Shown one piece after another: positions 1-45,768 of a DNA stretch of 45,768 bases (positions within the stretch are counted from its first letter, which is position 1; the number at the start of each line of letters is the position of its first letter). Made by a program: the position numbers and the translations under genes. The stretch is from the IMG/VR virus record IMGVR_UViG_3300029914_000050, positions 1 to 45,768 of that record; one strand, written 5' to 3'. Source of the DNA: a virus. The notes under the pieces were generated by a model. The model was not told where the DNA came from, did no database searches, and was given only the letters and a program-made list of their open reading frames with translations.

Positions 1-273
1 GACAAGCCGGCCGCGAAGAAGCCGGCCAAGGCCGCCCCCGCCGAGGAGGAAGAGGACGACGGCGGGTTCGGCGAGCCGTCCGGCTCGGGCGACGACAAGA
101 CGCTCGACGACGTGAAGGTGGCGCTCCAGCGCTACGCCGCGCAGGAGGGCAAGCCCGCCGCGGTCGAGCTGCTGAAGACCTACAGCACGAACAACATGAA
201 CAAGCTGAAGCCCGAGCAGTTCGGCGAGATCGTCGCCGAGATCGAGGGTCTGCTCGAGGAGCAAGCGGCTTAA
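1..273 (+). CDS. C-terminal part of a phage protein with an acidic linker (partial)
   Basis: The first 273 bases are open from the left edge in frame 1 and encode 90 residues before TAA. A Lys/Ala/Pro-rich stretch and an acidic EEEEDDGGF segment lead into a helical end (VELLKTYSTNNMNKLKPEQF). This resembles the small helical module that ends some phage recombination or ssDNA-annealing proteins (LLKKFG...LKPEDY type). That is a recollection of the family, and the N-terminal domain is outside the window. An intrinsic terminator follows at 329-377, so this is probably the last gene of its operon. Confidence 0.75.
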   Translation, partial: DKPAAKKPAKAAPAEEEEDDGGFGEPSGSGDDKTLDDVKVALQRYAAQEGKPAAVELLKTYSTNNMNKLKPEQFGEIVAEIEGLLEEQAA

Positions 274-328
274 GGGAATCACCTGATGGGTCGCGCCGCT
301 GTAAGCGGTGATCGGCAGGGTGATACGT

Positions 329-377
329 CCGGGGTCCGAACGCGTCCGCACCGATGCGTTCGGATTCCGGTGTTTTT
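329..377 (+). terminator. Rho-independent terminator
   Basis: A 15-bp stem (329-343 with 356-370, including two G.U pairs) encloses a 12-nt loop and is followed at once by TGTTTTT. It lies 56 nt after the stop of the first gene and before the run of small early genes. Confidence 0.8.
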
Positions 378-397
378 CGGACATATGGAGACTGACC

Positions 398-430
398 ATG
401 AAGATGAAGAGGGATAAGGCGTCGCAGTGA
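398..430 (+). CDS. Possible 10-aa leader peptide
   Basis: An ATG follows the leader GGAGACTGACC that recurs before other genes in this phage. The frame encodes MKMKRDKASQ and then stops, overlapping the GTG of the next gene (GTGA). It may serve only to couple translation into the downstream gene. It is supported by the ribosome-binding context alone. Confidence 0.35.
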   Translation: MKMKRDKASQ

Positions 431-606
431 AACGGGTCTTCGAGTTCACGCAACGGGAGGTGGCCGACGCCCTCTGCAAGAAGGTGGCTTCAGAATTGGG
501 TGGCAGCGGACGGGCATATACTGCTGATGTTTCGTTCTACTACGGGGAAGACGAAAAACAGACCGTGTTGAAATCCGTCCGTATAACATTGGAGGAGAAG
601 GGATGA
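427..606 (+). CDS. Small hypothetical protein, GTG start
   Basis: This 59-residue frame starts at a GTG overlapping the 10-codon leader and ends in an ATGA overlap with the next gene, so it looks translationally coupled on both sides. It contains a short helix (REVADALCKKVASELG) and a beta-rich second half (ADVSFYYGEDEKQTV, KSVRITLEEKG). I do not recognise a family. Overlaps at both ends and continuous reading support it as real. Confidence 0.65.
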   Translation: MKRVFEFTQREVADALCKKVASELGGSGRAYTADVSFYYGEDEKQTVLKSVRITLEEKG

Positions 607-842
607 GCCCAGGATTCGAACAGTGCGTGTTCAACTTCTTCGCCTGGTTCATGGGCGTGAGCACCGTGCTGCTGGTGTACGAGGTGGGGAAGAATCTAAT
701 CGACGCCGTATCCGAGGCGAGGGAGGCGCGCGACCGCGCGGCCAACTCCGCGTGGGAGGAGACCGTCCTCCGCAACAAGGAGAACTGGGACAGGAGACAC
801 GGCAACAACTTAGACTGGGAGAAGAGAGATGGGGACGAGTAA
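603..842 (+). CDS. Small membrane protein, hypothetical
   Basis: The 79-residue product has a hydrophobic segment near residues 9-26 (VFNFFAWFMGVSTVLLVY) followed by a long charged helix rich in Arg and Glu. That fits a single-pass inner-membrane peptide with a cytoplasmic coiled-coil tail. GGAGAAGGG precedes the ATG, which overlaps the previous stop. It is one of several small membrane genes in this operon. No known function. Confidence 0.7.
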   Translation: MSPGFEQCVFNFFAWFMGVSTVLLVYEVGKNLIDAVSEAREARDRAANSAWEETVLRNKENWDRRHGNNLDWEKRDGDE

Positions 843-1125
843 CAACGCCAGGGCGGCGCTGAGGCGCGACAGGCAGGCCAACAGGCGGTTCGAGCTGGAC
901 GCTATGGACGGCGTGGACGGCAGGCCGTCGTGTAAATTGAGCGCGGAGGAGAAGAGGCAGTACGTGACCTTCGGCGTGACGCCGAGGGCGGTCACCGGCG
1001 CCTCCGCCCAGCAGGTGGGCGGGGAGTTCAAGATCTCGCACAGGTTCATCCAGCGCGTCTGGGCCAAAATCCGGGCGCGCAAGGCGAACAAGGCCGCGGG
1101 CAGGGCGCGGAGGGCCGGCAGGTGA
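829..1125 (+). CDS. Small basic protein with possible helix-turn-helix
   Basis: The 98-residue product is strongly basic at both ends. Its middle (ASAQQVGGEFKISHRFIQRVW) reads like a helix-turn-helix segment preceded by RQYVTFGVTPRAVTG, which would suit a small DNA-binding protein. The ATG overlaps the previous gene by 14 nt and is preceded by GGGAGAAGAG. The fold is inferred from the pattern only, and I do not recognise the family. Confidence 0.65.
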   Translation: MGTSNNARAALRRDRQANRRFELDAMDGVDGRPSCKLSAEEKRQYVTFGVTPRAVTGASAQQVGGEFKISHRFIQRVWAKIRARKANKAAGRARRAGR

Positions 1126-1370
1126 GCGGGAGGCGGAAGAGGATCGAGGTCCCCGAGGTCGAGCGGCTGCTGAGCGGCGGCTTCGCCTTCGTGAGGCTCA
1201 GCCTGAAGGGCGCGATGACGCTGGCGTGGCAGGAGGCGCAGTGCGCCGCGTACGAGAAGAGGCGGCCCAGGCCGCTGCCGCCGCTGGTGCTGGAGGGGCC
1301 GGTGCCCGCGGGCGACTTCATCCACCTCTTCTCCGCGTTCGAGACCGTGCGCGTGGAGGCCGCGTCGTGA
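1122..1370 (+). CDS. Small hypothetical protein, GTG start
   Basis: This 82-residue frame begins at a GTG that overlaps the previous TGA. It has a short helix (EVERLLSGGFAFVRLSLKGAMTL) and a C-terminal part with PLVLEGPVPAGDF. No motif is recognised. Its support is the chain of GTGA overlaps on both sides and the strong third-position GC typical of this phage's coding frames. Confidence 0.65.
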   Translation: MSGRRKRIEVPEVERLLSGGFAFVRLSLKGAMTLAWQEAQCAAYEKRRPRPLPPLVLEGPVPAGDFIHLFSAFETVRVEAAS

Positions 1371-1591
1371 GGAGGTTGACGTGGAATGAGAGGTACCTGC
1401 TACGACAGGTCCCCGCGACGGTGGCCATCGTCGTATCGCTGTACCTCCTGATATGGTACCAAATCCGTCACGACGAGGACACCCCGCCCGACCCGTCTGT
1501 GCAGCAGAGGGTGCAGGACTGCGACGACAGGGGCGGCGTGTACATCCACTCTGTCGAGGGGTTCACGTGCGTCAGGCTGGAGAGACTATGA
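1367..1591 (+). CDS. Single-pass membrane peptide
   Basis: The product has 74 residues. A transmembrane segment sits near residues 15-33 (PATVAIVVSLYLLIWYQI) and is followed by a soluble domain with two cysteines (QDCDDRGGVYIHS, FTCVRL). The CDDRGG...G..C pattern is common in short phage membrane or periplasmic peptides and could form a disulfide if exported. The GTG start overlaps the preceding stop, and the stop overlaps the next ATG. Confidence 0.65.
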   Translation: MRRLTWNERYLLRQVPATVAIVVSLYLLIWYQIRHDEDTPPDPSVQQRVQDCDDRGGVYIHSVEGFTCVRLERL

Positions 1592-1740
1592 CATCGAACT
1601 GGATGTATATACTGGGGTTTGTCATGGCGATGACCGGCGGGGAGGTGTTCGACCGCGCAGGCGTGAAGCGCGACTGGCGTGCAATGTTCGGATTCGCGTT
1701 GGTCTACTACGGCGGAGTGCTGGTGGGTGCAGCGCAGTGA
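1588..1740 (+). CDS. 50-aa membrane protein
   Basis: Two short hydrophobic stretches (NWMYILGFVMAMTGGEVF and MFGFALVYYGGVLVGAA) are joined by a basic turn (DRAGVKRDWR), which suggests a two-pass membrane hairpin. The ATG overlaps the previous stop (ATGA) and the stop overlaps the next GTG. Small two-helix proteins can be holin-like, but nothing here shows that and the lysis genes lie elsewhere. Function unknown. Confidence 0.6.
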   Translation: MTSNWMYILGFVMAMTGGEVFDRAGVKRDWRAMFGFALVYYGGVLVGAAQ

Positions 1741-1964
1741 AGAGGGGCGTGCTGTCGATCGACGACCTGTTCATGTCACCGACGCCCGCGGCGGACTACT
1801 TCCGCTGCGGCTGCTGCGGCAGGTCCGCCTCCGCGGTGCTGGTCGAGCGGGACGTGACCAGGAATGTGACGTGGGCCCAGGTGTTCTGCCACGGCACGGA
1901 CGAGAGGATAGAGCTGCACGATGGGGACGAGTTGCCGATAAGAGTTTTTGTAGCAGACCATTGA
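1737..1964 (+). CDS. Small cysteine-rich (zinc-ribbon-like) protein
   Basis: The 75-residue product carries CGCCG (residues 24-28) and a further Cys later in the chain (VFCHG), which would suit a small metal site. It has a GTG start overlapping the previous TGA. It belongs to the string of tiny CxxC proteins typical of phage early regions. No specific family is recognised. Confidence 0.6.
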   Translation: MKRGVLSIDDLFMSPTPAADYFRCGCCGRSASAVLVERDVTRNVTWAQVFCHGTDERIELHDGDELPIRVFVADH

Positions 1965-1978
1965 AAAAAGGATAGACC

Positions 1979-2317
1979 ATGACCGCGTACCTCATAAGAT
2001 ACCAAGTAGACTACGGCAAGTTCGGCCCCGAAGAGCGGACCCCCAACCAGGGGCTCACGCACAAGCTCGTCGTGCTGTCCGGCGTGACGGACCCCGAGGA
2101 CGGTGACAGGTACAGCCAGTTCTCGCACAGCTACGACGGCGACACAATGAAGCCGATGCAGCCCCTCGACCTGATGCGCGCGTGGGTGTTGATGGCCGCC
2201 GACCTCGCGGAGCACCCGGAGATGCCCGAGGCCGAGAGGATGTTCTGCAGGGCGGTGTTCGACAGCTACTGCCAGGCGGTCATGGGCGGTGGGCCCAAGC
2301 CGTCGAAGGTGAACTGA
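1979..2317 (+). CDS. Hypothetical protein, 112 aa
   Basis: The product begins MTAYLIRYQVDYGKFG and mixes beta-like segments with a C-terminal helical half (LMRAWVLMAADLAEHP, AERMFCRAVFDSYCQAVM). The first half looks like a small alpha/beta domain; the family is not recognised. The 14-nt gap upstream contains AAAAAAGGATAG as the ribosome-binding site. Confidence 0.65.
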   Translation: MTAYLIRYQVDYGKFGPEERTPNQGLTHKLVVLSGVTDPEDGDRYSQFSHSYDGDTMKPMQPLDLMRAWVLMAADLAEHPEMPEAERMFCRAVFDSYCQAVMGGGPKPSKVN

Positions 2318-2318
2318 C

Positions 2319-2483
2319 GTGGCGTGGTGCGGACAACACTGCGACCTGGTGGCGCAGGTCATCGGGACGCTCATCGGCTCCGGCATCGGCTCCGGCATCG
2401 GGTGCGCACTAGCTGCGTGGTTCCTGGCCAGGGACATAGACAGGATGTTCGACAAGGACAAGGACAAGGACAAGGAGGAGTGA
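2319..2483 (+). CDS. Small glycine-zipper membrane peptide
   Basis: A GTG one base after the previous stop opens a 54-residue frame. It holds a transmembrane segment with regularly spaced glycines (TLIGSGIGSGIGCALAAWF) and a charged tail made of DK repeats. The glycine spacing is that of a helix-packing zipper, so the peptide may oligomerise in the membrane. A 12-base direct repeat encodes the GSGI units. Function unknown. Confidence 0.6.
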   Translation: MAWCGQHCDLVAQVIGTLIGSGIGSGIGCALAAWFLARDIDRMFDKDKDKDKEE

Positions 2484-2484
2484 C

Positions 2485-2619
2485 ATGTGGGACGTAGTAT
2501 TCTACGCCGTGTGCGCGGTCACAGGCGCGGTCACAGGCGCGGTCACAGGCGCGGTCACAGGCGTGGTCGCAGGCGTCTGGGCGACGTGGTACGTGACGAT
2601 GAAGCAACTGGAGAAGTGA
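2485..2619 (+). CDS. 44-aa membrane peptide built from a tandem repeat
   Basis: The frame starts with ATG directly after the previous stop (GAGGAGTGACATG). Most of the product is a hydrophobic helix made of AVTG units, four identical plus one diverged, followed by WATWYVTMKQLEK. A single membrane-spanning helix with evenly spaced Gly and small residues is likely. It neighbours another glycine-zipper peptide, so the two may associate; this is inference. Confidence 0.55.
   Translation: MWDVVFYAVCAVTGAVTGAVTGAVTGVVAGVWATWYVTMKQLEK
2515..2574 (+). repeat. 12-bp tandem repeat inside a membrane peptide gene
   Basis: GCGGTCACAGGC occurs four times in a row (2515-2562), followed by one diverged copy, GTGGTCGCAGGC. 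The unit length is a multiple of three, so copy-number change would lengthen or shorten the encoded helix without changing frame. Confidence 0.95.
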
Positions 2620-2620
2620 C

Positions 2621-2791
2621 ATGGGAATACGCGAGGCGATAGAGATACTGGAGAAGTTCAAGTACCACCAGATGATGTCCATGACCGAGGCCAACGCCAG
2701 GCTCTGGTGGCTGGCGAAGTCGACGTTGCGCGACGCGGTGGGGCAGGGCCAGATCCACAGGCGTCAGGTGCCGGAGGGCGTCGAGGTATGA
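2621..2791 (+). CDS. Small helical hypothetical protein
   Basis: The 56-residue product (MGIREAIEILEKFKYHQMM...) is predicted to be mostly helical and amphipathic, with a Trp-rich centre (ARLWWLAKSTLRDA). Its ATG lies one base after the previous stop, and its stop overlaps the next ATG. No family is recognised. Confidence 0.6.
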   Translation: MGIREAIEILEKFKYHQMMSMTEANARLWWLAKSTLRDAVGQGQIHRRQVPEGVEV

Positions 2792-2970
2792 TATTCACCG
2801 GGCGCGACGTGACGGCGGGCGGTCACTGGGACATACTGGGGTGCGAGCACTGCGGGCACGAGCAGCAGTACGAGAAGAACACCGTCGACATCCCGAGGGT
2901 GAAGTGCGACAGGTGCGGCAGGACGCAGGACGAGAGACGACGCACCCGGTCGGATGCGCCGCAATGCTGA
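2788..2970 (+). CDS. Zinc-ribbon protein
   Basis: The 60-residue product carries two CxxC knuckles, CEHCG (residues 23-26) and CDRCG (residues 46-49), separated by 19 residues with IPRVK before the second. This is the layout of a small zinc ribbon. Such proteins bind one zinc and often contact nucleic acids or RNA polymerase. The ATG overlaps the previous stop. The role here is unknown. Confidence 0.7.
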   Translation: MIFTGRDVTAGGHWDILGCEHCGHEQQYEKNTVDIPRVKCDRCGRTQDERRRTRSDAPQC

Positions 2971-2984
2971 AGAGGGGGTTTATC

Positions 2985-3164
2985 ATGGGCCTACTTGATG
3001 AGATGATGAGGCTGAGGCGCGTCGCCGAGGACATCGCCACGCTGCTGTCCAGGCGCCGGGCGAAGGAGGAACCCATGTTCCCGAACAAGGCCGAGGGGCT
3101 GGGCGACATAGACAAGTGGTTCAAACCGAAGACAGAGGAGGGACGAGATGAAGGCGATTCATAA
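2985..3164 (+). CDS. Small hypothetical protein
   Basis: The ATG at 2985 was chosen because AGAGGGGG lies seven bases upstream. An alternative ATG at 2964 overlaps the previous stop and would add seven residues. The 59-residue product has an amphipathic helix (LLDEMMRLRRVAEDIATLLSRR) and then a polar tail. It overlaps the following gene by 17 nt. Function not recognised. Confidence 0.6.
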   Translation: MGLLDEMMRLRRVAEDIATLLSRRRAKEEPMFPNKAEGLGDIDKWFKPKTEEGRDEGDS

Positions 3165-3408
3165 GTATAACGTAGGAAAGGGCGGCGGGACGGTGACGAT
3201 GCCGCACGGCGCGGAGGTCCTCAGCGCACAGGTCCAGCACGGACTGCTGTGCGTGTGGGCGGTCGTCGACCTAGAGGTGGAGCTCACCGAGGAGCGCGTC
3301 GTCAGGGTCTACACGACGGGCGAGCACGGCGAGTTCCCGGGCGAGTACGCCGGCACCGTGCAGTTCAACGAGGGCACGCTGGTGCTCCACGTGTTCGTCG
3401 AGATCTGA
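3148..3408 (+). CDS. DUF7352-like protein
   Basis: The 86-residue protein begins MKAIHKYNVGKGGG and continues with VTMPHGAEVLSAQVQHGLLCVWAVVD, ending LVLHVFVEI. This closely follows the small beta-rich family often found in phages and annotated DUF7352 (MK.I.KYP..., MP.GA..L..Q.Q.G..C.WA.VD, ...FHVF). The biochemical role of that family is not known to me. A clear AGAGGAGGGACG ribosome site precedes the ATG. Confidence 0.75.
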   Translation: MKAIHKYNVGKGGGTVTMPHGAEVLSAQVQHGLLCVWAVVDLEVELTEERVVRVYTTGEHGEFPGEYAGTVQFNEGTLVLHVFVEI

Positions 3409-3409
3409 C

Positions 3410-3901
3410 ATGGACCAGGAACACGACATGAGGGCGCTGCAGGACAGGGTGAGGCGGCTCGAGGAGAGGCTCGACCGCATCGAACCGCACGTGGACAGGA
3501 CCATCCCCATGGGGCCAGGCCCCTTCAACTACAAGACGTCCCCCATCCCACACATCAAGCCCATGGACCAGATGTACAAGCCCGAGGACGGGCCCCAATC
3601 GATGCCAGACGTGGACGAGAAACCCAAGCCCAAGTTCTTCAGCCGCGACATCCTTGGAGGGTCGAAGCCGGTGCCGACCGTCGACAGAAGCAAGGTCACT
3701 CTGACCGACGGATCGCCCGTCACCCCGGGACACCGGGAGATCAAGGAGAACGGGCAGCAGCGCGGCTACGTCGTCCTGTCGGCCGAGGAGCGCGCCAAGG
3801 GTCTCGTCCGACCGGTGAGGCAGTCCTACGTGCATGTCGGACACAGGCCAACCATGAGCGGTGGCGAGGTAGTGTCCCCGGTGACGGCGGGTGTGGCATG
3901 A
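3410..3901 (+). CDS. Hypothetical protein with N-terminal coiled coil
   Basis: The 163-residue product starts with a heptad-like helix (ALQDRVRRLEERLDRIEPHV). A long proline-rich, low-complexity stretch follows (PMGPGPFNYKTSPIPHIKP), with no recognisable globular domain. A coiled-coil oligomerisation segment with a disordered tail is the simplest reading. The ATG follows the previous stop by one base, and the stop overlaps the next ATG. Confidence 0.6.
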   Translation: MDQEHDMRALQDRVRRLEERLDRIEPHVDRTIPMGPGPFNYKTSPIPHIKPMDQMYKPEDGPQSMPDVDEKPKPKFFSRDILGGSKPVPTVDRSKVTLTDGSPVTPGHREIKENGQQRGYVVLSAEERAKGLVRPVRQSYVHVGHRPTMSGGEVVSPVTAGVA

Positions 3902-4044
3902 AGACGACAATGGGGTTCGGGCTCGCGGAGACCTACGCGCGCGACCCCAAGTTCTATGGCCTCACATTCTGCACCGGGTGCAGCGGGCACTTCCCAGTCG
4001 ATCAGTTCTTCTGGGACGGCACCGCCGAGAGGGTGGGCTCATGA
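3898..4044 (+). CDS. Conserved small phage protein (ETYARDPKFYG...CTGC type)
   Basis: The 48-residue product contains GLAETYARDPKFYGLTFC, CTGCSGHFPVDQF and a WDGTAERVGS ending. I recognise this as a recurrent short phage peptide with one CxxC pair; it also appears as a C-terminal extension of larger phage proteins. A small metal site is possible, but the function is unknown. It starts in an ATGA overlap and ends in one. Confidence 0.7.
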   Translation: MKTTMGFGLAETYARDPKFYGLTFCTGCSGHFPVDQFFWDGTAERVGS

Positions 4045-4289
4045 AGTACGCCGACCTAGGAGACCTGCCGGAGGACACGCGCATCACCATGATCGGCAAG
4101 GCGCTGATGCATGCAGAGGGCGTGGACGGTCATCCACCGCAGGTGGCGTTCGTCGTCGAGGACGTCGAGAAGGCGACCAGGTACGTCAACAAGCTCACGG
4201 AGCAGTTCCCGGGCATCGACATGAAGGACCTGCTACCGGGCCCGGTCCCGGACACGGTGTCGGTCATCATGTGGAGGAAGCCGTCGTGA
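4041..4289 (+). CDS. Hypothetical protein, 82 aa
   Basis: The product has an alpha/beta pattern: RITMIGKALMHAEG, VAFVVEDVEKATRYVNKLTEQFPG, then VSVIMWRKP at the end. The central strand-helix unit resembles a small ferredoxin-like fold, but no named family is recognised. ATGA overlap upstream, GTGA overlap downstream. Confidence 0.65.
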   Translation: MKYADLGDLPEDTRITMIGKALMHAEGVDGHPPQVAFVVEDVEKATRYVNKLTEQFPGIDMKDLLPGPVPDTVSVIMWRKPS

Positions 4290-4399
4290 GGTGGCTGCTC
4301 GTGGTGCTGACACTGTCCGGCTGCGCGGGCGGGGACCTGACCAGGTGCCTCAGCGCCGACACGAACGACGAGTACGGCTGTGCGGTGATGAGGCTGTGA
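4286..4399 (+). CDS. Small lipoprotein
   Basis: A GTG start in the previous stop opens a 37-residue frame: MRWLLVVLTLSGCAGG and a short polar tail with two more cysteines. LSGC is a typical lipobox, so the mature peptide would be lipid-anchored at a Cys near residue 13. It resembles Rz1-type lipopeptides in size, but it is far from the lysis genes. An immunity or superinfection role is equally possible. Confidence 0.6.
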   Translation: MRWLLVVLTLSGCAGGDLTRCLSADTNDEYGCAVMRL

Positions 4400-4557
4400 G
4401 CGTCGAGGAGATGGCGGAGGGCGCGGACGCGTCGTGCAGGCCGAGGGACGTGGCGTTCCTGTTCGGCGCGATGGTCGCGGTGTCTGTCGTGCTCATGGGT
4501 ACGTCGGCGCTGTTGGCGCAGATGAGGTACAGACGGGAACACCCGAGGGGAAGATGA
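4396..4557 (+). CDS. Small single-pass membrane protein
   Basis: The 53-residue product has a soluble acidic N-terminus, a transmembrane segment (VAFLFGAMVAVSVVLMGTSALLA) and a basic cytoplasmic end (MRYRREHPRGR). It is coupled by GTGA and ATGA overlaps to the lipoprotein before it and the LigA-related gene after it. Function unknown. Confidence 0.6.
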   Translation: MSVEEMAEGADASCRPRDVAFLFGAMVAVSVVLMGTSALLAQMRYRREHPRGR

Positions 4558-4874
4558 GGGAGTTCTCGACGCACGGGTTCAAGATCAGAGTGTGCCGTTG
4601 TGGCGCGGGACTCGGCCGCTGCCTCGCGCGCTACCTCATGGCGTCCTACGCCTACTACATCCTCGACGAGACGATCATGCCCGACCACGAGTACGACGCC
4701 CTCGCCAGGACGCTGCTCGAGGGGTGGGACAGGTTCGAGCACATGCACAAGCACCTGGTGAGGGAGGATGACCTCCGCGCCGGCACGCTCTACAGGTTGA
4801 CCGCAAAGGACTACCCCGGCATGGTGAAGGGAGCAGTGACGCACAAGCTGTATGAGATGGGGAGGAACAGATGA
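4554..4874 (+). CDS. DNA ligase LigA-related protein
   Basis: The 106-residue protein contains LMASYAYYILDETIMPDHEYDALARTLLEGWDRFEH. This matches the N-terminal Ia region of NAD-dependent ligases (Y.YYVLD.P.I.D.EYD.L), where the module helps bind the NMN part of NAD+. The family of short phage proteins with only this segment is annotated LigA-related. There is no adenylation domain or KxDG lysine here, so it cannot be a ligase alone. The start ATG overlaps the previous stop. Confidence 0.75.
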   Translation: MREFSTHGFKIRVCRCGAGLGRCLARYLMASYAYYILDETIMPDHEYDALARTLLEGWDRFEHMHKHLVREDDLRAGTLYRLTAKDYPGMVKGAVTHKLYEMGRNR

Positions 4875-5821
4875 AGTACAGAGACGAGGACTATTACAGG
4901 AAGGACGGGTTGCTGAAACCGCAGACTACAATGAGCAGCGATGTAGTGTTGTGTACGACGATGACGAAGTATAAGACGCTCCGCGGGTGGGACGGCACAG
5001 AGGTTACCGTTTACGAGGACGGGCCACGGGATGAGATGACATTTACAGCACCTATCTGCAGTTTCCGCTGCCCGGTGACGAGGATGGGGTATCTCTTCAA
5101 CTTGAAGGAGGAAGAGACATACCTCAGGGCCTGCGACCTCAGGACAGAATGGGAAAAGGTTGCGATACGCGAGTGGGCATGCGAGCGGTCCGAGAAGAAC
5201 TACCAGTACATGTACGGCCGAAGCGAAGGTAGATGGGACGACTATCGCGGAGTGTGGGTTGGCGTCGACCGCGCATTCGGGTATGGTGAAGATCATCCCA
5301 ACTGTCGGTGCGTGACAACGCCCGTGGATTGGGACGAAGAACTACAACAGCAACAGAGGAGACAAGGCATGAATCTGACCACAGCGATATTCATCATCAA
5401 CCCCAACGTACGGGCCATCCGCGTGAGCTACGAGCCCGGCCGAGAGGGCGACCAGTACGTGTTCAAGTCGTTCGACCAGTCCATCAAGGTGGACGACATG
5501 GTCGTCATTCCGACCGACAGCCGCTACAAGCAGACGGTCGGCAAGGTCGTCGAGGTGGATCTCGACATCGACATCGACTCGTCCATCCAGTTCAAGTGGA
5601 TCATCGACAAGGTGGACCTCGCCGCGCACCAGAACGTCCTCGACCTCGAGGCGGACGCGGTCAAGAAGATCAAGTCGGCCGAGATGCTGTCGAAGCGCAA
5701 GGAGCTGTCCGAGAAGCTGAAGGCGGACAACCCCGGCCTGCTCGACAACCTAGCGATCGCGGACGCCTCGTTCGGCGCCCCGGCGACACCGGCACTGCCA
5801 GACGCGAAGACAGCGTCCTAG
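4871..5821 (+). CDS. Hypothetical fused reading frame, 316 aa
   Basis: One uninterrupted frame joins two apparent modules. Residues 1-166 are unfamiliar, rich in Tyr and Trp, and contain DHPNCRCVTTP, a motif like the HPNCRC end of Mu gpF/SPP1 gp7-type head proteins. Residues 167-316 match a conserved phage protein that normally stands alone. A glutamine-rich bridge (EELQQQQRRQG) joins them, and a strong ribosome site lies just before the internal ATG at 5369. It is either a true fusion or two genes whose boundary lost its stop codon. Confidence 0.6.
   Translation: MKYRDEDYYRKDGLLKPQTTMSSDVVLCTTMTKYKTLRGWDGTEVTVYEDGPRDEMTFTAPICSFRCPVTRMGYLFNLKEEETYLRACDLRTEWEKVAIREWACERSEKNYQYMYGRSEGRWDDYRGVWVGVDRAFGYGEDHPNCRCVTTPVDWDEELQQQQRRQGMNLTTAIFIINPNVRAIRVSYEPGREGDQYVFKSFDQSIKVDDMVVIPTDSRYKQTVGKVVEVDLDIDIDSSIQFKWIIDKVDLAAHQNVLDLEADAVKKIKSAEMLSKRKELSEKLKADNPGLLDNLAIADASFGAPATPALPDAKTAS
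5369..5821 (+). CDS. Conserved phage protein, internal start (150 aa)
   Basis: AGAGGAGAC precedes this ATG by six bases. From it the product reads MNLTTAIFIINPNVRAIRVSY and continues with VKVDDMVVIPT, KVVEVDLDIDIDSSIQFKW and EADAVKKIKSAEMLSKR. I recognise this as a widespread small phage protein (FIINPN.RA.RV.Y...DY.VVPT...V..VD...D...) of unknown function. It probably is made from its own start even if the longer in-frame product is also made. Confidence 0.65.
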   Translation: MNLTTAIFIINPNVRAIRVSYEPGREGDQYVFKSFDQSIKVDDMVVIPTDSRYKQTVGKVVEVDLDIDIDSSIQFKWIIDKVDLAAHQNVLDLEADAVKKIKSAEMLSKRKELSEKLKADNPGLLDNLAIADASFGAPATPALPDAKTAS

Positions 5822-5835
5822 GCACAAGGTACCCT

Positions 5836-5903
5836 GGCGCGCAGCACCACACCCTGGTCCTATGGTGCGGCGCGCCTCGGCATCTCCATGCGGAGATGCC
5901 GAG
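5836..5903 (+). other. Structured intergenic RNA: two stacked hairpins
   Basis: Two inverted repeats lie in the 160-nt gap after the previous gene. The first pairs 5836-5848 with 5864-5876 (13 bp, one mismatch, 15-nt loop). The second is a perfect 12-bp stem, 5876-5887 with 5892-5903, with loop ATGC. They abut and share base 5876. No U-tract follows, so an ordinary intrinsic terminator is unlikely; a processed or regulatory leader for the downstream genes is possible. Confidence 0.7.
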
Positions 5904-5981
5904 AGAGCGGGGGAGAGCCAGACGGGGGTCCGCCAGGGACGGTAGGGTATGGCGGATCCCTGAACGGCTGAGGGAACAATC

Positions 5982-6146
5982 ATGGCGAGTTGTCACAGGT
6001 GCGGCGCGCGACTCAAGAGGCGCGAAGACGGCAGACGCAAGTGCCGCGGCTGCGGGTTCGCACCCGGCGCGAAGGGCCTAGACAGAAGCGGACACAGGAG
6101 GGACTATGTGGAAGAGGTTGAAGAAGTGGTGGAGCGCGGGGCATGA
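5982..6146 (+). CDS. Small zinc-ribbon protein
   Basis: The 54-residue product starts MASCHRCGARLKRREDGR and continues KCRGCGFAP, giving two CxxC pairs 14 residues apart, a compact basic zinc ribbon. GAGGGAACAATC precedes the ATG. The C-terminal third overlaps the next gene by 41 nt in another frame, and this acidic part (VEEVEEVVERGA) may be partly dictated by that overlap. Confidence 0.55.
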   Translation: MASCHRCGARLKRREDGRRKCRGCGFAPGAKGLDRSGHRRDYVEEVEEVVERGA

Positions 6147-6369
6147 GATCGACGACCTCGACCCCGGCGTGCCGCACGGCGCGATAGTCGCGGTCCCGAC
6201 GGACGGACTCCAGTACAAGCTCATGCGCAAGCAGTTCATATGGTACGGGCCCAGGACGGCCGGACGCATGGGGCTCGTCGAGGTCTCAGGCGAGAAGTTC
6301 CCCACGTTAGAAGCAGCACAGAAACAGTGCGCCCACTTGCACAAGGCGCCACAGAGGATGACATGGTAA
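6106..6369 (+). CDS. Hypothetical protein, 87 aa
   Basis: A very strong ribosome site (AGGAGGG) lies just upstream of this ATG. The protein starts with a basic Trp-rich helix (MWKRLKKWWSAG), then VPHGAIVAVPTDGLQYKLMR and a C-terminal helix (TLEAAQKQCAHLH). No family recognised. Its end overlaps the exonuclease start. Confidence 0.65.
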   Translation: MWKRLKKWWSAGHEIDDLDPGVPHGAIVAVPTDGLQYKLMRKQFIWYGPRTAGRMGLVEVSGEKFPTLEAAQKQCAHLHKAPQRMTW

Positions 6370-6962
6370 GATCGAAAGACAGACCCGACATGATGCTCGA
6401 CCTCGAGACAATGGGCACAGGCAACGACGCGGCGATCATCGCCATCGGCGCCGTGATGTTCGACCCAGAAGCGTTCAGAGAGAACGGAGACTGGATGCAG
6501 TGCATCACGGGGGAGTTCTACGTGAACGTGGACCTCGAGAGCTCGATCCGCCACGGAGGCAAGGTGACGGGCGCAACCGTCGAGTGGTGGATGGACCAGT
6601 CGCAGGAGGCCAGGGACAAGCTCAAGGCGGCCAAGTTAGACGTGGACGAGGCGCTCGCCTCGTTCTCGTCCTGGGTGTCGCTGTTCGGCGACCCCGCCAC
6701 CGTGTGGGGGAACGGCGCCACGTTCGACAACGTCGTGCTCCGCTCCGCCTACGACAGGATGGACTCAGACCAGTCGGAGCTGAAGTGCCCCTGGAACTTC
6801 CGCGCCGACCGGTGCTACCGCACGCTGCGGAACTTAGCCCCGAACCTGGTCACAGACATCCCCGGCCTCGTCGCGCACTACGCGCTGGACGATGCCAAGT
6901 ACCAGGCGGTCGTCGCCTCCCGCATCCTGAGCAGGTTCAAGACACGGGGGGACGCGGCGTGA
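6363..6962 (+). CDS. DEDDh 3'-5' exonuclease
   Basis: The 199-residue protein has the DnaQ-like exonuclease motifs: MLDLETMG (Asp13, Glu15), NGATFDNVVL (Asp122) and HYALDDAKYQA (His172, Asp177). It removes nucleotides from 3' ends with two metal ions. The spacing and the WWMDQSQEAR segment fit the phage Rv2179c/exonuclease VIII-like group rather than a polymerase proofreading subunit. The ATG overlaps the preceding stop region, and GTGA couples it to the next gene. A role in host DNA breakdown or recombination is likely. Confidence 0.85.
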   Translation: MVRSKDRPDMMLDLETMGTGNDAAIIAIGAVMFDPEAFRENGDWMQCITGEFYVNVDLESSIRHGGKVTGATVEWWMDQSQEARDKLKAAKLDVDEALASFSSWVSLFGDPATVWGNGATFDNVVLRSAYDRMDSDQSELKCPWNFRADRCYRTLRNLAPNLVTDIPGLVAHYALDDAKYQAVVASRILSRFKTRGDAA

Positions 6963-7417
6963 AGGTGATGGACCAGTTCCTCAAGGAGTTCTCCCCCGAC
7001 GACGTCATCTGGCTGCAGCAGGCAGCGCGCGTCACCCTCTGCGGGTCCGCGCGGTTCGAGCAGGACTTCCACAGGGTGTCCGAGGAGCTGACGCTCAACG
7101 GCATCGTGGTCTACAGCCTCGCCGTCTTCCCGTCGACGCACGCGGGCCAGAAGGACTGGTACACCGACGCGCAGAAGGACACGCTCGACCTCGTGCACAT
7201 GGCCAAGATCGTCCACTCGGACGCGGTCGTCGTGCTGGACAGGGACGGCTACGTGGGCGAGAGCACGTCGAGGGAGGTGGTGTTCGCGAAGGCGATCAAC
7301 CGCCAGGTGTTCTACCTCGAGGGGCCGCCGAACTACCGGCAGATCATCGACGGCAGGGACATCCTGCGCCGCGGGCGGACGCCCTACGACATAACTATAA
7401 CAGGAGCCACGTCATGA
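6959..7417 (+). CDS. Nucleoside 2-deoxyribosyltransferase-like protein
   Basis: The 152-residue protein begins its domain with RVTLCGSARFEQDFHRVSEEL and continues with DLVHMAKIVHSDAVVVLDRDGYVGESTSREVVFAKAINRQVFYLE. This is the Rossmann-like layout of the nucleoside 2-deoxyribosyltransferase superfamily: a Gly-Ser loop, an acidic DRDG..G.ST..E nucleotide-binding stretch and a final strand. Members cleave or exchange the base of a deoxynucleoside, and many phage copies are of unproven activity. It starts with GTG in the exonuclease stop. Confidence 0.75.
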   Translation: MKVMDQFLKEFSPDDVIWLQQAARVTLCGSARFEQDFHRVSEELTLNGIVVYSLAVFPSTHAGQKDWYTDAQKDTLDLVHMAKIVHSDAVVVLDRDGYVGESTSREVVFAKAINRQVFYLEGPPNYRQIIDGRDILRRGRTPYDITITGATS

Positions 7418-7701
7418 CAAAATTCTGCAAGGACTGCAAGCACGCCGAGCCAGACCCGTTCTTCAAGATCTGGGCGCCCTTCTTCGGGTTGAAGTGGAAG
7501 TTCGCGAAGTGCACGAACACCAGGGTGCCGTACAACGCGGCCAACCTCAACTCGTCCGGCGTGGGCGACTTCCTCGCGTCCGGCAGGGGCAAGCGGCCGG
7601 ACACCGCGAAGCCTATGACCTCGTTCTGCAGCACCGCGCGCGAGCTCGGGTTCATGTGCGGCCGGGACGCGGAGTTCTTCGAACCGCGGAGGGCCAAGTG
7701 A
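7414..7701 (+). CDS. Hypothetical protein with CxxC and C-terminal FEP motif
   Basis: The 95-residue protein starts MTKFCKDCKHAEPD and has later cysteines in AKCTN, SFCSTARELGFMCG and an EFFEPRR end. This is a known small phage family (CxxCKH...C...ARE.GFCG....F.P) that likely binds one zinc. Function unknown. ATGA overlap upstream, GTG of the nuclease in its stop. Confidence 0.7.
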   Translation: MTKFCKDCKHAEPDPFFKIWAPFFGLKWKFAKCTNTRVPYNAANLNSSGVGDFLASGRGKRPDTAKPMTSFCSTARELGFMCGRDAEFFEPRRAK

Positions 7702-8942
7702 GCCCGAGGATAGACGACCACGGGAAGGCACACGCGAGGCTCAGCGCCTCGGAGAGTCACCGGTGGATGGAGTGCCCGGGCTCGGTCCAGCTGATCGAGA
7801 AACTGCCTCCACAGCTGAAGCGCAAGTCCAGCTGGCACGCAGACCAGGGCACCGCGGCGCACGCGCTGGGCGAACTCTGCCTGAAGACGAGGCGCACCCC
7901 GAAGGGCTACATGAACAAGGAGATCGCGGGCTTCGAGGTCGACCAGGACATGGTCGAGGCCGTCGACGTCTACCTGGCCGAGATCGCCGCGCAGAGGAAG
8001 CGCTACCCGAAGGCGGAGTTCGCCGTGGAGAAGCGGTTCGACGGCAGTTGGTTCGACCCCGACATGTTCGGGACGGGCGACTACTCGCTGTCCGCGATAT
8101 TCGACCGATTCATCATCACCGACTACAAGCACGGCAAGGGCGTGCCGGTGGAGGTGGTGCAGAACCCGCAGCTGAAGATATACGGGTTCCTGGGCGCCGC
8201 CGAGGACGACTTCCAGTACGACGTCGCCGAGTTCGTCATCGCCCAGCCGCGCGCGCCGCACAGGGACGGGGGGATCAGGCGCTGGGAGATGCCCATGGCG
8301 GACCTGAAGGCGTGGGGCTTCGACGTGCTGAAGCCGGCGGCGGACGCCACGCGTAAGAAGGACGCGCCGCTGGTGTCCGGCGACCACTGCAAGTGGTGCC
8401 TCGCGCTGTCCACGTGCCCGCGCGTCACCGAGGACACGGCGGCCGTCGGGCTCGCGGGCTTCACCGAGGACGGGTTGGCCGACCTCGGGCACAACGGCGG
8501 GCCGGTCATGGACCCGCCGGGCGACGACGGCCACGCTCGCTCGCTCGCCTCCGCCCTCGAGAAGCTGCCCGCGCTGAAGGCGTACGTGAAGTCGGTCACG
8601 GCCGACGCCTACTCCGCCAGCAAGGCTGGCCTCAAGATACCCGGCTGGAAGCTGGTCGAGGGCAAGCTCGGCGACCGCACGTTCGCGGACGAGAAGAAGG
8701 CCACCCGCGTGTTCAAGAAGCACGGCGTGGGCGTCGACCAGCTCGTGGTGACGACGGCGAAGATGCTGACGCCCGCGCAGGCCGAGAAGCTGCTGCCCAA
8801 GGAGGTGCGCAGGGAGGTCATGGCGCCGCTCGTGGCGAGGGCGCCGGGCAGACCGACGCTGGCGCGCGACTCGGACCCGAGGCCGCCGATCGACCCGAAG
8901 GACGTGTTCCCCGACGACGAGGGGACGGACTATGCTGACTGA
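7698..8942 (+). CDS. DUF2800 (PD-(D/E)XK, Cas4/RecB-like) nuclease
   Basis: The 414-residue protein opens with ARLSASESHRWMECPGS and GTAAHALGEL, the DUF2800 signature. Candidate catalytic residues are Asp128 in GTGDYSL and Asp142/Lys144 in ITDYKHGKG, the D...DxK of the PD-(D/E)XK fold. Cys231, Cys234 and Cys240 (CKWCLALSTCP) would bind an iron-sulfur cluster, as in Cas4-like nucleases. The family acts in phage recombination and often sits, as here, next to DUF2815 and a family A polymerase. GTG start chosen by its overlap with the previous stop. Confidence 0.88.
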   Translation: MSPRIDDHGKAHARLSASESHRWMECPGSVQLIEKLPPQLKRKSSWHADQGTAAHALGELCLKTRRTPKGYMNKEIAGFEVDQDMVEAVDVYLAEIAAQRKRYPKAEFAVEKRFDGSWFDPDMFGTGDYSLSAIFDRFIITDYKHGKGVPVEVVQNPQLKIYGFLGAAEDDFQYDVAEFVIAQPRAPHRDGGIRRWEMPMADLKAWGFDVLKPAADATRKKDAPLVSGDHCKWCLALSTCPRVTEDTAAVGLAGFTEDGLADLGHNGGPVMDPPGDDGHARSLASALEKLPALKAYVKSVTADAYSASKAGLKIPGWKLVEGKLGDRTFADEKKATRVFKKHGVGVDQLVVTTAKMLTPAQAEKLLPKEVRREVMAPLVARAPGRPTLARDSDPRPPIDPKDVFPDDEGTDYAD

Positions 8943-9192
8943 CGACGAGAGGTTGGAGCGGTTCGCCGACATACTCAACAGACCGGGCGGGGTGCTGGTC
9001 TACCACCCCAGCAACGAGGTGACAGTCTGCGGTCAACTCGGCCACGTATTCTACGACCTCCAGAGGAGGGGCAAGCTGCTCCCGTCGGAACTCGCGCCCG
9101 CCGACTCGCTGTTCGCGATGGACAAGGCGGTGCTGGAACGCAGCCTCGAGGATCCGCTAATCACCAGATGGAAGCCGTCCGATGACAAATAA
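8932..9192 (+). CDS. Hypothetical protein, 86 aa
   Basis: The product (MLTDDERLERFADILNR...) has an N-terminal helix, a middle strand pair (GVLVYHPSNEVTVCGQLGHVF) and a helical end with ADSLFAMDKAVLERSLEDP. No family is recognised. It overlaps the nuclease gene by 11 nt and the following gene by 11 nt, so it is translated within the recombination operon. Confidence 0.65.
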   Translation: MLTDDERLERFADILNRPGGVLVYHPSNEVTVCGQLGHVFYDLQRRGKLLPSELAPADSLFAMDKAVLERSLEDPLITRWKPSDDK

Positions 9193-9430
9193 GTTCTACC
9201 TCCACATCACGAACCCGCAGTGGTACGCGCTGCGCGACATGGTACTGGTCAAGGAGCGCCGCATCTTCCCGCGCTGCGAGATGCCGAGGGTCGACGACCG
9301 CATGGCGGCGTCGCTCGTGGAGAAGGGCGTCCTCGTCGCGATCGCCGGCGACAAGTACCGCATCACCGACCAGGGGGTGGACGCCATGAGGCGCGTGGAG
9401 GCCCTGCATGAGCGTCAGACGAGGGACTGA
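9182..9430 (+). CDS. Small winged-helix-like protein
   Basis: The 82-residue protein ends with DDRMAASLVEKGVLVAIAGDKYRITDQGVDAMRR. This is the recognition helix, beta-wing and final helix of a winged helix-turn-helix (L..KG.l.....yrIT..G...l). The N-terminal half (FYLHITNPQWYALRDM) is less clear. A DNA-binding regulator or replication accessory is plausible. The fold is read from the pattern only. Confidence 0.6.
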   Translation: MTNKFYLHITNPQWYALRDMVLVKERRIFPRCEMPRVDDRMAASLVEKGVLVAIAGDKYRITDQGVDAMRRVEALHERQTRD

Positions 9431-10019
9431 GCGGGACGGCTACATGTGGTCCAACCAGAAGAGGCGCATCAAGAGGCAGCTGTTCAACCGCGACGGGTCG
9501 TTCTGCGCCGGCGAGGGGTGCTTCATCGCGTTCGCGCACGAGCGCGAGGCCACCATCGACCACGTCAGACCCCGCTCGAAGGGGGGTTCCAACGAGCTCG
9601 CTAACCTGCAATTGATGTGCAAGAAGTGCAACGAGGAGAAGGGCAACAGGTATGGAGAAGATCTTAGACATAGAGGTGGAGCTGCTCCACGAGACGCCGG
9701 CGGCGTACCGGGTGGCGAGCTGCACGACGGGGAAGGTGGCGTGGGTGCCGAAGTCGCAGTGCGAGCTGGACGGCGAGTCGCTGCAGCTGCCCGCGTGGCT
9801 GGCGGAGGAGAAGGGCCTGGTGTGAGGCGCTTCAAGGTCCGCGTCCAGAGGATCCAGCACTTCGTCGCCGAGATCGAGGCCCCCACGGCGCTGCAGGCCA
9901 TAGCGAAGATCAGGGATGTGTTCCTGTGGCCGCACGCGCTGACGCAGGAGAAGTGGCAGCTGCTCGACATCGACGAGGGGGCTGCCGTGCAGGCTTCTAT
10001 TTTACGGAAGCGACGCTAG
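9408..10019 (+). CDS. HNH endonuclease with anomalous read-through end
   Basis: Residues 20-81 form a complete HNH domain: Cys33/Cys38 and Cys71/Cys74 as zinc knuckles, IDHVRPRSKGG with Asp51-His52, and NELANLQLMC. Such enzymes cut DNA with a beta-beta-alpha-metal site; stand-alone phage copies may aid packaging or nicking. Beyond about 9655 the frame continues with Gly/Arg-rich sequence that is the out-of-frame shadow of the gene at 9652-9825. It then merges in frame with the gene at 9822-10019, and there is no stop before 10019. The working protein may be only the first ~85 residues. Confidence 0.6.
   Translation: MSVRRGTERDGYMWSNQKRRIKRQLFNRDGSFCAGEGCFIAFAHEREATIDHVRPRSKGGSNELANLQLMCKKCNEEKGNRYGEDLRHRGGAAPRDAGGVPGGELHDGEGGVGAEVAVRAGRRVAAAARVAGGGEGPGVRRFKVRVQRIQHFVAEIEAPTALQAIAKIRDVFLWPHALTQEKWQLLDIDEGAAVQASILRKRR
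9652..9825 (+). CDS. Small hypothetical protein nested in HNH frame
   Basis: ATG at 9652 opens a 57-residue frame (MEKILDIEVELLHETPAAYRV..., ending LPAWLAEEKGLV). Nearly every codon ends in G or C after the first few, as in this phage's true genes, so this frame rather than the HNH frame looks coding over this stretch. A purine-rich AAGGGCAACAGG precedes it. It reads like a small beta-sheet protein; family unknown. Confidence 0.6.
   Translation: MEKILDIEVELLHETPAAYRVASCTTGKVAWVPKSQCELDGESLQLPAWLAEEKGLV
9822..10019 (+). CDS. Small hypothetical protein, GTG start
   Basis: A GTG overlapping the TGA of the previous small gene opens a 65-residue frame: MRRFKVRVQRIQHFVAEIEAPTALQAIAKIRDVF. The strand-helix pattern (FKVRVQ...FVAEIEA.TALQAIAKI) is like small phage proteins of unknown role. 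It lies in the same frame as the HNH gene, so it would be the C-terminus of that product if translation reads through. Confidence 0.55.
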   Translation: MRRFKVRVQRIQHFVAEIEAPTALQAIAKIRDVFLWPHALTQEKWQLLDIDEGAAVQASILRKRR

Positions 10020-10029
10020 GCTTAACCCA

Positions 10030-10046
10030 CTGGACGCTGTGTCCAG
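10030..10046 (+). other. Small hairpin upstream of the ssDNA-binding gene
   Basis: CTGGAC (10030-10035) pairs perfectly with GTCCAG (10041-10046) around GCTGT. The right arm and next bases, GTCCAGCAC, recur after the same gene at 10755-10763, where they form another small hairpin. No U-tract follows. It may be a processing or translational-control element; this is not established. Confidence 0.5.
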
Positions 10047-10092
10047 CACGGGCCACCGATATGGATATTTGACATTGATATGGAGAGAAGAT

Positions 10093-10731
10093 ATGGCTAC
10101 TGACAAGAAGGTACTGGTCACCCCACCGTTCCGCGTCTCGTTCCCCTGGGTCGAGGTGGCGCGCGAGCAGGAGAACGACGACGGCACGAAGAACAAGGGC
10201 AAGTACGGCGTGACCGCCGTGTGGATGCCGAACACCTTCAACGCCGTGCAGAAGCAGCAGTGGAACGAGATCCTGAAGCTCCTCGACGAGGTGTCGATCG
10301 CGGCCTTCAAGAAGAAGTGGAAGGACCTGCCGGCCAACTTCAAGAAGGGCCTGCGCGACGGCTCCGAGAAGGAGGGCCTCGAGGGCTTCCCAGAGGGTTG
10401 CATGTTCGCCAGCCTCACCAGCTCGCACAAGCCTATCATCTGGAACCGCGACAAGTCGGCCCGCATCGTGAACGACCCGGAGCAGTTCTACGCAGGCGTG
10501 TGGGCCCGCGCGATGGTGAACTGCTACTCCTACGACACGAAGGGCAAGGGCGTCGCGCTCGGGCTCAACCTGCTGCAGAAGTTGGGCGACGGCCCGCGCA
10601 TCGGCGGAGGCCCAGGCGCCAACGCTGAGACCGCGTTCGCCGACCACGAGTTGACCGAGGCCGACGAGGCCTGGTTGACCAAGCAGGGCGCCGAGTTCGG
10701 CGCGTCCGACGACGAGGACGGCGGCTTCTAA
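10093..10731 (+). CDS. DUF2815 ssDNA-binding protein
   Basis: The 212-residue protein has the DUF2815 pattern (VLVTPPFRVSFPWV, KYGVTAVW near residues 37-44, HKPIIWN, YAGVWARAMVNCY). It ends in an acidic aromatic tail, DDEDGGF, as in T7 gp2.5 and bacterial SSB tails that recruit partners. It should coat single-stranded DNA during phage replication and recombination. The start at 10093 is chosen for the adjacent GGAGAGAAG; an upstream in-frame ATG at 10039 lacks a ribosome site. It stands apart in its own structured intergenic frame. Confidence 0.87.
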   Translation: MATDKKVLVTPPFRVSFPWVEVAREQENDDGTKNKGKYGVTAVWMPNTFNAVQKQQWNEILKLLDEVSIAAFKKKWKDLPANFKKGLRDGSEKEGLEGFPEGCMFASLTSSHKPIIWNRDKSARIVNDPEQFYAGVWARAMVNCYSYDTKGKGVALGLNLLQKLGDGPRIGGGPGANAETAFADHELTEADEAWLTKQGAEFGASDDEDGGF

Positions 10732-10915
10732 CAACCAGCACCGGTAGGGGCAGGGTCCAGCACATGGACTGAGACGAGTATACCCGAGGAACGCTGCGCC
10801 GTGGTGGCGTGAGACCCGAGGGTGAAAGGCTCAAACGGAGGGGCAAGACGGCCTAACTAGCCTTCAGCACCCCACCGGCCGGTGGACCGAGAAACACGAA
10901 ACTGAGGAGAGACGC
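10732..10915 (+). other. 184-nt intergenic region with hairpin and palindrome
   Basis: No convincing reading frame lies here. It holds a small hairpin (GTCCA 10755-10759 with TGGAC 10765-10769) and a perfect 14-bp palindrome, CCACCGGCCGGTGG (10872-10885). ACTGAGGAGAGACGC then serves as the ribosome site for the next gene. I see no clear promoter or U-tract. It could be a transcript leader or an operator. Confidence 0.55.
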
Positions 10916-11284
10916 ATGACCGACCAGACGAAGAAGAAGCGGGAGACCTACAAGATCGAGGGCGCCCTCTTCGAAAGCATCGAGGCGAAGTGCGTCGCGA
11001 TGCTCACGATCGAGAAGGAGATGGAGCGCCTTATGCACAGCGCCAACGAGGCGCTGTGGAAAGAGGTCGAGGCCGCGTTCCCCGACCTCGAGGTCCGCAA
11101 GCACTACATGATAAACCGCGAGTACTCCGAGCAGGGCGTCATCTTCCTGGAGCCGAGCAAGAACTGCTGCGCGCACCACGCGATGGGCAACGTCCTCGAC
11201 CAGATCGTCGAGAGCGTCAACAGGGCCGCGGAGAGCGCGCTCGAGGACGGCGACCCGAAGCCGGACGCGGGAAAGGTGCACTGA
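10916..11284 (+). CDS. Hypothetical protein, 122 aa
   Basis: The product is mostly helical (FESIEAKCVAMLTIEKEMERLMHSANEALWKEVEAAFPDL) with a central strand pair (VRKHYMINREYSEQGVIFLEP) and a Cys pair followed by His (KNCCAHHA). No family is recognised. The ATG follows GAGGAGAGACGC. It opens the stretch between the ssDNA-binding gene and the polymerase. Confidence 0.68.
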   Translation: MTDQTKKKRETYKIEGALFESIEAKCVAMLTIEKEMERLMHSANEALWKEVEAAFPDLEVRKHYMINREYSEQGVIFLEPSKNCCAHHAMGNVLDQIVESVNRAAESALEDGDPKPDAGKVH

Positions 11285-11286
11285 CC

Positions 11287-11538
11287 ATGCGCATCAACGA
11301 ACGGAGCTTCTCGGTGGTCAAGAAGCGCGACATCATCCACCCGGAGCCGCCGGAGCACTGCGACGACTGCAGCAGGCGGATCACGGGCGTGTTCTACGAG
11401 ACCGCCCCGGGGTCGCACCAGTCGCCGAGGCGCCGCTGCACCCCGTGCGCCATGGAGGGCACCGCCGACTTCCGCGCCAGGAAGTATATCAACGTCGCGA
11501 AGTTCGGCAGGGCCATCTTCAAGAAGACAGAGGGCTGA
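11287..11538 (+). CDS. Small zinc-ribbon-like protein
   Basis: The 83-residue protein contains HCDDCSRRITGVFYE and RRRCTPCAMEG, two CxxC pairs in a typical zinc-ribbon or treble-clef spacing, followed by a basic helix (FRARKYINVAKFGRAIF). It may bind nucleic acid. The start ATG lies three bases after the previous stop. Confidence 0.65.
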   Translation: MRINERSFSVVKKRDIIHPEPPEHCDDCSRRITGVFYETAPGSHQSPRRRCTPCAMEGTADFRARKYINVAKFGRAIFKKTEG

Positions 11539-11540
11539 GC

Positions 11541-11954
11541 ATGACGAAGGACGAGGAGAAGGAGAGAGACCGCATCCTCGCCGAGACGATAAAGCGTTGG
11601 CAGATGAAGGGCGGCGTCATCAAGAAGGTGAAGGCGCCGAAGGTCAGCGTCGAACACGTGCCGGTGGCCAAGTACAAGCTGGCCACCGGCACGCCGCCGC
11701 CTGAGCCCTACAGTCCGCCCCCTAAACTCCTCAAGAGACTGCTCGCCCGCAGGGGTCCCCCCATCAAGAACAAGAAGCTCGACCTAGCGGTCGGCGACAT
11801 GGTGTTGGTGCCGGACTACGCGGAGGGCGTGTTCCACCGGGTGGAGGTCGTGTCCGTCGACCCAGAGGAGGTGACTGTGCGTTACAGCGACGGGAGGGTC
11901 AGACTGGCCGACCCTGTATGGGCCAGGGCACCGCATTGGAGTGAAGGACAATGA
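11541..11954 (+). CDS. Hypothetical protein with KOW/Tudor-like C-terminal domain
   Basis: The 137-residue protein has a basic helical start, a proline-rich middle (TGTPPPEPYSPPP) and a C-terminal beta segment LAVGDMVLVPDYAEGVFHRVEVVSVDPEEVTVRYSDGR. The GD.V.V......G....V..V....V.V.Y.DG pattern is that of a small KOW/Tudor-like barrel. The function is unknown. It ends in an ATGA overlap with the AT-rich insert. Confidence 0.65.
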   Translation: MTKDEEKERDRILAETIKRWQMKGGVIKKVKAPKVSVEHVPVAKYKLATGTPPPEPYSPPPKLLKRLLARRGPPIKNKKLDLAVGDMVLVPDYAEGVFHRVEVVSVDPEEVTVRYSDGRVRLADPVWARAPHWSEGQ

Positions 11955-12349
11955 AAACACGACCTGTTAATTGGAATTTTAAAAATCTAGAATATCAACG
12001 TCAATTAAATATAAGTTGGCGTAGAAGGAATTATGCCAAGACACTATATAATCGATTGAAAAACAGGGCTCTGAAAAGGGAATTACCTTTTGATCTAACT
12101 ATTACTTGGATAGAGAAAAGACTTAAAGGTATGACATGCGAAATAACAGGTGTCCCTCTGTCGTTGGACTTATCTAAGACTCTTAGAAGTAATCCATGGT
12201 CTCCTTCATTTGACCAAAAGAAACCAGGCAAGGGGTATACTAAAAGAAATACACAACTAGTGTGTTGGTGTTATAATGCTGCAAAAGGTGCATGGGGTCA
12301 TGATGCGGTAGTGATAATGGCAGAAGCTTTAACAGGGGCAGACAAATGA
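11951..12349 (+). CDS. HNH-type homing endonuclease-like protein, AT-rich
   Basis: The 132-residue basic protein carries CEITGVPLSLD...PWSPSFDQKKPGKGYTKRNTQLVCWCYNAAKGAWG. I recognise a phage HNH-like family (CEVTG.PF......PFSPSLDRI.P.KGYT..N..LV....N.A.G.WG), with the nuclease centre around SFDQ and the downstream Asn. Its DNA is strikingly AT-rich with A/T-ending codons, unlike the GC-rich neighbours. It sits in a four-base ATGA overlap at both ends, so it looks like a recently acquired selfish gene slotted into the operon. Confidence 0.72.
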   Translation: MKTRPVNWNFKNLEYQRQLNISWRRRNYAKTLYNRLKNRALKRELPFDLTITWIEKRLKGMTCEITGVPLSLDLSKTLRSNPWSPSFDQKKPGKGYTKRNTQLVCWCYNAAKGAWGHDAVVIMAEALTGADK

Positions 12350-12519
12350 AAGTTACTAAAATAACGGTTGAGAGAGTAGTGAACTTAGGAGATTTTGAGA
12401 ACGAGAGGCTGGCTGTCACCGTGGTCGTCGAAGAGGGGGACAGCCCGGCAGCGGTCGTCATGAACGCCCGCAAGTTCATCAACGACCAGCAGAAGCTACT
12501 GCCGCGGAAGAAGGGCTGA
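12346..12519 (+). CDS. Small conserved phage protein (MKVTKITVERVVNLG type)
   Basis: The 57-residue product (MKVTKITVERVVNLGDFENERLAVTVVVEEGD...) resembles a widespread small phage beta-rich protein (K....V.R..NLG.YE..R.E..V...EGD). Its first ~50 bases are AT-rich like the insert before it, and the rest is GC-rich. That suggests the gene's 5' end was exchanged along with the insert. It ends directly at the ATG of a second AT-rich gene. Confidence 0.7.
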   Translation: MKVTKITVERVVNLGDFENERLAVTVVVEEGDSPAAVVMNARKFINDQQKLLPRKKG

Positions 12520-12941
12520 TGACGACGGAGGTCACATGTAGCGTTTCCAATTGTTCTCGTCCATCGAGAATAAAAGGTATATGCCAAACACATTATATGC
12601 GTCTACATAGAACTGGTAGCGTCAATGAATCATCCCCTATTGGTGCTAGAAACCATGGATTTGCTAAGAATAAAACTCCAGAATATCATTCTTGGATGAT
12701 GGCTCGCAATAGATGTAATAATCCCAATGATAAATATTATCCATATTATGGTGGACGTGGAATTAAATTTTGTCCCAGATGGGATAGTTTTGTCTTATTT
12801 TTAGAGGACATGGGCCCAAGACCTGTCGGCATGACACTTGACAGGAAAGATGGGAACAAGGATTACGAACCTTCGAATTGTCGATGGGCTACATATCTAG
12901 AACAACAAAGGAATAGAGAGAAACGTGGAATAAAACTATGA
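12519..12941 (+). CDS. HNH-type homing endonuclease-like protein, AT-rich
   Basis: The 140-residue protein has an N-terminal CxxxxC...C..H module (CSVSNCSRPSRIKGICQTHY). It is followed by EYHSWMMARNRCNNPN, YYGGRGIKFCPRWDSFVLFLEDMG, MTLDRKDGNKDYEPSNCRWAT and QRNR. This is the phage HNH family usually seen as free-standing homing endonucleases (W..M..RC.NP....Y..YGGRGI...W, LDRID...Y.P.NCRW). Base and codon use are AT-rich. It lies immediately before the DNA polymerase gene, a favoured homing target, and overlaps its start by four bases. Confidence 0.82.
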   Translation: MTTEVTCSVSNCSRPSRIKGICQTHYMRLHRTGSVNESSPIGARNHGFAKNKTPEYHSWMMARNRCNNPNDKYYPYYGGRGIKFCPRWDSFVLFLEDMGPRPVGMTLDRKDGNKDYEPSNCRWATYLEQQRNREKRGIKL

Positions 12942-15187
12942 CTACTAAAGTGACTTTTGATTTCGAAACGCGCTCGCACGTCCCCCTCGCCGGCCCGCTG
13001 TCGGTCGGTTCGTACCTGTACTCGAAACACCCGACGACCGAGGTGATGTGCGCGTCCTGGCGGATCGACTGGCCGAACGGCGCCGTCACGAAGGCGAGGT
13101 GGCACCCAGCGTATGAGGAGATCGGCATCCAAGAGGAAGGCTTCGAAGACTTAGCGGAACTGCTGGAGGTCATCGAGAAGAGGGATTGGATCACAGGACA
13201 CGACGACGTCGTCATCGAGGCGCACAACGCCTCGTTCGAACGCAACATATGGATGAACGTCTGCGTGCCTAAGTTGGGGTGGCCCGCCGTGGACGACCGC
13301 ATGTGGCGGTGCTCCGCGGCGAAGGCCTCCGCGCACGCGCTGCCGCGTAAGTTGGAAGACGGGTGCAAGGCGCTGAGGCTCGACGTGCAGAAGGACATGG
13401 CAGGCCACAGGGTGATGACGAAGCTCTGTCGACCCAAGAAGGACGGCGCGTGGCCGGGCACGGCCGAGGAGTTCCAGAAGCTGTTCGACTACTGCGACCG
13501 CGACGTCGAGGCCGAGCACGGGCTCTCGTCGCAGCTGGTGGACCTGACACCGCTCGAGCAGGAGATCTGGTTCATGGACCAGACGATCAACGCGCGCGGC
13601 GTGATGGTCGACGTGCGGCTGGCCACCAAGGCGGTCTCCCTCGTCGACGAGATCAAGACGCGGAACAACAGGAAGTTCGCCGAGCTCACGGGGCTCAAGA
13701 CCGTGTCGCAGCGCGACGCGTTCAAGGCGTGGATGGACACGTTCGCCGACCGCCCGCTCGCCGACACGCAGGGCACGACGCTCGTCTCGGAGCTCGCCCG
13801 GGGCTACTCCGACCCCGACGTGCAGGCGGCGGTGGAGCTGGTGTACAGGACCAACCGCTCCTCGACGAAGAAGTTCGAGACGATGCTGCGCCTGTCCGAC
13901 CCCGACGACTCGCGCGTGCGCGGCACGCTGGTCTACTGCGGCGCGGAGCGCACCGGCAGGTTCGCTGGCAGGGGCATCCAGCCGCACAACTACCCGAAGG
14001 GCAAGGTGAAGGACATGGACGCCGCGTGCGACGAGGTCCTGGACAACGACCTGGCTGAGCTCGAGGCCGCGCACCCCGACGTCATGGAGCGACTCTCGCA
14101 CATCGCGCGCGGCGCCATCGTCGCGCCGCCGGGCCGGGACCTGATGGTGTCCGACTTCGCGGCGATCGAGGCGCGCGTCATCCTGTGGTACGCCGGGGAG
14201 GAGGAGATGCTGGAGCTGATCCGCTCAGGCCAGTGCATCTACTGCGACATGGCCTCCGACATCTACGGCCGCCCGATCGCGCGTCGGAAGGGCGAGTTGG
14301 AGCCAGAGCGCAACCTGGGCAAGCAGGCGGTGCTCGGGCTGGGGTTCGGCATGGGGTGGCCGAAGTTCGTCGCGACGTGCGAGCGGTTCGGCATCGTCAT
14401 CGACGAGAAGCTCGCCGCGCACGCGGTGAAGGTCTACCGCAACAAGTGCAAGAAGGTGGTGGGCTGGTGGACGCTGCAGGAGGACACGGCGGTCCACGCG
14501 ATGAAGAACCCCGGCGAGTGGCACCAGGCCGGCAGGGTCAGCTGGGCGCTGAGCGAGGACAGACGCTTCCTGCGCTGCAGGCTCCCGTCCGGCCGCGACA
14601 TCGTCTACCCGTGGCCGCAGCTCGTCCACAGCATGTCCTACTACTTCCGCGCGAAGAAGGGCGCCGACGGGGAGCTGCAGTGGTTCACCCTGACCAACAA
14701 CTCGGGCAACCCCGCGCCGTGGACCCACGAGCAGGTGATGTACGAGGCGAGGAGGAAGGCGCGCAAGGCGGGCGTCGTCCTGGTGAACCCCGAGACGAAG
14801 GACGGCCTGCCGCCGCGCCCAGGCGAACCCATGTACTTCCTGCGCGAGAAGTGGACACTCAAGTACGTCGGCAAGGACACGGACACGAAGACCAACCGAC
14901 AGGACGACGTCACGCAGTGGGGCTGGGTGCACACGTACGGCGGGAAGCTGACCGAGAACATCGTGCAGGCCACCGCGCGCGACCTGATGGCCGAGGCGAT
15001 GCTCCGCGTGCACAACAGCGGCAAGTACGACGTCGTCCTCAGCGTGCACGACGAGCTCGTCTGCGAGGTCGACGCGTGGGACGGGGACCAGGAGGAGTTC
15101 GACGCCCTGATGGCCGAGACGCCGGAGTGGGCGGAGGGGTGTCCCGTGGCGGCCGAGGGTTGGCGCGGGAAGAGGTATAGAAAATGA
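12938..15187 (+). CDS. Family A DNA polymerase
   Basis: The 749-residue enzyme should replicate phage DNA. A DEDD-type exonuclease region starts at once (FDFETRS, Asp8/Glu10; AHNASFERNIW; YCDRDVEAE). Polymerase motif A is SDFAAIEARV (Asp406), motif B is RNLGKQAVLGLGFG (Lys462) and motif C is SVHDELV (His704-Asp705). Between motifs B and C lies an extra segment with VMYEARRKARKAG and a region typical of phage enzymes of this DFETRS group. The first ~30 bases are AT-rich, continuous with the upstream HNH gene, and the rest has the phage's GC-rich codon use. Confidence 0.95.
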   Translation: MTTKVTFDFETRSHVPLAGPLSVGSYLYSKHPTTEVMCASWRIDWPNGAVTKARWHPAYEEIGIQEEGFEDLAELLEVIEKRDWITGHDDVVIEAHNASFERNIWMNVCVPKLGWPAVDDRMWRCSAAKASAHALPRKLEDGCKALRLDVQKDMAGHRVMTKLCRPKKDGAWPGTAEEFQKLFDYCDRDVEAEHGLSSQLVDLTPLEQEIWFMDQTINARGVMVDVRLATKAVSLVDEIKTRNNRKFAELTGLKTVSQRDAFKAWMDTFADRPLADTQGTTLVSELARGYSDPDVQAAVELVYRTNRSSTKKFETMLRLSDPDDSRVRGTLVYCGAERTGRFAGRGIQPHNYPKGKVKDMDAACDEVLDNDLAELEAAHPDVMERLSHIARGAIVAPPGRDLMVSDFAAIEARVILWYAGEEEMLELIRSGQCIYCDMASDIYGRPIARRKGELEPERNLGKQAVLGLGFGMGWPKFVATCERFGIVIDEKLAAHAVKVYRNKCKKVVGWWTLQEDTAVHAMKNPGEWHQAGRVSWALSEDRRFLRCRLPSGRDIVYPWPQLVHSMSYYFRAKKGADGELQWFTLTNNSGNPAPWTHEQVMYEARRKARKAGVVLVNPETKDGLPPRPGEPMYFLREKWTLKYVGKDTDTKTNRQDDVTQWGWVHTYGGKLTENIVQATARDLMAEAMLRVHNSGKYDVVLSVHDELVCEVDAWDGDQEEFDALMAETPEWAEGCPVAAEGWRGKRYRK

Positions 15188-15199
15188 TTAGGAGATAAT

Positions 15200-15385
15200 A
15201 TGTTGACCAACTGTTTCATATTGATATTGTTCTTGAAGGCCAACGGCACCTCCGCGGGAGGGGTCATCACGATCCCACTGCCGAGCGAAGTGGTGTGCAC
15301 GAAGGCATTGGAGTCGGCGAAGCACATGAAGACTTTCGAGGATGGTGTGTGCATATACAGTCGCACGGGCGAGGCTCCGAGATGA
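15200..15385 (+). CDS. Small exported or membrane-anchored protein
   Basis: TAGGAGATAAT precedes the ATG. The 61-residue product starts with a short hydrophobic stretch (LTNCFILILFL), then GGVITIPLPSEVVCTKALESAKHM and VCIYSRTG. Two cysteines about 24 residues apart would suit a disulfide-bonded periplasmic peptide, a pattern I have seen in small phage proteins (P.S...C..A......C.). The start of the gene is AT-rich. Confidence 0.6.
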   Translation: MLTNCFILILFLKANGTSAGGVITIPLPSEVVCTKALESAKHMKTFEDGVCIYSRTGEAPR

Positions 15386-15627
15386 CCGCAAAAAAATTCA
15401 AATACGAGATAGACCAAATATGGATAGATGAACTCACGCCACCTGAGTCCCCTATCTTTAAGCAATTCGTGCAGGAGCAACTAGAAAAACAGGCTGCGAG
15501 GCAGGAGGCACAGTTGCTCGACCTGTTCCTCGCAGCCCTGTGCGCTCCGATGGGTCGCGTCAGGTGCGAAGTGCAAGTAGCGCAATGGACGGGGGAGTTC
15601 CTAGGGCTCTCGCCGTACTACCCGTGA
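15382..15627 (+). CDS. Hypothetical protein, 81 aa
   Basis: The product (MTAKKFKYEIDQIWIDELTPPE...) is largely helical, with FKQFVQEQLEKQAARQEAQLLDLFLAAL, and ends GEFLGLSPYYP. No family is recognised. It starts in an ATGA overlap with the gene before it and ends in a GTGA overlap with the next. Confidence 0.6.
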   Translation: MTAKKFKYEIDQIWIDELTPPESPIFKQFVQEQLEKQAARQEAQLLDLFLAALCAPMGRVRCEVQVAQWTGEFLGLSPYYP

Positions 15628-15860
15628 GCAACGACGGGCCCGAGGGGCGACCGTCGCAACGACTCCTGTTCGACCAGTTCAACTTCAAGGAGAAAGCGAG
15701 GCTGCTAGCCCGGCTGACCAAGGCACCCACGGAACACTGGGAACAGTACCCTGAGGAGGTCCTCACGCACCAGCTGGAGCTGGTGTCTGGCATGCGGAAG
15801 AAGATGGCGAGGATCAAGGCGCTGAAGGCCGAGGAGGCCAAGAAGGAGAAGGACACGTGA
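15624..15860 (+). CDS. Hypothetical helical protein before the helicase
   Basis: A GTG in the previous stop opens a 78-residue frame. The start is polar; then come FDQFNFKEKARLLARLTKAPTEHWEQYPEEV and a coiled-coil-like basic end (MRKKMARIKALKAEEAKKEKD). Its stop overlaps the ATG of the SNF2-type helicase, so it may be an accessory of that enzyme; this is inference from position. Confidence 0.6.
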   Translation: MSNDGPEGRPSQRLLFDQFNFKEKARLLARLTKAPTEHWEQYPEEVLTHQLELVSGMRKKMARIKALKAEEAKKEKDT

Positions 15861-17392
15861 AGACGAAACCGTACAAGCACCAGCTCAAGGAGTTCGTCGA
15901 GCACCGCGACGACGAGGCGCGCGCCCTGTTCTGGTCCATGCGCACCGGCAAGACGAAGACGATCATCGACCTCGGCTGCTACAACTTCCAGAAGGGCCGC
16001 GTGGACGGCGGGCTGGTCTCCGCCCCGAACGGCGTCCACGAGAACTGGGTGAGGAGAGAGATACCCGCGCACAGCTGGGACGACGTGCCCTGCATGGCCA
16101 TGGCGTGGTCGGCCAAGCGCAGCAGGCGGCCGGGCTTCGACGAGGAGTTCGAGGCGCTGCTGGCGTTCGAGGGCATGGCGTGGTTCTCCTTCAACGTCGA
16201 AGCGCTGACCGTCGACGCCCGGGCCAGGAAGTACATAGCCAGGTTCATAAACGCCCGCGATCTGCTGTTCGTCGCCGACGAGTGCGACGACTACGGGACG
16301 CCTAGCTCACAGCGCACGAAGGCCGCCAGGGCGCTCACCAAGAAGACCGCCATGCGCCGCATCATGTCCGGCACCCCGCTCGAGGACAGCCCGCTCAGCG
16401 CCTACAGCGAGTTCGAGCTGCTGAGGCCGGGCGCGCTCGGGTTCGTGTCGACGGGGGAGGTGGCGGACAGGTCGTACGTCAGCGGGTTCACGCACTTCAA
16501 GGAGAAGTACGCCGACTACAAGGAGGCGCGCACCGCCAACGGCCACAAGTACCCAGTCCTCAAGGGGTACAAGAACCTGGACGACCTCAAGGCGAGGATG
16601 GCGCCGTTCACGTCGGTCGTGCTGAGGTCCGACTGCGAGGACATGCCGAAGCTGGTGTCGACGCAGCGCTTCTACGAGCCGAGCGCCTACCAGATGGAGC
16701 GCTACCTCGAGCTGTACGACAACGCGATCATCCAGCTGAAGTCCGGTGAGCTGACCACGTTCGAAGGCGGCGCGAGGGTCCTCAAGATGCAGCAGGTGCT
16801 CGGAGGCTTCTTCATCTCGCCCGACGGAGACGTCGAGAGGCTGGAGGGCCCGAACCCGCGACTGGACGCGCTGGCCGAGGAGGCCGCGTTCGCGCTCAGC
16901 ACGCGCGGCAAGTTCATAGTGTGGGCGAGGTTCCGCGAGGAGATCGCGATGATCGTCGAGCGCCTGCGGGAGGACGGCATGGACGTCGTGGAGTACCGCG
17001 GCGGGATGTCGCGCAACGCCAAGCTAGAAGCACTGGATAGGTTCATGGATGACGACGCCGTGGACGGCCTGGTCGGTCAGCCGGCGGCAGGCGGACGCGG
17101 CCTCAACATGTCGCGCGGCAAGTCCATCCTGTGGTACTCGTACGGCCCCCGCGCCCGCGACCGCCTGCAGGCGAACGAGCGCGCCACCGTGTCGGGCGGC
17201 GAGGACATCGACCTGATCGACATCGTGGCCACCAACTGGATGGAGGATCGCATCGCCGGCCTCATCGACTGGCACGTACTGGAGTCCCTGGAGAGCAAGC
17301 ACACCAGGGGCGAGGACATGTCCCGGTCCGGAATGGTCTCCTATCTGGCATGGGCCGCAGGTTTACCAAGTTCCAAGACTGGTGCAGGATGA
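15857..17392 (+). CDS. SNF2-type superfamily 2 helicase/ATPase
   Basis: The 511-residue protein has Walker A in WSMRTGKTKT (Gly31-Lys32-Thr33), Walker B as LLFVADECD (Asp141-Glu142) and motif III SGTP (171-174). Its second RecA domain has KFIVWARFREE, VVEYRGGMS, GRGLNMSRGKSILWYS and a RLQANERA arginine-finger motif. This is the phage SNF2/DEAD-like group, which uses ATP to move along or remodel DNA in replication or recombination. Such genes commonly lie near polA and VRR-NUC genes, as here. ATGA overlap upstream. Confidence 0.9.
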   Translation: MKTKPYKHQLKEFVEHRDDEARALFWSMRTGKTKTIIDLGCYNFQKGRVDGGLVSAPNGVHENWVRREIPAHSWDDVPCMAMAWSAKRSRRPGFDEEFEALLAFEGMAWFSFNVEALTVDARARKYIARFINARDLLFVADECDDYGTPSSQRTKAARALTKKTAMRRIMSGTPLEDSPLSAYSEFELLRPGALGFVSTGEVADRSYVSGFTHFKEKYADYKEARTANGHKYPVLKGYKNLDDLKARMAPFTSVVLRSDCEDMPKLVSTQRFYEPSAYQMERYLELYDNAIIQLKSGELTTFEGGARVLKMQQVLGGFFISPDGDVERLEGPNPRLDALAEEAAFALSTRGKFIVWARFREEIAMIVERLREDGMDVVEYRGGMSRNAKLEALDRFMDDDAVDGLVGQPAAGGRGLNMSRGKSILWYSYGPRARDRLQANERATVSGGEDIDLIDIVATNWMEDRIAGLIDWHVLESLESKHTRGEDMSRSGMVSYLAWAAGLPSSKTGAG

Positions 17393-17450
17393 GCCCACAT
17401 ACCCAGATCAGCTGGGTATCAGTACGAACACGCAACCAAGGAGAATAAGT

Positions 17451-17876
17451 ATGACTGTTACAGTGAAGAAGGCCGCCGTCAAGGCGGACGTGAAGCCTAA
17501 GGCGAAGATCGGCGACGTAGCGCGCGCCGCTATCATGGACGGCAAGACCAACGAGCAGGCGCTCGCCGAAGTCCTGAAGAAGTTCCCAGGCGCCAACACG
17601 AAGATCAGCTCGATCAACTGGTACCGCACCGAGCTCCGCAACGACGGCAAGAAGGTGCCTACCCTCGCCAAGAAGGCCACCGCGCCGAAGCTCGTGAAGA
17701 AAGCCGCGCCGAAGGCCCCCGTCAAGGTCGCCCCCAAGGCGCCCGCGAAAGCGCCGACCAAGTCAGCGCCTAAAGCGCCTGCCAAGCCAGTGGCACCTGC
17801 GCCGAAGGCGCCCGTCGCACCGAAGGCGCCTGCGAAGTCGTCCAAGTTGGACGACTCAGAGGGCGGCTTCGACTAA
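17451..17876 (+). CDS. Small DNA-binding-like protein with histone-H1-like KAPAK tail
   Basis: Residues 15-62 form a conserved domain (KIGDVARAAIMDGKTNEQALAEVLKKFPGANTKISSINWYRTELR), a helical pattern found in several phage and bacterial proteins. After it comes a long Lys/Ala/Pro repeat region (KAPAK, KAPVK units) like histone H1 tails, and an acidic DDSEGGFD end. A non-specific DNA-compacting or condensing role is plausible. The start at 17451 is set by AAGGAGAATAAGT; an in-frame ATG upstream lacks a site. A terminator follows. Confidence 0.72.
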   Translation: MTVTVKKAAVKADVKPKAKIGDVARAAIMDGKTNEQALAEVLKKFPGANTKISSINWYRTELRNDGKKVPTLAKKATAPKLVKKAAPKAPVKVAPKAPAKAPTKSAPKAPAKPVAPAPKAPVAPKAPAKSSKLDDSEGGFD

Positions 17877-17923
17877 GGGACGACCTGGAGGCGGACTGCT
17901 GGCCACAGCACCGCGCCTGGTCT

Positions 17924-17953
17924 GAGGGGGTCGCTCCGGCGGCCCTCTCTTTT
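17924..17953 (+). terminator. Rho-independent terminator
   Basis: GAGGG pairs with CCCTC around an inner CGC-TCCG-GCG mini-hairpin, followed by TCTCTTTT. It lies about 50 nt after the KAPAK-protein gene and just before a promoter, so it separates two transcription units. Confidence 0.65.
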
Positions 17954-17971
17954 ACCCAGTTCTTCCGCAGG

Positions 17972-18000
17972 TTTACCCAAGGCTGGGACTACCGTATTAT
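17972..18000 (+). promoter_or_regulatory. Sigma-70-type promoter
   Basis: TTTACC (17972-17977) and TATTAT (17995-18000) are separated by exactly 17 nt. The -10 has five of six consensus bases. The promoter lies just after a terminator and about 30 nt before a gene start, and the -10 is followed directly by a conserved 16-nt motif that recurs at 22624. Confidence 0.65.
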
Positions 18001-18015
18001 CCAAGTACACTCGAA
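18000..18015 (+). repeat. 16-nt conserved motif, copy 1
   Basis: TCCAAGTACACTCGAA lies immediately after a -10-like hexamer. It differs at two positions from TCCAAGTATACTTGAA at 22624-22639, which is nearly palindromic. Probably a shared regulatory site. Confidence 0.55.
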
Positions 18016-18030
18016 CAAAGGAGACTGACC

Positions 18031-18246
18031 ATGCGAATATCTATGACCATCCTCGCCTGCCTGACGCTCGCAGCCTGCGCGCCGAAGACCTACGACAAAC
18101 AGGGACTCACCCACGCGCAGAAGCAGAAGGACCTGCAGGACTGCCAGTACGAGGCGCAGGTCCACACCAGCGCCAGCGACGGCGTCTTCCACCAGGCCAA
18201 CCTGATCGACGCCTGCCTCCGCAACCGCGGCTACAGCACGAACTAG
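18031..18246 (+). CDS. Small lipoprotein
   Basis: The 71-residue precursor has a signal peptide with lipobox (MRISMTILACLTLAAC, Cys16). A soluble part follows with two more cysteines (LQDCQYEAQ, IDACLRNRGY). The C..Y...A......L...C...RGY pattern is common among small bacterial and phage lipoproteins. It would sit in the outer or inner membrane of the host during infection, perhaps in surface exclusion. It is the first gene after the promoter and uses the leader GGAGACTGACC. Confidence 0.75.
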   Translation: MRISMTILACLTLAACAPKTYDKQGLTHAQKQKDLQDCQYEAQVHTSASDGVFHQANLIDACLRNRGYSTN

Positions 18247-18256
18247 GGAGGGCGAC

Positions 18257-19003
18257 ATGGTTAAAGTTTCAACTAAGAAACAAAGGAAACCTGTCGAACC
18301 CGTCGAAGCCCTGTGGCCAGACGACGGGATGACGATGGAGATGCTCTCCGACAGACTCGGCTGGGCCAGGGTCTACTGGACCATAGGGCCGTCGCCCCGG
18401 AGCGCCGTGTACCCGAACGACGTGAAGGACCCGCCGAACGCCGGCTGGTCGCACGCATTCGTCCTGCCCTCGGGCGGGAGGAGGGTGCGCCTGTTCTGCC
18501 CCTTCACGTTCCAGGGCTACGACGTCGGCGAGAAGTCGGCCGAGTACAACAGCCTGACCATGCCGAGGAAGCCGCTCCGCGCGGGGTGGATGGCCGAGAC
18601 GATGCTCGAGAACTGGAAGGCGAACGAGCGGTACGGTTTCCAGCGCGACTACGACACCGCGACCCGCGTCTTCATGGCCATGGGCCTAGACGTGCCGATG
18701 CGGGTCGAGAAGCCCGTCGAGGTGGGCGCCGAGCCGAAGAAGCGCAAGGGCAAGCCCGCAGGGCCGACGCTCCTGAAGCCCGTGGCGCGCGACAGTCGCC
18801 GTGGCAGGGTGCTCGACTGGTTCATGGACAGCATGGAGCCGCGCTCCGTGCGCGAAGCGATGGCGGAGTTCGACACGACCCGCTCGAACATCCTCACGGT
18901 GTTCTTCCAGCTCAACAAGGACCACGGCATCGGCTACACGCTGTCCGGCGACGCCGCGGAGCTCGAGCTGCCGAAGGCCGGTTGCAAGCAACTCTTCTGC
19001 TAG
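18257..19003 (+). CDS. Hypothetical protein with C-terminal winged-helix-like domain
   Basis: The 248-residue protein has an unfamiliar alpha/beta N-terminal part (WARVYWTIGPSPRSA..., GWSHAFVLPSGGRRVRLFCPFTFQG) and a basic linker. A C-terminal helical domain (GRVLDWFMDSMEPRSVREAMAEFDTTRSNILTVFFQLNKDHGIGY) resembles the winged-helix unit found at the end of several phage proteins (AM.EF..TR.N....L..L.K.HGIGY.L.GD.A...LP). A DNA-binding role is likely. GGGAGGGCGAC precedes the ATG. Confidence 0.7.
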   Translation: MVKVSTKKQRKPVEPVEALWPDDGMTMEMLSDRLGWARVYWTIGPSPRSAVYPNDVKDPPNAGWSHAFVLPSGGRRVRLFCPFTFQGYDVGEKSAEYNSLTMPRKPLRAGWMAETMLENWKANERYGFQRDYDTATRVFMAMGLDVPMRVEKPVEVGAEPKKRKGKPAGPTLLKPVARDSRRGRVLDWFMDSMEPRSVREAMAEFDTTRSNILTVFFQLNKDHGIGYTLSGDAAELELPKAGCKQLFC

Positions 19004-19012
19004 GAATGTAAC

Positions 19013-19264
19013 ATGGGATTGTTAAAAGGGTATGAACGCATGGATAAGATTCGAAATAAAGTGTCTAAGAAAAAGACGAGGTCAAGAATTGCGAGTTCAA
19101 AGGTAGAGTGGATGCAGAGGTTCGAGAACATATTCGGCTTCGAGGTTATGTATAAAGATCGCTATATGGCGTATGAGATTACTTGGGATCAATTCAAATT
19201 ATTGAATCTTACGTGGATCAAGAAAAATACGGAAGTAGGCATAAATCTATTGGAGGGGTTGTGA
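19013..19264 (+). CDS. AT-rich orphan gene, 83 aa
   Basis: The product (MGLLKGYERMDKIRNKVSKKKTRS...) is basic at its start and ends NLTWIKKNTEVGINLLEGL. Codons end mostly in A or T, in sharp contrast to both neighbours, which suggests recent transfer. I do not recognise a family or a nuclease motif. GGAATGTAAC precedes the ATG, and the TGA overlaps the next GTG. Confidence 0.6.
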   Translation: MGLLKGYERMDKIRNKVSKKKTRSRIASSKVEWMQRFENIFGFEVMYKDRYMAYEITWDQFKLLNLTWIKKNTEVGINLLEGL

Positions 19265-19482
19265 AAATCCCCAAGATAATAATCGACGAGCTCGAGAGGT
19301 GGGACCTGAACTACGAGTTCGTCGACGGCGGCCCACACGTGAAGCTCTACGTGGACGGGAGGTTCATAGGCATAGTGCCGAAGGGTTCCAAGAAGGACAC
19401 CATGGGCGGACGCGGGGGCATGAACATAAGGGGCAACATACGCCGCGCGGCCCGCGGAATCCAAGGGCTGCGCGGCGGGTGA
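19261..19482 (+). CDS. Small HicA-like or related phage protein
   Basis: A GTG in the previous stop opens a 73-residue frame: VKIPKIIIDELERWDLNYEFVDGGPHVKLYVDGRFIGIVPKGSKKDTMGGRG. It ends in a basic helix (NIRRAARGIQGL). The strand-loop with VKL.VDG.F.GI.P.G followed by a N...IRRA helix matches a small phage/bacterial family distantly like HicA-type dsRBD toxins. No His equivalent to the HicA catalytic residue is clear, so toxin activity is not claimed. Confidence 0.6.
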   Translation: MKIPKIIIDELERWDLNYEFVDGGPHVKLYVDGRFIGIVPKGSKKDTMGGRGGMNIRGNIRRAARGIQGLRGG

Positions 19483-19605
19483 TCGCGGGTGCCGTCGGCG
19501 CGGCCACACGCGCTACGCTGTTCCCTGTGAGGCCGTTATCCTTTTCGGGGCGACGCAGGCAGCGGGGGTTCTGCATGTGCCTCAGCCTAAGACCCGCCCT
19601 CACAA

Positions 19606-19638
19606 GCCCGCCGCCGTACGGTCAGTCCGGCGGCGGGC
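19606..19638 (+). other. GC-rich 11-bp hairpin
   Basis: GCCCGCCGCCG (19606-19616) pairs perfectly with CGGCGGCGGGC (19628-19638) around an 11-nt loop. It lies in the 190-nt gap between two genes. No U-tract follows, so it may be a transcription pause or RNA-stability element rather than an intrinsic terminator. I see no convincing gene in the rest of the gap. Confidence 0.65.
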
Positions 19639-19672
19639 ACTCAACCACTGACCGACAGAGAAGGAAGACGAC

Positions 19673-20383
19673 ATGCTGAGTAAATTTCTGATGCAGGTAG
19701 AACGATTCCAACGCGAGATCATCGGCTACCCGATCCCGTCCACACCGACGAAACTAGACAAGAAGCGGGCGCAGGCGCGTTACAAACACCTGCACGAGGA
19801 GGCGACGGAGCTGCTGTCCGCGAAGACCTTCGACGACCAGGTGGACGCCTGCATCGACTCGGTCTACGTGGCGCTGGGAGCGCTGGTCGAGATGGGCGTG
19901 CTCGCCGGTCCGTCGTTCGACGAGGTGCACGAGGCCAATATGAAGAAGGTCCGCGGCTCCGTCGCGCACCGCCCCGACCACGGCGGCTACGACGCGGTGA
20001 AGCCTGAGGGCTGGAACCCGCCCGACCACGCGCGCTACCTCACGGTGACTAAGGCTGACATCGACGTGCTGCAGGCGATGTCGCCGGTGCTGCGCGAGGT
20101 CGTCGAGCTCCGCCTCAAGAAGGGCAACGACTACAACTCCGGCGTGGAGCTGAAGGACTACTTCCCGTTCGGGCACGAGTCCTACTCCCAGATGGTCTAC
20201 CTCAAGGGGCTCCGACTCGTGAGCCTGGTCAAGCTGCTGCGCCAGGGCAAGTCGGCGATCTTCGAGGGCATCTACGACACGGTGCTGGACAGCATCAACT
20301 ACGCCGTGTTCTACGGGGAGTGGCTCATCGGCAAGAAGCGCGATGTCGACCACCTGAAGAAACTCCTCGAGAAGAAGGACTGA
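19673..20383 (+). CDS. MazG-like NTP pyrophosphohydrolase fused to a DUF1599-like domain
   Basis: Residues 1-105 are a MazG/PRA-PH-like helical bundle with Glu42, Glu43 and Glu46 (LHEEATELLSA) and Asp58/Asp62 (DDQVDACIDSVYVALG) as metal ligands for NTP hydrolysis. After a linker, residues ~125-236 carry LRLKKGNDYNSG, ESYSQMVYLKGLRLVSL and IYDTVLDSINYAVFYGEWL. I recognise this as the DUF1599 (nucleotide-modification-associated, Nmad1) pattern. The protein heads a nucleotide cassette with a TS-fold enzyme, a dCMP deaminase and a DHFR. It may sanitise unmodified or host nucleotides. Confidence 0.75.
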   Translation: MLSKFLMQVERFQREIIGYPIPSTPTKLDKKRAQARYKHLHEEATELLSAKTFDDQVDACIDSVYVALGALVEMGVLAGPSFDEVHEANMKKVRGSVAHRPDHGGYDAVKPEGWNPPDHARYLTVTKADIDVLQAMSPVLREVVELRLKKGNDYNSGVELKDYFPFGHESYSQMVYLKGLRLVSLVKLLRQGKSAIFEGIYDTVLDSINYAVFYGEWLIGKKRDVDHLKKLLEKKD

Positions 20384-20387
20384 GCCG

Positions 20388-21269
20388 ATGCTGCTGACAA
20401 AGCCACAGAGGTTATTCCCAGTAGACTACACCTCGCTGCTGAAGCAACTGCTCGACGAGCCCGTCAAACTCAACAGGCGCACGGGCAAGGGGATCAGGGC
20501 GGTCGCGGGCGGCGCGTCATTCAAGCTCGACCTGTCTGACAGGAAGATGCCGGTGTGCGGGGTGAGGAAGCTCTACCCCGGGACCGCGGCGGCCGAGGTC
20601 GCCTGGTTTCTGTCCGGCGCGAGGGACACGAAGTGGCTCGACAGGTACTGCAAGATCTGGAAACCCTTCGCCGAGCCGGACGGCGGGGTGGACGCCGCGT
20701 ACGGCTACCGCTGGCGGACGCACTTCGGCCGCGACCAGCTCCGCGACGCAGTCGACGCGTTGACGGTCAACCCGTCGGACCGCCGCATCTACGTCTCCGC
20801 GTGGGATCCGACCAAGGACGGTCTCGGCAGGCCTTCGAAGAACGTACCGTGTCCAGTCGGATTTACCCTGTCATTGCAACAGGTATATCGGGCTGATGAA
20901 GATGGCCCAGCTGAGTATACCTTACACTCGAGCCTGTTCATCAGGTCGAGCGACGTCTTCGTCGGGCTGCCGTACGACGTTATGGGGCACGCGATCCTCA
21001 TGGACGTGCTCTGCGCGAGCCTCGGCGTCCCCGCGACGCTCGGGACGATGACGGTGACGCTCGCGCACCCCCACCTCTACGACGTGCACACGAAGATGGC
21101 TGAGGAGTCGTTGGTAGCCATCCCGACCTACAGCAATGTGCCGCTGATGGGGTTCGCCACCCTGGGCGACGTCACGGATGACCCCGACGGGTTCGTCGCG
21201 TCGTACAGGGAGCGCGCCAGCAAGGCCGAGTGGCCGACATTCAAGTGCAACCCGGAGCTCGTGCTGTGA
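20388..21269 (+). CDS. Thymidylate-synthase-fold enzyme, likely dCMP-specific (methylase or hydroxymethylase)
   Basis: The 293-residue protein follows the thymidylate synthase fold: AAEVAWFLSGARD, AYGYRWR, DRRIYVSAWD, catalytic Cys155 in NVPCPVGF, phosphate-binding Arg186 in IRSSDVFVGLPYD, and HLYDVH near residue 231. Two positions are unusual. Asp197 replaces the Asn that reads the uracil ring (LPFNI in ordinary enzymes), and Pro156 follows the catalytic Cys where His is usual. Asn-to-Asp is the change known from T4 dCMP hydroxymethylase and from TS mutants that accept dCMP. So the product is probably 5-methyl- or 5-hydroxymethyl-dCMP; an altered thymidylate synthase remains possible. Confidence 0.8.
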   Translation: MLLTKPQRLFPVDYTSLLKQLLDEPVKLNRRTGKGIRAVAGGASFKLDLSDRKMPVCGVRKLYPGTAAAEVAWFLSGARDTKWLDRYCKIWKPFAEPDGGVDAAYGYRWRTHFGRDQLRDAVDALTVNPSDRRIYVSAWDPTKDGLGRPSKNVPCPVGFTLSLQQVYRADEDGPAEYTLHSSLFIRSSDVFVGLPYDVMGHAILMDVLCASLGVPATLGTMTVTLAHPHLYDVHTKMAEESLVAIPTYSNVPLMGFATLGDVTDDPDGFVASYRERASKAEWPTFKCNPELVL

Positions 21270-21745
21270 GGAAGGACCGGCAGATGCCCGTCATCGCCAA
21301 GCTCGGGAAGTGGGACGAGAGGTTCATGTACATGGCCTGCGGTGTGGCGGACTGGTCGAAGGATCCGAAGGTCAAAGTCGGCGCAGTGGTCGTCTCCCCC
21401 GACAAGCGTCAGTTCAGCGTGGGGTACAACGGCTTCCCAGTCGGTGTGGACGACAGCGACGCCAGGCTGAATGGGCCGCTGCGCGTGGACCTGACGGTGC
21501 ACGCCGAGCTCAACGCCATCCTGAACTCAGGCAAGGACCTCACCGGGTGGACGCTGTACGCGACGCGGCAGCCGTGCCTCGAGTGCGCAAAGGCCATCAT
21601 ACAGGCGCGCATCGCGCGCGTCGTGTCGCCACCCATCGACCGAGTGTCCTCGTGGAAGGACAGCTGCGACTGGGGAGGCCAGATCATGCGCGAGGCGGGG
21701 GTAAACACGGACTACTTCACACAGACGGAGGTATCATCCCTATGA
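21266..21745 (+). CDS. dCMP deaminase
   Basis: The 159-residue protein has the zinc deaminase motifs His79-Ala-Glu81 (VHAELNAIL) and PCxxC (Cys104, Cys107 in RQPCLECAKAII), after a KVKVGAVVVSPD strand and GYNGFPVGVDD. It converts dCMP to dUMP. The GTG start was chosen because it overlaps the stop of the TS-fold gene. If that enzyme uses dCMP, the two compete for the same pool, unless deamination supplies the host's thymidylate synthase. Confidence 0.88.
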   Translation: MRKDRQMPVIAKLGKWDERFMYMACGVADWSKDPKVKVGAVVVSPDKRQFSVGYNGFPVGVDDSDARLNGPLRVDLTVHAELNAILNSGKDLTGWTLYATRQPCLECAKAIIQARIARVVSPPIDRVSSWKDSCDWGGQIMREAGVNTDYFTQTEVSSL

Positions 21746-22179
21746 AGCTCATCATGGCGGTCAGCAAGGACGGGTACATCGCCAAGGAGGACAGCGACGA
21801 CATGTCCTGGACGGGGTTCGACGACAAGCTCGTCTTCCGCCTCATGACCATGGTCGGGGGCAAGCCGCTCGGCGCGGGCCGCAAGACCTACGAGACGATG
21901 CCGGCGCTCAAGGCCAGGACGCTCGTGTCGCTGTCCAACGACCCGAGGCGCGGGTGCACGCTCGACGCGTTCGACGCGCAGTACCCCGACGCGTGGCTCA
22001 TCGGCGGACAGGACGTGGCGCTGCAGGCGATCGCCGAGGAACGGGTCACCGAGTTCTTCCTGTGCCACTCGCCCAACGCCATCTTCCGCGGCGTGAAGGC
22101 CGACCACCGCGTCCTCAACTGGGGCACCGTGGTCACCGAGATCCGAGTCGGCCACACGCGCGTCGAGGTGCGCCGGTGA
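21742..22179 (+). CDS. Dihydrofolate reductase-like enzyme (RibD C-terminal type)
   Basis: The 145-residue protein starts MKLIMAVSKDGYIAKEDSDDMSWTGFDDK, has GGKPLGAGRKTYETMP (the MGR.T.E. motif), a TLVSLSND strand and AWLIGGQDVALQAI (the GG..v. NADPH loop). It should reduce dihydrofolate, or a related pterin or pyrimidine, with NADPH. Being coupled to a TS-fold enzyme by overlapping starts and stops, recycling of the folate cofactor is the natural role. Confidence 0.83.
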   Translation: MKLIMAVSKDGYIAKEDSDDMSWTGFDDKLVFRLMTMVGGKPLGAGRKTYETMPALKARTLVSLSNDPRRGCTLDAFDAQYPDAWLIGGQDVALQAIAEERVTEFFLCHSPNAIFRGVKADHRVLNWGTVVTEIRVGHTRVEVRR

Positions 22180-22604
22180 GCCTGGAGTCTTCCCTCTGGG
22201 GTTGGCTGTACAGGGTGTGGAAGGACGTCAAGGGACTCCACTTCACGCGCATAGAGAACTCCGCGTCGTCCGGCACGCCGGACGTGGAGGGGTGCACCGG
22301 CGGTCTGCAGTTCTGGATAGAGCTCAAGATCGCCAAGAGGCCGAAGCACAGACACGACATCATCAAATTAGACCACTTCCGCGTCAAGCAGGTGGTGTGG
22401 CTCCACAACAGGTGGCTGGTCGACGGGAGGGCCTGGGTACTGGTGAGGGTCGAGGGCAACGGCCCCCGGGTCCACTATCTCCTGAGCGGCGGCATGGCCC
22501 GCGCGCTGTACGAAGGGATGACCGAGGACGCCATGGACGAAGTGTCCTGGATCGACGCACACGCATCGCCCATGGATGTGTTGCGCCGGGCGAGCGTCTG
22601 GTAA
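22176..22604 (+). CDS. VRR-NUC-like nuclease
   Basis: The 142-residue protein has RIENSASSGTPDVEG (Asp36) and FWIELKIAK (Glu49, Lys51), the PD...ExK core of VRR-NUC and Holliday-junction-resolvase-like nucleases. It is followed by DHFRVKQVVWLHNR and AWVLVRV, which match the family's later strands. Phage versions are thought to resolve branched DNA. It ends the nucleotide/recombination operon, and the GTG start overlaps the reductase stop. Confidence 0.8.
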   Translation: MSLESSLWGWLYRVWKDVKGLHFTRIENSASSGTPDVEGCTGGLQFWIELKIAKRPKHRHDIIKLDHFRVKQVVWLHNRWLVDGRAWVLVRVEGNGPRVHYLLSGGMARALYEGMTEDAMDEVSWIDAHASPMDVLRRASVW

Positions 22605-22623
22605 CTTTTCGTTAGCTATAAAG

Positions 22624-22639
22624 TCCAAGTATACTTGAA
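22624..22639 (+). repeat. 16-nt palindromic motif, copy 2
   Basis: TCCAAGTATACTTGAA contains the perfect 12-bp palindrome CAAGTATACTTG and is preceded by a TATAAA-like hexamer (22617-22622). It is near-identical to the motif at 18000-18015. Probably an operator or a phage-specific promoter element. Confidence 0.6.
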
Positions 22640-22647
22640 AATAGTGC

Positions 22648-22676
22648 TTTACTTCCAAGCTTGGACATGGCACAAT
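22648..22676 (+). promoter_or_regulatory. Promoter with an embedded palindromic operator
   Basis: TTTACT (22648-22653) and CACAAT (22671-22676) are 17 nt apart. The spacer begins with the perfect palindrome TCCAAGCTTGGA (22654-22665), which shares TCCAAG with the motif just upstream. A repressor bound there would block RNA polymerase. The promoter would serve the early small-gene operon starting at 22726. Confidence 0.6.
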
Positions 22677-22683
22677 ATTCTTA

Positions 22684-22707
22684 ATCGATCGGGATCATCC
22701 GGTCGAT
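22684..22707 (+). promoter_or_regulatory. Inverted repeat in the leader of the early operon
   Basis: ATCGATCGG (22684-22692) and CCGGTCGAT (22699-22707) form a 9-bp inverted repeat with one mismatch around GATCAT. It lies just downstream of the expected transcription start and could be an operator or a leader hairpin. Confidence 0.45.
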
Positions 22708-22725
22708 GAAACCTAGGAGAAAACC

Positions 22726-22887
22726 ATGGAAAAATCGAAAACCACCTATTGGGCTGTTTATCAGCAGAAGGACATCTTGTTCTCAGGTACGTTCACGCAA
22801 TGCTGGAACTATCTGACGATGGAGTTCGGACACATGACGATGGCTGAAGTCGTCATGGTGGGCGTCAAGATCGCCCGCAAGGCTTAA
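22726..22887 (+). CDS. Small early protein, 53 aa
   Basis: CCTAGGAGAAAACC precedes the ATG. The product (MEKSKTTYWAVYQQKDILFSGTFTQCWNYLTMEFGHMTMAEVVMVGVKIARKA) looks like a small alpha/beta protein. It is the only gene between a promoter and a strong terminator, so it may be expressed early and at a high level. Such genes often encode host-takeover proteins; the family is not recognised. Confidence 0.65.
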   Translation: MEKSKTTYWAVYQQKDILFSGTFTQCWNYLTMEFGHMTMAEVVMVGVKIARKA

Positions 22888-22893
22888 CCCTAA

Positions 22894-22919
22894 GGGGAGC
22901 CTACGGGCTCCCCACTTTT
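22894..22919 (+). terminator. Rho-independent terminator
   Basis: A perfect 8-bp stem, GGGGAGCC with GGCTCCCC, closes a TACG loop and is followed by ACTTTT. It lies 6 nt after the stop of the 53-residue early gene. Confidence 0.85.
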
Positions 22920-22941
22920 CCACACGCTAAGGAGACTGACC

Positions 22942-23208
22942 ATGAAGAAAGATCCATTATTCTCAGAAGAAAATGTTGAACTCGTCGCGAACGAGTTCTT
23001 GAAGATTCTCACACGTTGGTTCGCGCACGACGGCAAGAAGCTCTCAGCAGACAGAGTCAAGAACGCGAATGACTACTACGACGCCAACATGGCTATGTTA
23101 GAGGCGGCTGAGAAATGCGACGCCACAGCGAACATAGAAGACGAAAAATTCTACTACTTTATGAATCGTGCGTGGAGCAGAGCCATCGAAATTCAAACCA
23201 AGAAATGA
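22942..23208 (+). CDS. Small early protein, 88 aa
   Basis: The product is helical and acidic (NVELVANEFLKILTRWFAHDGKK, DRVKNANDYYDANMAMLEAAEKCD, FYYFMNRAWSRAIEIQ). No family is recognised. It is the first of a series of small genes that share the leader GGAGACTGACCATG. Base composition is lower in GC than the replication genes. Confidence 0.65.
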   Translation: MKKDPLFSEENVELVANEFLKILTRWFAHDGKKLSADRVKNANDYYDANMAMLEAAEKCDATANIEDEKFYYFMNRAWSRAIEIQTKK

Positions 23209-23219
23209 GGAGACTGACC

Positions 23220-23387
23220 ATGACTAAGACAGAACGCTACGTGCGTAAACAAATAAAGACTTTGGAGAAGGACATCGTGTTCGACGGACAGGTGTACAGT
23301 CGCGGCATGCTCGCCGCATTCCAACTTGTTCTACAAAGAATCGAGGATGAGAAGATAGACGAGTTCTTGGACGAGGTACCATTATGA
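23220..23387 (+). CDS. Small early protein, 55 aa
   Basis: The protein (MTKTERYVRKQIKTLEKDIVFDGQVYSRGMLAAFQLVLQRIEDEKI...) appears to be a helical hairpin. It begins with the repeated leader GGAGACTGACC and its stop overlaps the next ATG. Function not recognised. Confidence 0.6.
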   Translation: MTKTERYVRKQIKTLEKDIVFDGQVYSRGMLAAFQLVLQRIEDEKIDEFLDEVPL

Positions 23388-23551
23388 AGACGCTCATACC
23401 CTTCCTGTCCGTGGTGCTAGTGGTGTGCCTTGGCGCGTACAGCCAAGGCTACCGCGTCTTGAACCTCAACCAGTTCGACTTCCTCACGCAACTCGAACTC
23501 GTAGGTGCCTTGAGCAAGGAGGTACACCATGACGGTGCGCGTGCTGAGTAA
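23384..23551 (+). CDS. Small membrane-anchored or exported protein
   Basis: The ATG overlaps the previous stop. The 55-residue product starts with a hydrophobic segment (LIPFLSVVLVVCLGAYSQG) that could be a signal anchor, then a short polar helix (FDFLTQLELVGALSKEV). Its last 23 bases overlap the next gene. Function unknown. Confidence 0.55.
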   Translation: MKTLIPFLSVVLVVCLGAYSQGYRVLNLNQFDFLTQLELVGALSKEVHHDGARAE

Positions 23552-23705
23552 ACCCGTGTTTCAGATGGTGCTGAGAGAGCTGCGGAAGACCGGTCACAAG
23601 GTCACGAAGCTTAGCGCCGGCTACGTAGTTCACGACGGACAAGGCGTGCAGAAGCTCAAGGCTATGCAGGGCACCCGCGGGTACCTTGTCCGCTACGACA
23701 ATTAA
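23529..23705 (+). CDS. Small basic protein, 58 aa
   Basis: AAGGAGGTACACC is a near-ideal ribosome site for this ATG. The product (MTVRVLSKPVFQMVLRELRKTGHKVTKLSAGYVV..., ending GTRGYLVRYDN) has a strand-helix-strand layout with a basic helix. It may bind nucleic acid or a host protein. No family recognised. Confidence 0.6.
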   Translation: MTVRVLSKPVFQMVLRELRKTGHKVTKLSAGYVVHDGQGVQKLKAMQGTRGYLVRYDN

Positions 23706-23730
23706 CTCAATCAAAAAAAGGAGACCGACC

Positions 23731-23973
23731 ATGTCAGCCCAAATCATAGATTTCCCAGTTAAAAATAGGGTGGAGAAGAACTCCGTCCAACAGACCGGTC
23801 AAGCTATGTTGGACGCCTTCGAGCGCCACGACACGTACGCCGTAGCGCTCGCCATTGTCACCTCCGCATGCGGGTGCGACGAGTGCGAGTACGTCCGGGA
23901 GCTGATGGCCACAGACCAAGACGAGGCCATAAAGTACCTCGAACGCAAATACTACGTCCAACCCTCTGTCTAA
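23731..23973 (+). CDS. Small early protein, 80 aa
   Basis: The leader is GGAGACCGACC, a one-base variant of the repeated element. The product (MSAQIIDFPVKNRVEKNSVQQTG..., with SACGCDECEYVRELMAT) contains a CxCxxC group that might hold a metal. The IIDFP start is seen in several small bacterial and phage proteins. Function unknown. Confidence 0.6.
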   Translation: MSAQIIDFPVKNRVEKNSVQQTGQAMLDAFERHDTYAVALAIVTSACGCDECEYVRELMATDQDEAIKYLERKYYVQPSV

Positions 23974-23993
23974 CCAACCACAGGAGACTGACA

Positions 23994-24281
23994 ATGACGA
24001 CCAACTACAAACACCGCATCGACAGCATCGCCAAACAGATCGGCGTGCTCTTCAACGACATGATGGACGAGCCGATGGGCGGCTCGGACCTGCAGAACAC
24101 GCAGCAGTTCATCCGCAACCTCGACGACGTCGTGTACGGCGTCGAGGACGCGCTGGCCGAGTTCCGACATCAGCTGCTCATCGAGAACGGGGAGGTCGCC
24201 CAGTTCGAGCGCCTCAACAGACCGCTCCGCGCGCCGAGCTACGAGTCGGTGGCCAAGATCATGTCGGAGGACCGCGGGTGA
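23994..24281 (+). CDS. Small early protein, 95 aa
   Basis: This GC-rich gene encodes a helical acidic protein (RIDSIAKQIGVLFNDMMDEPMGGSDLQNTQQFIRNLDDVVYGVEDALAEFRHQLLIENG). It uses the leader GGAGACTGACA and overlaps the GTG start of the glycosylase gene by four bases, so the two are probably co-translated. No family recognised. Confidence 0.62.
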   Translation: MTTNYKHRIDSIAKQIGVLFNDMMDEPMGGSDLQNTQQFIRNLDDVVYGVEDALAEFRHQLLIENGEVAQFERLNRPLRAPSYESVAKIMSEDRG

Positions 24282-24718
24282 GGTCGGTCGCGCCGCCGAG
24301 GGGGAGACTCTTCCAGGAGGACCTCCTCCGCCGACCCTTCTGGATGCTGGTCGCGTGTTCGCTCGTCAACAGGACGACGTGGGAGGTCGCCGAGCCGGCG
24401 TTCCTGTCCATCCGCAGGAGGTACCCGACGCCGGGGCACCTCGCGCGGGCGAGGGCTTACGACATCGGCAGGACGCTCCGACCGCTGGGACTGTGGCGTC
24501 AGCGCGGACGCAGGCTGCCCGAGTTGGCTAAGGCCTGGCTCGCCCGGAGGCCCGAGACGTCTGCCGACGTGGAGTCCCTCCCCGGATGCGGGCGTTACGC
24601 GGCCGATTCGTGGGCCATATTCGTAGAAGGTAGACGCGACGTCGAGCCTGACGACGGGAAATTAAACTGGTACGTAGAGACCAGGATCAAGAACATTGAA
24701 TGCAGCAAAAACACTTGA
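24278..24718 (+). CDS. MBD4-like HhH-GPD DNA glycosylase
   Basis: The 146-residue protein has the helix-hairpin-helix glycosylase layout: FWMLVACSLVNRTTWEVAEP, RRRYPTPGHLARARAYDIGRTLRPLGLWRQRGRRL, the hairpin LPGCGRYAADS (101-111), and EPDDGKLNWY with candidate catalytic Asp126. This tracks the MBD4 catalytic domain as I recall it (FLNRTSG, LLKPLGLY..RA, LHGIGKYGNDS, PEDHKLNKY). The iron-sulfur cysteines of endonuclease III are absent. MBD4 removes T or hydroxymethyluracil opposite G by base excision in nuclear DNA. The last few codons are AT-rich and the end may be shortened. GTG start overlaps the previous stop. Confidence 0.8.
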   Translation: MRSVAPPRGRLFQEDLLRRPFWMLVACSLVNRTTWEVAEPAFLSIRRRYPTPGHLARARAYDIGRTLRPLGLWRQRGRRLPELAKAWLARRPETSADVESLPGCGRYAADSWAIFVEGRRDVEPDDGKLNWYVETRIKNIECSKNT

Positions 24719-24739
24719 AACCTACAGGAGAGACTGACC

Positions 24740-25198
24740 ATGCCACAGACTGCCAAGAAGGCGAGACTCACCCACAAACTGAAACCCCACACCAAGAAGA
24801 ACCTGCCGACGGTCGCCGTCGCCGTCGCCGTCGCCCAGCCGCACGTCATGGCCGAGGTGCGCATGGTGATCGAGACCAAGAAGGACGCGCTCGCCGAGAT
24901 CGCCGACATGCCCGAACTGTCGGACGTGTCTAGCGTGAAGACTGTCGCGTGCCAGCTGCTCGTCGCCGTGCACTTCCCGGGCAAGACGAAGGACGACTGG
25001 AAGATCGGCTTCTCTTTCAACTCCATACTCATGCGCATCGGCCAGCTCTTCCCGGATGCCAAGACCTCTGAGAAGTGCCTGCGGTGGTACCTGATGCGGA
25101 TCCGGCAGGAGGACAAGGGCTTCGCCGGGTACGTCATGCTGACCCGTTTCCAGCGCCCTAAGTCGAAGACGTCTGCGACGCTCAACAGGTTGACGTAA
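24740..25198 (+). CDS. Hypothetical protein, 152 aa
   Basis: The product has a basic N-terminus with a VAVAVAVA run encoded by four GTCGCC units (24822-24845). An alpha/beta domain follows (AEVRMVIETKKDALAEIADMPE, CQLLVAVHFPGKTKDDWKIGFSFNSILMRIGQLFPDAKT, GYVMLTRFQRPK). I do not recognise the family. It uses the leader AGAGACTGACC and is the last + strand gene before the convergence point. Confidence 0.65.
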   Translation: MPQTAKKARLTHKLKPHTKKNLPTVAVAVAVAQPHVMAEVRMVIETKKDALAEIADMPELSDVSSVKTVACQLLVAVHFPGKTKDDWKIGFSFNSILMRIGQLFPDAKTSEKCLRWYLMRIRQEDKGFAGYVMLTRFQRPKSKTSATLNRLT

Positions 25199-25234
25199 AG
25201 AAAAAGGGCCCCTCGGACTCGCGTCCGAGGGGCC
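25199..25234 (-). terminator. Rho-independent terminator of the late operon
   Basis: A perfect 12-bp stem (25207-25218 with 25223-25234) closes a 4-nt loop. Read on the - strand it is followed by CTTTTTCTTT, so it ends the leftward late transcript. On the + strand no U-tract follows, although the hairpin may also slow rightward transcription. Confidence 0.88.
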
Positions 25235-25259
25235 AGTGCAACCAGGGAGACTGGTATCT

Positions 25260-25706
25260 CTATTGCTGCCAGGGCAGGTTGCCCTTGTCGGCCAGCTTCT
25301 CCGTCGTACGGAGCACGCCTAAACCCAACATACCCATCAGCGTAGTCGTCAACGTGCTCGTGTCGAAGTCGGGCAGTTTGACTTCGTGGCCTGTGTTCGC
25401 CAACGCGAAGGCGAGGACGGGCTGCAGGATGAGGTGGTACACGAACGCCGCGCCGCACGCCCACCCGATGAACGGCCGCCACCCGGAGACGAAGAGCGAG
25501 TTGCTGGCCGCTTCGACTTGGTTGATGGCCAGCTGCCCCGCCGCGAGTTGCGAGTCCAGCGCCTCGGCCTTCAGCATGAACTCCTGCGCGTCCTTCTCGG
25601 CCTGGGCCTTGTCGGGCCCGGCCACCCGGTCGATGATGTCCTTGGCTAGGCTCGCGATGTCACCTAGGCCTGGGCCCCCGGTGACTAGGTCTGCTACGAC
25701 CCCCAC
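25260..25706 (-). CDS. 3TM-type holin
   Basis: The 148-residue protein has an N-terminal GLGDIASLAKDIIDRV helix and a charged middle helix (DKAQAEKDAQEFMLKAEALDSQLAAGQLAINQVEAAS). GWRPFIGWACGAAFVYHLILQPVLAFA with TTLMGMLGLGVLRTTEK gives the membrane segments. This is the holin-of-3TM-superfamily pattern (E....S.F...WRPFIGW....). It would permeabilise the inner membrane to release the endolysin encoded upstream in the same operon. GTG start, placed by the overlap-free junction after the previous stop. Confidence 0.82.
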   Translation of the reverse strand: MGVVADLVTGGPGLGDIASLAKDIIDRVAGPDKAQAEKDAQEFMLKAEALDSQLAAGQLAINQVEAASNSLFVSGWRPFIGWACGAAFVYHLILQPVLAFALANTGHEVKLPDFDTSTLTTTLMGMLGLGVLRTTEKLADKGNLPWQQ

Positions 25707-25707
25707 G

Positions 25708-26112
25708 CTACAGCTTCTTGATCTCGTCCTCGACCTTCATGTCGAGGGCCTTGTACTTCGAGACGATGAGCGTGAGGAACTCGTGCAGGTGCGAGTCGAC
25801 GTCCGCGCCGACGGTAGAGAGCTTCTTGACCTCGTCGGCGATCTTCAGGCCGACAGCATCGAACTTCTGCGCTGTCCAGGCTAGGAGTTCGTGCAGGTGT
25901 GACTTCTGTTCGTTCTCGAGTTGCTTCTTCTGACGCTCGACGAGCAGATCGGCCGCGTCGGTGGTGTTGACCACGATCGTCTTGACGTCTGCTGTCACTT
26001 CGGTCACCGCGACCTTCGTATCTGCAGCCGTGCTCGCCACGGTGGCTGACGCCGCGGCCACAGATGCCTTGACTGCGTTCTCTGCGTTCTTCACTGGTTT
26101 AGGGTCGGCCAT
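25708..26112 (-). CDS. Helical, phasin-like hypothetical protein
   Basis: The 134-residue protein begins with an Ala/Val/Thr-rich repeat region (VKASVAAASATVASTAADTK) and continues as a long charged helix. Two similar units, HLHELLAWTAQKFDAVGLKIADEVKKL and HLHEFLTLIVSKYKALDMKVEDEIKKL, form an internal duplication. A trimeric or dimeric coiled coil is likely. It sits between fibre and holin genes, with AAGGAGCTATACA as ribosome site. Function unknown. Confidence 0.65.
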   Translation of the reverse strand: MADPKPVKNAENAVKASVAAASATVASTAADTKVAVTEVTADVKTIVVNTTDAADLLVERQKKQLENEQKSHLHELLAWTAQKFDAVGLKIADEVKKLSTVGADVDSHLHEFLTLIVSKYKALDMKVEDEIKKL

Positions 26113-26144
26113 TGTATAGCTCCTTGTTGATAGTTGATGTCGTC

Positions 26145-26330
26145 TCAGGACCCCTGAGTGGGGCTAGGCGTAGGGCTAGGTGTCGCTTGCAGCGTAGCAA
26201 TCTGGCTCTGCCAGTTGGTGATTTGCAGGCCCAGAGTGGTATTCTGGCGGGCTGCATTGGCCGTGTTTGTTGCTTGCTGTGCCTCGGCAGCAGCGACATT
26301 AGCGTTCAGTACGTCGATCTGTGTAGTCAT
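26145..26330 (-). CDS. Small coiled-coil protein
   Basis: The 61-residue product (MTTQIDVLNANVAAAEAQQATNTANAARQNTTLGLQITNWQSQI...) has a heptad-like helix and a Pro/Ser/Thr tail (TPSPTPSPTQGS). AAAGGAGACTCTT precedes the ATG. It lies just after the AT-rich fibre gene and could be a fibre-associated trimerising peptide; this is inference. Confidence 0.55.
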   Translation of the reverse strand: MTTQIDVLNANVAAAEAQQATNTANAARQNTTLGLQITNWQSQIATLQATPSPTPSPTQGS

Positions 26331-26341
26331 AAGAGTCTCCT

Positions 26342-28027
26342 TTAAAAACCTTCGATGATTAAAAAACCCGTGCTGGTAGTTCCAGTCACGGTGACAGCAG
26401 TGGTAGAAAGGCTCGTAATAAGTGTTGCAGTGAGTTCATTGGTATTCAAAATAGCGGGCGTGTGTGAGAATGCGGTAGGAAATGTGTATGATGCTGTCCC
26501 TAGCAAAGCGGCGCAATAGATAATCACCTTTTTATAACTGCTGCCCTGCTCCGGTTGCGAAAACACTGCCGAGCCGGAAGTAGAGCCGCTCACGGTTGTT
26601 TGGACTGCCGTATTGTTGACGATAGGTGTCGAAAGTGATTGCCCCGCCGTGATACCTGTCGATTGGCTTATACTAAGCGTCACGGCAGAATACGCACTCC
26701 CGGGATCGCCAAGAAGAATATCACCAGCATTATCCGTACTCAAATAGATGTTGCCATTTGTGTCGGAGAATGCGCTCCCCTGAATATTGGCCTCTGATAC
26801 CAGGCCATCTTCAAATGTAGGTGAACCACCACTCATAATAAAGGAGCCTGTGATATACCCAAGGCCATTATTAAATATCAATGTTTCTGTACTTACACTT
26901 GTACTAAAAAATGCTGTTCCATTCGGTGTGATATTCCAAATATTCCCGTTGCCATCCCCCTGAGAATTTCCGGCATCGTACATAAATGTATTCGAGGAAT
27001 CGCCGTTAATATTTCCGCCATCAAAATCCATCAGGTAGGAGTCATTGTTGTAGAACCGCCCGGTGTTAATCCCTATGCCGTAGAAAGCCCCTACAGCACC
27101 CCACTGCACGAACTCACCGTTTGAAAATCCGGCAGCATATTGAAGCAAGCTATCATCGCCGTTTACATCATACACATAAGTGGTGTATCTACGCTGCTCC
27201 CCACTCGCGTCACGATTACAATAATTAATCTCTCCGTATCGCTGGCCATATCCCCCATACATAGTAAAGGAGCACCAATTCTCCCCAAAGTTTTCATCGA
27301 GTGCGCCAATGCCGAACAGAACATCGTCTGTCGAATCGTAAGCAGCGATTAGTGGCTGGTTATAGCCGTCTGCAATAGCGGAAAAGCCTTGTACGATTAA
27401 GGCAGTCGTTGCCGATGTGCCCGTGCTGATTGTTGTCGTATTGGTAAAAAGATTCTGTCCGGTGAAAGTTTGGTCAGCATTTAATAGCGCAAGATTGCTA
27501 GATGCAATGCCGCTGTCCTGCACGAGCTTGCCCCCGGTGCCGCTGAAGGACGCGATGTGCCCGGAGACCGCCGAGCTGGGGCCGGCCACGAACGAGGCTG
27601 CGTTGCCGTTCAACTTGCCGATGGCCACGACGACACTGTCCGTGGCCGCGATGACGCCGGCGGAGGACGCGTAACCGGTGAGGGGCGCGGATATGGCCCG
27701 GGAGTTCGTGAAGTAGAGGTTCGTGTTCTCCGTCACCTGCGCGGTGGTGTAGTCCCCGGCCGTCGCGACTATCGCCCCGTTGCGGCCGAAGACTGACGTC
27801 ACACCCGCGGGAGTCGGTGTCTGCCACGACACGGCGTAGTCCGCGTTGCTGCTCTTCGTGGCGACCTGGCCCGTGGTGCCGCCGACGGGCAGACCCCGGC
27901 CGGACGCGCCCTGTGGACCGACACCCGCCAGGTTGACCACCATGGAGACCGGGGACAACGTCACCTTGATAGCGTTGTTCACCACGACAACGGCGGTGGG
28001 CTGGGAGACGATGGTGACGTTTGTCAT
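26342..28027 (-). CDS. Tail fibre / receptor-binding protein, mosaic
   Basis: The 561-residue protein has a GC-rich N-terminal part (to about residue 175) with beta structure, a short [11 protein letters not shown] collagen-like stretch and a [19 protein letters not shown] linker of the type seen in phage fibres. The C-terminal two thirds is AT-rich and different in codon use: [34 protein letters not shown], many Gly/Asn/Asp turns, and a final [16 protein letters not shown] region. This is typical of a receptor-binding module acquired separately from the virion-anchoring part. It should decide host surface recognition. Confidence 0.75.
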
Positions 28028-28383
28028 GGGACCGGACTCACGTTTGCGGTTACAGAGAAATTACCCGAGAAGATGGGCGTCTCGACGCCCGCGCCGCTGA
28101 CGATCCACACGTCGTAGGGATAGGAGCCGGGCGGCATCGATGCGGTCACTGCGCTCGCTATGTTGAGCACGCACTGCCCGGTGGTCGGACTCGGGACGGT
28201 GATCCCCCCGTTCATGGTGTTGAGTGTGAGCGGGTCGGCGCCGACGTTGATCTGACACTTGAGCGAGTAGCCCGTGAGGTCCATCGCTGCGCCGCTCGCC
28301 TGAGAGAGGGCGAAGGAGAGAGCGACGGTCTCACCCGCGATGATCCCGATCGATGTCTGGTTGTTGATGGATGTGACGTTCAT
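28024..28383 (-). CDS. Ig-like / BppU-N-like tail fibre-associated protein
   Basis: The 119-residue protein ([37 protein letters not shown]..., then [27 protein letters not shown]) has a beta-sandwich pattern like the N-terminal domain of phage baseplate upper proteins and similar linkers. It overlaps the fibre gene by four bases (ATGA), so it may be the fibre's partner at the baseplate. Confidence 0.7.
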
Positions 28384-28793
28384 GCGATCCCCCTGTAGAA
28401 CTCGTGTCTGCCTATGACCTTGCAGGGCGTCTGGCCCTCAGCCCAGTCCGCGTGCGTGCCCACCACCTTGTAGAACGTGGCGCCGTCGGTCAGGTCCGCT
28501 AGATCGCCCGCGACGGCCTGCGCCGCGATGTCGAGGCACTGCGCGAAGATCGGGTCCGACGCGTCGACTGACTCGAGCAGCGCCCTGTTCGGGTCGTTCT
28601 CGTTGTGACAGGAGAACTGCCACGGGGCGAGGCAGCAGGCGACGACGTCCCCGTGCCCGAAGTGCGGGTGGTCCGGCAGCGCGATGCGGTTCATCACCAC
28701 GTTGGCTATGGCGGTCAGGCCGTCGACGCCCTGGTTGCGTGCCTCGCCGAACATCGTGCGGCCGAGCGTGTCCTGCGGGTCTGTTGTGTCCAT
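28380..28793 (-). CDS. SleB-type cell wall hydrolase (endolysin)
   Basis: The 137-residue protein has TLGRTMFGEARNQGVDGLTAIANVVMNRIALPD, CCLAPWQFSCHNENDPN and a DLTDGATFYKV region. This is the Hydrolase_2/SleB family, with Glu17 as the likely catalytic acid. It cuts the glycan strand of peptidoglycan at the end of infection. It lacks a signal peptide, so it depends on the holin encoded downstream in the same operon. Its start overlaps nothing; its end overlaps the next gene by four bases. Confidence 0.88.
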   Translation of the reverse strand: MDTTDPQDTLGRTMFGEARNQGVDGLTAIANVVMNRIALPDHPHFGHGDVVACCLAPWQFSCHNENDPNRALLESVDASDPIFAQCLDIAAQAVAGDLADLTDGATFYKVVGTHADWAEGQTPCKVIGRHEFYRGIA

Positions 28794-28795
28794 GT

Positions 28796-29161
28796 TCAGT
28801 CTCCCCTCGATGTCTTGGTGATGATGCCGACGATGCTGCTGAGCTGGGCGGACAGGCCGCCCATCTGCGTGTTGAGGCTGCCGAACTGGAGGTTCATCTC
28901 GCTGCGCACGCTGGCGAGGTTGCCCTTGAGTTCGTTCACATCGTCCTTGAGCGCGAACTTTCTGTCCGCATCCTTGAAGTCCTCCCTATGCTCGTCGTAC
29001 TGCTTCGTCAGCAACCCTTCCACTTTCTCGACCTCCCCGTTGATGTGTTCGTAGATGGCCCCCACCGCCCGGAGGATGTAGGCCCACATGACGCCCATGA
29101 GCACCATGAAGAACGTGCCGCCGAGGCCGATCACCCAAGTCAGTACTGTAATGTCAGACAT
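28796..29161 (-). CDS. Membrane protein with coiled-coil tail (lysis accessory?)
   Basis: The start at 29161 follows GGAAAGGATTGAG; ATGs further upstream are possible. The product (121 residues) has one N-terminal transmembrane segment (ITVLTWVIGLGGTFFMVLMGVMWAYIL) and a long charged coiled coil (VEKVEGLLTKQYDEHREDF..., LKGNLASVRSEMNLQFGSL). One membrane helix plus a coiled coil next to the endolysin gene is the layout of i-spanins and of phage DUF-type membrane proteins. No o-spanin partner is obvious beside it. Confidence 0.65.
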   Translation of the reverse strand: MSDITVLTWVIGLGGTFFMVLMGVMWAYILRAVGAIYEHINGEVEKVEGLLTKQYDEHREDFKDADRKFALKDDVNELKGNLASVRSEMNLQFGSLNTQMGGLSAQLSSIVGIITKTSRGD

Positions 29162-29220
29162 CTCAATCCTTTCCGTCATATCCTTAGTTGCGTTGCTGCC
29201 GTCGGCCAGAGTGGACCCCG

Positions 29221-29745
29221 TCAGAGTGTTAGTGCGTACAGGGTGCATCCGATGATCGCTCCGTCGGTGAACTCAGAGAACTCCACCGCGTGGGCCTTGT
29301 TGATGAAACCGTAGACGTAGTAGGGCAGCCCCATGAGGACGAACACGCCCGCGTAGACCGCCCGGTCGAGGTGTCCGAGGATGAGCGCGTCGCCCACGAC
29401 TACCGGCACGAACAGCGCCTGTCGCGCGGTCATGCACGCGAGGCCGTACAGCCTCGAGTGGTCGGGGTCGTTGCCGATCTCCTCCGACCAGTACTTGTCC
29501 CATGCCGGCGTGCACCAGAGCATCAGCGAGATGTACGTCCAGCAGAACAGTTCGAAGGCGACGTGCCAGTCCGGCAGCTCCAGCGCACCTACGCACAGCG
29601 CCATGAGCCCCATGCTGACCAGCCTCCCCGCCTCGGTGGAGTCGGTCTCCTCGTAGAGCCTGCTGCCGCGCGCGCGGTTGAAGAGCATGCACGCGGCCGC
29701 GACGAGCAGGCCGGTGATGATCTGCGTCGTGTCCAACGTGAACAT
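29221..29745 (-). CDS. Multi-pass membrane protein
   Basis: Starting at MFTLDTTQ the 174-residue product has about five hydrophobic segments (IITGLLVAAACMLF, VSMGLMALCVGALEL, LFCWTYISLMLWC, ALFVPVVVGDALILG, AVYAGVFVLMGLPYYVYGF). A longer reading upstream is arginine- and proline-rich and lacks a ribosome site. It lies in the lysis and fibre region and may be an additional holin-like or antiholin protein. The family is not recognised. Confidence 0.62.
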   Translation of the reverse strand: MFTLDTTQIITGLLVAAACMLFNRARGSRLYEETDSTEAGRLVSMGLMALCVGALELPDWHVAFELFCWTYISLMLWCTPAWDKYWSEEIGNDPDHSRLYGLACMTARQALFVPVVVGDALILGHLDRAVYAGVFVLMGLPYYVYGFINKAHAVEFSEFTDGAIIGCTLYALTL

Positions 29746-29753
29746 GGTTCGCC

Positions 29754-30128
29754 TCACTCTAGAGTTTGTTCGGGGGTATCGACCGACTGTCCGATCTGTA
29801 CCCAGTAATTGACCTGCTGCACCGTGAGGCCTTCCGGCGGGGTGTAGCGCCACTTGTTGGCCTCCCGGTATTCTCTCTCCCACAATTGGAAATTGAGGTG
29901 GTAGGTTTGGATCGCCTCGCCGTAACTCTTGAGATTAGCGAAGTGGGCGGACAGGTCTGCGAAGTAGATCTGGATTTCATCCGGTGTGGATTCCGCTGTC
30001 GGCCTCCTGGGCGCTACGGGTTCCACCGGCACAGGGATAGGGTCAGGCAGCGGCGGCAGATCGTCCTGGTCGCGCAGTTCGATAAAGTTCTTGACAATGT
30101 TGTTAGAGTCGACGAGTGCTGTACGCAT
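29754..30128 (-). CDS. Tail fibre assembly-like hypothetical protein
   Basis: The start at 30128 has a clean ATAGGAGAAAATATC site; an ATG 24 bases upstream lacks one. The 124-residue protein begins MRTALVDSNNIVKNFIEL, like the N-termini of many phage fibre-associated proteins (ALID.NN.V.NII). A proline-rich linker (PPLPDPIPVPVEP) and a helical part with YREANKWRYTPPEGLTVQQVNYW follow. It sits immediately after the glycine-rich fibre gene, so a chaperone role for that fibre is plausible. Confidence 0.62.
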   Translation of the reverse strand: MRTALVDSNNIVKNFIELRDQDDLPPLPDPIPVPVEPVAPRRPTAESTPDEIQIYFADLSAHFANLKSYGEAIQTYHLNFQLWEREYREANKWRYTPPEGLTVQQVNYWVQIGQSVDTPEQTLE

Positions 30129-30139
30129 GATATTTTCTC

Positions 30140-31468
30140 CTATAGAACCCATTCAATTACGCAAACACCATTCGCGCCTGCGCCGCCAGCAGAGCCAGTG
30201 CTAGAAGATCCGCCACCACCAGAACCATAGGCTTGACCGGCGACACCATTACCCGTTGTTGCAACGCCACCGCCACCGCCGCCCCAAAATGAACTGCCGC
30301 CGATGCCAGAGAATTGCGCGCCACCTTGGTTAGCATTCGCACCGCCACCGCCACCCAATATGGATAACGTAGCATTCGTACAAGCGCCGCCGCCAGCACC
30401 GCCCACCTGACTAAGACCAGCGGTTCCAGCACCACCACCAGGTGCGGTGACCGTCGTTGCACCAAAAACCGCAATGCTGCTTCCGCCCGCTGAACCTGCA
30501 CCTGACGTGCCACCCGCGCCTGCACCGCCGATCGTGATTGAGTAGTTCGTACTGGGCGACAGACCTGTCGCGATGTAGACCGCCGTGGACGCGGCGCCAC
30601 CGCCCGGCGCTGCATTACCGCCACTTTGTCCACCGCCGCCGCCGCCGCCGCCCGTGATCGTGATCTTGAACTGCGTCGACGAAGTGGTGGCCGAGGGTGT
30701 CGTGAAGTTGCCGCTACTGGTGATGTTGGTGTAGTGCAGCTGACCGACCGCATTCGCCCACTGCGGGTTAGCGCTCGAACCCTGAGTCTGCAGGAACTGA
30801 CCAGATGTGCCAGGGGCCAGCACGTTCCACGCGCTCGCCCCGCGGTAGAGGACGTTCCCCTGCGTAGAGCCGATGCACGCGTCTATGATTGCCGTCAATG
30901 TGTCTGCGGAGGGGGACGCCGTGCCTCCGCTGATGTTCGCGAGGACCGTGTTGTTCGACTGCGTGGCGAGTGCGCCAAGTGGGAGTTCACCCGCGGTCAC
31001 ACCCCAGAAGTTGCGCTCGTCCACGACCATAGCGTTGGTGATCGCCGTCGTCGTCGAGAGGAGGGGGGAGGCGACGGTGCCGATCTGCGCGACCGGGAAG
31101 CACCCCGCGGTGATGGTCGGGGCGGAGGGGGTGCCCGTCGTCGGCGTGCCGGTGACGATCGAGAGGACGCCGGTGAGCGCGTTGATGACCGCGCGGTCGA
31201 TGCGCTTGTTGCTGCCGGAGGGCGCAGTGATGGTGCCGGACACCTGGCTGGCCACCTCCGTCAACACCGGGCTGTTGGTGCTGTTCATGATCGAACCGGC
31301 GTCCAGCGTGATCGTCATGTTCGGCGTCACAGACTGGTGCGGCAGGAACTGGTCGACCACGCGCGCGGCGGCGACTGAGTTGGCGTCGATCTGCCCGGTG
31401 TACGCGGCCGCGTTGGTCGTCGTGTGGTTCGTCTGCGTGTAGCTCGCAGTCGGGTTGGTTCCGCTCAT
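30140..31468 (-). CDS. Tail fibre with glycine-rich adhesin-like C-terminus
   Basis: The 442-residue protein has a conserved fibre N-terminus (AAYTGQIDANSVAAARVVDQFLPHQ..., LDAGSIMN, then INALTGVLSIVTGTP). Its C-terminal region (about residues 265-442) is made of poly-Gly runs separated by short beta segments, ending GAGANGVCVIEWVL. Poly-glycine sandwiches of this kind form the receptor-binding tip of phage S16 gp38-type adhesins, and fibres ending in VIIEW are common. The 3' end of the gene is lower in GC than its start. Confidence 0.75.
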   Translation of the reverse strand: MSGTNPTASYTQTNHTTTNAAAYTGQIDANSVAAARVVDQFLPHQSVTPNMTITLDAGSIMNSTNSPVLTEVASQVSGTITAPSGSNKRIDRAVINALTGVLSIVTGTPTTGTPSAPTITAGCFPVAQIGTVASPLLSTTTAITNAMVVDERNFWGVTAGELPLGALATQSNNTVLANISGGTASPSADTLTAIIDACIGSTQGNVLYRGASAWNVLAPGTSGQFLQTQGSSANPQWANAVGQLHYTNITSSGNFTTPSATTSSTQFKITITGGGGGGGGQSGGNAAPGGGAASTAVYIATGLSPSTNYSITIGGAGAGGTSGAGSAGGSSIAVFGATTVTAPGGGAGTAGLSQVGGAGGGACTNATLSILGGGGGANANQGGAQFSGIGGSSFWGGGGGGVATTGNGVAGQAYGSGGGGSSSTGSAGGAGANGVCVIEWVL

Positions 31469-31480
31469 TTTTCTGTTCTC

Positions 31481-34400
31481 CTAGTTTCCTGTTGCTTGCC
31501 AGTTGATGCTGCCGCCGACGTCTGAGCCGGAGCTGTTCCACACGTGCGCGGTGAAGCCTGTGCTCGATATACCCGCCGCCGATGCAGTGAGTGCCGTGCC
31601 CGTCGTTATCGCGGTGCAGACCACGTTCGGGAGCGAGTGATACGGCGTCGCGAAGGTGACCGCCGTCCCGCCGGGGGCGATGACAGCAGGCCCCGAGCTG
31701 TTGTTCTCGATCTGCGGCGCGTCGTCGATGCTCGGCGTGAAGTCCGTGATGTAAGAGACGTTGCCGGCTGTGATCCCGCTATACGTCACCCTCGCATTGA
31801 GGTAGCGCATGGTGACGAAGCCGATGCTCCAGTTGATGTACGTGTTGGGGTCGGACCCGCCCGTCAACCACGTGTCGATAGACAACTGGAGGTTCGCCGC
31901 CGCGCCGGACTCGCCAGCCCCCAGCGTGCCGGCCATCGAAGAGTAGACGCGCAGGCTGTCGTTGTACCCCGTGTCGACTGTGGGCGCGGTGTAGTACGCC
32001 GTGGCGACGGGGTTCGCGACCATGGCGTCGAAGATCTGCCAGCCTGTCGTGTTAAGGGACGGTGGCGAGGCGCCGGTGATGAGGCCGCCGACGGGTTCCG
32101 TCCAACCGGTGCCTAGCACCAATGGCGTGGCGTTCTGTAGCGTCTCCGAGCCACTCGACGTGCCGACGTAGACGTTCCACCCGGTGGCGGGTTGGCTGCC
32201 GCCTGGAATCGACGGCGAGGCGACAGTCAGGAGGTTGAGCGCCAGCACAGCCAGCGAGGACTCTGAGCTGACGGTGGTCTCCCCCGTCGAGTCGACGTAG
32301 GTGATCTTGACATAGTACGTCGTGAGCCCCAGCGAACCGCCGGCCACGCTGCCGAGCGTCGGCGCGGAGGGCGCCGAGAGCGTGGTGTAGAACCCGGCAT
32401 CCTGCTGGTCCAGCGGCACGAGGACGCCCGTCCAGTGGAGGTAGAGGTTGTAGAGCGTGCCCGGCCAGGTCGGTTCCTGGGCGACCTGCGACACCAGGCT
32501 GTTCGTGTTCGTGACCACGAGCTCGACCGAGCTGACGGGTCCCAACTGGTTGGCGATGTCGCGGCCGCGGATGTAGAAGATCCACGTGCCGGGGATGACG
32601 CTAGCATTGGTCATCTCGGTCGCGCGCGAGGCCTCTGTGAGGATTGTCGCCGTCCCGACTGCCCCGCCGACGGGGCCGTAGAGAATGTCGTAGAAGTTCA
32701 GCGCGTCGTCTGTCAAGTCGTCCCACACGAACACGACGGCGCCGCCGACCTGCGTGGCGCTGAAGTTCTGCACCGTACCCGGGAGGGGAGGCCCCTCGAT
32801 CACGTGCTGGAACGGCTGCACCTCGGCCAGCGTCTGCGGGTTGCCGCCCCAGAGGTTGAACGAGAGCAGTTTGATGTAGAGCGTGAGCCCGATCTGCGCC
32901 TGGTCGTACGGGAAAGCGAGCTGAGACCCGTCGAGGCGTGCGAACTGCGACCCGGCCGGGTGGTCGGAGATCGTCGTGCCGTACATCCCACGTCGCAGGT
33001 AAGTGCCGAGGTTGTACTCGCTGCCCGTGACCAGGTTGGCAGTCTCGTACGCCACCAGCTCGTAGGAGGTCTCGGACGGGGGCGGCGCCGTGCCGCCGAT
33101 CAGCCCGCCGGTCGGCTCCGTCCAGTTGGTGCCGATTGAGATCGGCGACGCGTTCTGCTTGGTCTCTGCACCGGTGCTGGTGCCCACGTAGACGTTCCAA
33201 CCCGTCGCACCGGTCTGCGCGACGGGCGACGTCACCACTAGGCACGTGCTGGCCGGGAGCGAGAGGTTGTCCTCGGGCGACGGCGGCCCCTCCCCGCTCG
33301 AGAAGACGTAGGTCACCCTCGTGAAGTAGTCGGTCGCGGTCAGCGCGCCGCCCGCGATGCTGCCGAGCGTCGGGGCAGGGGGGTTGGGGTAGCCGCCCTC
33401 GAAGCACAGCGTGTGGCCGAGGTCGACGTCGTTGGTGCTCGTGGCGCTGTAGAGCTCGCCCGTCGTCGACAGGTTCACCTGGAGCGTGTCCGTCGTGTCC
33501 GGGTCGGAGCCGGACGGGAAGTCCGCGTTGTTCACGCCGATGCGCGAGCCGCCCTCGATCCTACCCATGAGGCGGTAGGTCTGGTTGTCCGTCGAGGTGT
33601 AGACGTCGCACCCGCCCCAGTTGGCGCCTCCGCCGGTCAGCAGCCAGATCTCGAGGCCGCTGTTGGAGGCGATCTGGACTGGCGCCTCGAAGACGATCGG
33701 GGCGATAGGCGCGCCCGGCGAGATGTTCGTGTTTGGGGTATACCCGGCCTTCACCTGCGTCCCGTAGATCGGTGAGGAGCCGGTGCCGGCCAGGTAGTCT
33801 TCCACGACGAGCGTGAGCGTGCTGTCCTGCTGGTTCTCCGTGATCTCCTTGATGCGTACCCAGGCCGCGCTCAGCCCGAGGTTGGGGTCCGTGATGGCGA
33901 CGATGTCCATCGGGTCCAGCATGATGTAGTACCACTCGACGGTGAAGGTGTAGCTGTTGCGGACCAGTTGGCGTCCGAGCTGCATTTGCGCAGACGTGAG
34001 CGCCGGCGCGGCGCTGCAGAAGAAGTGCAGCGACTTCGAGTCCGCCGGGCGGAGGCCGTACTCGTTGATGGCCGCGTCATCCTTCGCCTCGACGATGGCG
34101 GGGTTGTATGAGTTCCCCCTGTCCAGGTACTCGACCTTGACGTCGTTGTACGCGTCGGACTGGCGCGTGCGTGTGCAGATGACTGGGTCGTCGCTGGTGA
34201 AGGACGAGGCGCCCGACCCGGATCCTTCGTTCTTGAGGAAGTCCGAGTCGGCGAGCGAGTAGATCGGCGCCGACGGCGCCGTGTATGTGTAGCCGTTCGC
34301 TGAGATCGTCGTGTCCCCGTACGGCTGCCACGTCAGCAGGCCCGACGACCAGACGAACTCGCCGTTGAGCCCGGCCGAGAAGTCCTTGAAGAAGTCCTGC

Positions 34401-35758
34401 GCCGCCTGTGCCTGCGCGAATGCGGGCGAGATGAAGAGGCCGTTGGCGAAGGTGAATTGCTGCAGCGAGGTCAGGCTGCCGATGTTGGCCGCTGGGAACC
34501 CGACGCCGTAGCGCGGGTTCGTGAGGAAGTCTGTGAGCGAAAGGGACGGGTCCGCGTCGACGACATCGATGATGCCGAGCAGCGCGCCGTTGTCCGCGGA
34601 CGAGAACGTGTACTCGCCGTACGAGCCGTTCGCCACGCTGATGCTGAACTGCCCCTGCAGGGGTGCGCCGAGCACCTGGGCGAGCGGGTTGCCCCAGCAC
34701 GTGAGCGTCGCGCCTCCCGACGCGGTCGCCGCCTGCGAGAGCGTGAGCGTGTCGGATCCGACTGAGATGATGACGGTGCCAGCGGGTATGCCCGCGGCGG
34801 TCACCAGCATGCCTGCCACCAGGTTCGCCGTGCTGCTGACGCCGGTGACGTTGACCGTCCCGTTGAGCGTGGCGGTCGGCTGGTAGATGTACGAGACGCC
34901 GGGGCCGATCGCGAGGTCGATGACCGTGACGTTCTTGCCCGCGTCAGCCACCGCGAACTGGTAGAGCCCGGCCACGCTGACCGAGTACTGACCGGTCGTC
35001 GGCCCGCTGCCGACGAGCGCGAACACGTTGCCGAGGCTGTCGACCACGCCCGCGCTCGCCGTGCCGACCGGGTTGGCGAGGTTGCCGAGCACGACGGGGA
35101 GGGCGGTGAGGGCCTGGTAGTTCTGCGCCTGGAACTGGTACGGCGTCGCGGGTATCACCGCGGCCTCGGTGAGCGAGGATGACAGGCCGAAGTAGGACGG
35201 GGTGAACGTGTACGGGCTCCCGACGGTGTAGGTCTCGGAGACGGCGCCGGAGATCGCGCCCCGGACCTCGAAGTTGAAGTTGGGCAGTTCAGGCTGGTTG
35301 CCGAGGTTGTAGTTCGCCGACGCGGCGTACGCCATGGACGAGTATCCGAGCGCCTGGCTCGGGTCCGCGCTCGAGAGGTACGACCACGCAGGCTGCCCCT
35401 GGTACCCGTCGAAGGCGGACACGCCCTGGCTGGCCAGCGCCTCGGGCGTCTTGTTGTCCCAGAGCTCTAGGATCGCGTCGACCGGGCCCTCGCAGATGCC
35501 GAGCATGAAGCTGGCGCTGTACGAGGCGCCGGACCCGCCGGCCTTCCCGCCGCCGCCCGCGATGCCACCCTTGCCGCCCTTGCCGCTGCCTGACCCCCCG
35601 TTGTAGCTGAAGTTGCCGTACCAGATCAGGTTGCCGGCGATGCGCTGCTGCCCGTGGACGAACGGCATGGCGACGCCCTGCACGGAACTCTGGATGCGCA
35701 GCGCCGTGGCGATCGGCGTCTTGCTGTTGACCTTGCTGCCCTTGCTCAGGATCGCCAT
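31481..35758 (-). CDS. Tail tip / host specificity protein J-like
   Basis: The 1425-residue protein begins MAILSKGSKVNSKTPIATALRIQSSVQGVAMPFVHGQQRIAGNLIWYGNF, has a glycine-rich loop, and continues with ICEGPVDAILELW and PFSPA-like regions. Later come VRIKEITENQQDSTLTLVVEDY, VYTSTDNQTYRLMGRI and Ig/FN3-like repeats. This follows the central tail hub proteins of siphoviruses (lambda J/GTA type), which plug the tail and attach fibres. It sits directly after the NlpC/P60 gene in transcription, the classic K-then-J order. Two ~320-bp repeated modules lie in its C-terminal half. Confidence 0.85.
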   Translation of the reverse strand: MAILSKGSKVNSKTPIATALRIQSSVQGVAMPFVHGQQRIAGNLIWYGNFSYNGGSGSGKGGKGGIAGGGGKAGGSGASYSASFMLGICEGPVDAILELWDNKTPEALASQGVSAFDGYQGQPAWSYLSSADPSQALGYSSMAYAASANYNLGNQPELPNFNFEVRGAISGAVSETYTVGSPYTFTPSYFGLSSSLTEAAVIPATPYQFQAQNYQALTALPVVLGNLANPVGTASAGVVDSLGNVFALVGSGPTTGQYSVSVAGLYQFAVADAGKNVTVIDLAIGPGVSYIYQPTATLNGTVNVTGVSSTANLVAGMLVTAAGIPAGTVIISVGSDTLTLSQAATASGGATLTCWGNPLAQVLGAPLQGQFSISVANGSYGEYTFSSADNGALLGIIDVVDADPSLSLTDFLTNPRYGVGFPAANIGSLTSLQQFTFANGLFISPAFAQAQAAQDFFKDFSAGLNGEFVWSSGLLTWQPYGDTTISANGYTYTAPSAPIYSLADSDFLKNEGSGSGASSFTSDDPVICTRTRQSDAYNDVKVEYLDRGNSYNPAIVEAKDDAAINEYGLRPADSKSLHFFCSAAPALTSAQMQLGRQLVRNSYTFTVEWYYIMLDPMDIVAITDPNLGLSAAWVRIKEITENQQDSTLTLVVEDYLAGTGSSPIYGTQVKAGYTPNTNISPGAPIAPIVFEAPVQIASNSGLEIWLLTGGGANWGGCDVYTSTDNQTYRLMGRIEGGSRIGVNNADFPSGSDPDTTDTLQVNLSTTGELYSATSTNDVDLGHTLCFEGGYPNPPAPTLGSIAGGALTATDYFTRVTYVFSSGEGPPSPEDNLSLPASTCLVVTSPVAQTGATGWNVYVGTSTGAETKQNASPISIGTNWTEPTGGLIGGTAPPPSETSYELVAYETANLVTGSEYNLGTYLRRGMYGTTISDHPAGSQFARLDGSQLAFPYDQAQIGLTLYIKLLSFNLWGGNPQTLAEVQPFQHVIEGPPLPGTVQNFSATQVGGAVVFVWDDLTDDALNFYDILYGPVGGAVGTATILTEASRATEMTNASVIPGTWIFYIRGRDIANQLGPVSSVELVVTNTNSLVSQVAQEPTWPGTLYNLYLHWTGVLVPLDQQDAGFYTTLSAPSAPTLGSVAGGSLGLTTYYVKITYVDSTGETTVSSESSLAVLALNLLTVASPSIPGGSQPATGWNVYVGTSSGSETLQNATPLVLGTGWTEPVGGLITGASPPSLNTTGWQIFDAMVANPVATAYYTAPTVDTGYNDSLRVYSSMAGTLGAGESGAAANLQLSIDTWLTGGSDPNTYINWSIGFVTMRYLNARVTYSGITAGNVSYITDFTPSIDDAPQIENNSSGPAVIAPGGTAVTFATPYHSLPNVVCTAITTGTALTASAAGISSTGFTAHVWNSSGSDVGGSINWQATGN
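32059..32376 (-). repeat. Internal module repeat 2 in the tail tip gene
   Basis: This segment encodes APTLGSVAGGSLGLTTYYVK, then ITYVDSTGE, GWNVYVGTSSGSETLQNA and a WTEPVGGL.TGASPP end. It is a diverged copy of the module encoded at 33074-33392, about 1 kb away. Both look like FN3/Ig-like decorations. Confidence 0.8.
33074..33392 (-). repeat. Internal module repeat 1 in the tail tip gene
   Basis: This segment encodes APTLGSIAGGALTATDYFTR, VTYVFSSGEG, GWNVYVGTSTGAETKQNA and WTEPTGGLIGGTAPP. It shares the order and spacing of the copy at 32059-32376, so a past internal duplication or paired acquisition is likely. Confidence 0.8.
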
Positions 35759-35759
35759 G

Positions 35760-36200
35760 TCAGCCCCACCTGGAGAAGAACTTGACGGCGTAGCCGGAGA
35801 GGCGGCCGGTGTCGGCCCGCTCCTCCAGCACCATCTTGGCCTCGCGCGAGGCGTGCACGATGAGCGGCCACTGCGTGACGACGCCGCCGTGTGCGAAGAC
35901 GCGGCCGACCTTGAACAGCGCGATGTCGCCGGGCCCCGGTCCCCGCACCTCGTGCGTGTGCCGCAGGACGGTCTCCATGTACCTCTCCACGCCGCGGTGG
36001 AGGAAGAAGTCTGGTGTGTACTCGGTGATGGGCATCTCGGGCGACAGCCCGCACCCGCGGAACACGAGGTAGACCAGCTGGGCGCAGTCGACGCCGCCGG
36101 CCTTGCCCTTGGCCCTGCCGCGGTGCGCGTACTTCGTGCCCACCCACGACTTCGCCTCTGCCACGACGGCCTGGCGCTGGAGTTCGTCCTCGAAGGTCAT
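35760..36200 (-). CDS. NlpC/P60 family tail protein
   Basis: The 146-residue protein has AKSWVGTKYAHRGRAKGKAGGVDCAQLVYLVF with catalytic Cys39, GDIALFKVGRVFAHGGVV with His104, and LIVHASRE near residue 117. This is the NlpC/P60 cysteine peptidase fold. In siphovirus and GTA-like tails it sits in the tail tip, where it may open peptidoglycan during DNA entry. It overlaps the DUF2163 gene by four bases. Confidence 0.85.
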   Translation of the reverse strand: MTFEDELQRQAVVAEAKSWVGTKYAHRGRAKGKAGGVDCAQLVYLVFRGCGLSPEMPITEYTPDFFLHRGVERYMETVLRHTHEVRGPGPGDIALFKVGRVFAHGGVVTQWPLIVHASREAKMVLEERADTGRLSGYAVKFFSRWG

Positions 36201-37165
36201 GTCGCCGCCTCCGGCACTGGGATGAACGGCTGTCCGCCGAAGTTCTGGGTGTTGCTGAAGACGGAGCAGGTGCCGAAGCTCTTGTCGCAGCCAGGGTACG
36301 CGGTGAACGCGTCCCCCGGGGCGACGGGGAACGGCATCGGCGCGATGAGGGTGAAGGTTCCTGGCGAGCCGGCGACCCACGACCTGACCCCGCGCGAGAA
36401 GCCCGCGTTCTGCCCGCTCGTGAAGACGATGCGCCCGAGCGCGTAGGTGCCGGACCCGCTGGGGGCCGCGACGGCCGAGGTGAGAATGTTGGAAGTCGTG
36501 CCCGCTGCCGCGGTGGCGGACTTCGCGAAGGACGACGCCTGGAGCGTGCACCCGCTGTCGAACAGCGTCCAGCGGCAGCCCGACTGGAAGAGGTTGCGCG
36601 GCATCGTCTGGTTGAGCAGCTCGAGGTGGCTGTTGATGTTGACGACGCAGTTGGTCCTGCCCATGTCCACCTCGGCCACGCGCCCGGTGAAGATGTTCAC
36701 GACGCCGAGCGGGGAGATGGACATGGCGCCCTGCGGCATGCCGGACGACCTGTTGTCCCAGTATGCCCTGTCGATCTGCACCGTCGCGCCGTCGAGGACG
36801 CCCGCGCGGAGCGCCGCGAGCCAGAACACCCCGCCGATCGTGCTGCCGGCGTAGCTGTTGGCCGCGTTGGGGAGCCGCGGCATCGCCACCACCTGCCACG
36901 TGTCCACGTCCACCCCGACCTTCCAGTGGCCCGTCGCCTTGTTGTTGAGCTGGTCGAACTGCACGTCCTTGGACGTGTACGTGACCGGCGAGGCGTAGGG
37001 CACGAGGACGTCGACGTCCGCGGTCGTGTAGGTCAGCGGGTTGCCCGAGTTGAGCGTGCCGGCGAGGTTGAACGTGTAGAGGTCGCAGGCGAAGGCCGAC
37101 TGCGGCTTGCTGTTCAGGAACGCGAGCAGCGCCCCGGCGCTCGTCTCGTACTTCGCGGTCTTCAT
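36197..37165 (-). CDS. DUF2163 / phage BR0599 domain tail protein
   Basis: The 322-residue protein starts SAGALLAFLNSKPQSAFACDLYTF, with VTYTSKDVQFDQLNNKATGHWKVGVDVDTWQVV and INSHLELLNQTMPRNLFQSGCRWTLFDSGC in the middle. It ends PFPVAPGDAFTAYPGCDKSFGTCSVFSNTQNFGGQPFIP. The final region is the BR0599 signature with its conserved cysteines (GC.K....C...F.N..NFGG.P..P). It is a tail-tip structural protein in GTA-like and many siphovirus tails, encoded between DUF2460 and NlpC/P60 genes. Confidence 0.9.
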   Translation of the reverse strand: MKTAKYETSAGALLAFLNSKPQSAFACDLYTFNLAGTLNSGNPLTYTTADVDVLVPYASPVTYTSKDVQFDQLNNKATGHWKVGVDVDTWQVVAMPRLPNAANSYAGSTIGGVFWLAALRAGVLDGATVQIDRAYWDNRSSGMPQGAMSISPLGVVNIFTGRVAEVDMGRTNCVVNINSHLELLNQTMPRNLFQSGCRWTLFDSGCTLQASSFAKSATAAAGTTSNILTSAVAAPSGSGTYALGRIVFTSGQNAGFSRGVRSWVAGSPGTFTLIAPMPFPVAPGDAFTAYPGCDKSFGTCSVFSNTQNFGGQPFIPVPEAAT

Positions 37166-37776
37166 ATCACCTTCATCCCTTCCAGCTCGACCTTCTTGAG
37201 GTTCCAGAAGCGGAACAGGAAGTTCTCGAAGTCGAGGCTGTCCGCGCTGAAGCGGCAGGGCCAGTTGTAGTTGAAGGTCGCCGTGATGGCGTGTCCCGCG
37301 ACGGGGGCGACGGTGAACTGGACACCGTACGTGAAGCCCCAGTTGGGGTCGGTGAGGTAGGTGAACGCGACGGTGGGGGTGCCCGCGTTGTAGACGGTGA
37401 CCGACGCCTGCGTGACGTCCTGGATGGGTTCGACGAACCCGCCGAGGGCCCGCACGAAGATGAACTGCGTCTGGGTGCCGTTGCCGACGCCGAGCGACTG
37501 GTTCGCGACGGAGTTGTCGTCGGGGTCGTTGAAGTGGAAGGGGAGGGCCGTGCCGGCCACGCTGTTGAAGAAGCCGAGGAGGGTCTGCCAGTCGGTGTTC
37601 GAGCCGGCGCTGCCGAGGTAGCTGAAGCTGAGCGACCACTTGTAGAGGGGGTACGTGAACAGCTGGAGCACGGTCTTGACGCCGCTGATGGCCTGCTGCG
37701 GGATGCTCGACCACAGTGGCGAACGCTTGACCGGGTACTCGAGGCCACTGAGGGTCGGGAATGTGGGTATCGTCAT
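37162..37776 (-). CDS. DUF2460 tail protein
   Basis: The 204-residue protein reads PTFPTLSGLEYPVKRSPLWSS, WSLSFSYLGSAG, LLGFFNSVAGTALPFHFNDPDD, TQFIFVRALGGFVEPI and WGFTYGVQFTVAPVAGHAI, ending FRFWNLKKVELEGMKVI. This is the DUF2460 family (GTA gp12-like), a distal tail component next to the tape measure. It lies one base after the tape-measure stop and overlaps the following gene by four bases. Confidence 0.9.
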   Translation of the reverse strand: MTIPTFPTLSGLEYPVKRSPLWSSIPQQAISGVKTVLQLFTYPLYKWSLSFSYLGSAGSNTDWQTLLGFFNSVAGTALPFHFNDPDDNSVANQSLGVGNGTQTQFIFVRALGGFVEPIQDVTQASVTVYNAGTPTVAFTYLTDPNWGFTYGVQFTVAPVAGHAITATFNYNWPCRFSADSLDFENFLFRFWNLKKVELEGMKVI

Positions 37777-37777
37777 G

Positions 37778-39949
37778 TCAGTACGCTCCCCTCACGCTCG
37801 GGTTGTTGACCATGTACGCCCCGATGTTCCTGGACAGCTGCCGCAGGGTCGAGGGGTTGTTGAGGGCCGCCATGACGCTCTTGCTGTCCATGGCGGTGAT
37901 GTTGATGTTGGCCGACGCGCCGCCGGAACCGCCGGACGGCGAGTAGGGCGCGCCCTGGCCCGAGGCCGGTATGATCTGCTCGCCCTGGTGGACCATCGCG
38001 AGGCCCGTCTGCGGGACGTAGTTGGTGCCCACGTCGAAGGACGCGACGCCCGCCCCGAAGGCCTCGACCGCGACGAAGGCCGCCGCGGCGGCGGGCGGTG
38101 CAAGCAACCACCCGACGTAAGGGATCTCGGCGACGTCGGCGTACACCGCGGCCGCGGCCTTCGCCGCGCTGCCGCTGATGCTGGTCTTGTTCGCCGTGGC
38201 CTCCGCGGCGGCGCCGACGCTGGCCGACGTGACCGCAGAGGTCGTGACCGCCGTGTCGGCCGCTATGGCCGCCTGCACCTTGGCGAGCTGGGACTGCGCC
38301 CACTCCACGGTGCCCTTCACGACGACGTCGTCGATGAACTTCAGGATCAGGTTGTCGAACAGCTTGTACATGGCCTGCTGCCACGTCTGCGTGCCTTGGA
38401 GCACGCCGTTCACCATCCCGTCGACGCCCGACGTGATCGACTTGAAGAACGAGTCGTAGGGCTTCTCCTGCGCCGCCGCGCCCTGCGTGGCGATCTTGTT
38501 CAGGTCCTCCATGTGCTTCGCGTAGAGGATCTTGATCTGGTCGTAGACCTTCTGCTTCTGTGCGACGGTCTGGTCGTCGATGGCCAGCTCCTGCTGGAGC
38601 GCGGCGTAGTTGAGGTTGTACTCCTCGTTGGCGAACTGGGTCTCTGCGTCGAGCTCCTGTTGCTTGGAGATCTGGTGCGTGGCGACCTCCGCCTGGAGCG
38701 TGTCCTTCTGCGACTGCAGGCCGATCTTGTCCAGCGTCAGCTGGGTCTGGATCTGCTCGCGCTGCGCGTCCTCCGCGTCCTTGGCGGCCTTCGCCCCATC
38801 CGCAGCACTGCTATCTGGCGTCCCGACCCCTCCGACCTGCTGCGAGGCGTTCTTGGTGGGTCCGTACGTAGGCTGGGGGTTGTTGATCTGCTGGATGACC
38901 GCATTCGTCTTCTCGAGGTTCGCCTGCATCCTGTCCGTGGCTTCGGCGACGATCTCGTCAATCTGGTCCATCCCGTCTTTCCAGGCCTGCTTGCCTCCTG
39001 TGAAGTCGAACTTCACGAAGTGGGAGGCGGCATCCGCGGCGGCGCCGAACAGCGTGACCAGTTGGACTAACTCCGCGCCGATGAGCTCGCAGGTCTCCTC
39101 GGCGGCGAGCTTCAGGATCTCAAACGCGGTGGCGAGTCCGGCCACCATGTCATGGAAGATCCCTCCAGTCTTGACGTTCTCGTTCAGCTCCTCGAGGAAG
39201 TGCTGCATGCTCTCCGCGCCGTCGTCGATGGCGGGTTTCAAGATCTCCACGACAGAGATGCCAACACCCTCGAACGCCTTGCCCGTGATGGTGAGCTGCT
39301 GGTGGGTCTGCTCGAGCTGCTGCGCCTGGAACTCGGTGAGGAGCGCGCCGGTCTCCTCGAGCTTCTGGCCCATCTCGTCGAGCCCCGCGCTGCCGTCCTT
39401 GAGGGCAGCAGCCATCGTGACGATGCCCCGGCCGCCGACGATGCTGAGGTCGGCCGTGCGCTGTATGCTGGGACCGAGTCGCTCAAATCCATCATCTACG
39501 AGCTTGAGTATCTCATCAGGACTGGAGTTTCGAATCTGGTCGAGGCTGATGCCGAACCTGGTGAACGCGTCGTAGGCGGCGCCAGACCCACTGGAGGCGG
39601 TGAGCATGTTGCGCTCGAGCCTCGCCATCGTGGCGCCGACCCTGTCCGCGCTCCCGCCGGTGAGCTCCATCGCGAATCCGAGTTTCTGCGTGGTCTCCGC
39701 GCTGAGGCCGGTCATCGCCTCGGTGCGCTCGACCTGTTCGCCCAACTCAGTGATGTGGTTGATGAACTCGACCACCTTGTCGATGGCGAACGCCTCGACG
39801 ATCATGTTGCCGAGTTCCTCGAACTGTGCGCCCGCGCCCTCCGCCGACTCGCCTACACTCTGGACCTGCTGCTTCGCCTGCTCCGACGCTGCGCCGAGCT
39901 CGGACGTGTCCCCGCCGAACCTGACATTGACTTGATCGTCGTCGGCCAT
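37778..39949 (-). CDS. Tail tape measure protein
   Basis: The 723-residue protein has a coiled-coil start (FGGDTSELGAASEQAKQQVQSVGESAEGAGAQFEEL) and a conserved tape-measure region (GLSAETTQKLGFAMELTGGSADRVGATMARLERNM, GFERLGPSIQRTADL). Long helices follow, and a C-terminal segment with hydrophobic helices (AVYADVAEIPYVGWLLAPPAAAAAFVA). It sets tail length and is ejected with the DNA. It follows the chaperone genes, as expected. Confidence 0.9.
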   Translation of the reverse strand: MADDDQVNVRFGGDTSELGAASEQAKQQVQSVGESAEGAGAQFEELGNMIVEAFAIDKVVEFINHITELGEQVERTEAMTGLSAETTQKLGFAMELTGGSADRVGATMARLERNMLTASSGSGAAYDAFTRFGISLDQIRNSSPDEILKLVDDGFERLGPSIQRTADLSIVGGRGIVTMAAALKDGSAGLDEMGQKLEETGALLTEFQAQQLEQTHQQLTITGKAFEGVGISVVEILKPAIDDGAESMQHFLEELNENVKTGGIFHDMVAGLATAFEILKLAAEETCELIGAELVQLVTLFGAAADAASHFVKFDFTGGKQAWKDGMDQIDEIVAEATDRMQANLEKTNAVIQQINNPQPTYGPTKNASQQVGGVGTPDSSAADGAKAAKDAEDAQREQIQTQLTLDKIGLQSQKDTLQAEVATHQISKQQELDAETQFANEEYNLNYAALQQELAIDDQTVAQKQKVYDQIKILYAKHMEDLNKIATQGAAAQEKPYDSFFKSITSGVDGMVNGVLQGTQTWQQAMYKLFDNLILKFIDDVVVKGTVEWAQSQLAKVQAAIAADTAVTTSAVTSASVGAAAEATANKTSISGSAAKAAAAVYADVAEIPYVGWLLAPPAAAAAFVAVEAFGAGVASFDVGTNYVPQTGLAMVHQGEQIIPASGQGAPYSPSGGSGGASANINITAMDSKSVMAALNNPSTLRQLSRNIGAYMVNNPSVRGAY

Positions 39950-39950
39950 C

Positions 39951-40507
39951 TCAGTCCTCTACATCTGGCAGCATCGCCCGCGGCGCGCCGGTGGTCTTGG
40001 ATTCTTTAGGCTTGTACCCCACGTGACCCGCCATCAGCAGGTGGGTCGGCGGGTGCTTCGCCCAGTATCTGTTCAGCGCCTCGAGACGCTGGAATGTGAG
40101 ATTGTCTTCGACGTAGTCCCATGTCCAACCGATGGACTGGCAGACGTGCGCTGCTAGTTCGTCGAGGTCGACGGACTTCTGGTCTCTTCCCCCGCTGCAC
40201 CGCCGTCTTCCGCGGCCTTCATGCCAGACTGCGTCGCGATGACGGGTAGGGCGGTCAGCATCTCGTTCTGCGAGATCGGCAGGTCCGTGAACGCGTCGTA
40301 GGTCAGGCCGGGCGAGACCGGGGCCACCGCGGTGAACACGACGAGCGCCAGGTCGTCCATCGCCTCCGCGGTCATGCCGGTGCGCGACAGCGCCCTCAGG
40401 CGGCCGAACGCCGGGATCACGGTGCGGAGCTGCTTCCACACGAGGGGTTTCACGTCGTAGTTGACCCCGGCCAGCGTGACCTGGGGCAGTTGGGTTGCAT
40501 CGTTCAT
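39951..40507 (-). CDS. Tail assembly chaperone, frameshifted long form (gpGT-like)
   Basis: The downstream frame ending at 39951 (SVDLDELAAHVCQSIGWTWDYVEDNLTFQRLEALNRYWAKHPPTHLLMAGHVGYK) has no start of its own and continues the upstream chaperone frame after a -1 shift at G.GGG.GAA (40187-40193). The join would give about 185 residues. This matches the lambda gpG/gpGT arrangement, where the long form binds the tape measure during tail assembly. The gene stands just before the tape measure. The frameshift is inferred from the layout and is not proven. Confidence 0.72.
40154..40507 (-). CDS. Tail assembly chaperone, short form (gpG-like)
   Basis: The 117-residue zero-frame product (NDATQLPQVTLAGVNYDVKPLVWKQLRTVIPAFGRL..., with AVAPVSPGLTYDAFTDLPISQNEM) is a typical short tail chaperone: a strand-rich start, helical core and disordered C-terminus. 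It ends in EETRSPSTSTN after the slippery site. It overlaps the gene before it by four bases. Confidence 0.78.
   Translation of the reverse strand: MNDATQLPQVTLAGVNYDVKPLVWKQLRTVIPAFGRLRALSRTGMTAEAMDDLALVVFTAVAPVSPGLTYDAFTDLPISQNEMLTALPVIATQSGMKAAEDGGAAGEETRSPSTSTN
40187..40193 (-). other. Putative -1 ribosomal slippery site
   Basis: On the - strand the sequence G GGG GAA lies at the only place where the two chaperone frames can be joined by a -1 shift. A GGG codon re-pairs perfectly after slipping one base; the A-site codon pairs less well. Confidence 0.6.
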
Positions 40508-40827
40508 GTGTTTAGGTTCCTTGCTACTGTCATCATGTTGTCTGGGCCGACGACCTCCACCTGGATGTCGCGGTATTCCGGCTCTTTGCTGAGGTTGAGT
40601 TTGGGCAGGACCTGCAGGCAGGTGATCTGGTAACGCCGGGCCGACTCGATGTCGGACGCGACGATCATGGGCAGCTGCCTGAGGAAGATGTAGTTCTTGA
40701 TCTTGCGGAGCACGAAGGAGAAGACGCGCATGACCTCGTTCTCTGTGGTGTGGAACGCCTGCGCCACCTGCGGCACGGGCACGCCGTTGATGAGGTTCGA
40801 GAAGATGATCTTCTGGTTGTCTTGCAC
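40504..40827 (-). CDS. Hypothetical protein between major tail and chaperone genes
   Basis: The 107-residue protein has GVPVPQVAQAFHTTENEVMRVFSFVLRKIKNY, a helix-turn-helix-like segment, then FLRQLPMIVASDIESARRYQ and a strand-rich end. It occupies the position of small head-tail or tail genes found in related phages. The function is not recognised. It overlaps the chaperone start by four bases. Confidence 0.65.
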   Translation of the reverse strand: MQDNQKIIFSNLINGVPVPQVAQAFHTTENEVMRVFSFVLRKIKNYIFLRQLPMIVASDIESARRYQITCLQVLPKLNLSKEPEYRDIQVEVVGPDNMMTVARNLNT

Positions 40828-40869
40828 GCGTCTACTCCTCCGCTGGTTCCAATTGTCTGTCGCCGGGTG

Positions 40870-41640
40870 TTAGCTGGTGACCGGCACGCTGACGAGGCCG
40901 AGGTTGCCGGCCGAGTTCACGGTGCAGCTGAAGTCGAGCTCCGGCATGGAGAAGTCGCCGATCTTCGTGTCGTACGCCTTCAGGCCCTGCGGGATGCACG
41001 AGTAGAGGAGGAAGTTGGTCTCGAGGCTGTTGTAGGACGAGCCCATGACGCACTGGAAGGAGTTCGCCGCGCCCGCGCTCGCGTTGGACAGCAGGACGCT
41101 GGCACCGGAGGTCGACACGGTCGAGGTGTACGAGATGTTCACGCCGCCCGCGACCGCGGTGTCGGCCGCCGCGAAGGTGTAGACGCCGGCCGAGTACGAG
41201 TACTGGCCGACCGAAGGCGAGGACGCCACGTTGGTCATCACGATGCCCGTCGCGCCGTAGGTCACGCCGAGGTCCAGGACGAAGTTCGCGCTGTTCGTCA
41301 CGGTGACCTGGTACGGCGTGCTCGGGATCGCGTGGTTCTCGGCCGGGTTGATGATCGTCTGGCCGGCGGTCATCAGCGAGTTGTTCGGGCCGCCGATGAA
41401 GTCGCGGATCTGGCGCGGCTGGTAGTCGGCGAACTTGAGCTTGCCCGTCACCTTCACCTGGCTGCGGCCGACGGCCACTGGGAAGATGTTCTGGCCGAAG
41501 AGCTCCTTGGTCGTCGCCTTGAGGTCGATCGACGCGGACTGCAGGATCTTGGGCTGCACCGGGGTGGGGTTGGTGTCGCCGTCGATCATGTAGGCGAAGC
41601 CGGAGTTGAAGACTAGTGCCGGGGGGTTGTTGGCGGTCAT
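40870..41640 (-). CDS. Major tail protein
   Basis: The 256-residue protein (FNSGFAYMIDGDTNPTPVQPKILQSASIDLKATTKELFGQNIFPVAVGRSQVKVTGKLKFADYQPRQIRDF) reads as a tail-tube subunit. An Ig-like insertion (residues ~122-172, DLGVTYGATGIVMTNVASSP, GQYSYSAGVYTFAAAD) is followed by a return to the tube fold (FQCVMGSSYNSLETNFLLYSCIPQGLKAYDTKIGDFSMPELDFSC). Hundreds of copies would stack to form the tail. Its place between the terminator and chaperone genes is standard. Confidence 0.85.
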   Translation of the reverse strand: MTANNPPALVFNSGFAYMIDGDTNPTPVQPKILQSASIDLKATTKELFGQNIFPVAVGRSQVKVTGKLKFADYQPRQIRDFIGGPNNSLMTAGQTIINPAENHAIPSTPYQVTVTNSANFVLDLGVTYGATGIVMTNVASSPSVGQYSYSAGVYTFAAADTAVAGGVNISYTSTVSTSGASVLLSNASAGAANSFQCVMGSSYNSLETNFLLYSCIPQGLKAYDTKIGDFSMPELDFSCTVNSAGNLGLVSVPVTS

Positions 41641-41846
41641 TTGGGGTTCTCCTTGTTGGGGTTGTCGTGTTCCGCTGGTCTGCTCACGCCCAGCGAGCGC
41701 TTCAGGTCGTCGCGCGCTATGCAGAGCGCGGCGTGTAGTGCCGAGCCCGGCAGCACCTGGTGGAAGTGCCTGTCGAACCAGGTGTCGATGGCCCGCTCGC
41801 GCGCGCGGCGCGCCTGCTCGCCCGCCCTCGCCATCCTGTCCATCAC
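41637..41846 (-). CDS. Small helical hypothetical protein
   Basis: The 69-residue product (MMDRMARAGEQARRARERAIDTWFDRHFHQVLPGSALHAALCIARDDLKRSLG...) is basic and helical. It overlaps the tail terminator stop and its own stop overlaps the ATG of the major tail gene. No family is recognised. Its place between tail terminator and tail tube genes is unusual. Confidence 0.55.
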   Translation of the reverse strand: MMDRMARAGEQARRARERAIDTWFDRHFHQVLPGSALHAALCIARDDLKRSLGVSRPAEHDNPNKENPK

Positions 41847-42289
41847 ATGAACAGGACCTTGATCGGCACCACGGCGACGCCGTTGCCGTCGAAGTCGCCG
41901 GGGACCTTGACGACGTCGCCGTCGATGTAGCAGTTGGTGACCAGGCCGCCCAGCGTCTGCTGGCCGTTCGGCCCGGGCGCCAGGACTCCCCCACTGACGG
42001 GGTCGATCGCGTCGATCAGGTTGTTCAGCGCGGTCATCGGCACCACGTTCGGGTCCTGCCCGACGCTGATGAAGATGAACACGTCGACGTCCATCGTGCG
42101 GATGGCGGGCGTTATGTTCTTGCCCTTGGCGTGCTGCTCCTTGTGCTCGACCATGAACAGCGCGGGTTTGTCGAGCGGCCCCACCTGGTCGATGGTCTGC
42201 AGCCTGCGCGAGGACGTCACGTAGTTGCCCGAGGTGAGCAGCAGCGCGAAGAGCGCCGTCGCCACCTGTTCCCTCGTCGCTGTCGTCAT
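41843..42289 (-). CDS. Tail terminator-like protein (gpU position)
   Basis: The 148-residue alpha/beta protein (REQVATALFALLLTSGNYVTSSRRL, ALFMVEHKEQHAKGK, IRTMDVDVFIFISVG, MTALNNLIDAIDPV, TNCYIDGDVVKVPGDFDGNGVAVVPIKVLFM) matches the tail terminator/completion fold of siphoviruses. It caps the tail tube and joins it to the head. The order gp6, gp10, terminator, tube supports the call. Confidence 0.78.
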   Translation of the reverse strand: MTTATREQVATALFALLLTSGNYVTSSRRLQTIDQVGPLDKPALFMVEHKEQHAKGKNITPAIRTMDVDVFIFISVGQDPNVVPMTALNNLIDAIDPVSGGVLAPGPNGQQTLGGLVTNCYIDGDVVKVPGDFDGNGVAVVPIKVLFM

Positions 42290-42732
42290 AGCTTGGATCC
42301 CTCCTCGACTGCGTTCGTTATGCCCTCCACGATGTCGTCCCGCATGTCGGCGAGCGACGAGCGCATGAAGGAGCGCTCTGGGTAGTGGTACGTCACGTCG
42401 TGCGGCGCCCGCAGGTTCTTGCCCCAGGCCACCGACATCCGGCGGGTGAACGTCGCGCCGTACTCGTGTATCCGCCCGTACACCACGTCGCCCGACGAGT
42501 AGACCGTCCCGACGACGCCGGTGGCGGACGACTCGACAGTCTCCTGTATGCTGCGGCCGAGGTCGCCGGTCACCCGGTTGAGCACCTGGCCCAGGAGCTT
42601 GTCCTGGATCACGTGGTTGCGCAGCTTCTGCGCGAGCGTGTTTATCGCGACCTCCAGCCTCGCGCGCACGCGGTCGGGCAGGGAGTCGAGCCTCGCTAGT
42701 ACCGCCGCGTCGTCTACCTGGACCGTGAACAT
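42286..42732 (-). CDS. HK97 gp10-like head-tail component
   Basis: The 148-residue protein (FTVQVDDAAVLARLDSLPDRVRARLEVAINTLAQKLRNHVI, VTGDLGRSIQETV, VYSSGDVVYGRIHEYGATFTRRM, YPERSFMRSSLADMRDDIVEGI) matches the HK97 gp10 family: R.A...G.L..SI, Y....EYG, P.RPF.R..L. It is a minor head-tail or neck component. Overlaps of one and four bases link it to its neighbours. Confidence 0.82.
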   Translation of the reverse strand: MFTVQVDDAAVLARLDSLPDRVRARLEVAINTLAQKLRNHVIQDKLLGQVLNRVTGDLGRSIQETVESSATGVVGTVYSSGDVVYGRIHEYGATFTRRMSVAWGKNLRAPHDVTYHYPERSFMRSSLADMRDDIVEGITNAVEEGSKL

Positions 42733-43547
42733 CAGACGGGCAGGAACTTCCGGTAGCCGGAGAGCATCTGGTCGATGTGCTTCGGGATGGCGGACAGGTC
42801 GTAGGCGAACGTCTCGTTGCCCCCGACGGACTTGGACTTCTGGCCGATGCGCTGCTTGTAGCTGTAGCGCTCGCCCACCCACTCTATGACCGCCTCCTCG
42901 AGGCCGCCCGGGACGAAGCTGTAGCTTATGCGCACCGCGGCCCCGGCGTCGGACGCGTTGAACCCGTAGACCACCGTGCCGTCGGACCCGACGTTCACCG
43001 TGTACTGGCCGGCCGCCGGCGAGGACGCCACCGGCGCGAGCGCGGCGCCCGTCGAGGCGTAGGAGATGCCGTCGTCCTGGCACCACGAGCCCAGCGGGGG
43101 CTTCACCTTCACGAGGTAGTTGCCTGGGCTGACCGTCGCCGCCTGGGCGGACACGCAGTAGCCGGCCTGGTAGACGATCTGCACGTTGTTCTTGCCGCGC
43201 GCGAAGCCGTACCCGTTCAGGGTCAGCGACTGCGGCGCGCCGGAGCTGGTGCCGTCCCACGTCTCGAGCGTGTAGCCCGTCTGCCCGAAGGTGAGCGAGG
43301 ACGGGACCACCTGGGGTCCGACCTGGAGCGACGTCACGCTGACCACGGGCCAGTTGCGGAGGGTCATGCGCTGGTTGCCCACGCCGTCGCGGAGCTCCGT
43401 GTACGTCGCCCTCGCGATCGAGGGGCGCTGGAGCTCGTTCAGGGCCGCCTGGCTGATCTGGGTGATGAGCCTGGAGAGGAGCGTGTCGTCGTTGTTCGTC
43501 GTCACGTTCAGCCAGTTCTTCACCGCGGGGAGCGAGGTCAGGTCCAT
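42732..43547 (-). CDS. Head-tail connector (gp6-like) with an Ig-like insertion
   Basis: The 271-residue protein opens with LTSLPAVKNWLNVTTNNDDTLLSRLITQISQAALNELQRPSI, the HK97 gp6-type connector helices. It continues with strands (RMTLRNWPVVSVTSLQVG, NVQIVYQAGY) and closes with EEAVIEWVGERYSYKQRIG...PKHIDQMLSGYRKF. It is longer than the usual ~110-200 residues because of an Ig-like module (about residues 158-211, PVASSPAAGQYTVNVG and AGAAVRISY). It joins the portal to the tail. Confidence 0.83.
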   Translation of the reverse strand: MDLTSLPAVKNWLNVTTNNDDTLLSRLITQISQAALNELQRPSIARATYTELRDGVGNQRMTLRNWPVVSVTSLQVGPQVVPSSLTFGQTGYTLETWDGTSSGAPQSLTLNGYGFARGKNNVQIVYQAGYCVSAQAATVSPGNYLVKVKPPLGSWCQDDGISYASTGAALAPVASSPAAGQYTVNVGSDGTVVYGFNASDAGAAVRISYSFVPGGLEEAVIEWVGERYSYKQRIGQKSKSVGGNETFAYDLSAIPKHIDQMLSGYRKFLPV

Positions 43548-43572
43548 GTTTTTCTCTCTGTGTTTTTAAGAG

Positions 43573-43619
43573 GCTGGGCGGCGGGACTCGAACCCGCGGC
43601 AGGCCTGTCTGCGCCCAGC
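43573..43619 (-). ncRNA. tRNA-like mini-element (acceptor and T-arm only)
   Basis: On the - strand GCTGGGCG (43619-43612) pairs perfectly with CGCCCAGC (43580-43573), an 8-bp acceptor-like stem. Inside it, GCGGG-TTCGAGT-CCCGC (43597-43581) is a canonical 5-bp, 7-nt T-arm. Only 14 nt (43611-43598) stand where D-arm, anticodon arm and variable loop should be, enough for one tiny hairpin at most. No CCA is encoded, and there is no anticodon. It could be a degraded tRNA, a tRNA mimic or a tRNA-derived att core. Confidence 0.75.
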
Positions 43620-43624
43620 TTTGT

Positions 43625-43643
43625 GCCCGGATTTTACCCGGGC
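43625..43643 (-). other. Hairpin after the major capsid gene
   Basis: GCCCGG and CCGGGC form a 6-bp stem with a 7-nt GTAAAAT loop on the - strand, seven bases after the capsid stop. ACAAAG follows instead of a U-tract. It may be an RNA-stability or attenuating element between the highly expressed capsid gene and the connector gene. Confidence 0.6.
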
Positions 43644-43649
43644 GGTCGG

Positions 43650-45431
43650 TTAGCCGTTCGCGATGCCGCAGATCACGCCGAGGCAGAACGGTGCGTACAC
43701 GGCGAGGACTTCCTCGGTGTAGACGCCGAACTGGTACTCGCGGGTCACGTCGGCCCACTCCTTGCTGTAGTAGTCGCGGCGCGTCAGGACCTCGGCGATG
43801 TTGGGCGTCGCGTTGGTCTTGAAGTACGGCGGCAGGGTCTTGGCGTAGCCGATCAGCGTGCCGGGCGGCAGCGTCGGGTGCACCATGATCGGGATCTTGC
43901 GACCGCCCGGGATGTACGGGTTGTGGTAGAACGAGATCACGCCGTAGCCCGTCACGTCGAAGCCGTCCGAGTCGCCGAGGACGCGGAGCAGGGGCGCGCT
44001 GGAGCCGTTCAGGACGCGCGCCGTGATGTTGGCGAGCTCCTGGGCGTTCACGTAGATCACGTCGACCGTCACCTTGTACTGGTTCCACATGTTGGCCAGC
44101 ATCGCGTCGATCTCCTTGACGTTGCCGCTGCCGCCCGTGGTGAGCGTCGCGCCCGCCAGGTTGTTGACGTACGCGTTCTGCGGGCTCAGGCTCGTGTTGT
44201 TGAACGCCTGGGTCAGCAGCCCGTCGAAGCCGGTCACCTGGCCGGTGCCGCCGCCGAGGGTCCCGTTGTTGACCGAGAAGTCGCCCACCGTGAGGTTGGA
44301 GAGCAACTGGCCGGTCGTCTGGGGGGCCGCGGTGAAGGAGTAGCTGGGGACCGTGGTCACCGCCTGGAGGTACAGGGCGCTCGTCGAGGACGAGGTGCCG
44401 ACGTACCACGCCCACGCCAGTTCGCCCGTCTTCGGGGTCACCGTGAAGGTGGCGGTGATGTTGGAGCTGGGGGCCGCCGTGGTCGTGGAGATGGCGGACG
44501 CCTGGCCGCAGCCGCGGTTGACGGTCATGGTCTTGGAGTCGAGGGTGGTGATGACCGACTGCTGGTTCACGCCCACCGTGTTGGAGACGGGGATCAGCGG
44601 GGTGTTGGTCGTCGAGTTCAGCCCGTTCGAGAGCACGAAGTCGCGGTAGCCCTCGTAGGTGAGGCCGATCGCGGCGGCGTAGAACGTGCCGGAGAACGAG
44701 CCCGTGCCCGTGGCGGAGCCGACAGGCTTGTTGGCCGTGCCCAGGATCAGGCTGAAGTTGCCGCCCAGGAGGGCGTCCTCTTCCTTGACCATCAGCGTCT
44801 CGAGCGCGAAGAAGTGGCCGGCGGCCAGCGCGTCCTCGAAGCCCTGCGAGGCGGACTCAGCCTCCCAGGTCACGTTGCCGTCCACGCCGAGCGAGGCGTA
44901 GGTGGCGGACGCGTTGAGGGCGTTGATGCTGAGCAGCGGGGCGCGCTGGCCCTCGTTCAGCCACGCGCAGGCGGGCGCGCCGCCGCGGGTGTAGGACGAG
45001 GAGGAGGCGATGATCGCCTTCCAGTGGGCCAGGGTGCCCGGGCTCGGGCGCTTGACGCGCGGGAGCGACTCGCGGATCGGCGAGAGCCACGGCACCAGGT
45101 GGAGCGACGGGCTGCGCAGGTCGTACGGCGTCAGGTTGCTGCCGGTGCTGATCGAGGCCTTGGCGAGCTGGTCCGCCGTGGCGGTGCCCTTCTGGACCGC
45201 CGCGCGGGCGGTCATCGCCTCCGCGTACGGCTTCAGCACGGCCTTCATAACCTCCATGCGGAGCTGCTTCGCCTGCGGGGTCTCGGACGCGACGAACACG
45301 CCGGTCTTCTCGATCTCGTTGGCGGAGACCTTGGGCCCCTCGAAGTCGAAGTCGTTGTACGCCTTCACGAGGCGGTCCGCGAGTTGCGGGTCCGTGTCAT
45401 GGGGCAGCGCGTTCTTGTTCATCTTGGTCAT
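43650..45431 (-). CDS. Major capsid protein (HK97 fold, with insertion)
   Basis: The 593-residue protein begins with a delta-domain-like helical region. It continues with GSNLTPYDLRSPSLHLVPWLSPIRESLPRVKRPS, AHWKAIIASSSS, EAESASQGFEDALAAGHFFALETLMVKEEDALLGGN, and near the end LGDSDGFDVTGYGVISFYHNPYIPGGRKIPIMVHPTLPPGTLIGYAKT. This is the layout of a large HK97-fold capsid subunit. A beta-rich insertion (about residues 310-380, with AWAWYVGTSSSTSALYLQAV) resembles Ig-like surface decorations. GAGGAAACGACT precedes the start. Confidence 0.85.
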   Translation of the reverse strand: MTKMNKNALPHDTDPQLADRLVKAYNDFDFEGPKVSANEIEKTGVFVASETPQAKQLRMEVMKAVLKPYAEAMTARAAVQKGTATADQLAKASISTGSNLTPYDLRSPSLHLVPWLSPIRESLPRVKRPSPGTLAHWKAIIASSSSYTRGGAPACAWLNEGQRAPLLSINALNASATYASLGVDGNVTWEAESASQGFEDALAAGHFFALETLMVKEEDALLGGNFSLILGTANKPVGSATGTGSFSGTFYAAAIGLTYEGYRDFVLSNGLNSTTNTPLIPVSNTVGVNQQSVITTLDSKTMTVNRGCGQASAISTTTAAPSSNITATFTVTPKTGELAWAWYVGTSSSTSALYLQAVTTVPSYSFTAAPQTTGQLLSNLTVGDFSVNNGTLGGGTGQVTGFDGLLTQAFNNTSLSPQNAYVNNLAGATLTTGGSGNVKEIDAMLANMWNQYKVTVDVIYVNAQELANITARVLNGSSAPLLRVLGDSDGFDVTGYGVISFYHNPYIPGGRKIPIMVHPTLPPGTLIGYAKTLPPYFKTNATPNIAEVLTRRDYYSKEWADVTREYQFGVYTEEVLAVYAPFCLGVICGIANG

Positions 45432-45468
45432 AGTCGTTTCCTCTTCGTGTTGGGTTGTCCTTCGCCGG

Positions 45469-45768
45469 TTAGCGACGGTTGTTCATAAGGGCGCGGCTCT
45501 GCTCCGGCGAGAGTCCGTTCATCATAACAGGGGCCTCGACGGACCGTACCGGATCGGTCTCGTGGCCCTTCTTCACCGGCTTGCCGCCCGCGTCGGTCGC
45601 GTAGAGGGCGCCCTTCGCTGGGAGCGGCTGGTTCGCCAGGTCCTGCACCCGCTTGGTCAGCGCGGGGATCTGCCCCGCGAGCTGGTCGAGCGACTTCTGC
45701 AGCTCGCCCTGCGCGGCGGCCGACTTCTCGACGGCCTCCCTCAGGGCGGCGTTCTCTTCCTTCATCTT
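45469..45768 (-). CDS. Coiled-coil protein, scaffold-like (partial)
   Basis: The frame is open at the right edge of the window and ends at 45469. The visible 99 residues form a heptad-rich coiled coil (ENAALREAVEKSAAAQGELQKSLDQLAGQIPALTKRVQDL) and a disordered tail ending GLSPEQSRALMNNRR. Its place just upstream of the capsid gene fits a scaffold or the end of a prohead protease-scaffold fusion. The N-terminus is outside the window. Confidence 0.65.
   Translation of the reverse strand, partial: KMKEENAALREAVEKSAAAQGELQKSLDQLAGQIPALTKRVQDLANQPLPAKGALYATDAGGKPVKKGHETDPVRSVEAPVMMNGLSPEQSRALMNNRR

Follow-up and report, generated by a model that had tools for sequence, protein, structure and literature searches.

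In phage T4, the seg and mob genes are free-standing HEGs that spread by intronless homing and, in the cited part of PMC2988022, are described as promoter-less genes placed between essential genes, with overlapping start and stop codons (UAAUGA in T4 mobE), targets in the neighbouring essential genes, co-conversion of the flanks and cut sites hundreds of bases or more away. HEG-islands contain HEGs clustered at replication genes, with several per locus and cargo more than 90% identical between unlike phages, and 29% of the IPA-HNH HEGs are near a DNA polymerase, according to the portion cited of Barth, Dunham, Seed 2023 (PMC10448857). Among individual beta-beta-alpha-metal nucleases, F-CphI is of the Endo VII type (DHHRN), with DHDH and CxxC pairs (cited section of PMC6083498), and PacI (3ldy) is a restriction enzyme in which a Tyr, and not a His, is positioned as the base for DNA cutting (cited section of PMC4081073). 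Beside mobile introns of yeast mitochondria there are SNP gradients and an excess of host-gene diversity (cited section of PMC5378118).

The locus analysed here lies in a window of 45,768 nucleotides from a virus, and contains two nuclease genes, HNH1 and HNH2, that bracket a 57-aa gene directly upstream of polA (Table 1). Both are AT-rich genes in GC-rich DNA with ATGA or TGATG junctions, just as the earlier note had described: their GC is 0.371 and 0.392, respectively, compared to 0.632 for the window (37-39% GC in a 63% GC phage), and their GC3 is 0.26 and 0.28, versus 0.94 for polA. The overlaps span 4 bases between the upstream gene and HNH1 (ATGA, with the ATG at 11951), 4 between HNH1 and the 57-aa gene (ATGA at 12346), 1 between the latter and HNH2 (TGATG at 12517-12521), and 4 between HNH2 and polA (ATGA at 12938). 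The AT-rich character was also said to continue for about 50 bases into the small gene and about 30 into the polymerase gene, and two-state segmentation gave 55 and 31 bases for islands 1 and 2, respectively; the clear AT overshoot is on the downstream side of the islands.

Table 1. Features of the nuclease-polA region of the window
Feature	Coordinates	Strand	Basis or remarks
Upstream gene, 137 aa, GC-rich	11541..11954	+	No confident family in profile searches (Pfam, PHROG, NCBIfam)
AT-rich island 1, GC 0.37	11935..12401	.	Two-state segmentation; left edge 11930-11954, right edge 12394-12410
HNH1, 132 aa, PacI-like beta-beta-alpha-metal endonuclease, homing-type	11951..12349	+	PHROG matches, predicted structure
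57-aa gene; AT-rich for its first ~17 codons, GC-rich and native-looking after that	12346..12519	+	GC3, segmentation
HNH2, 140 aa, N-terminal Cys/His stretch and beta-beta-alpha-metal domain (LDR...Y.P.NCRW), homing-type	12519..12941	+	PHROG matches, predicted structure
MTTEVT in GC-style codons, possibly the native start of polA, captured	12519..12535	+	Likeness to polA start
AT-rich island 2, GC 0.38	12532..12968	.	Two-state segmentation; left edge 12517-12563, right edge 12961-12971
polA, family A DNA polymerase with 3'-5' exonuclease domain, 749 aa	12938..15187	+	PF00476 E 1.8e-16; phrog_17 E 1.8e-96
AT-rich polA codons 1-11, presumed conversion scar	12938..12970	+	GC3 by codon block
Codons of exonuclease motif DFETRS, proposed target region	12959..12976	+	End of the AT-rich tract of the window; inference

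Both proteins match endonuclease families of PHROG: HNH1 matches phrog_3322 (E 4.5e-29) and phrog_1035, endonuclease VII, and HNH2 matches phrog_3377, phrog_8790 and phrog_374 (E 1e-33 to 1e-36); profile searches of Pfam and NCBIfam retrieved no match for either. Beta-beta-alpha elements are present in both predicted models (pLDDT 83.7 for HNH1 and 89.4 for HNH2), whose best PDB match is PacI, with Z 9.5, 112 aligned and rmsd 5.8 for HNH1, and Z 5.8, 75 aligned and rmsd 2.9 for HNH2, this last value of Z being within the range of chance similarity. Other likenesses to PacI are a DR instead of DH and a GY..N motif common to PacI and the HNH1 family. The general-base His of canonical HNH motifs, at the end of beta strand 1, is absent from both proteins (D88-Q89 in HNH1, D108-R109 in HNH2); the position of R109 is an invariant R in 36 sequences, and the alignment of HNH1 shows one invariant Cys and SxD[QR]. 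We thus rejected both as canonical HNH motif endonucleases, the His being replaced by Q or R. HNH1 was also rejected as a DHHRN enzyme of the F-CphI type because, despite its match to an endonuclease VII PHROG, it has neither the DHDH nor the CxxC pairs. The nuclease type also differs from that of T4 seg. HNH1 and HNH2 are very probably selfish mobile, free-standing homing-type genes of a known kind, which would cleave DNA and home.

A search of 91 polA loci, the only one to include six remote polymerases from a scan of genome contigs, gave 12 matches to the two nuclease families, six of them upstream of polA and five of these six directly abutting it. For instance, a full-length HNH2 homologue is found directly before polA in locus L101, with a 4-base overlap, and in Aeromonas phage phiWae15, with a 16-base gap, and L163 has an HNH2-family gene before polA. 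Among 22 loci with HNH1 homologues, these lie before polA in 3, before a DNA polymerase in L192, before a primase/helicase in 3 and before a helicase in L193. A search with HNH1 alone found no viral contig. As with HEG-islands, several such genes are clustered at a replication gene; cargo of more than 90% identity between unlike phages was not seen here, and the gene between the two nucleases is an orphan of 57 aa.

That such genes recur immediately in front of polA and of other replication genes argues against the possibility that small AT-rich nuclease genes arrived by ordinary illegitimate recombination and are inactive, or serve another role such as host takeover or exclusion, with no homing. 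The absence of the catalytic His would agree with this, as would a weak match of HNH1 to the decoy-of-sigma70 phrog_4592 (E 0.0004) and the occurrence of both families beside unrelated genes, at many sites. However, PacI cuts DNA with its Tyr, and the AT-rich tract in the downstream gene is not accounted for; we consider this explanation unlikely.

The low-GC3 starts of the 57-aa gene and polA exceed what chance would give: in codons 2-11, GC3 is 0.2 and 0.3, respectively, and it is equally low in only one of 28 other likely genes of the window (at 18257). In the window polA, GC3 changes from 0.30 in codons 2-11 to 0.92 in codons 12-60 and 0.97 after codon 165. Comparison with relatives lacking the inserts had been proposed as the means to map junctions and conversion tracts. 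A degenerate search for an un-interrupted start retrieved none, and we found no insert-less close relative of the window phage, so that its junctions cannot be mapped directly and distant relatives were used as the test. The input for the GC3 shift test was 88 polA loci, from which L056, L057, L058, L059, L060, L065 and L080 were dropped, their frame not being recovered; it covered 82 polA genes, nine of them nuclease-adjacent. The shift of the first 30 codons was -0.286 in these nine, against +0.006 (sd 0.094) in the 73 others, and ranks 1-7 of 82 by AT shift all correspond to genes with a nuclease directly upstream. When collapsed to clusters of 60% identity (7 vs 42), the difference gave p 2.7e-5, a descriptive value because the sequences are related to one another and nuclease searches had supplied four of the nuclease-adjacent loci. 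The window polA ranks 7 of 82 for 30 codons and 2 of 82 for 10 codons. In two nuclease-adjacent genes, from L035 (rank 20 of 82) and phiWae15 (rank 28), the tract is slight or absent.

It could be argued that the AT-rich starts reflect selection for translation initiation, or for re-initiation where genes overlap, and are no scar of recombination. The AT-rich start of the gene at 18257 and the shortness of the tract in the window and L014 (about 11-28 codons) would suit this explanation. Nevertheless, 22 polA genes that lack the nuclease but overlap or abut the upstream frame at their start show no AT shift (-0.014), and in the Pseudomonas-type loci L025 and L098 the AT-recoded tract extends for about 100-110 codons: GC3 is 0.45-0.64 in codons 1-115 and 0.88-0.96 thereafter, versus 0.92-0.98 throughout in L026, a near-identical sister without the nuclease. 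The pattern in the relatives thus argues against a plain start-codon effect, which we regard as quite unlikely. These relatives show the nuclease gene to be polymorphic, present in L025 and L098 and absent from L026, at a fixed site next to the conserved polA. In L026 the slot before polA is occupied by another gene (phrog_1934), so what is seen there is replacement and not a clean insertion.

The same loci bear on whether the tract could have built up as the nuclease cut repeatedly and repair introduced errors, as proposed for fungal intron borders (cited section of PMC5378118), and not from donor import. This is very unlikely, because the changes in L025 and L098 are towards lower GC3 and 90-95% of codons 21-115 keep their amino acid; moreover, codons 1-60 of L025 and L098 have 87-89% of their bases in common, and each is only 69-77% identical to L026 there, as expected of a shared imported tract.

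The association of an AT-rich polA 5' end with a directly upstream nuclease therefore supports flanking co-conversion at the polA locus, and suggests that invaders may also rewrite the first stretch of the adjoining gene. In the window this is indicated only by composition, and in the relatives by the association of tract and upstream nuclease. Homing with flanking co-conversion, as put forward in the earlier note, is partly supported, around polA in distant relatives; at other targets, a comparison of 39 downstream genes with 193 controls was not significant (p 0.19). That comparison relied on rough calls of gene starts and excluded 13 loci that were duplicates or had served in the polA test.

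The start of HNH2 (MTTEVT) resembles that of polA (MTTKVT), with four of the five residues after Met shared. This is the sole such pair among 666 gene-start pairs, and none of 76 other polA starts matches the HNH2 start as well. A DNA repeat behind the likeness (13 of 20 bases, background median 13) is not significant alone, and HNH1 and the 57-aa gene share one of five start residues. General start capture was rejected: in 80 HNH2 homologues the starts of the nuclease and the next gene are no more alike than in shuffled pairs, with 3 of 6 residues shared at seven loci (4.6 expected) and 4 of 6 at none. Seven other polA-adjacent nucleases include none with a clearly captured start (L101 shares 3 of 6). 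Start capture is hence proposed for the window alone, where the likeness is no more than suggestive of the first codons of HNH2 being a captured copy of the polA start. That likeness might alternatively indicate a mobile group I intron near the polA start, the gene start being duplicated and HNH2 being read from the exon upstream, which is highly improbable given that HNH1 and HNH2 lie in no recognised self-splicing intron (Rfam searches gave no intron match for the region even at E 10, and none at gathering for the entire window or for seven related loci) and that polA has its own start codon and an intact frame.

In all, we favour, with a probability of about 0.74, that two free-standing PacI-like (DR-type) beta-beta-alpha-metal homing-type genes arrived recently from an AT-rich source, HNH2 targeting the 5' end of polA and leaving a co-converted tract. 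The target would probably be near the DFETRS codons; in L014 the AT-rich tract also ends within two codons of this motif. A break in a nuclease-less polA would be repaired from a nuclease-bearing copy, delivering the nuclease gene plus the donor polA start, and the recipient start would be left with an AT-rich, mostly synonymous tract. HNH1 might have undergone the same process at the 57-aa gene, whose product has no homologue in a search of phage proteins (phrog_5189 reaches only E 0.021); three loci retrieved with it, L004-L006, were considered false matches. As in the T4 HEGs, the targets would lie in neighbouring essential genes and the flanks would be co-converted; unlike in these, composition itself marks the tract, and its shortness points to a cut near the polA start. 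The scar recalls the gradients of yeast mitochondria, which concern introns and not free-standing phage genes.

A more tentative proposal, which we hold rather doubtful, is that pre-polA nucleases spread by exchanging the initial stretch of the gene they target, that HNH2 took the polA start codon, and that the scar predicts the cut site. If so, each spread would rewrite the invaded polymerase gene up to the exonuclease motif and render the new site immune; should the scar lie on the side of the cut, sequence might allow prediction of where uncharacterised phage nucleases have their targets, and selfish genes would be seen to rewrite the replicative polymerase again and again. Past homing may be readable from composition, since nuclease-adjacent polA genes are mostly AT-recoded at their start and nuclease-less ones are not; the scar at the polA start is unusually legible for free-standing homing-type genes.

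The 1- and 4-base overlaps, which parallel those of T4 HEGs, would leave the operon readable, and the old polA start codon may now serve HNH2. Overlaps of 4 bases are also a normal style of this genome, with three other pairs among 29 adjacent pairs in a rough gene list.

HNH1 and HNH2, two AT-rich genes in the replication module of this phage record (IMG/VR; 45,768 bases, 63.2% GC), are most likely free-standing homing-type genes of a known kind. The module is ordered SSB-like gene, three GC-rich genes, HNH1, a 57-aa gene, HNH2 and the family A DNA polymerase gene (polA), and successive gene edges from the HNH1 start through the polA start overlap by 4, 4, 1 and 4 bases. The seg and mob genes of T4 are likewise free-standing, with start/stop overlaps (PMC2988022), and HNH genes are described as clustering at polymerase genes (PMC10448857), as here beside polA.

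Coordinates of the features discussed
Feature	Positions	Remark
Canonical HNH gene	9408-10019	GC-rich
AT-rich island 1	11935-12401	base-composition segmentation
HNH1	11951-12349	132 aa
57-aa gene	12346-12519	
HNH2	12519-12941	140 aa
AT-rich island 2	12532-12968	base-composition segmentation
polA	12938-15187	
polA, through codon 165	12938-13432	
DFETRS codons	12959-12976	exonuclease motif
Third AT-rich island	18982-19283	holds a single gene
83-aa gene	19013-19264	GC 0.38
Milder AT-rich stretch	22602-23398	GC 0.46-0.47
Milder AT-rich stretch	26296-27508	GC 0.46-0.47

In PHROG, HNH1 hits phrog_3322, an endonuclease family, as well as endonuclease VII, and HNH2 hits three families of HNH or restriction endonucleases (E < 1e-33); Pfam and NCBIfam searches gave no convincing match for either. 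AlphaFold models, built with homologues from the collected loci, both contain a strand pair and a helix, as expected for a beta-beta-alpha-metal site, and PacI is the best structural match for both, good for HNH1 (Z 9.5) and weak for HNH2 (Z 5.8). The HNH2-family profile aligns its DR with the DH of I-HmuI (E 0.68). Both proteins lack the canonical His; this does not prove inactivity, because PacI has a Tyr positioned to serve as base, as described in a review (PMC4081073), and the two putative nucleases could still be active. Just 5' of the SSB-like gene lies another HNH gene, GC-rich and of canonical type (Pfam HNH, E 3e-12; HNH_5, E 1.5e-12).

GC3 is 0.26 in HNH1 and 0.28 in HNH2, and 0.83-0.95 in the upstream genes and polA. 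Both islands begin near the start of their own nuclease gene and extend beyond its stop, with 55 bases of the 57-aa gene inside island 1 and 31 bases of polA inside island 2; in polA, GC3 jumps sharply from 0.30 (codons 2-11) to 0.92 (codons 12-60). One of 28 other likely genes of the window, at 18257, has an equally AT-rich start. Besides the 11-codon dip at its start, polA has GC3 of 0.85 over codons 61-165 versus 0.97 later, which, judged by composition, is perhaps an older conversion tract.

For 82 polA genes, taken from 81 of 88 loci and from the window itself, we set GC3 over roughly the first 30 codons against GC3 beyond codon 150. The mean shift was -0.286 in the nine genes directly preceded by a nuclease gene and +0.006 (sd 0.094) in the other 73, and the seven lowest shifts were all nuclease-adjacent; the window ranked seventh over about 30 codons and second over ten. 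The exceptions among nuclease-adjacent genes were L035 and Aeromonas phage phiWae15 (ranks 20 and 28). With clustering at 60% identity the contrast holds (7 vs 42 clusters, p 2.7e-5), and nuclease-less members of mixed clusters are flat (0.01 in eight relatives of L025, 0.02 in a relative of L014), except in the L035 cluster, where members with and without a nuclease are both slightly negative. In L035 the usual polA start codon is apparently missing, the nuclease stop overlapping ATA/ATT near the expected start (about 4980-5000). Translation coupling to the upstream frame might also make a polA start AT-rich, but 22 nuclease-less polA genes coupled in this way show no shift (-0.014). Beside genes other than polA, the effect of a nuclease on GC3 was not significant.

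Flanking co-conversion during homing, a likely reading of the AT-recoded starts, can be weighed within one clade of distant relatives. L025 and L098 carry an HNH1-family gene ahead of polA, with an ATGA overlap, and L026 lacks it. L026 is about 90% identical to L025 nearby, and identity to L026 drops to 0.70-0.80, the lowest among windows downstream, across the first ~300 bases of polA, where GC also drops. In L025 and L098, polA GC3 rises from 0.45 (codons 1-20) through 0.53 (21-60) and 0.60-0.64 (61-115) to 0.88-0.96 thereafter, versus 0.92-0.98 all along in L026, and at least 90% of residues are kept from codon 21 onward. A different gene (phrog_1934) occupies the slot in L026, so the comparison is one of replacement at a common slot. 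The window polymerase itself shares at best about 41-46% identity with those of the phages and viral contigs found, and the degenerate pattern MT..VT.DFET for the polA start matched no viral contig.

The slot is also used in distant phages. Profiles of both families, searched across 91 polA loci, gave 12 matches in 11 loci, six of them upstream of polA and five directly abutting it (L014, L024, L025, L035 and L098, the last having entered the set through a nuclease query). L098 has HNH1-family genes on both sides of polA (5124-5552 and 7942-8349). In L101, an SSB-like gene is followed by a full-length HNH2 homologue (2492-2914) and then by polA (from 2911), which the homologue overlaps by 4 bases, and in L163 an HNH2-family domain is fused in one frame with a MazG pyrophosphohydrolase domain (2225-3127) directly before polA. 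The best phage match of HNH2, in phiWae15, lies 16 bases before polA, and a homologue in Staphylococcus phage BE02 precedes dnaE2; these are the two with a polymerase neighbour among the ten annotated phage records inspected (two further records lack annotation), the others adjoining capsid, tail, recombination or unknown genes. Among 22 loci with HNH1 homologues, the homologue precedes polA in L194, L195 and L204, a DNA polymerase in L192, primase/helicase in L196, L197 and L213, and helicase in L193.

The AT-rich tract stops at the DFETRS codons in L014 and in the window, and extends past them in L025, L098 and L024. These ends suggest that the nuclease target may lie near the DFETRS codons; in T4, recognition sites often span functionally critical codons (PMC2988022). 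Searches of open-licence literature gave no account of polA starts AT-recoded next to a phage nuclease; the nearest cases described concern introns, with SNP gradients alongside those of yeast mitochondria (PMC5378118) and host-gene N-terminal duplications in those of Tremella (PMC7315562).

HNH2 begins MTTEVT in GC-style codons and polA MTTKVT in AT-style codons. A landing of HNH2 slightly inside polA, by a few codons, would account for this likeness, with HNH2 retaining the old polA start and polA getting a donor start. Among 666 gene-start pairs of the window, HNH2/polA is the sole pair sharing four of five residues; when HNH2 is set against 76 other polA starts, no start reaches this fit by residues and one reaches it by bases. 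HNH2 has six residues before its first Cys, and seven relatives compared have three to five, which would also fit such a landing. At the DNA level alone the similarity is not significant, and comparison of homologue starts with next-gene starts indicated that start capture is not general across the HNH2 family.

Elsewhere in the window, the 83-aa gene of the third AT-rich island, without a match in PHROG or Pfam, overlaps the next gene by GTGA, and AT-richness reaches about 22 bases into that gene. Two more AT-rich stretches are milder.
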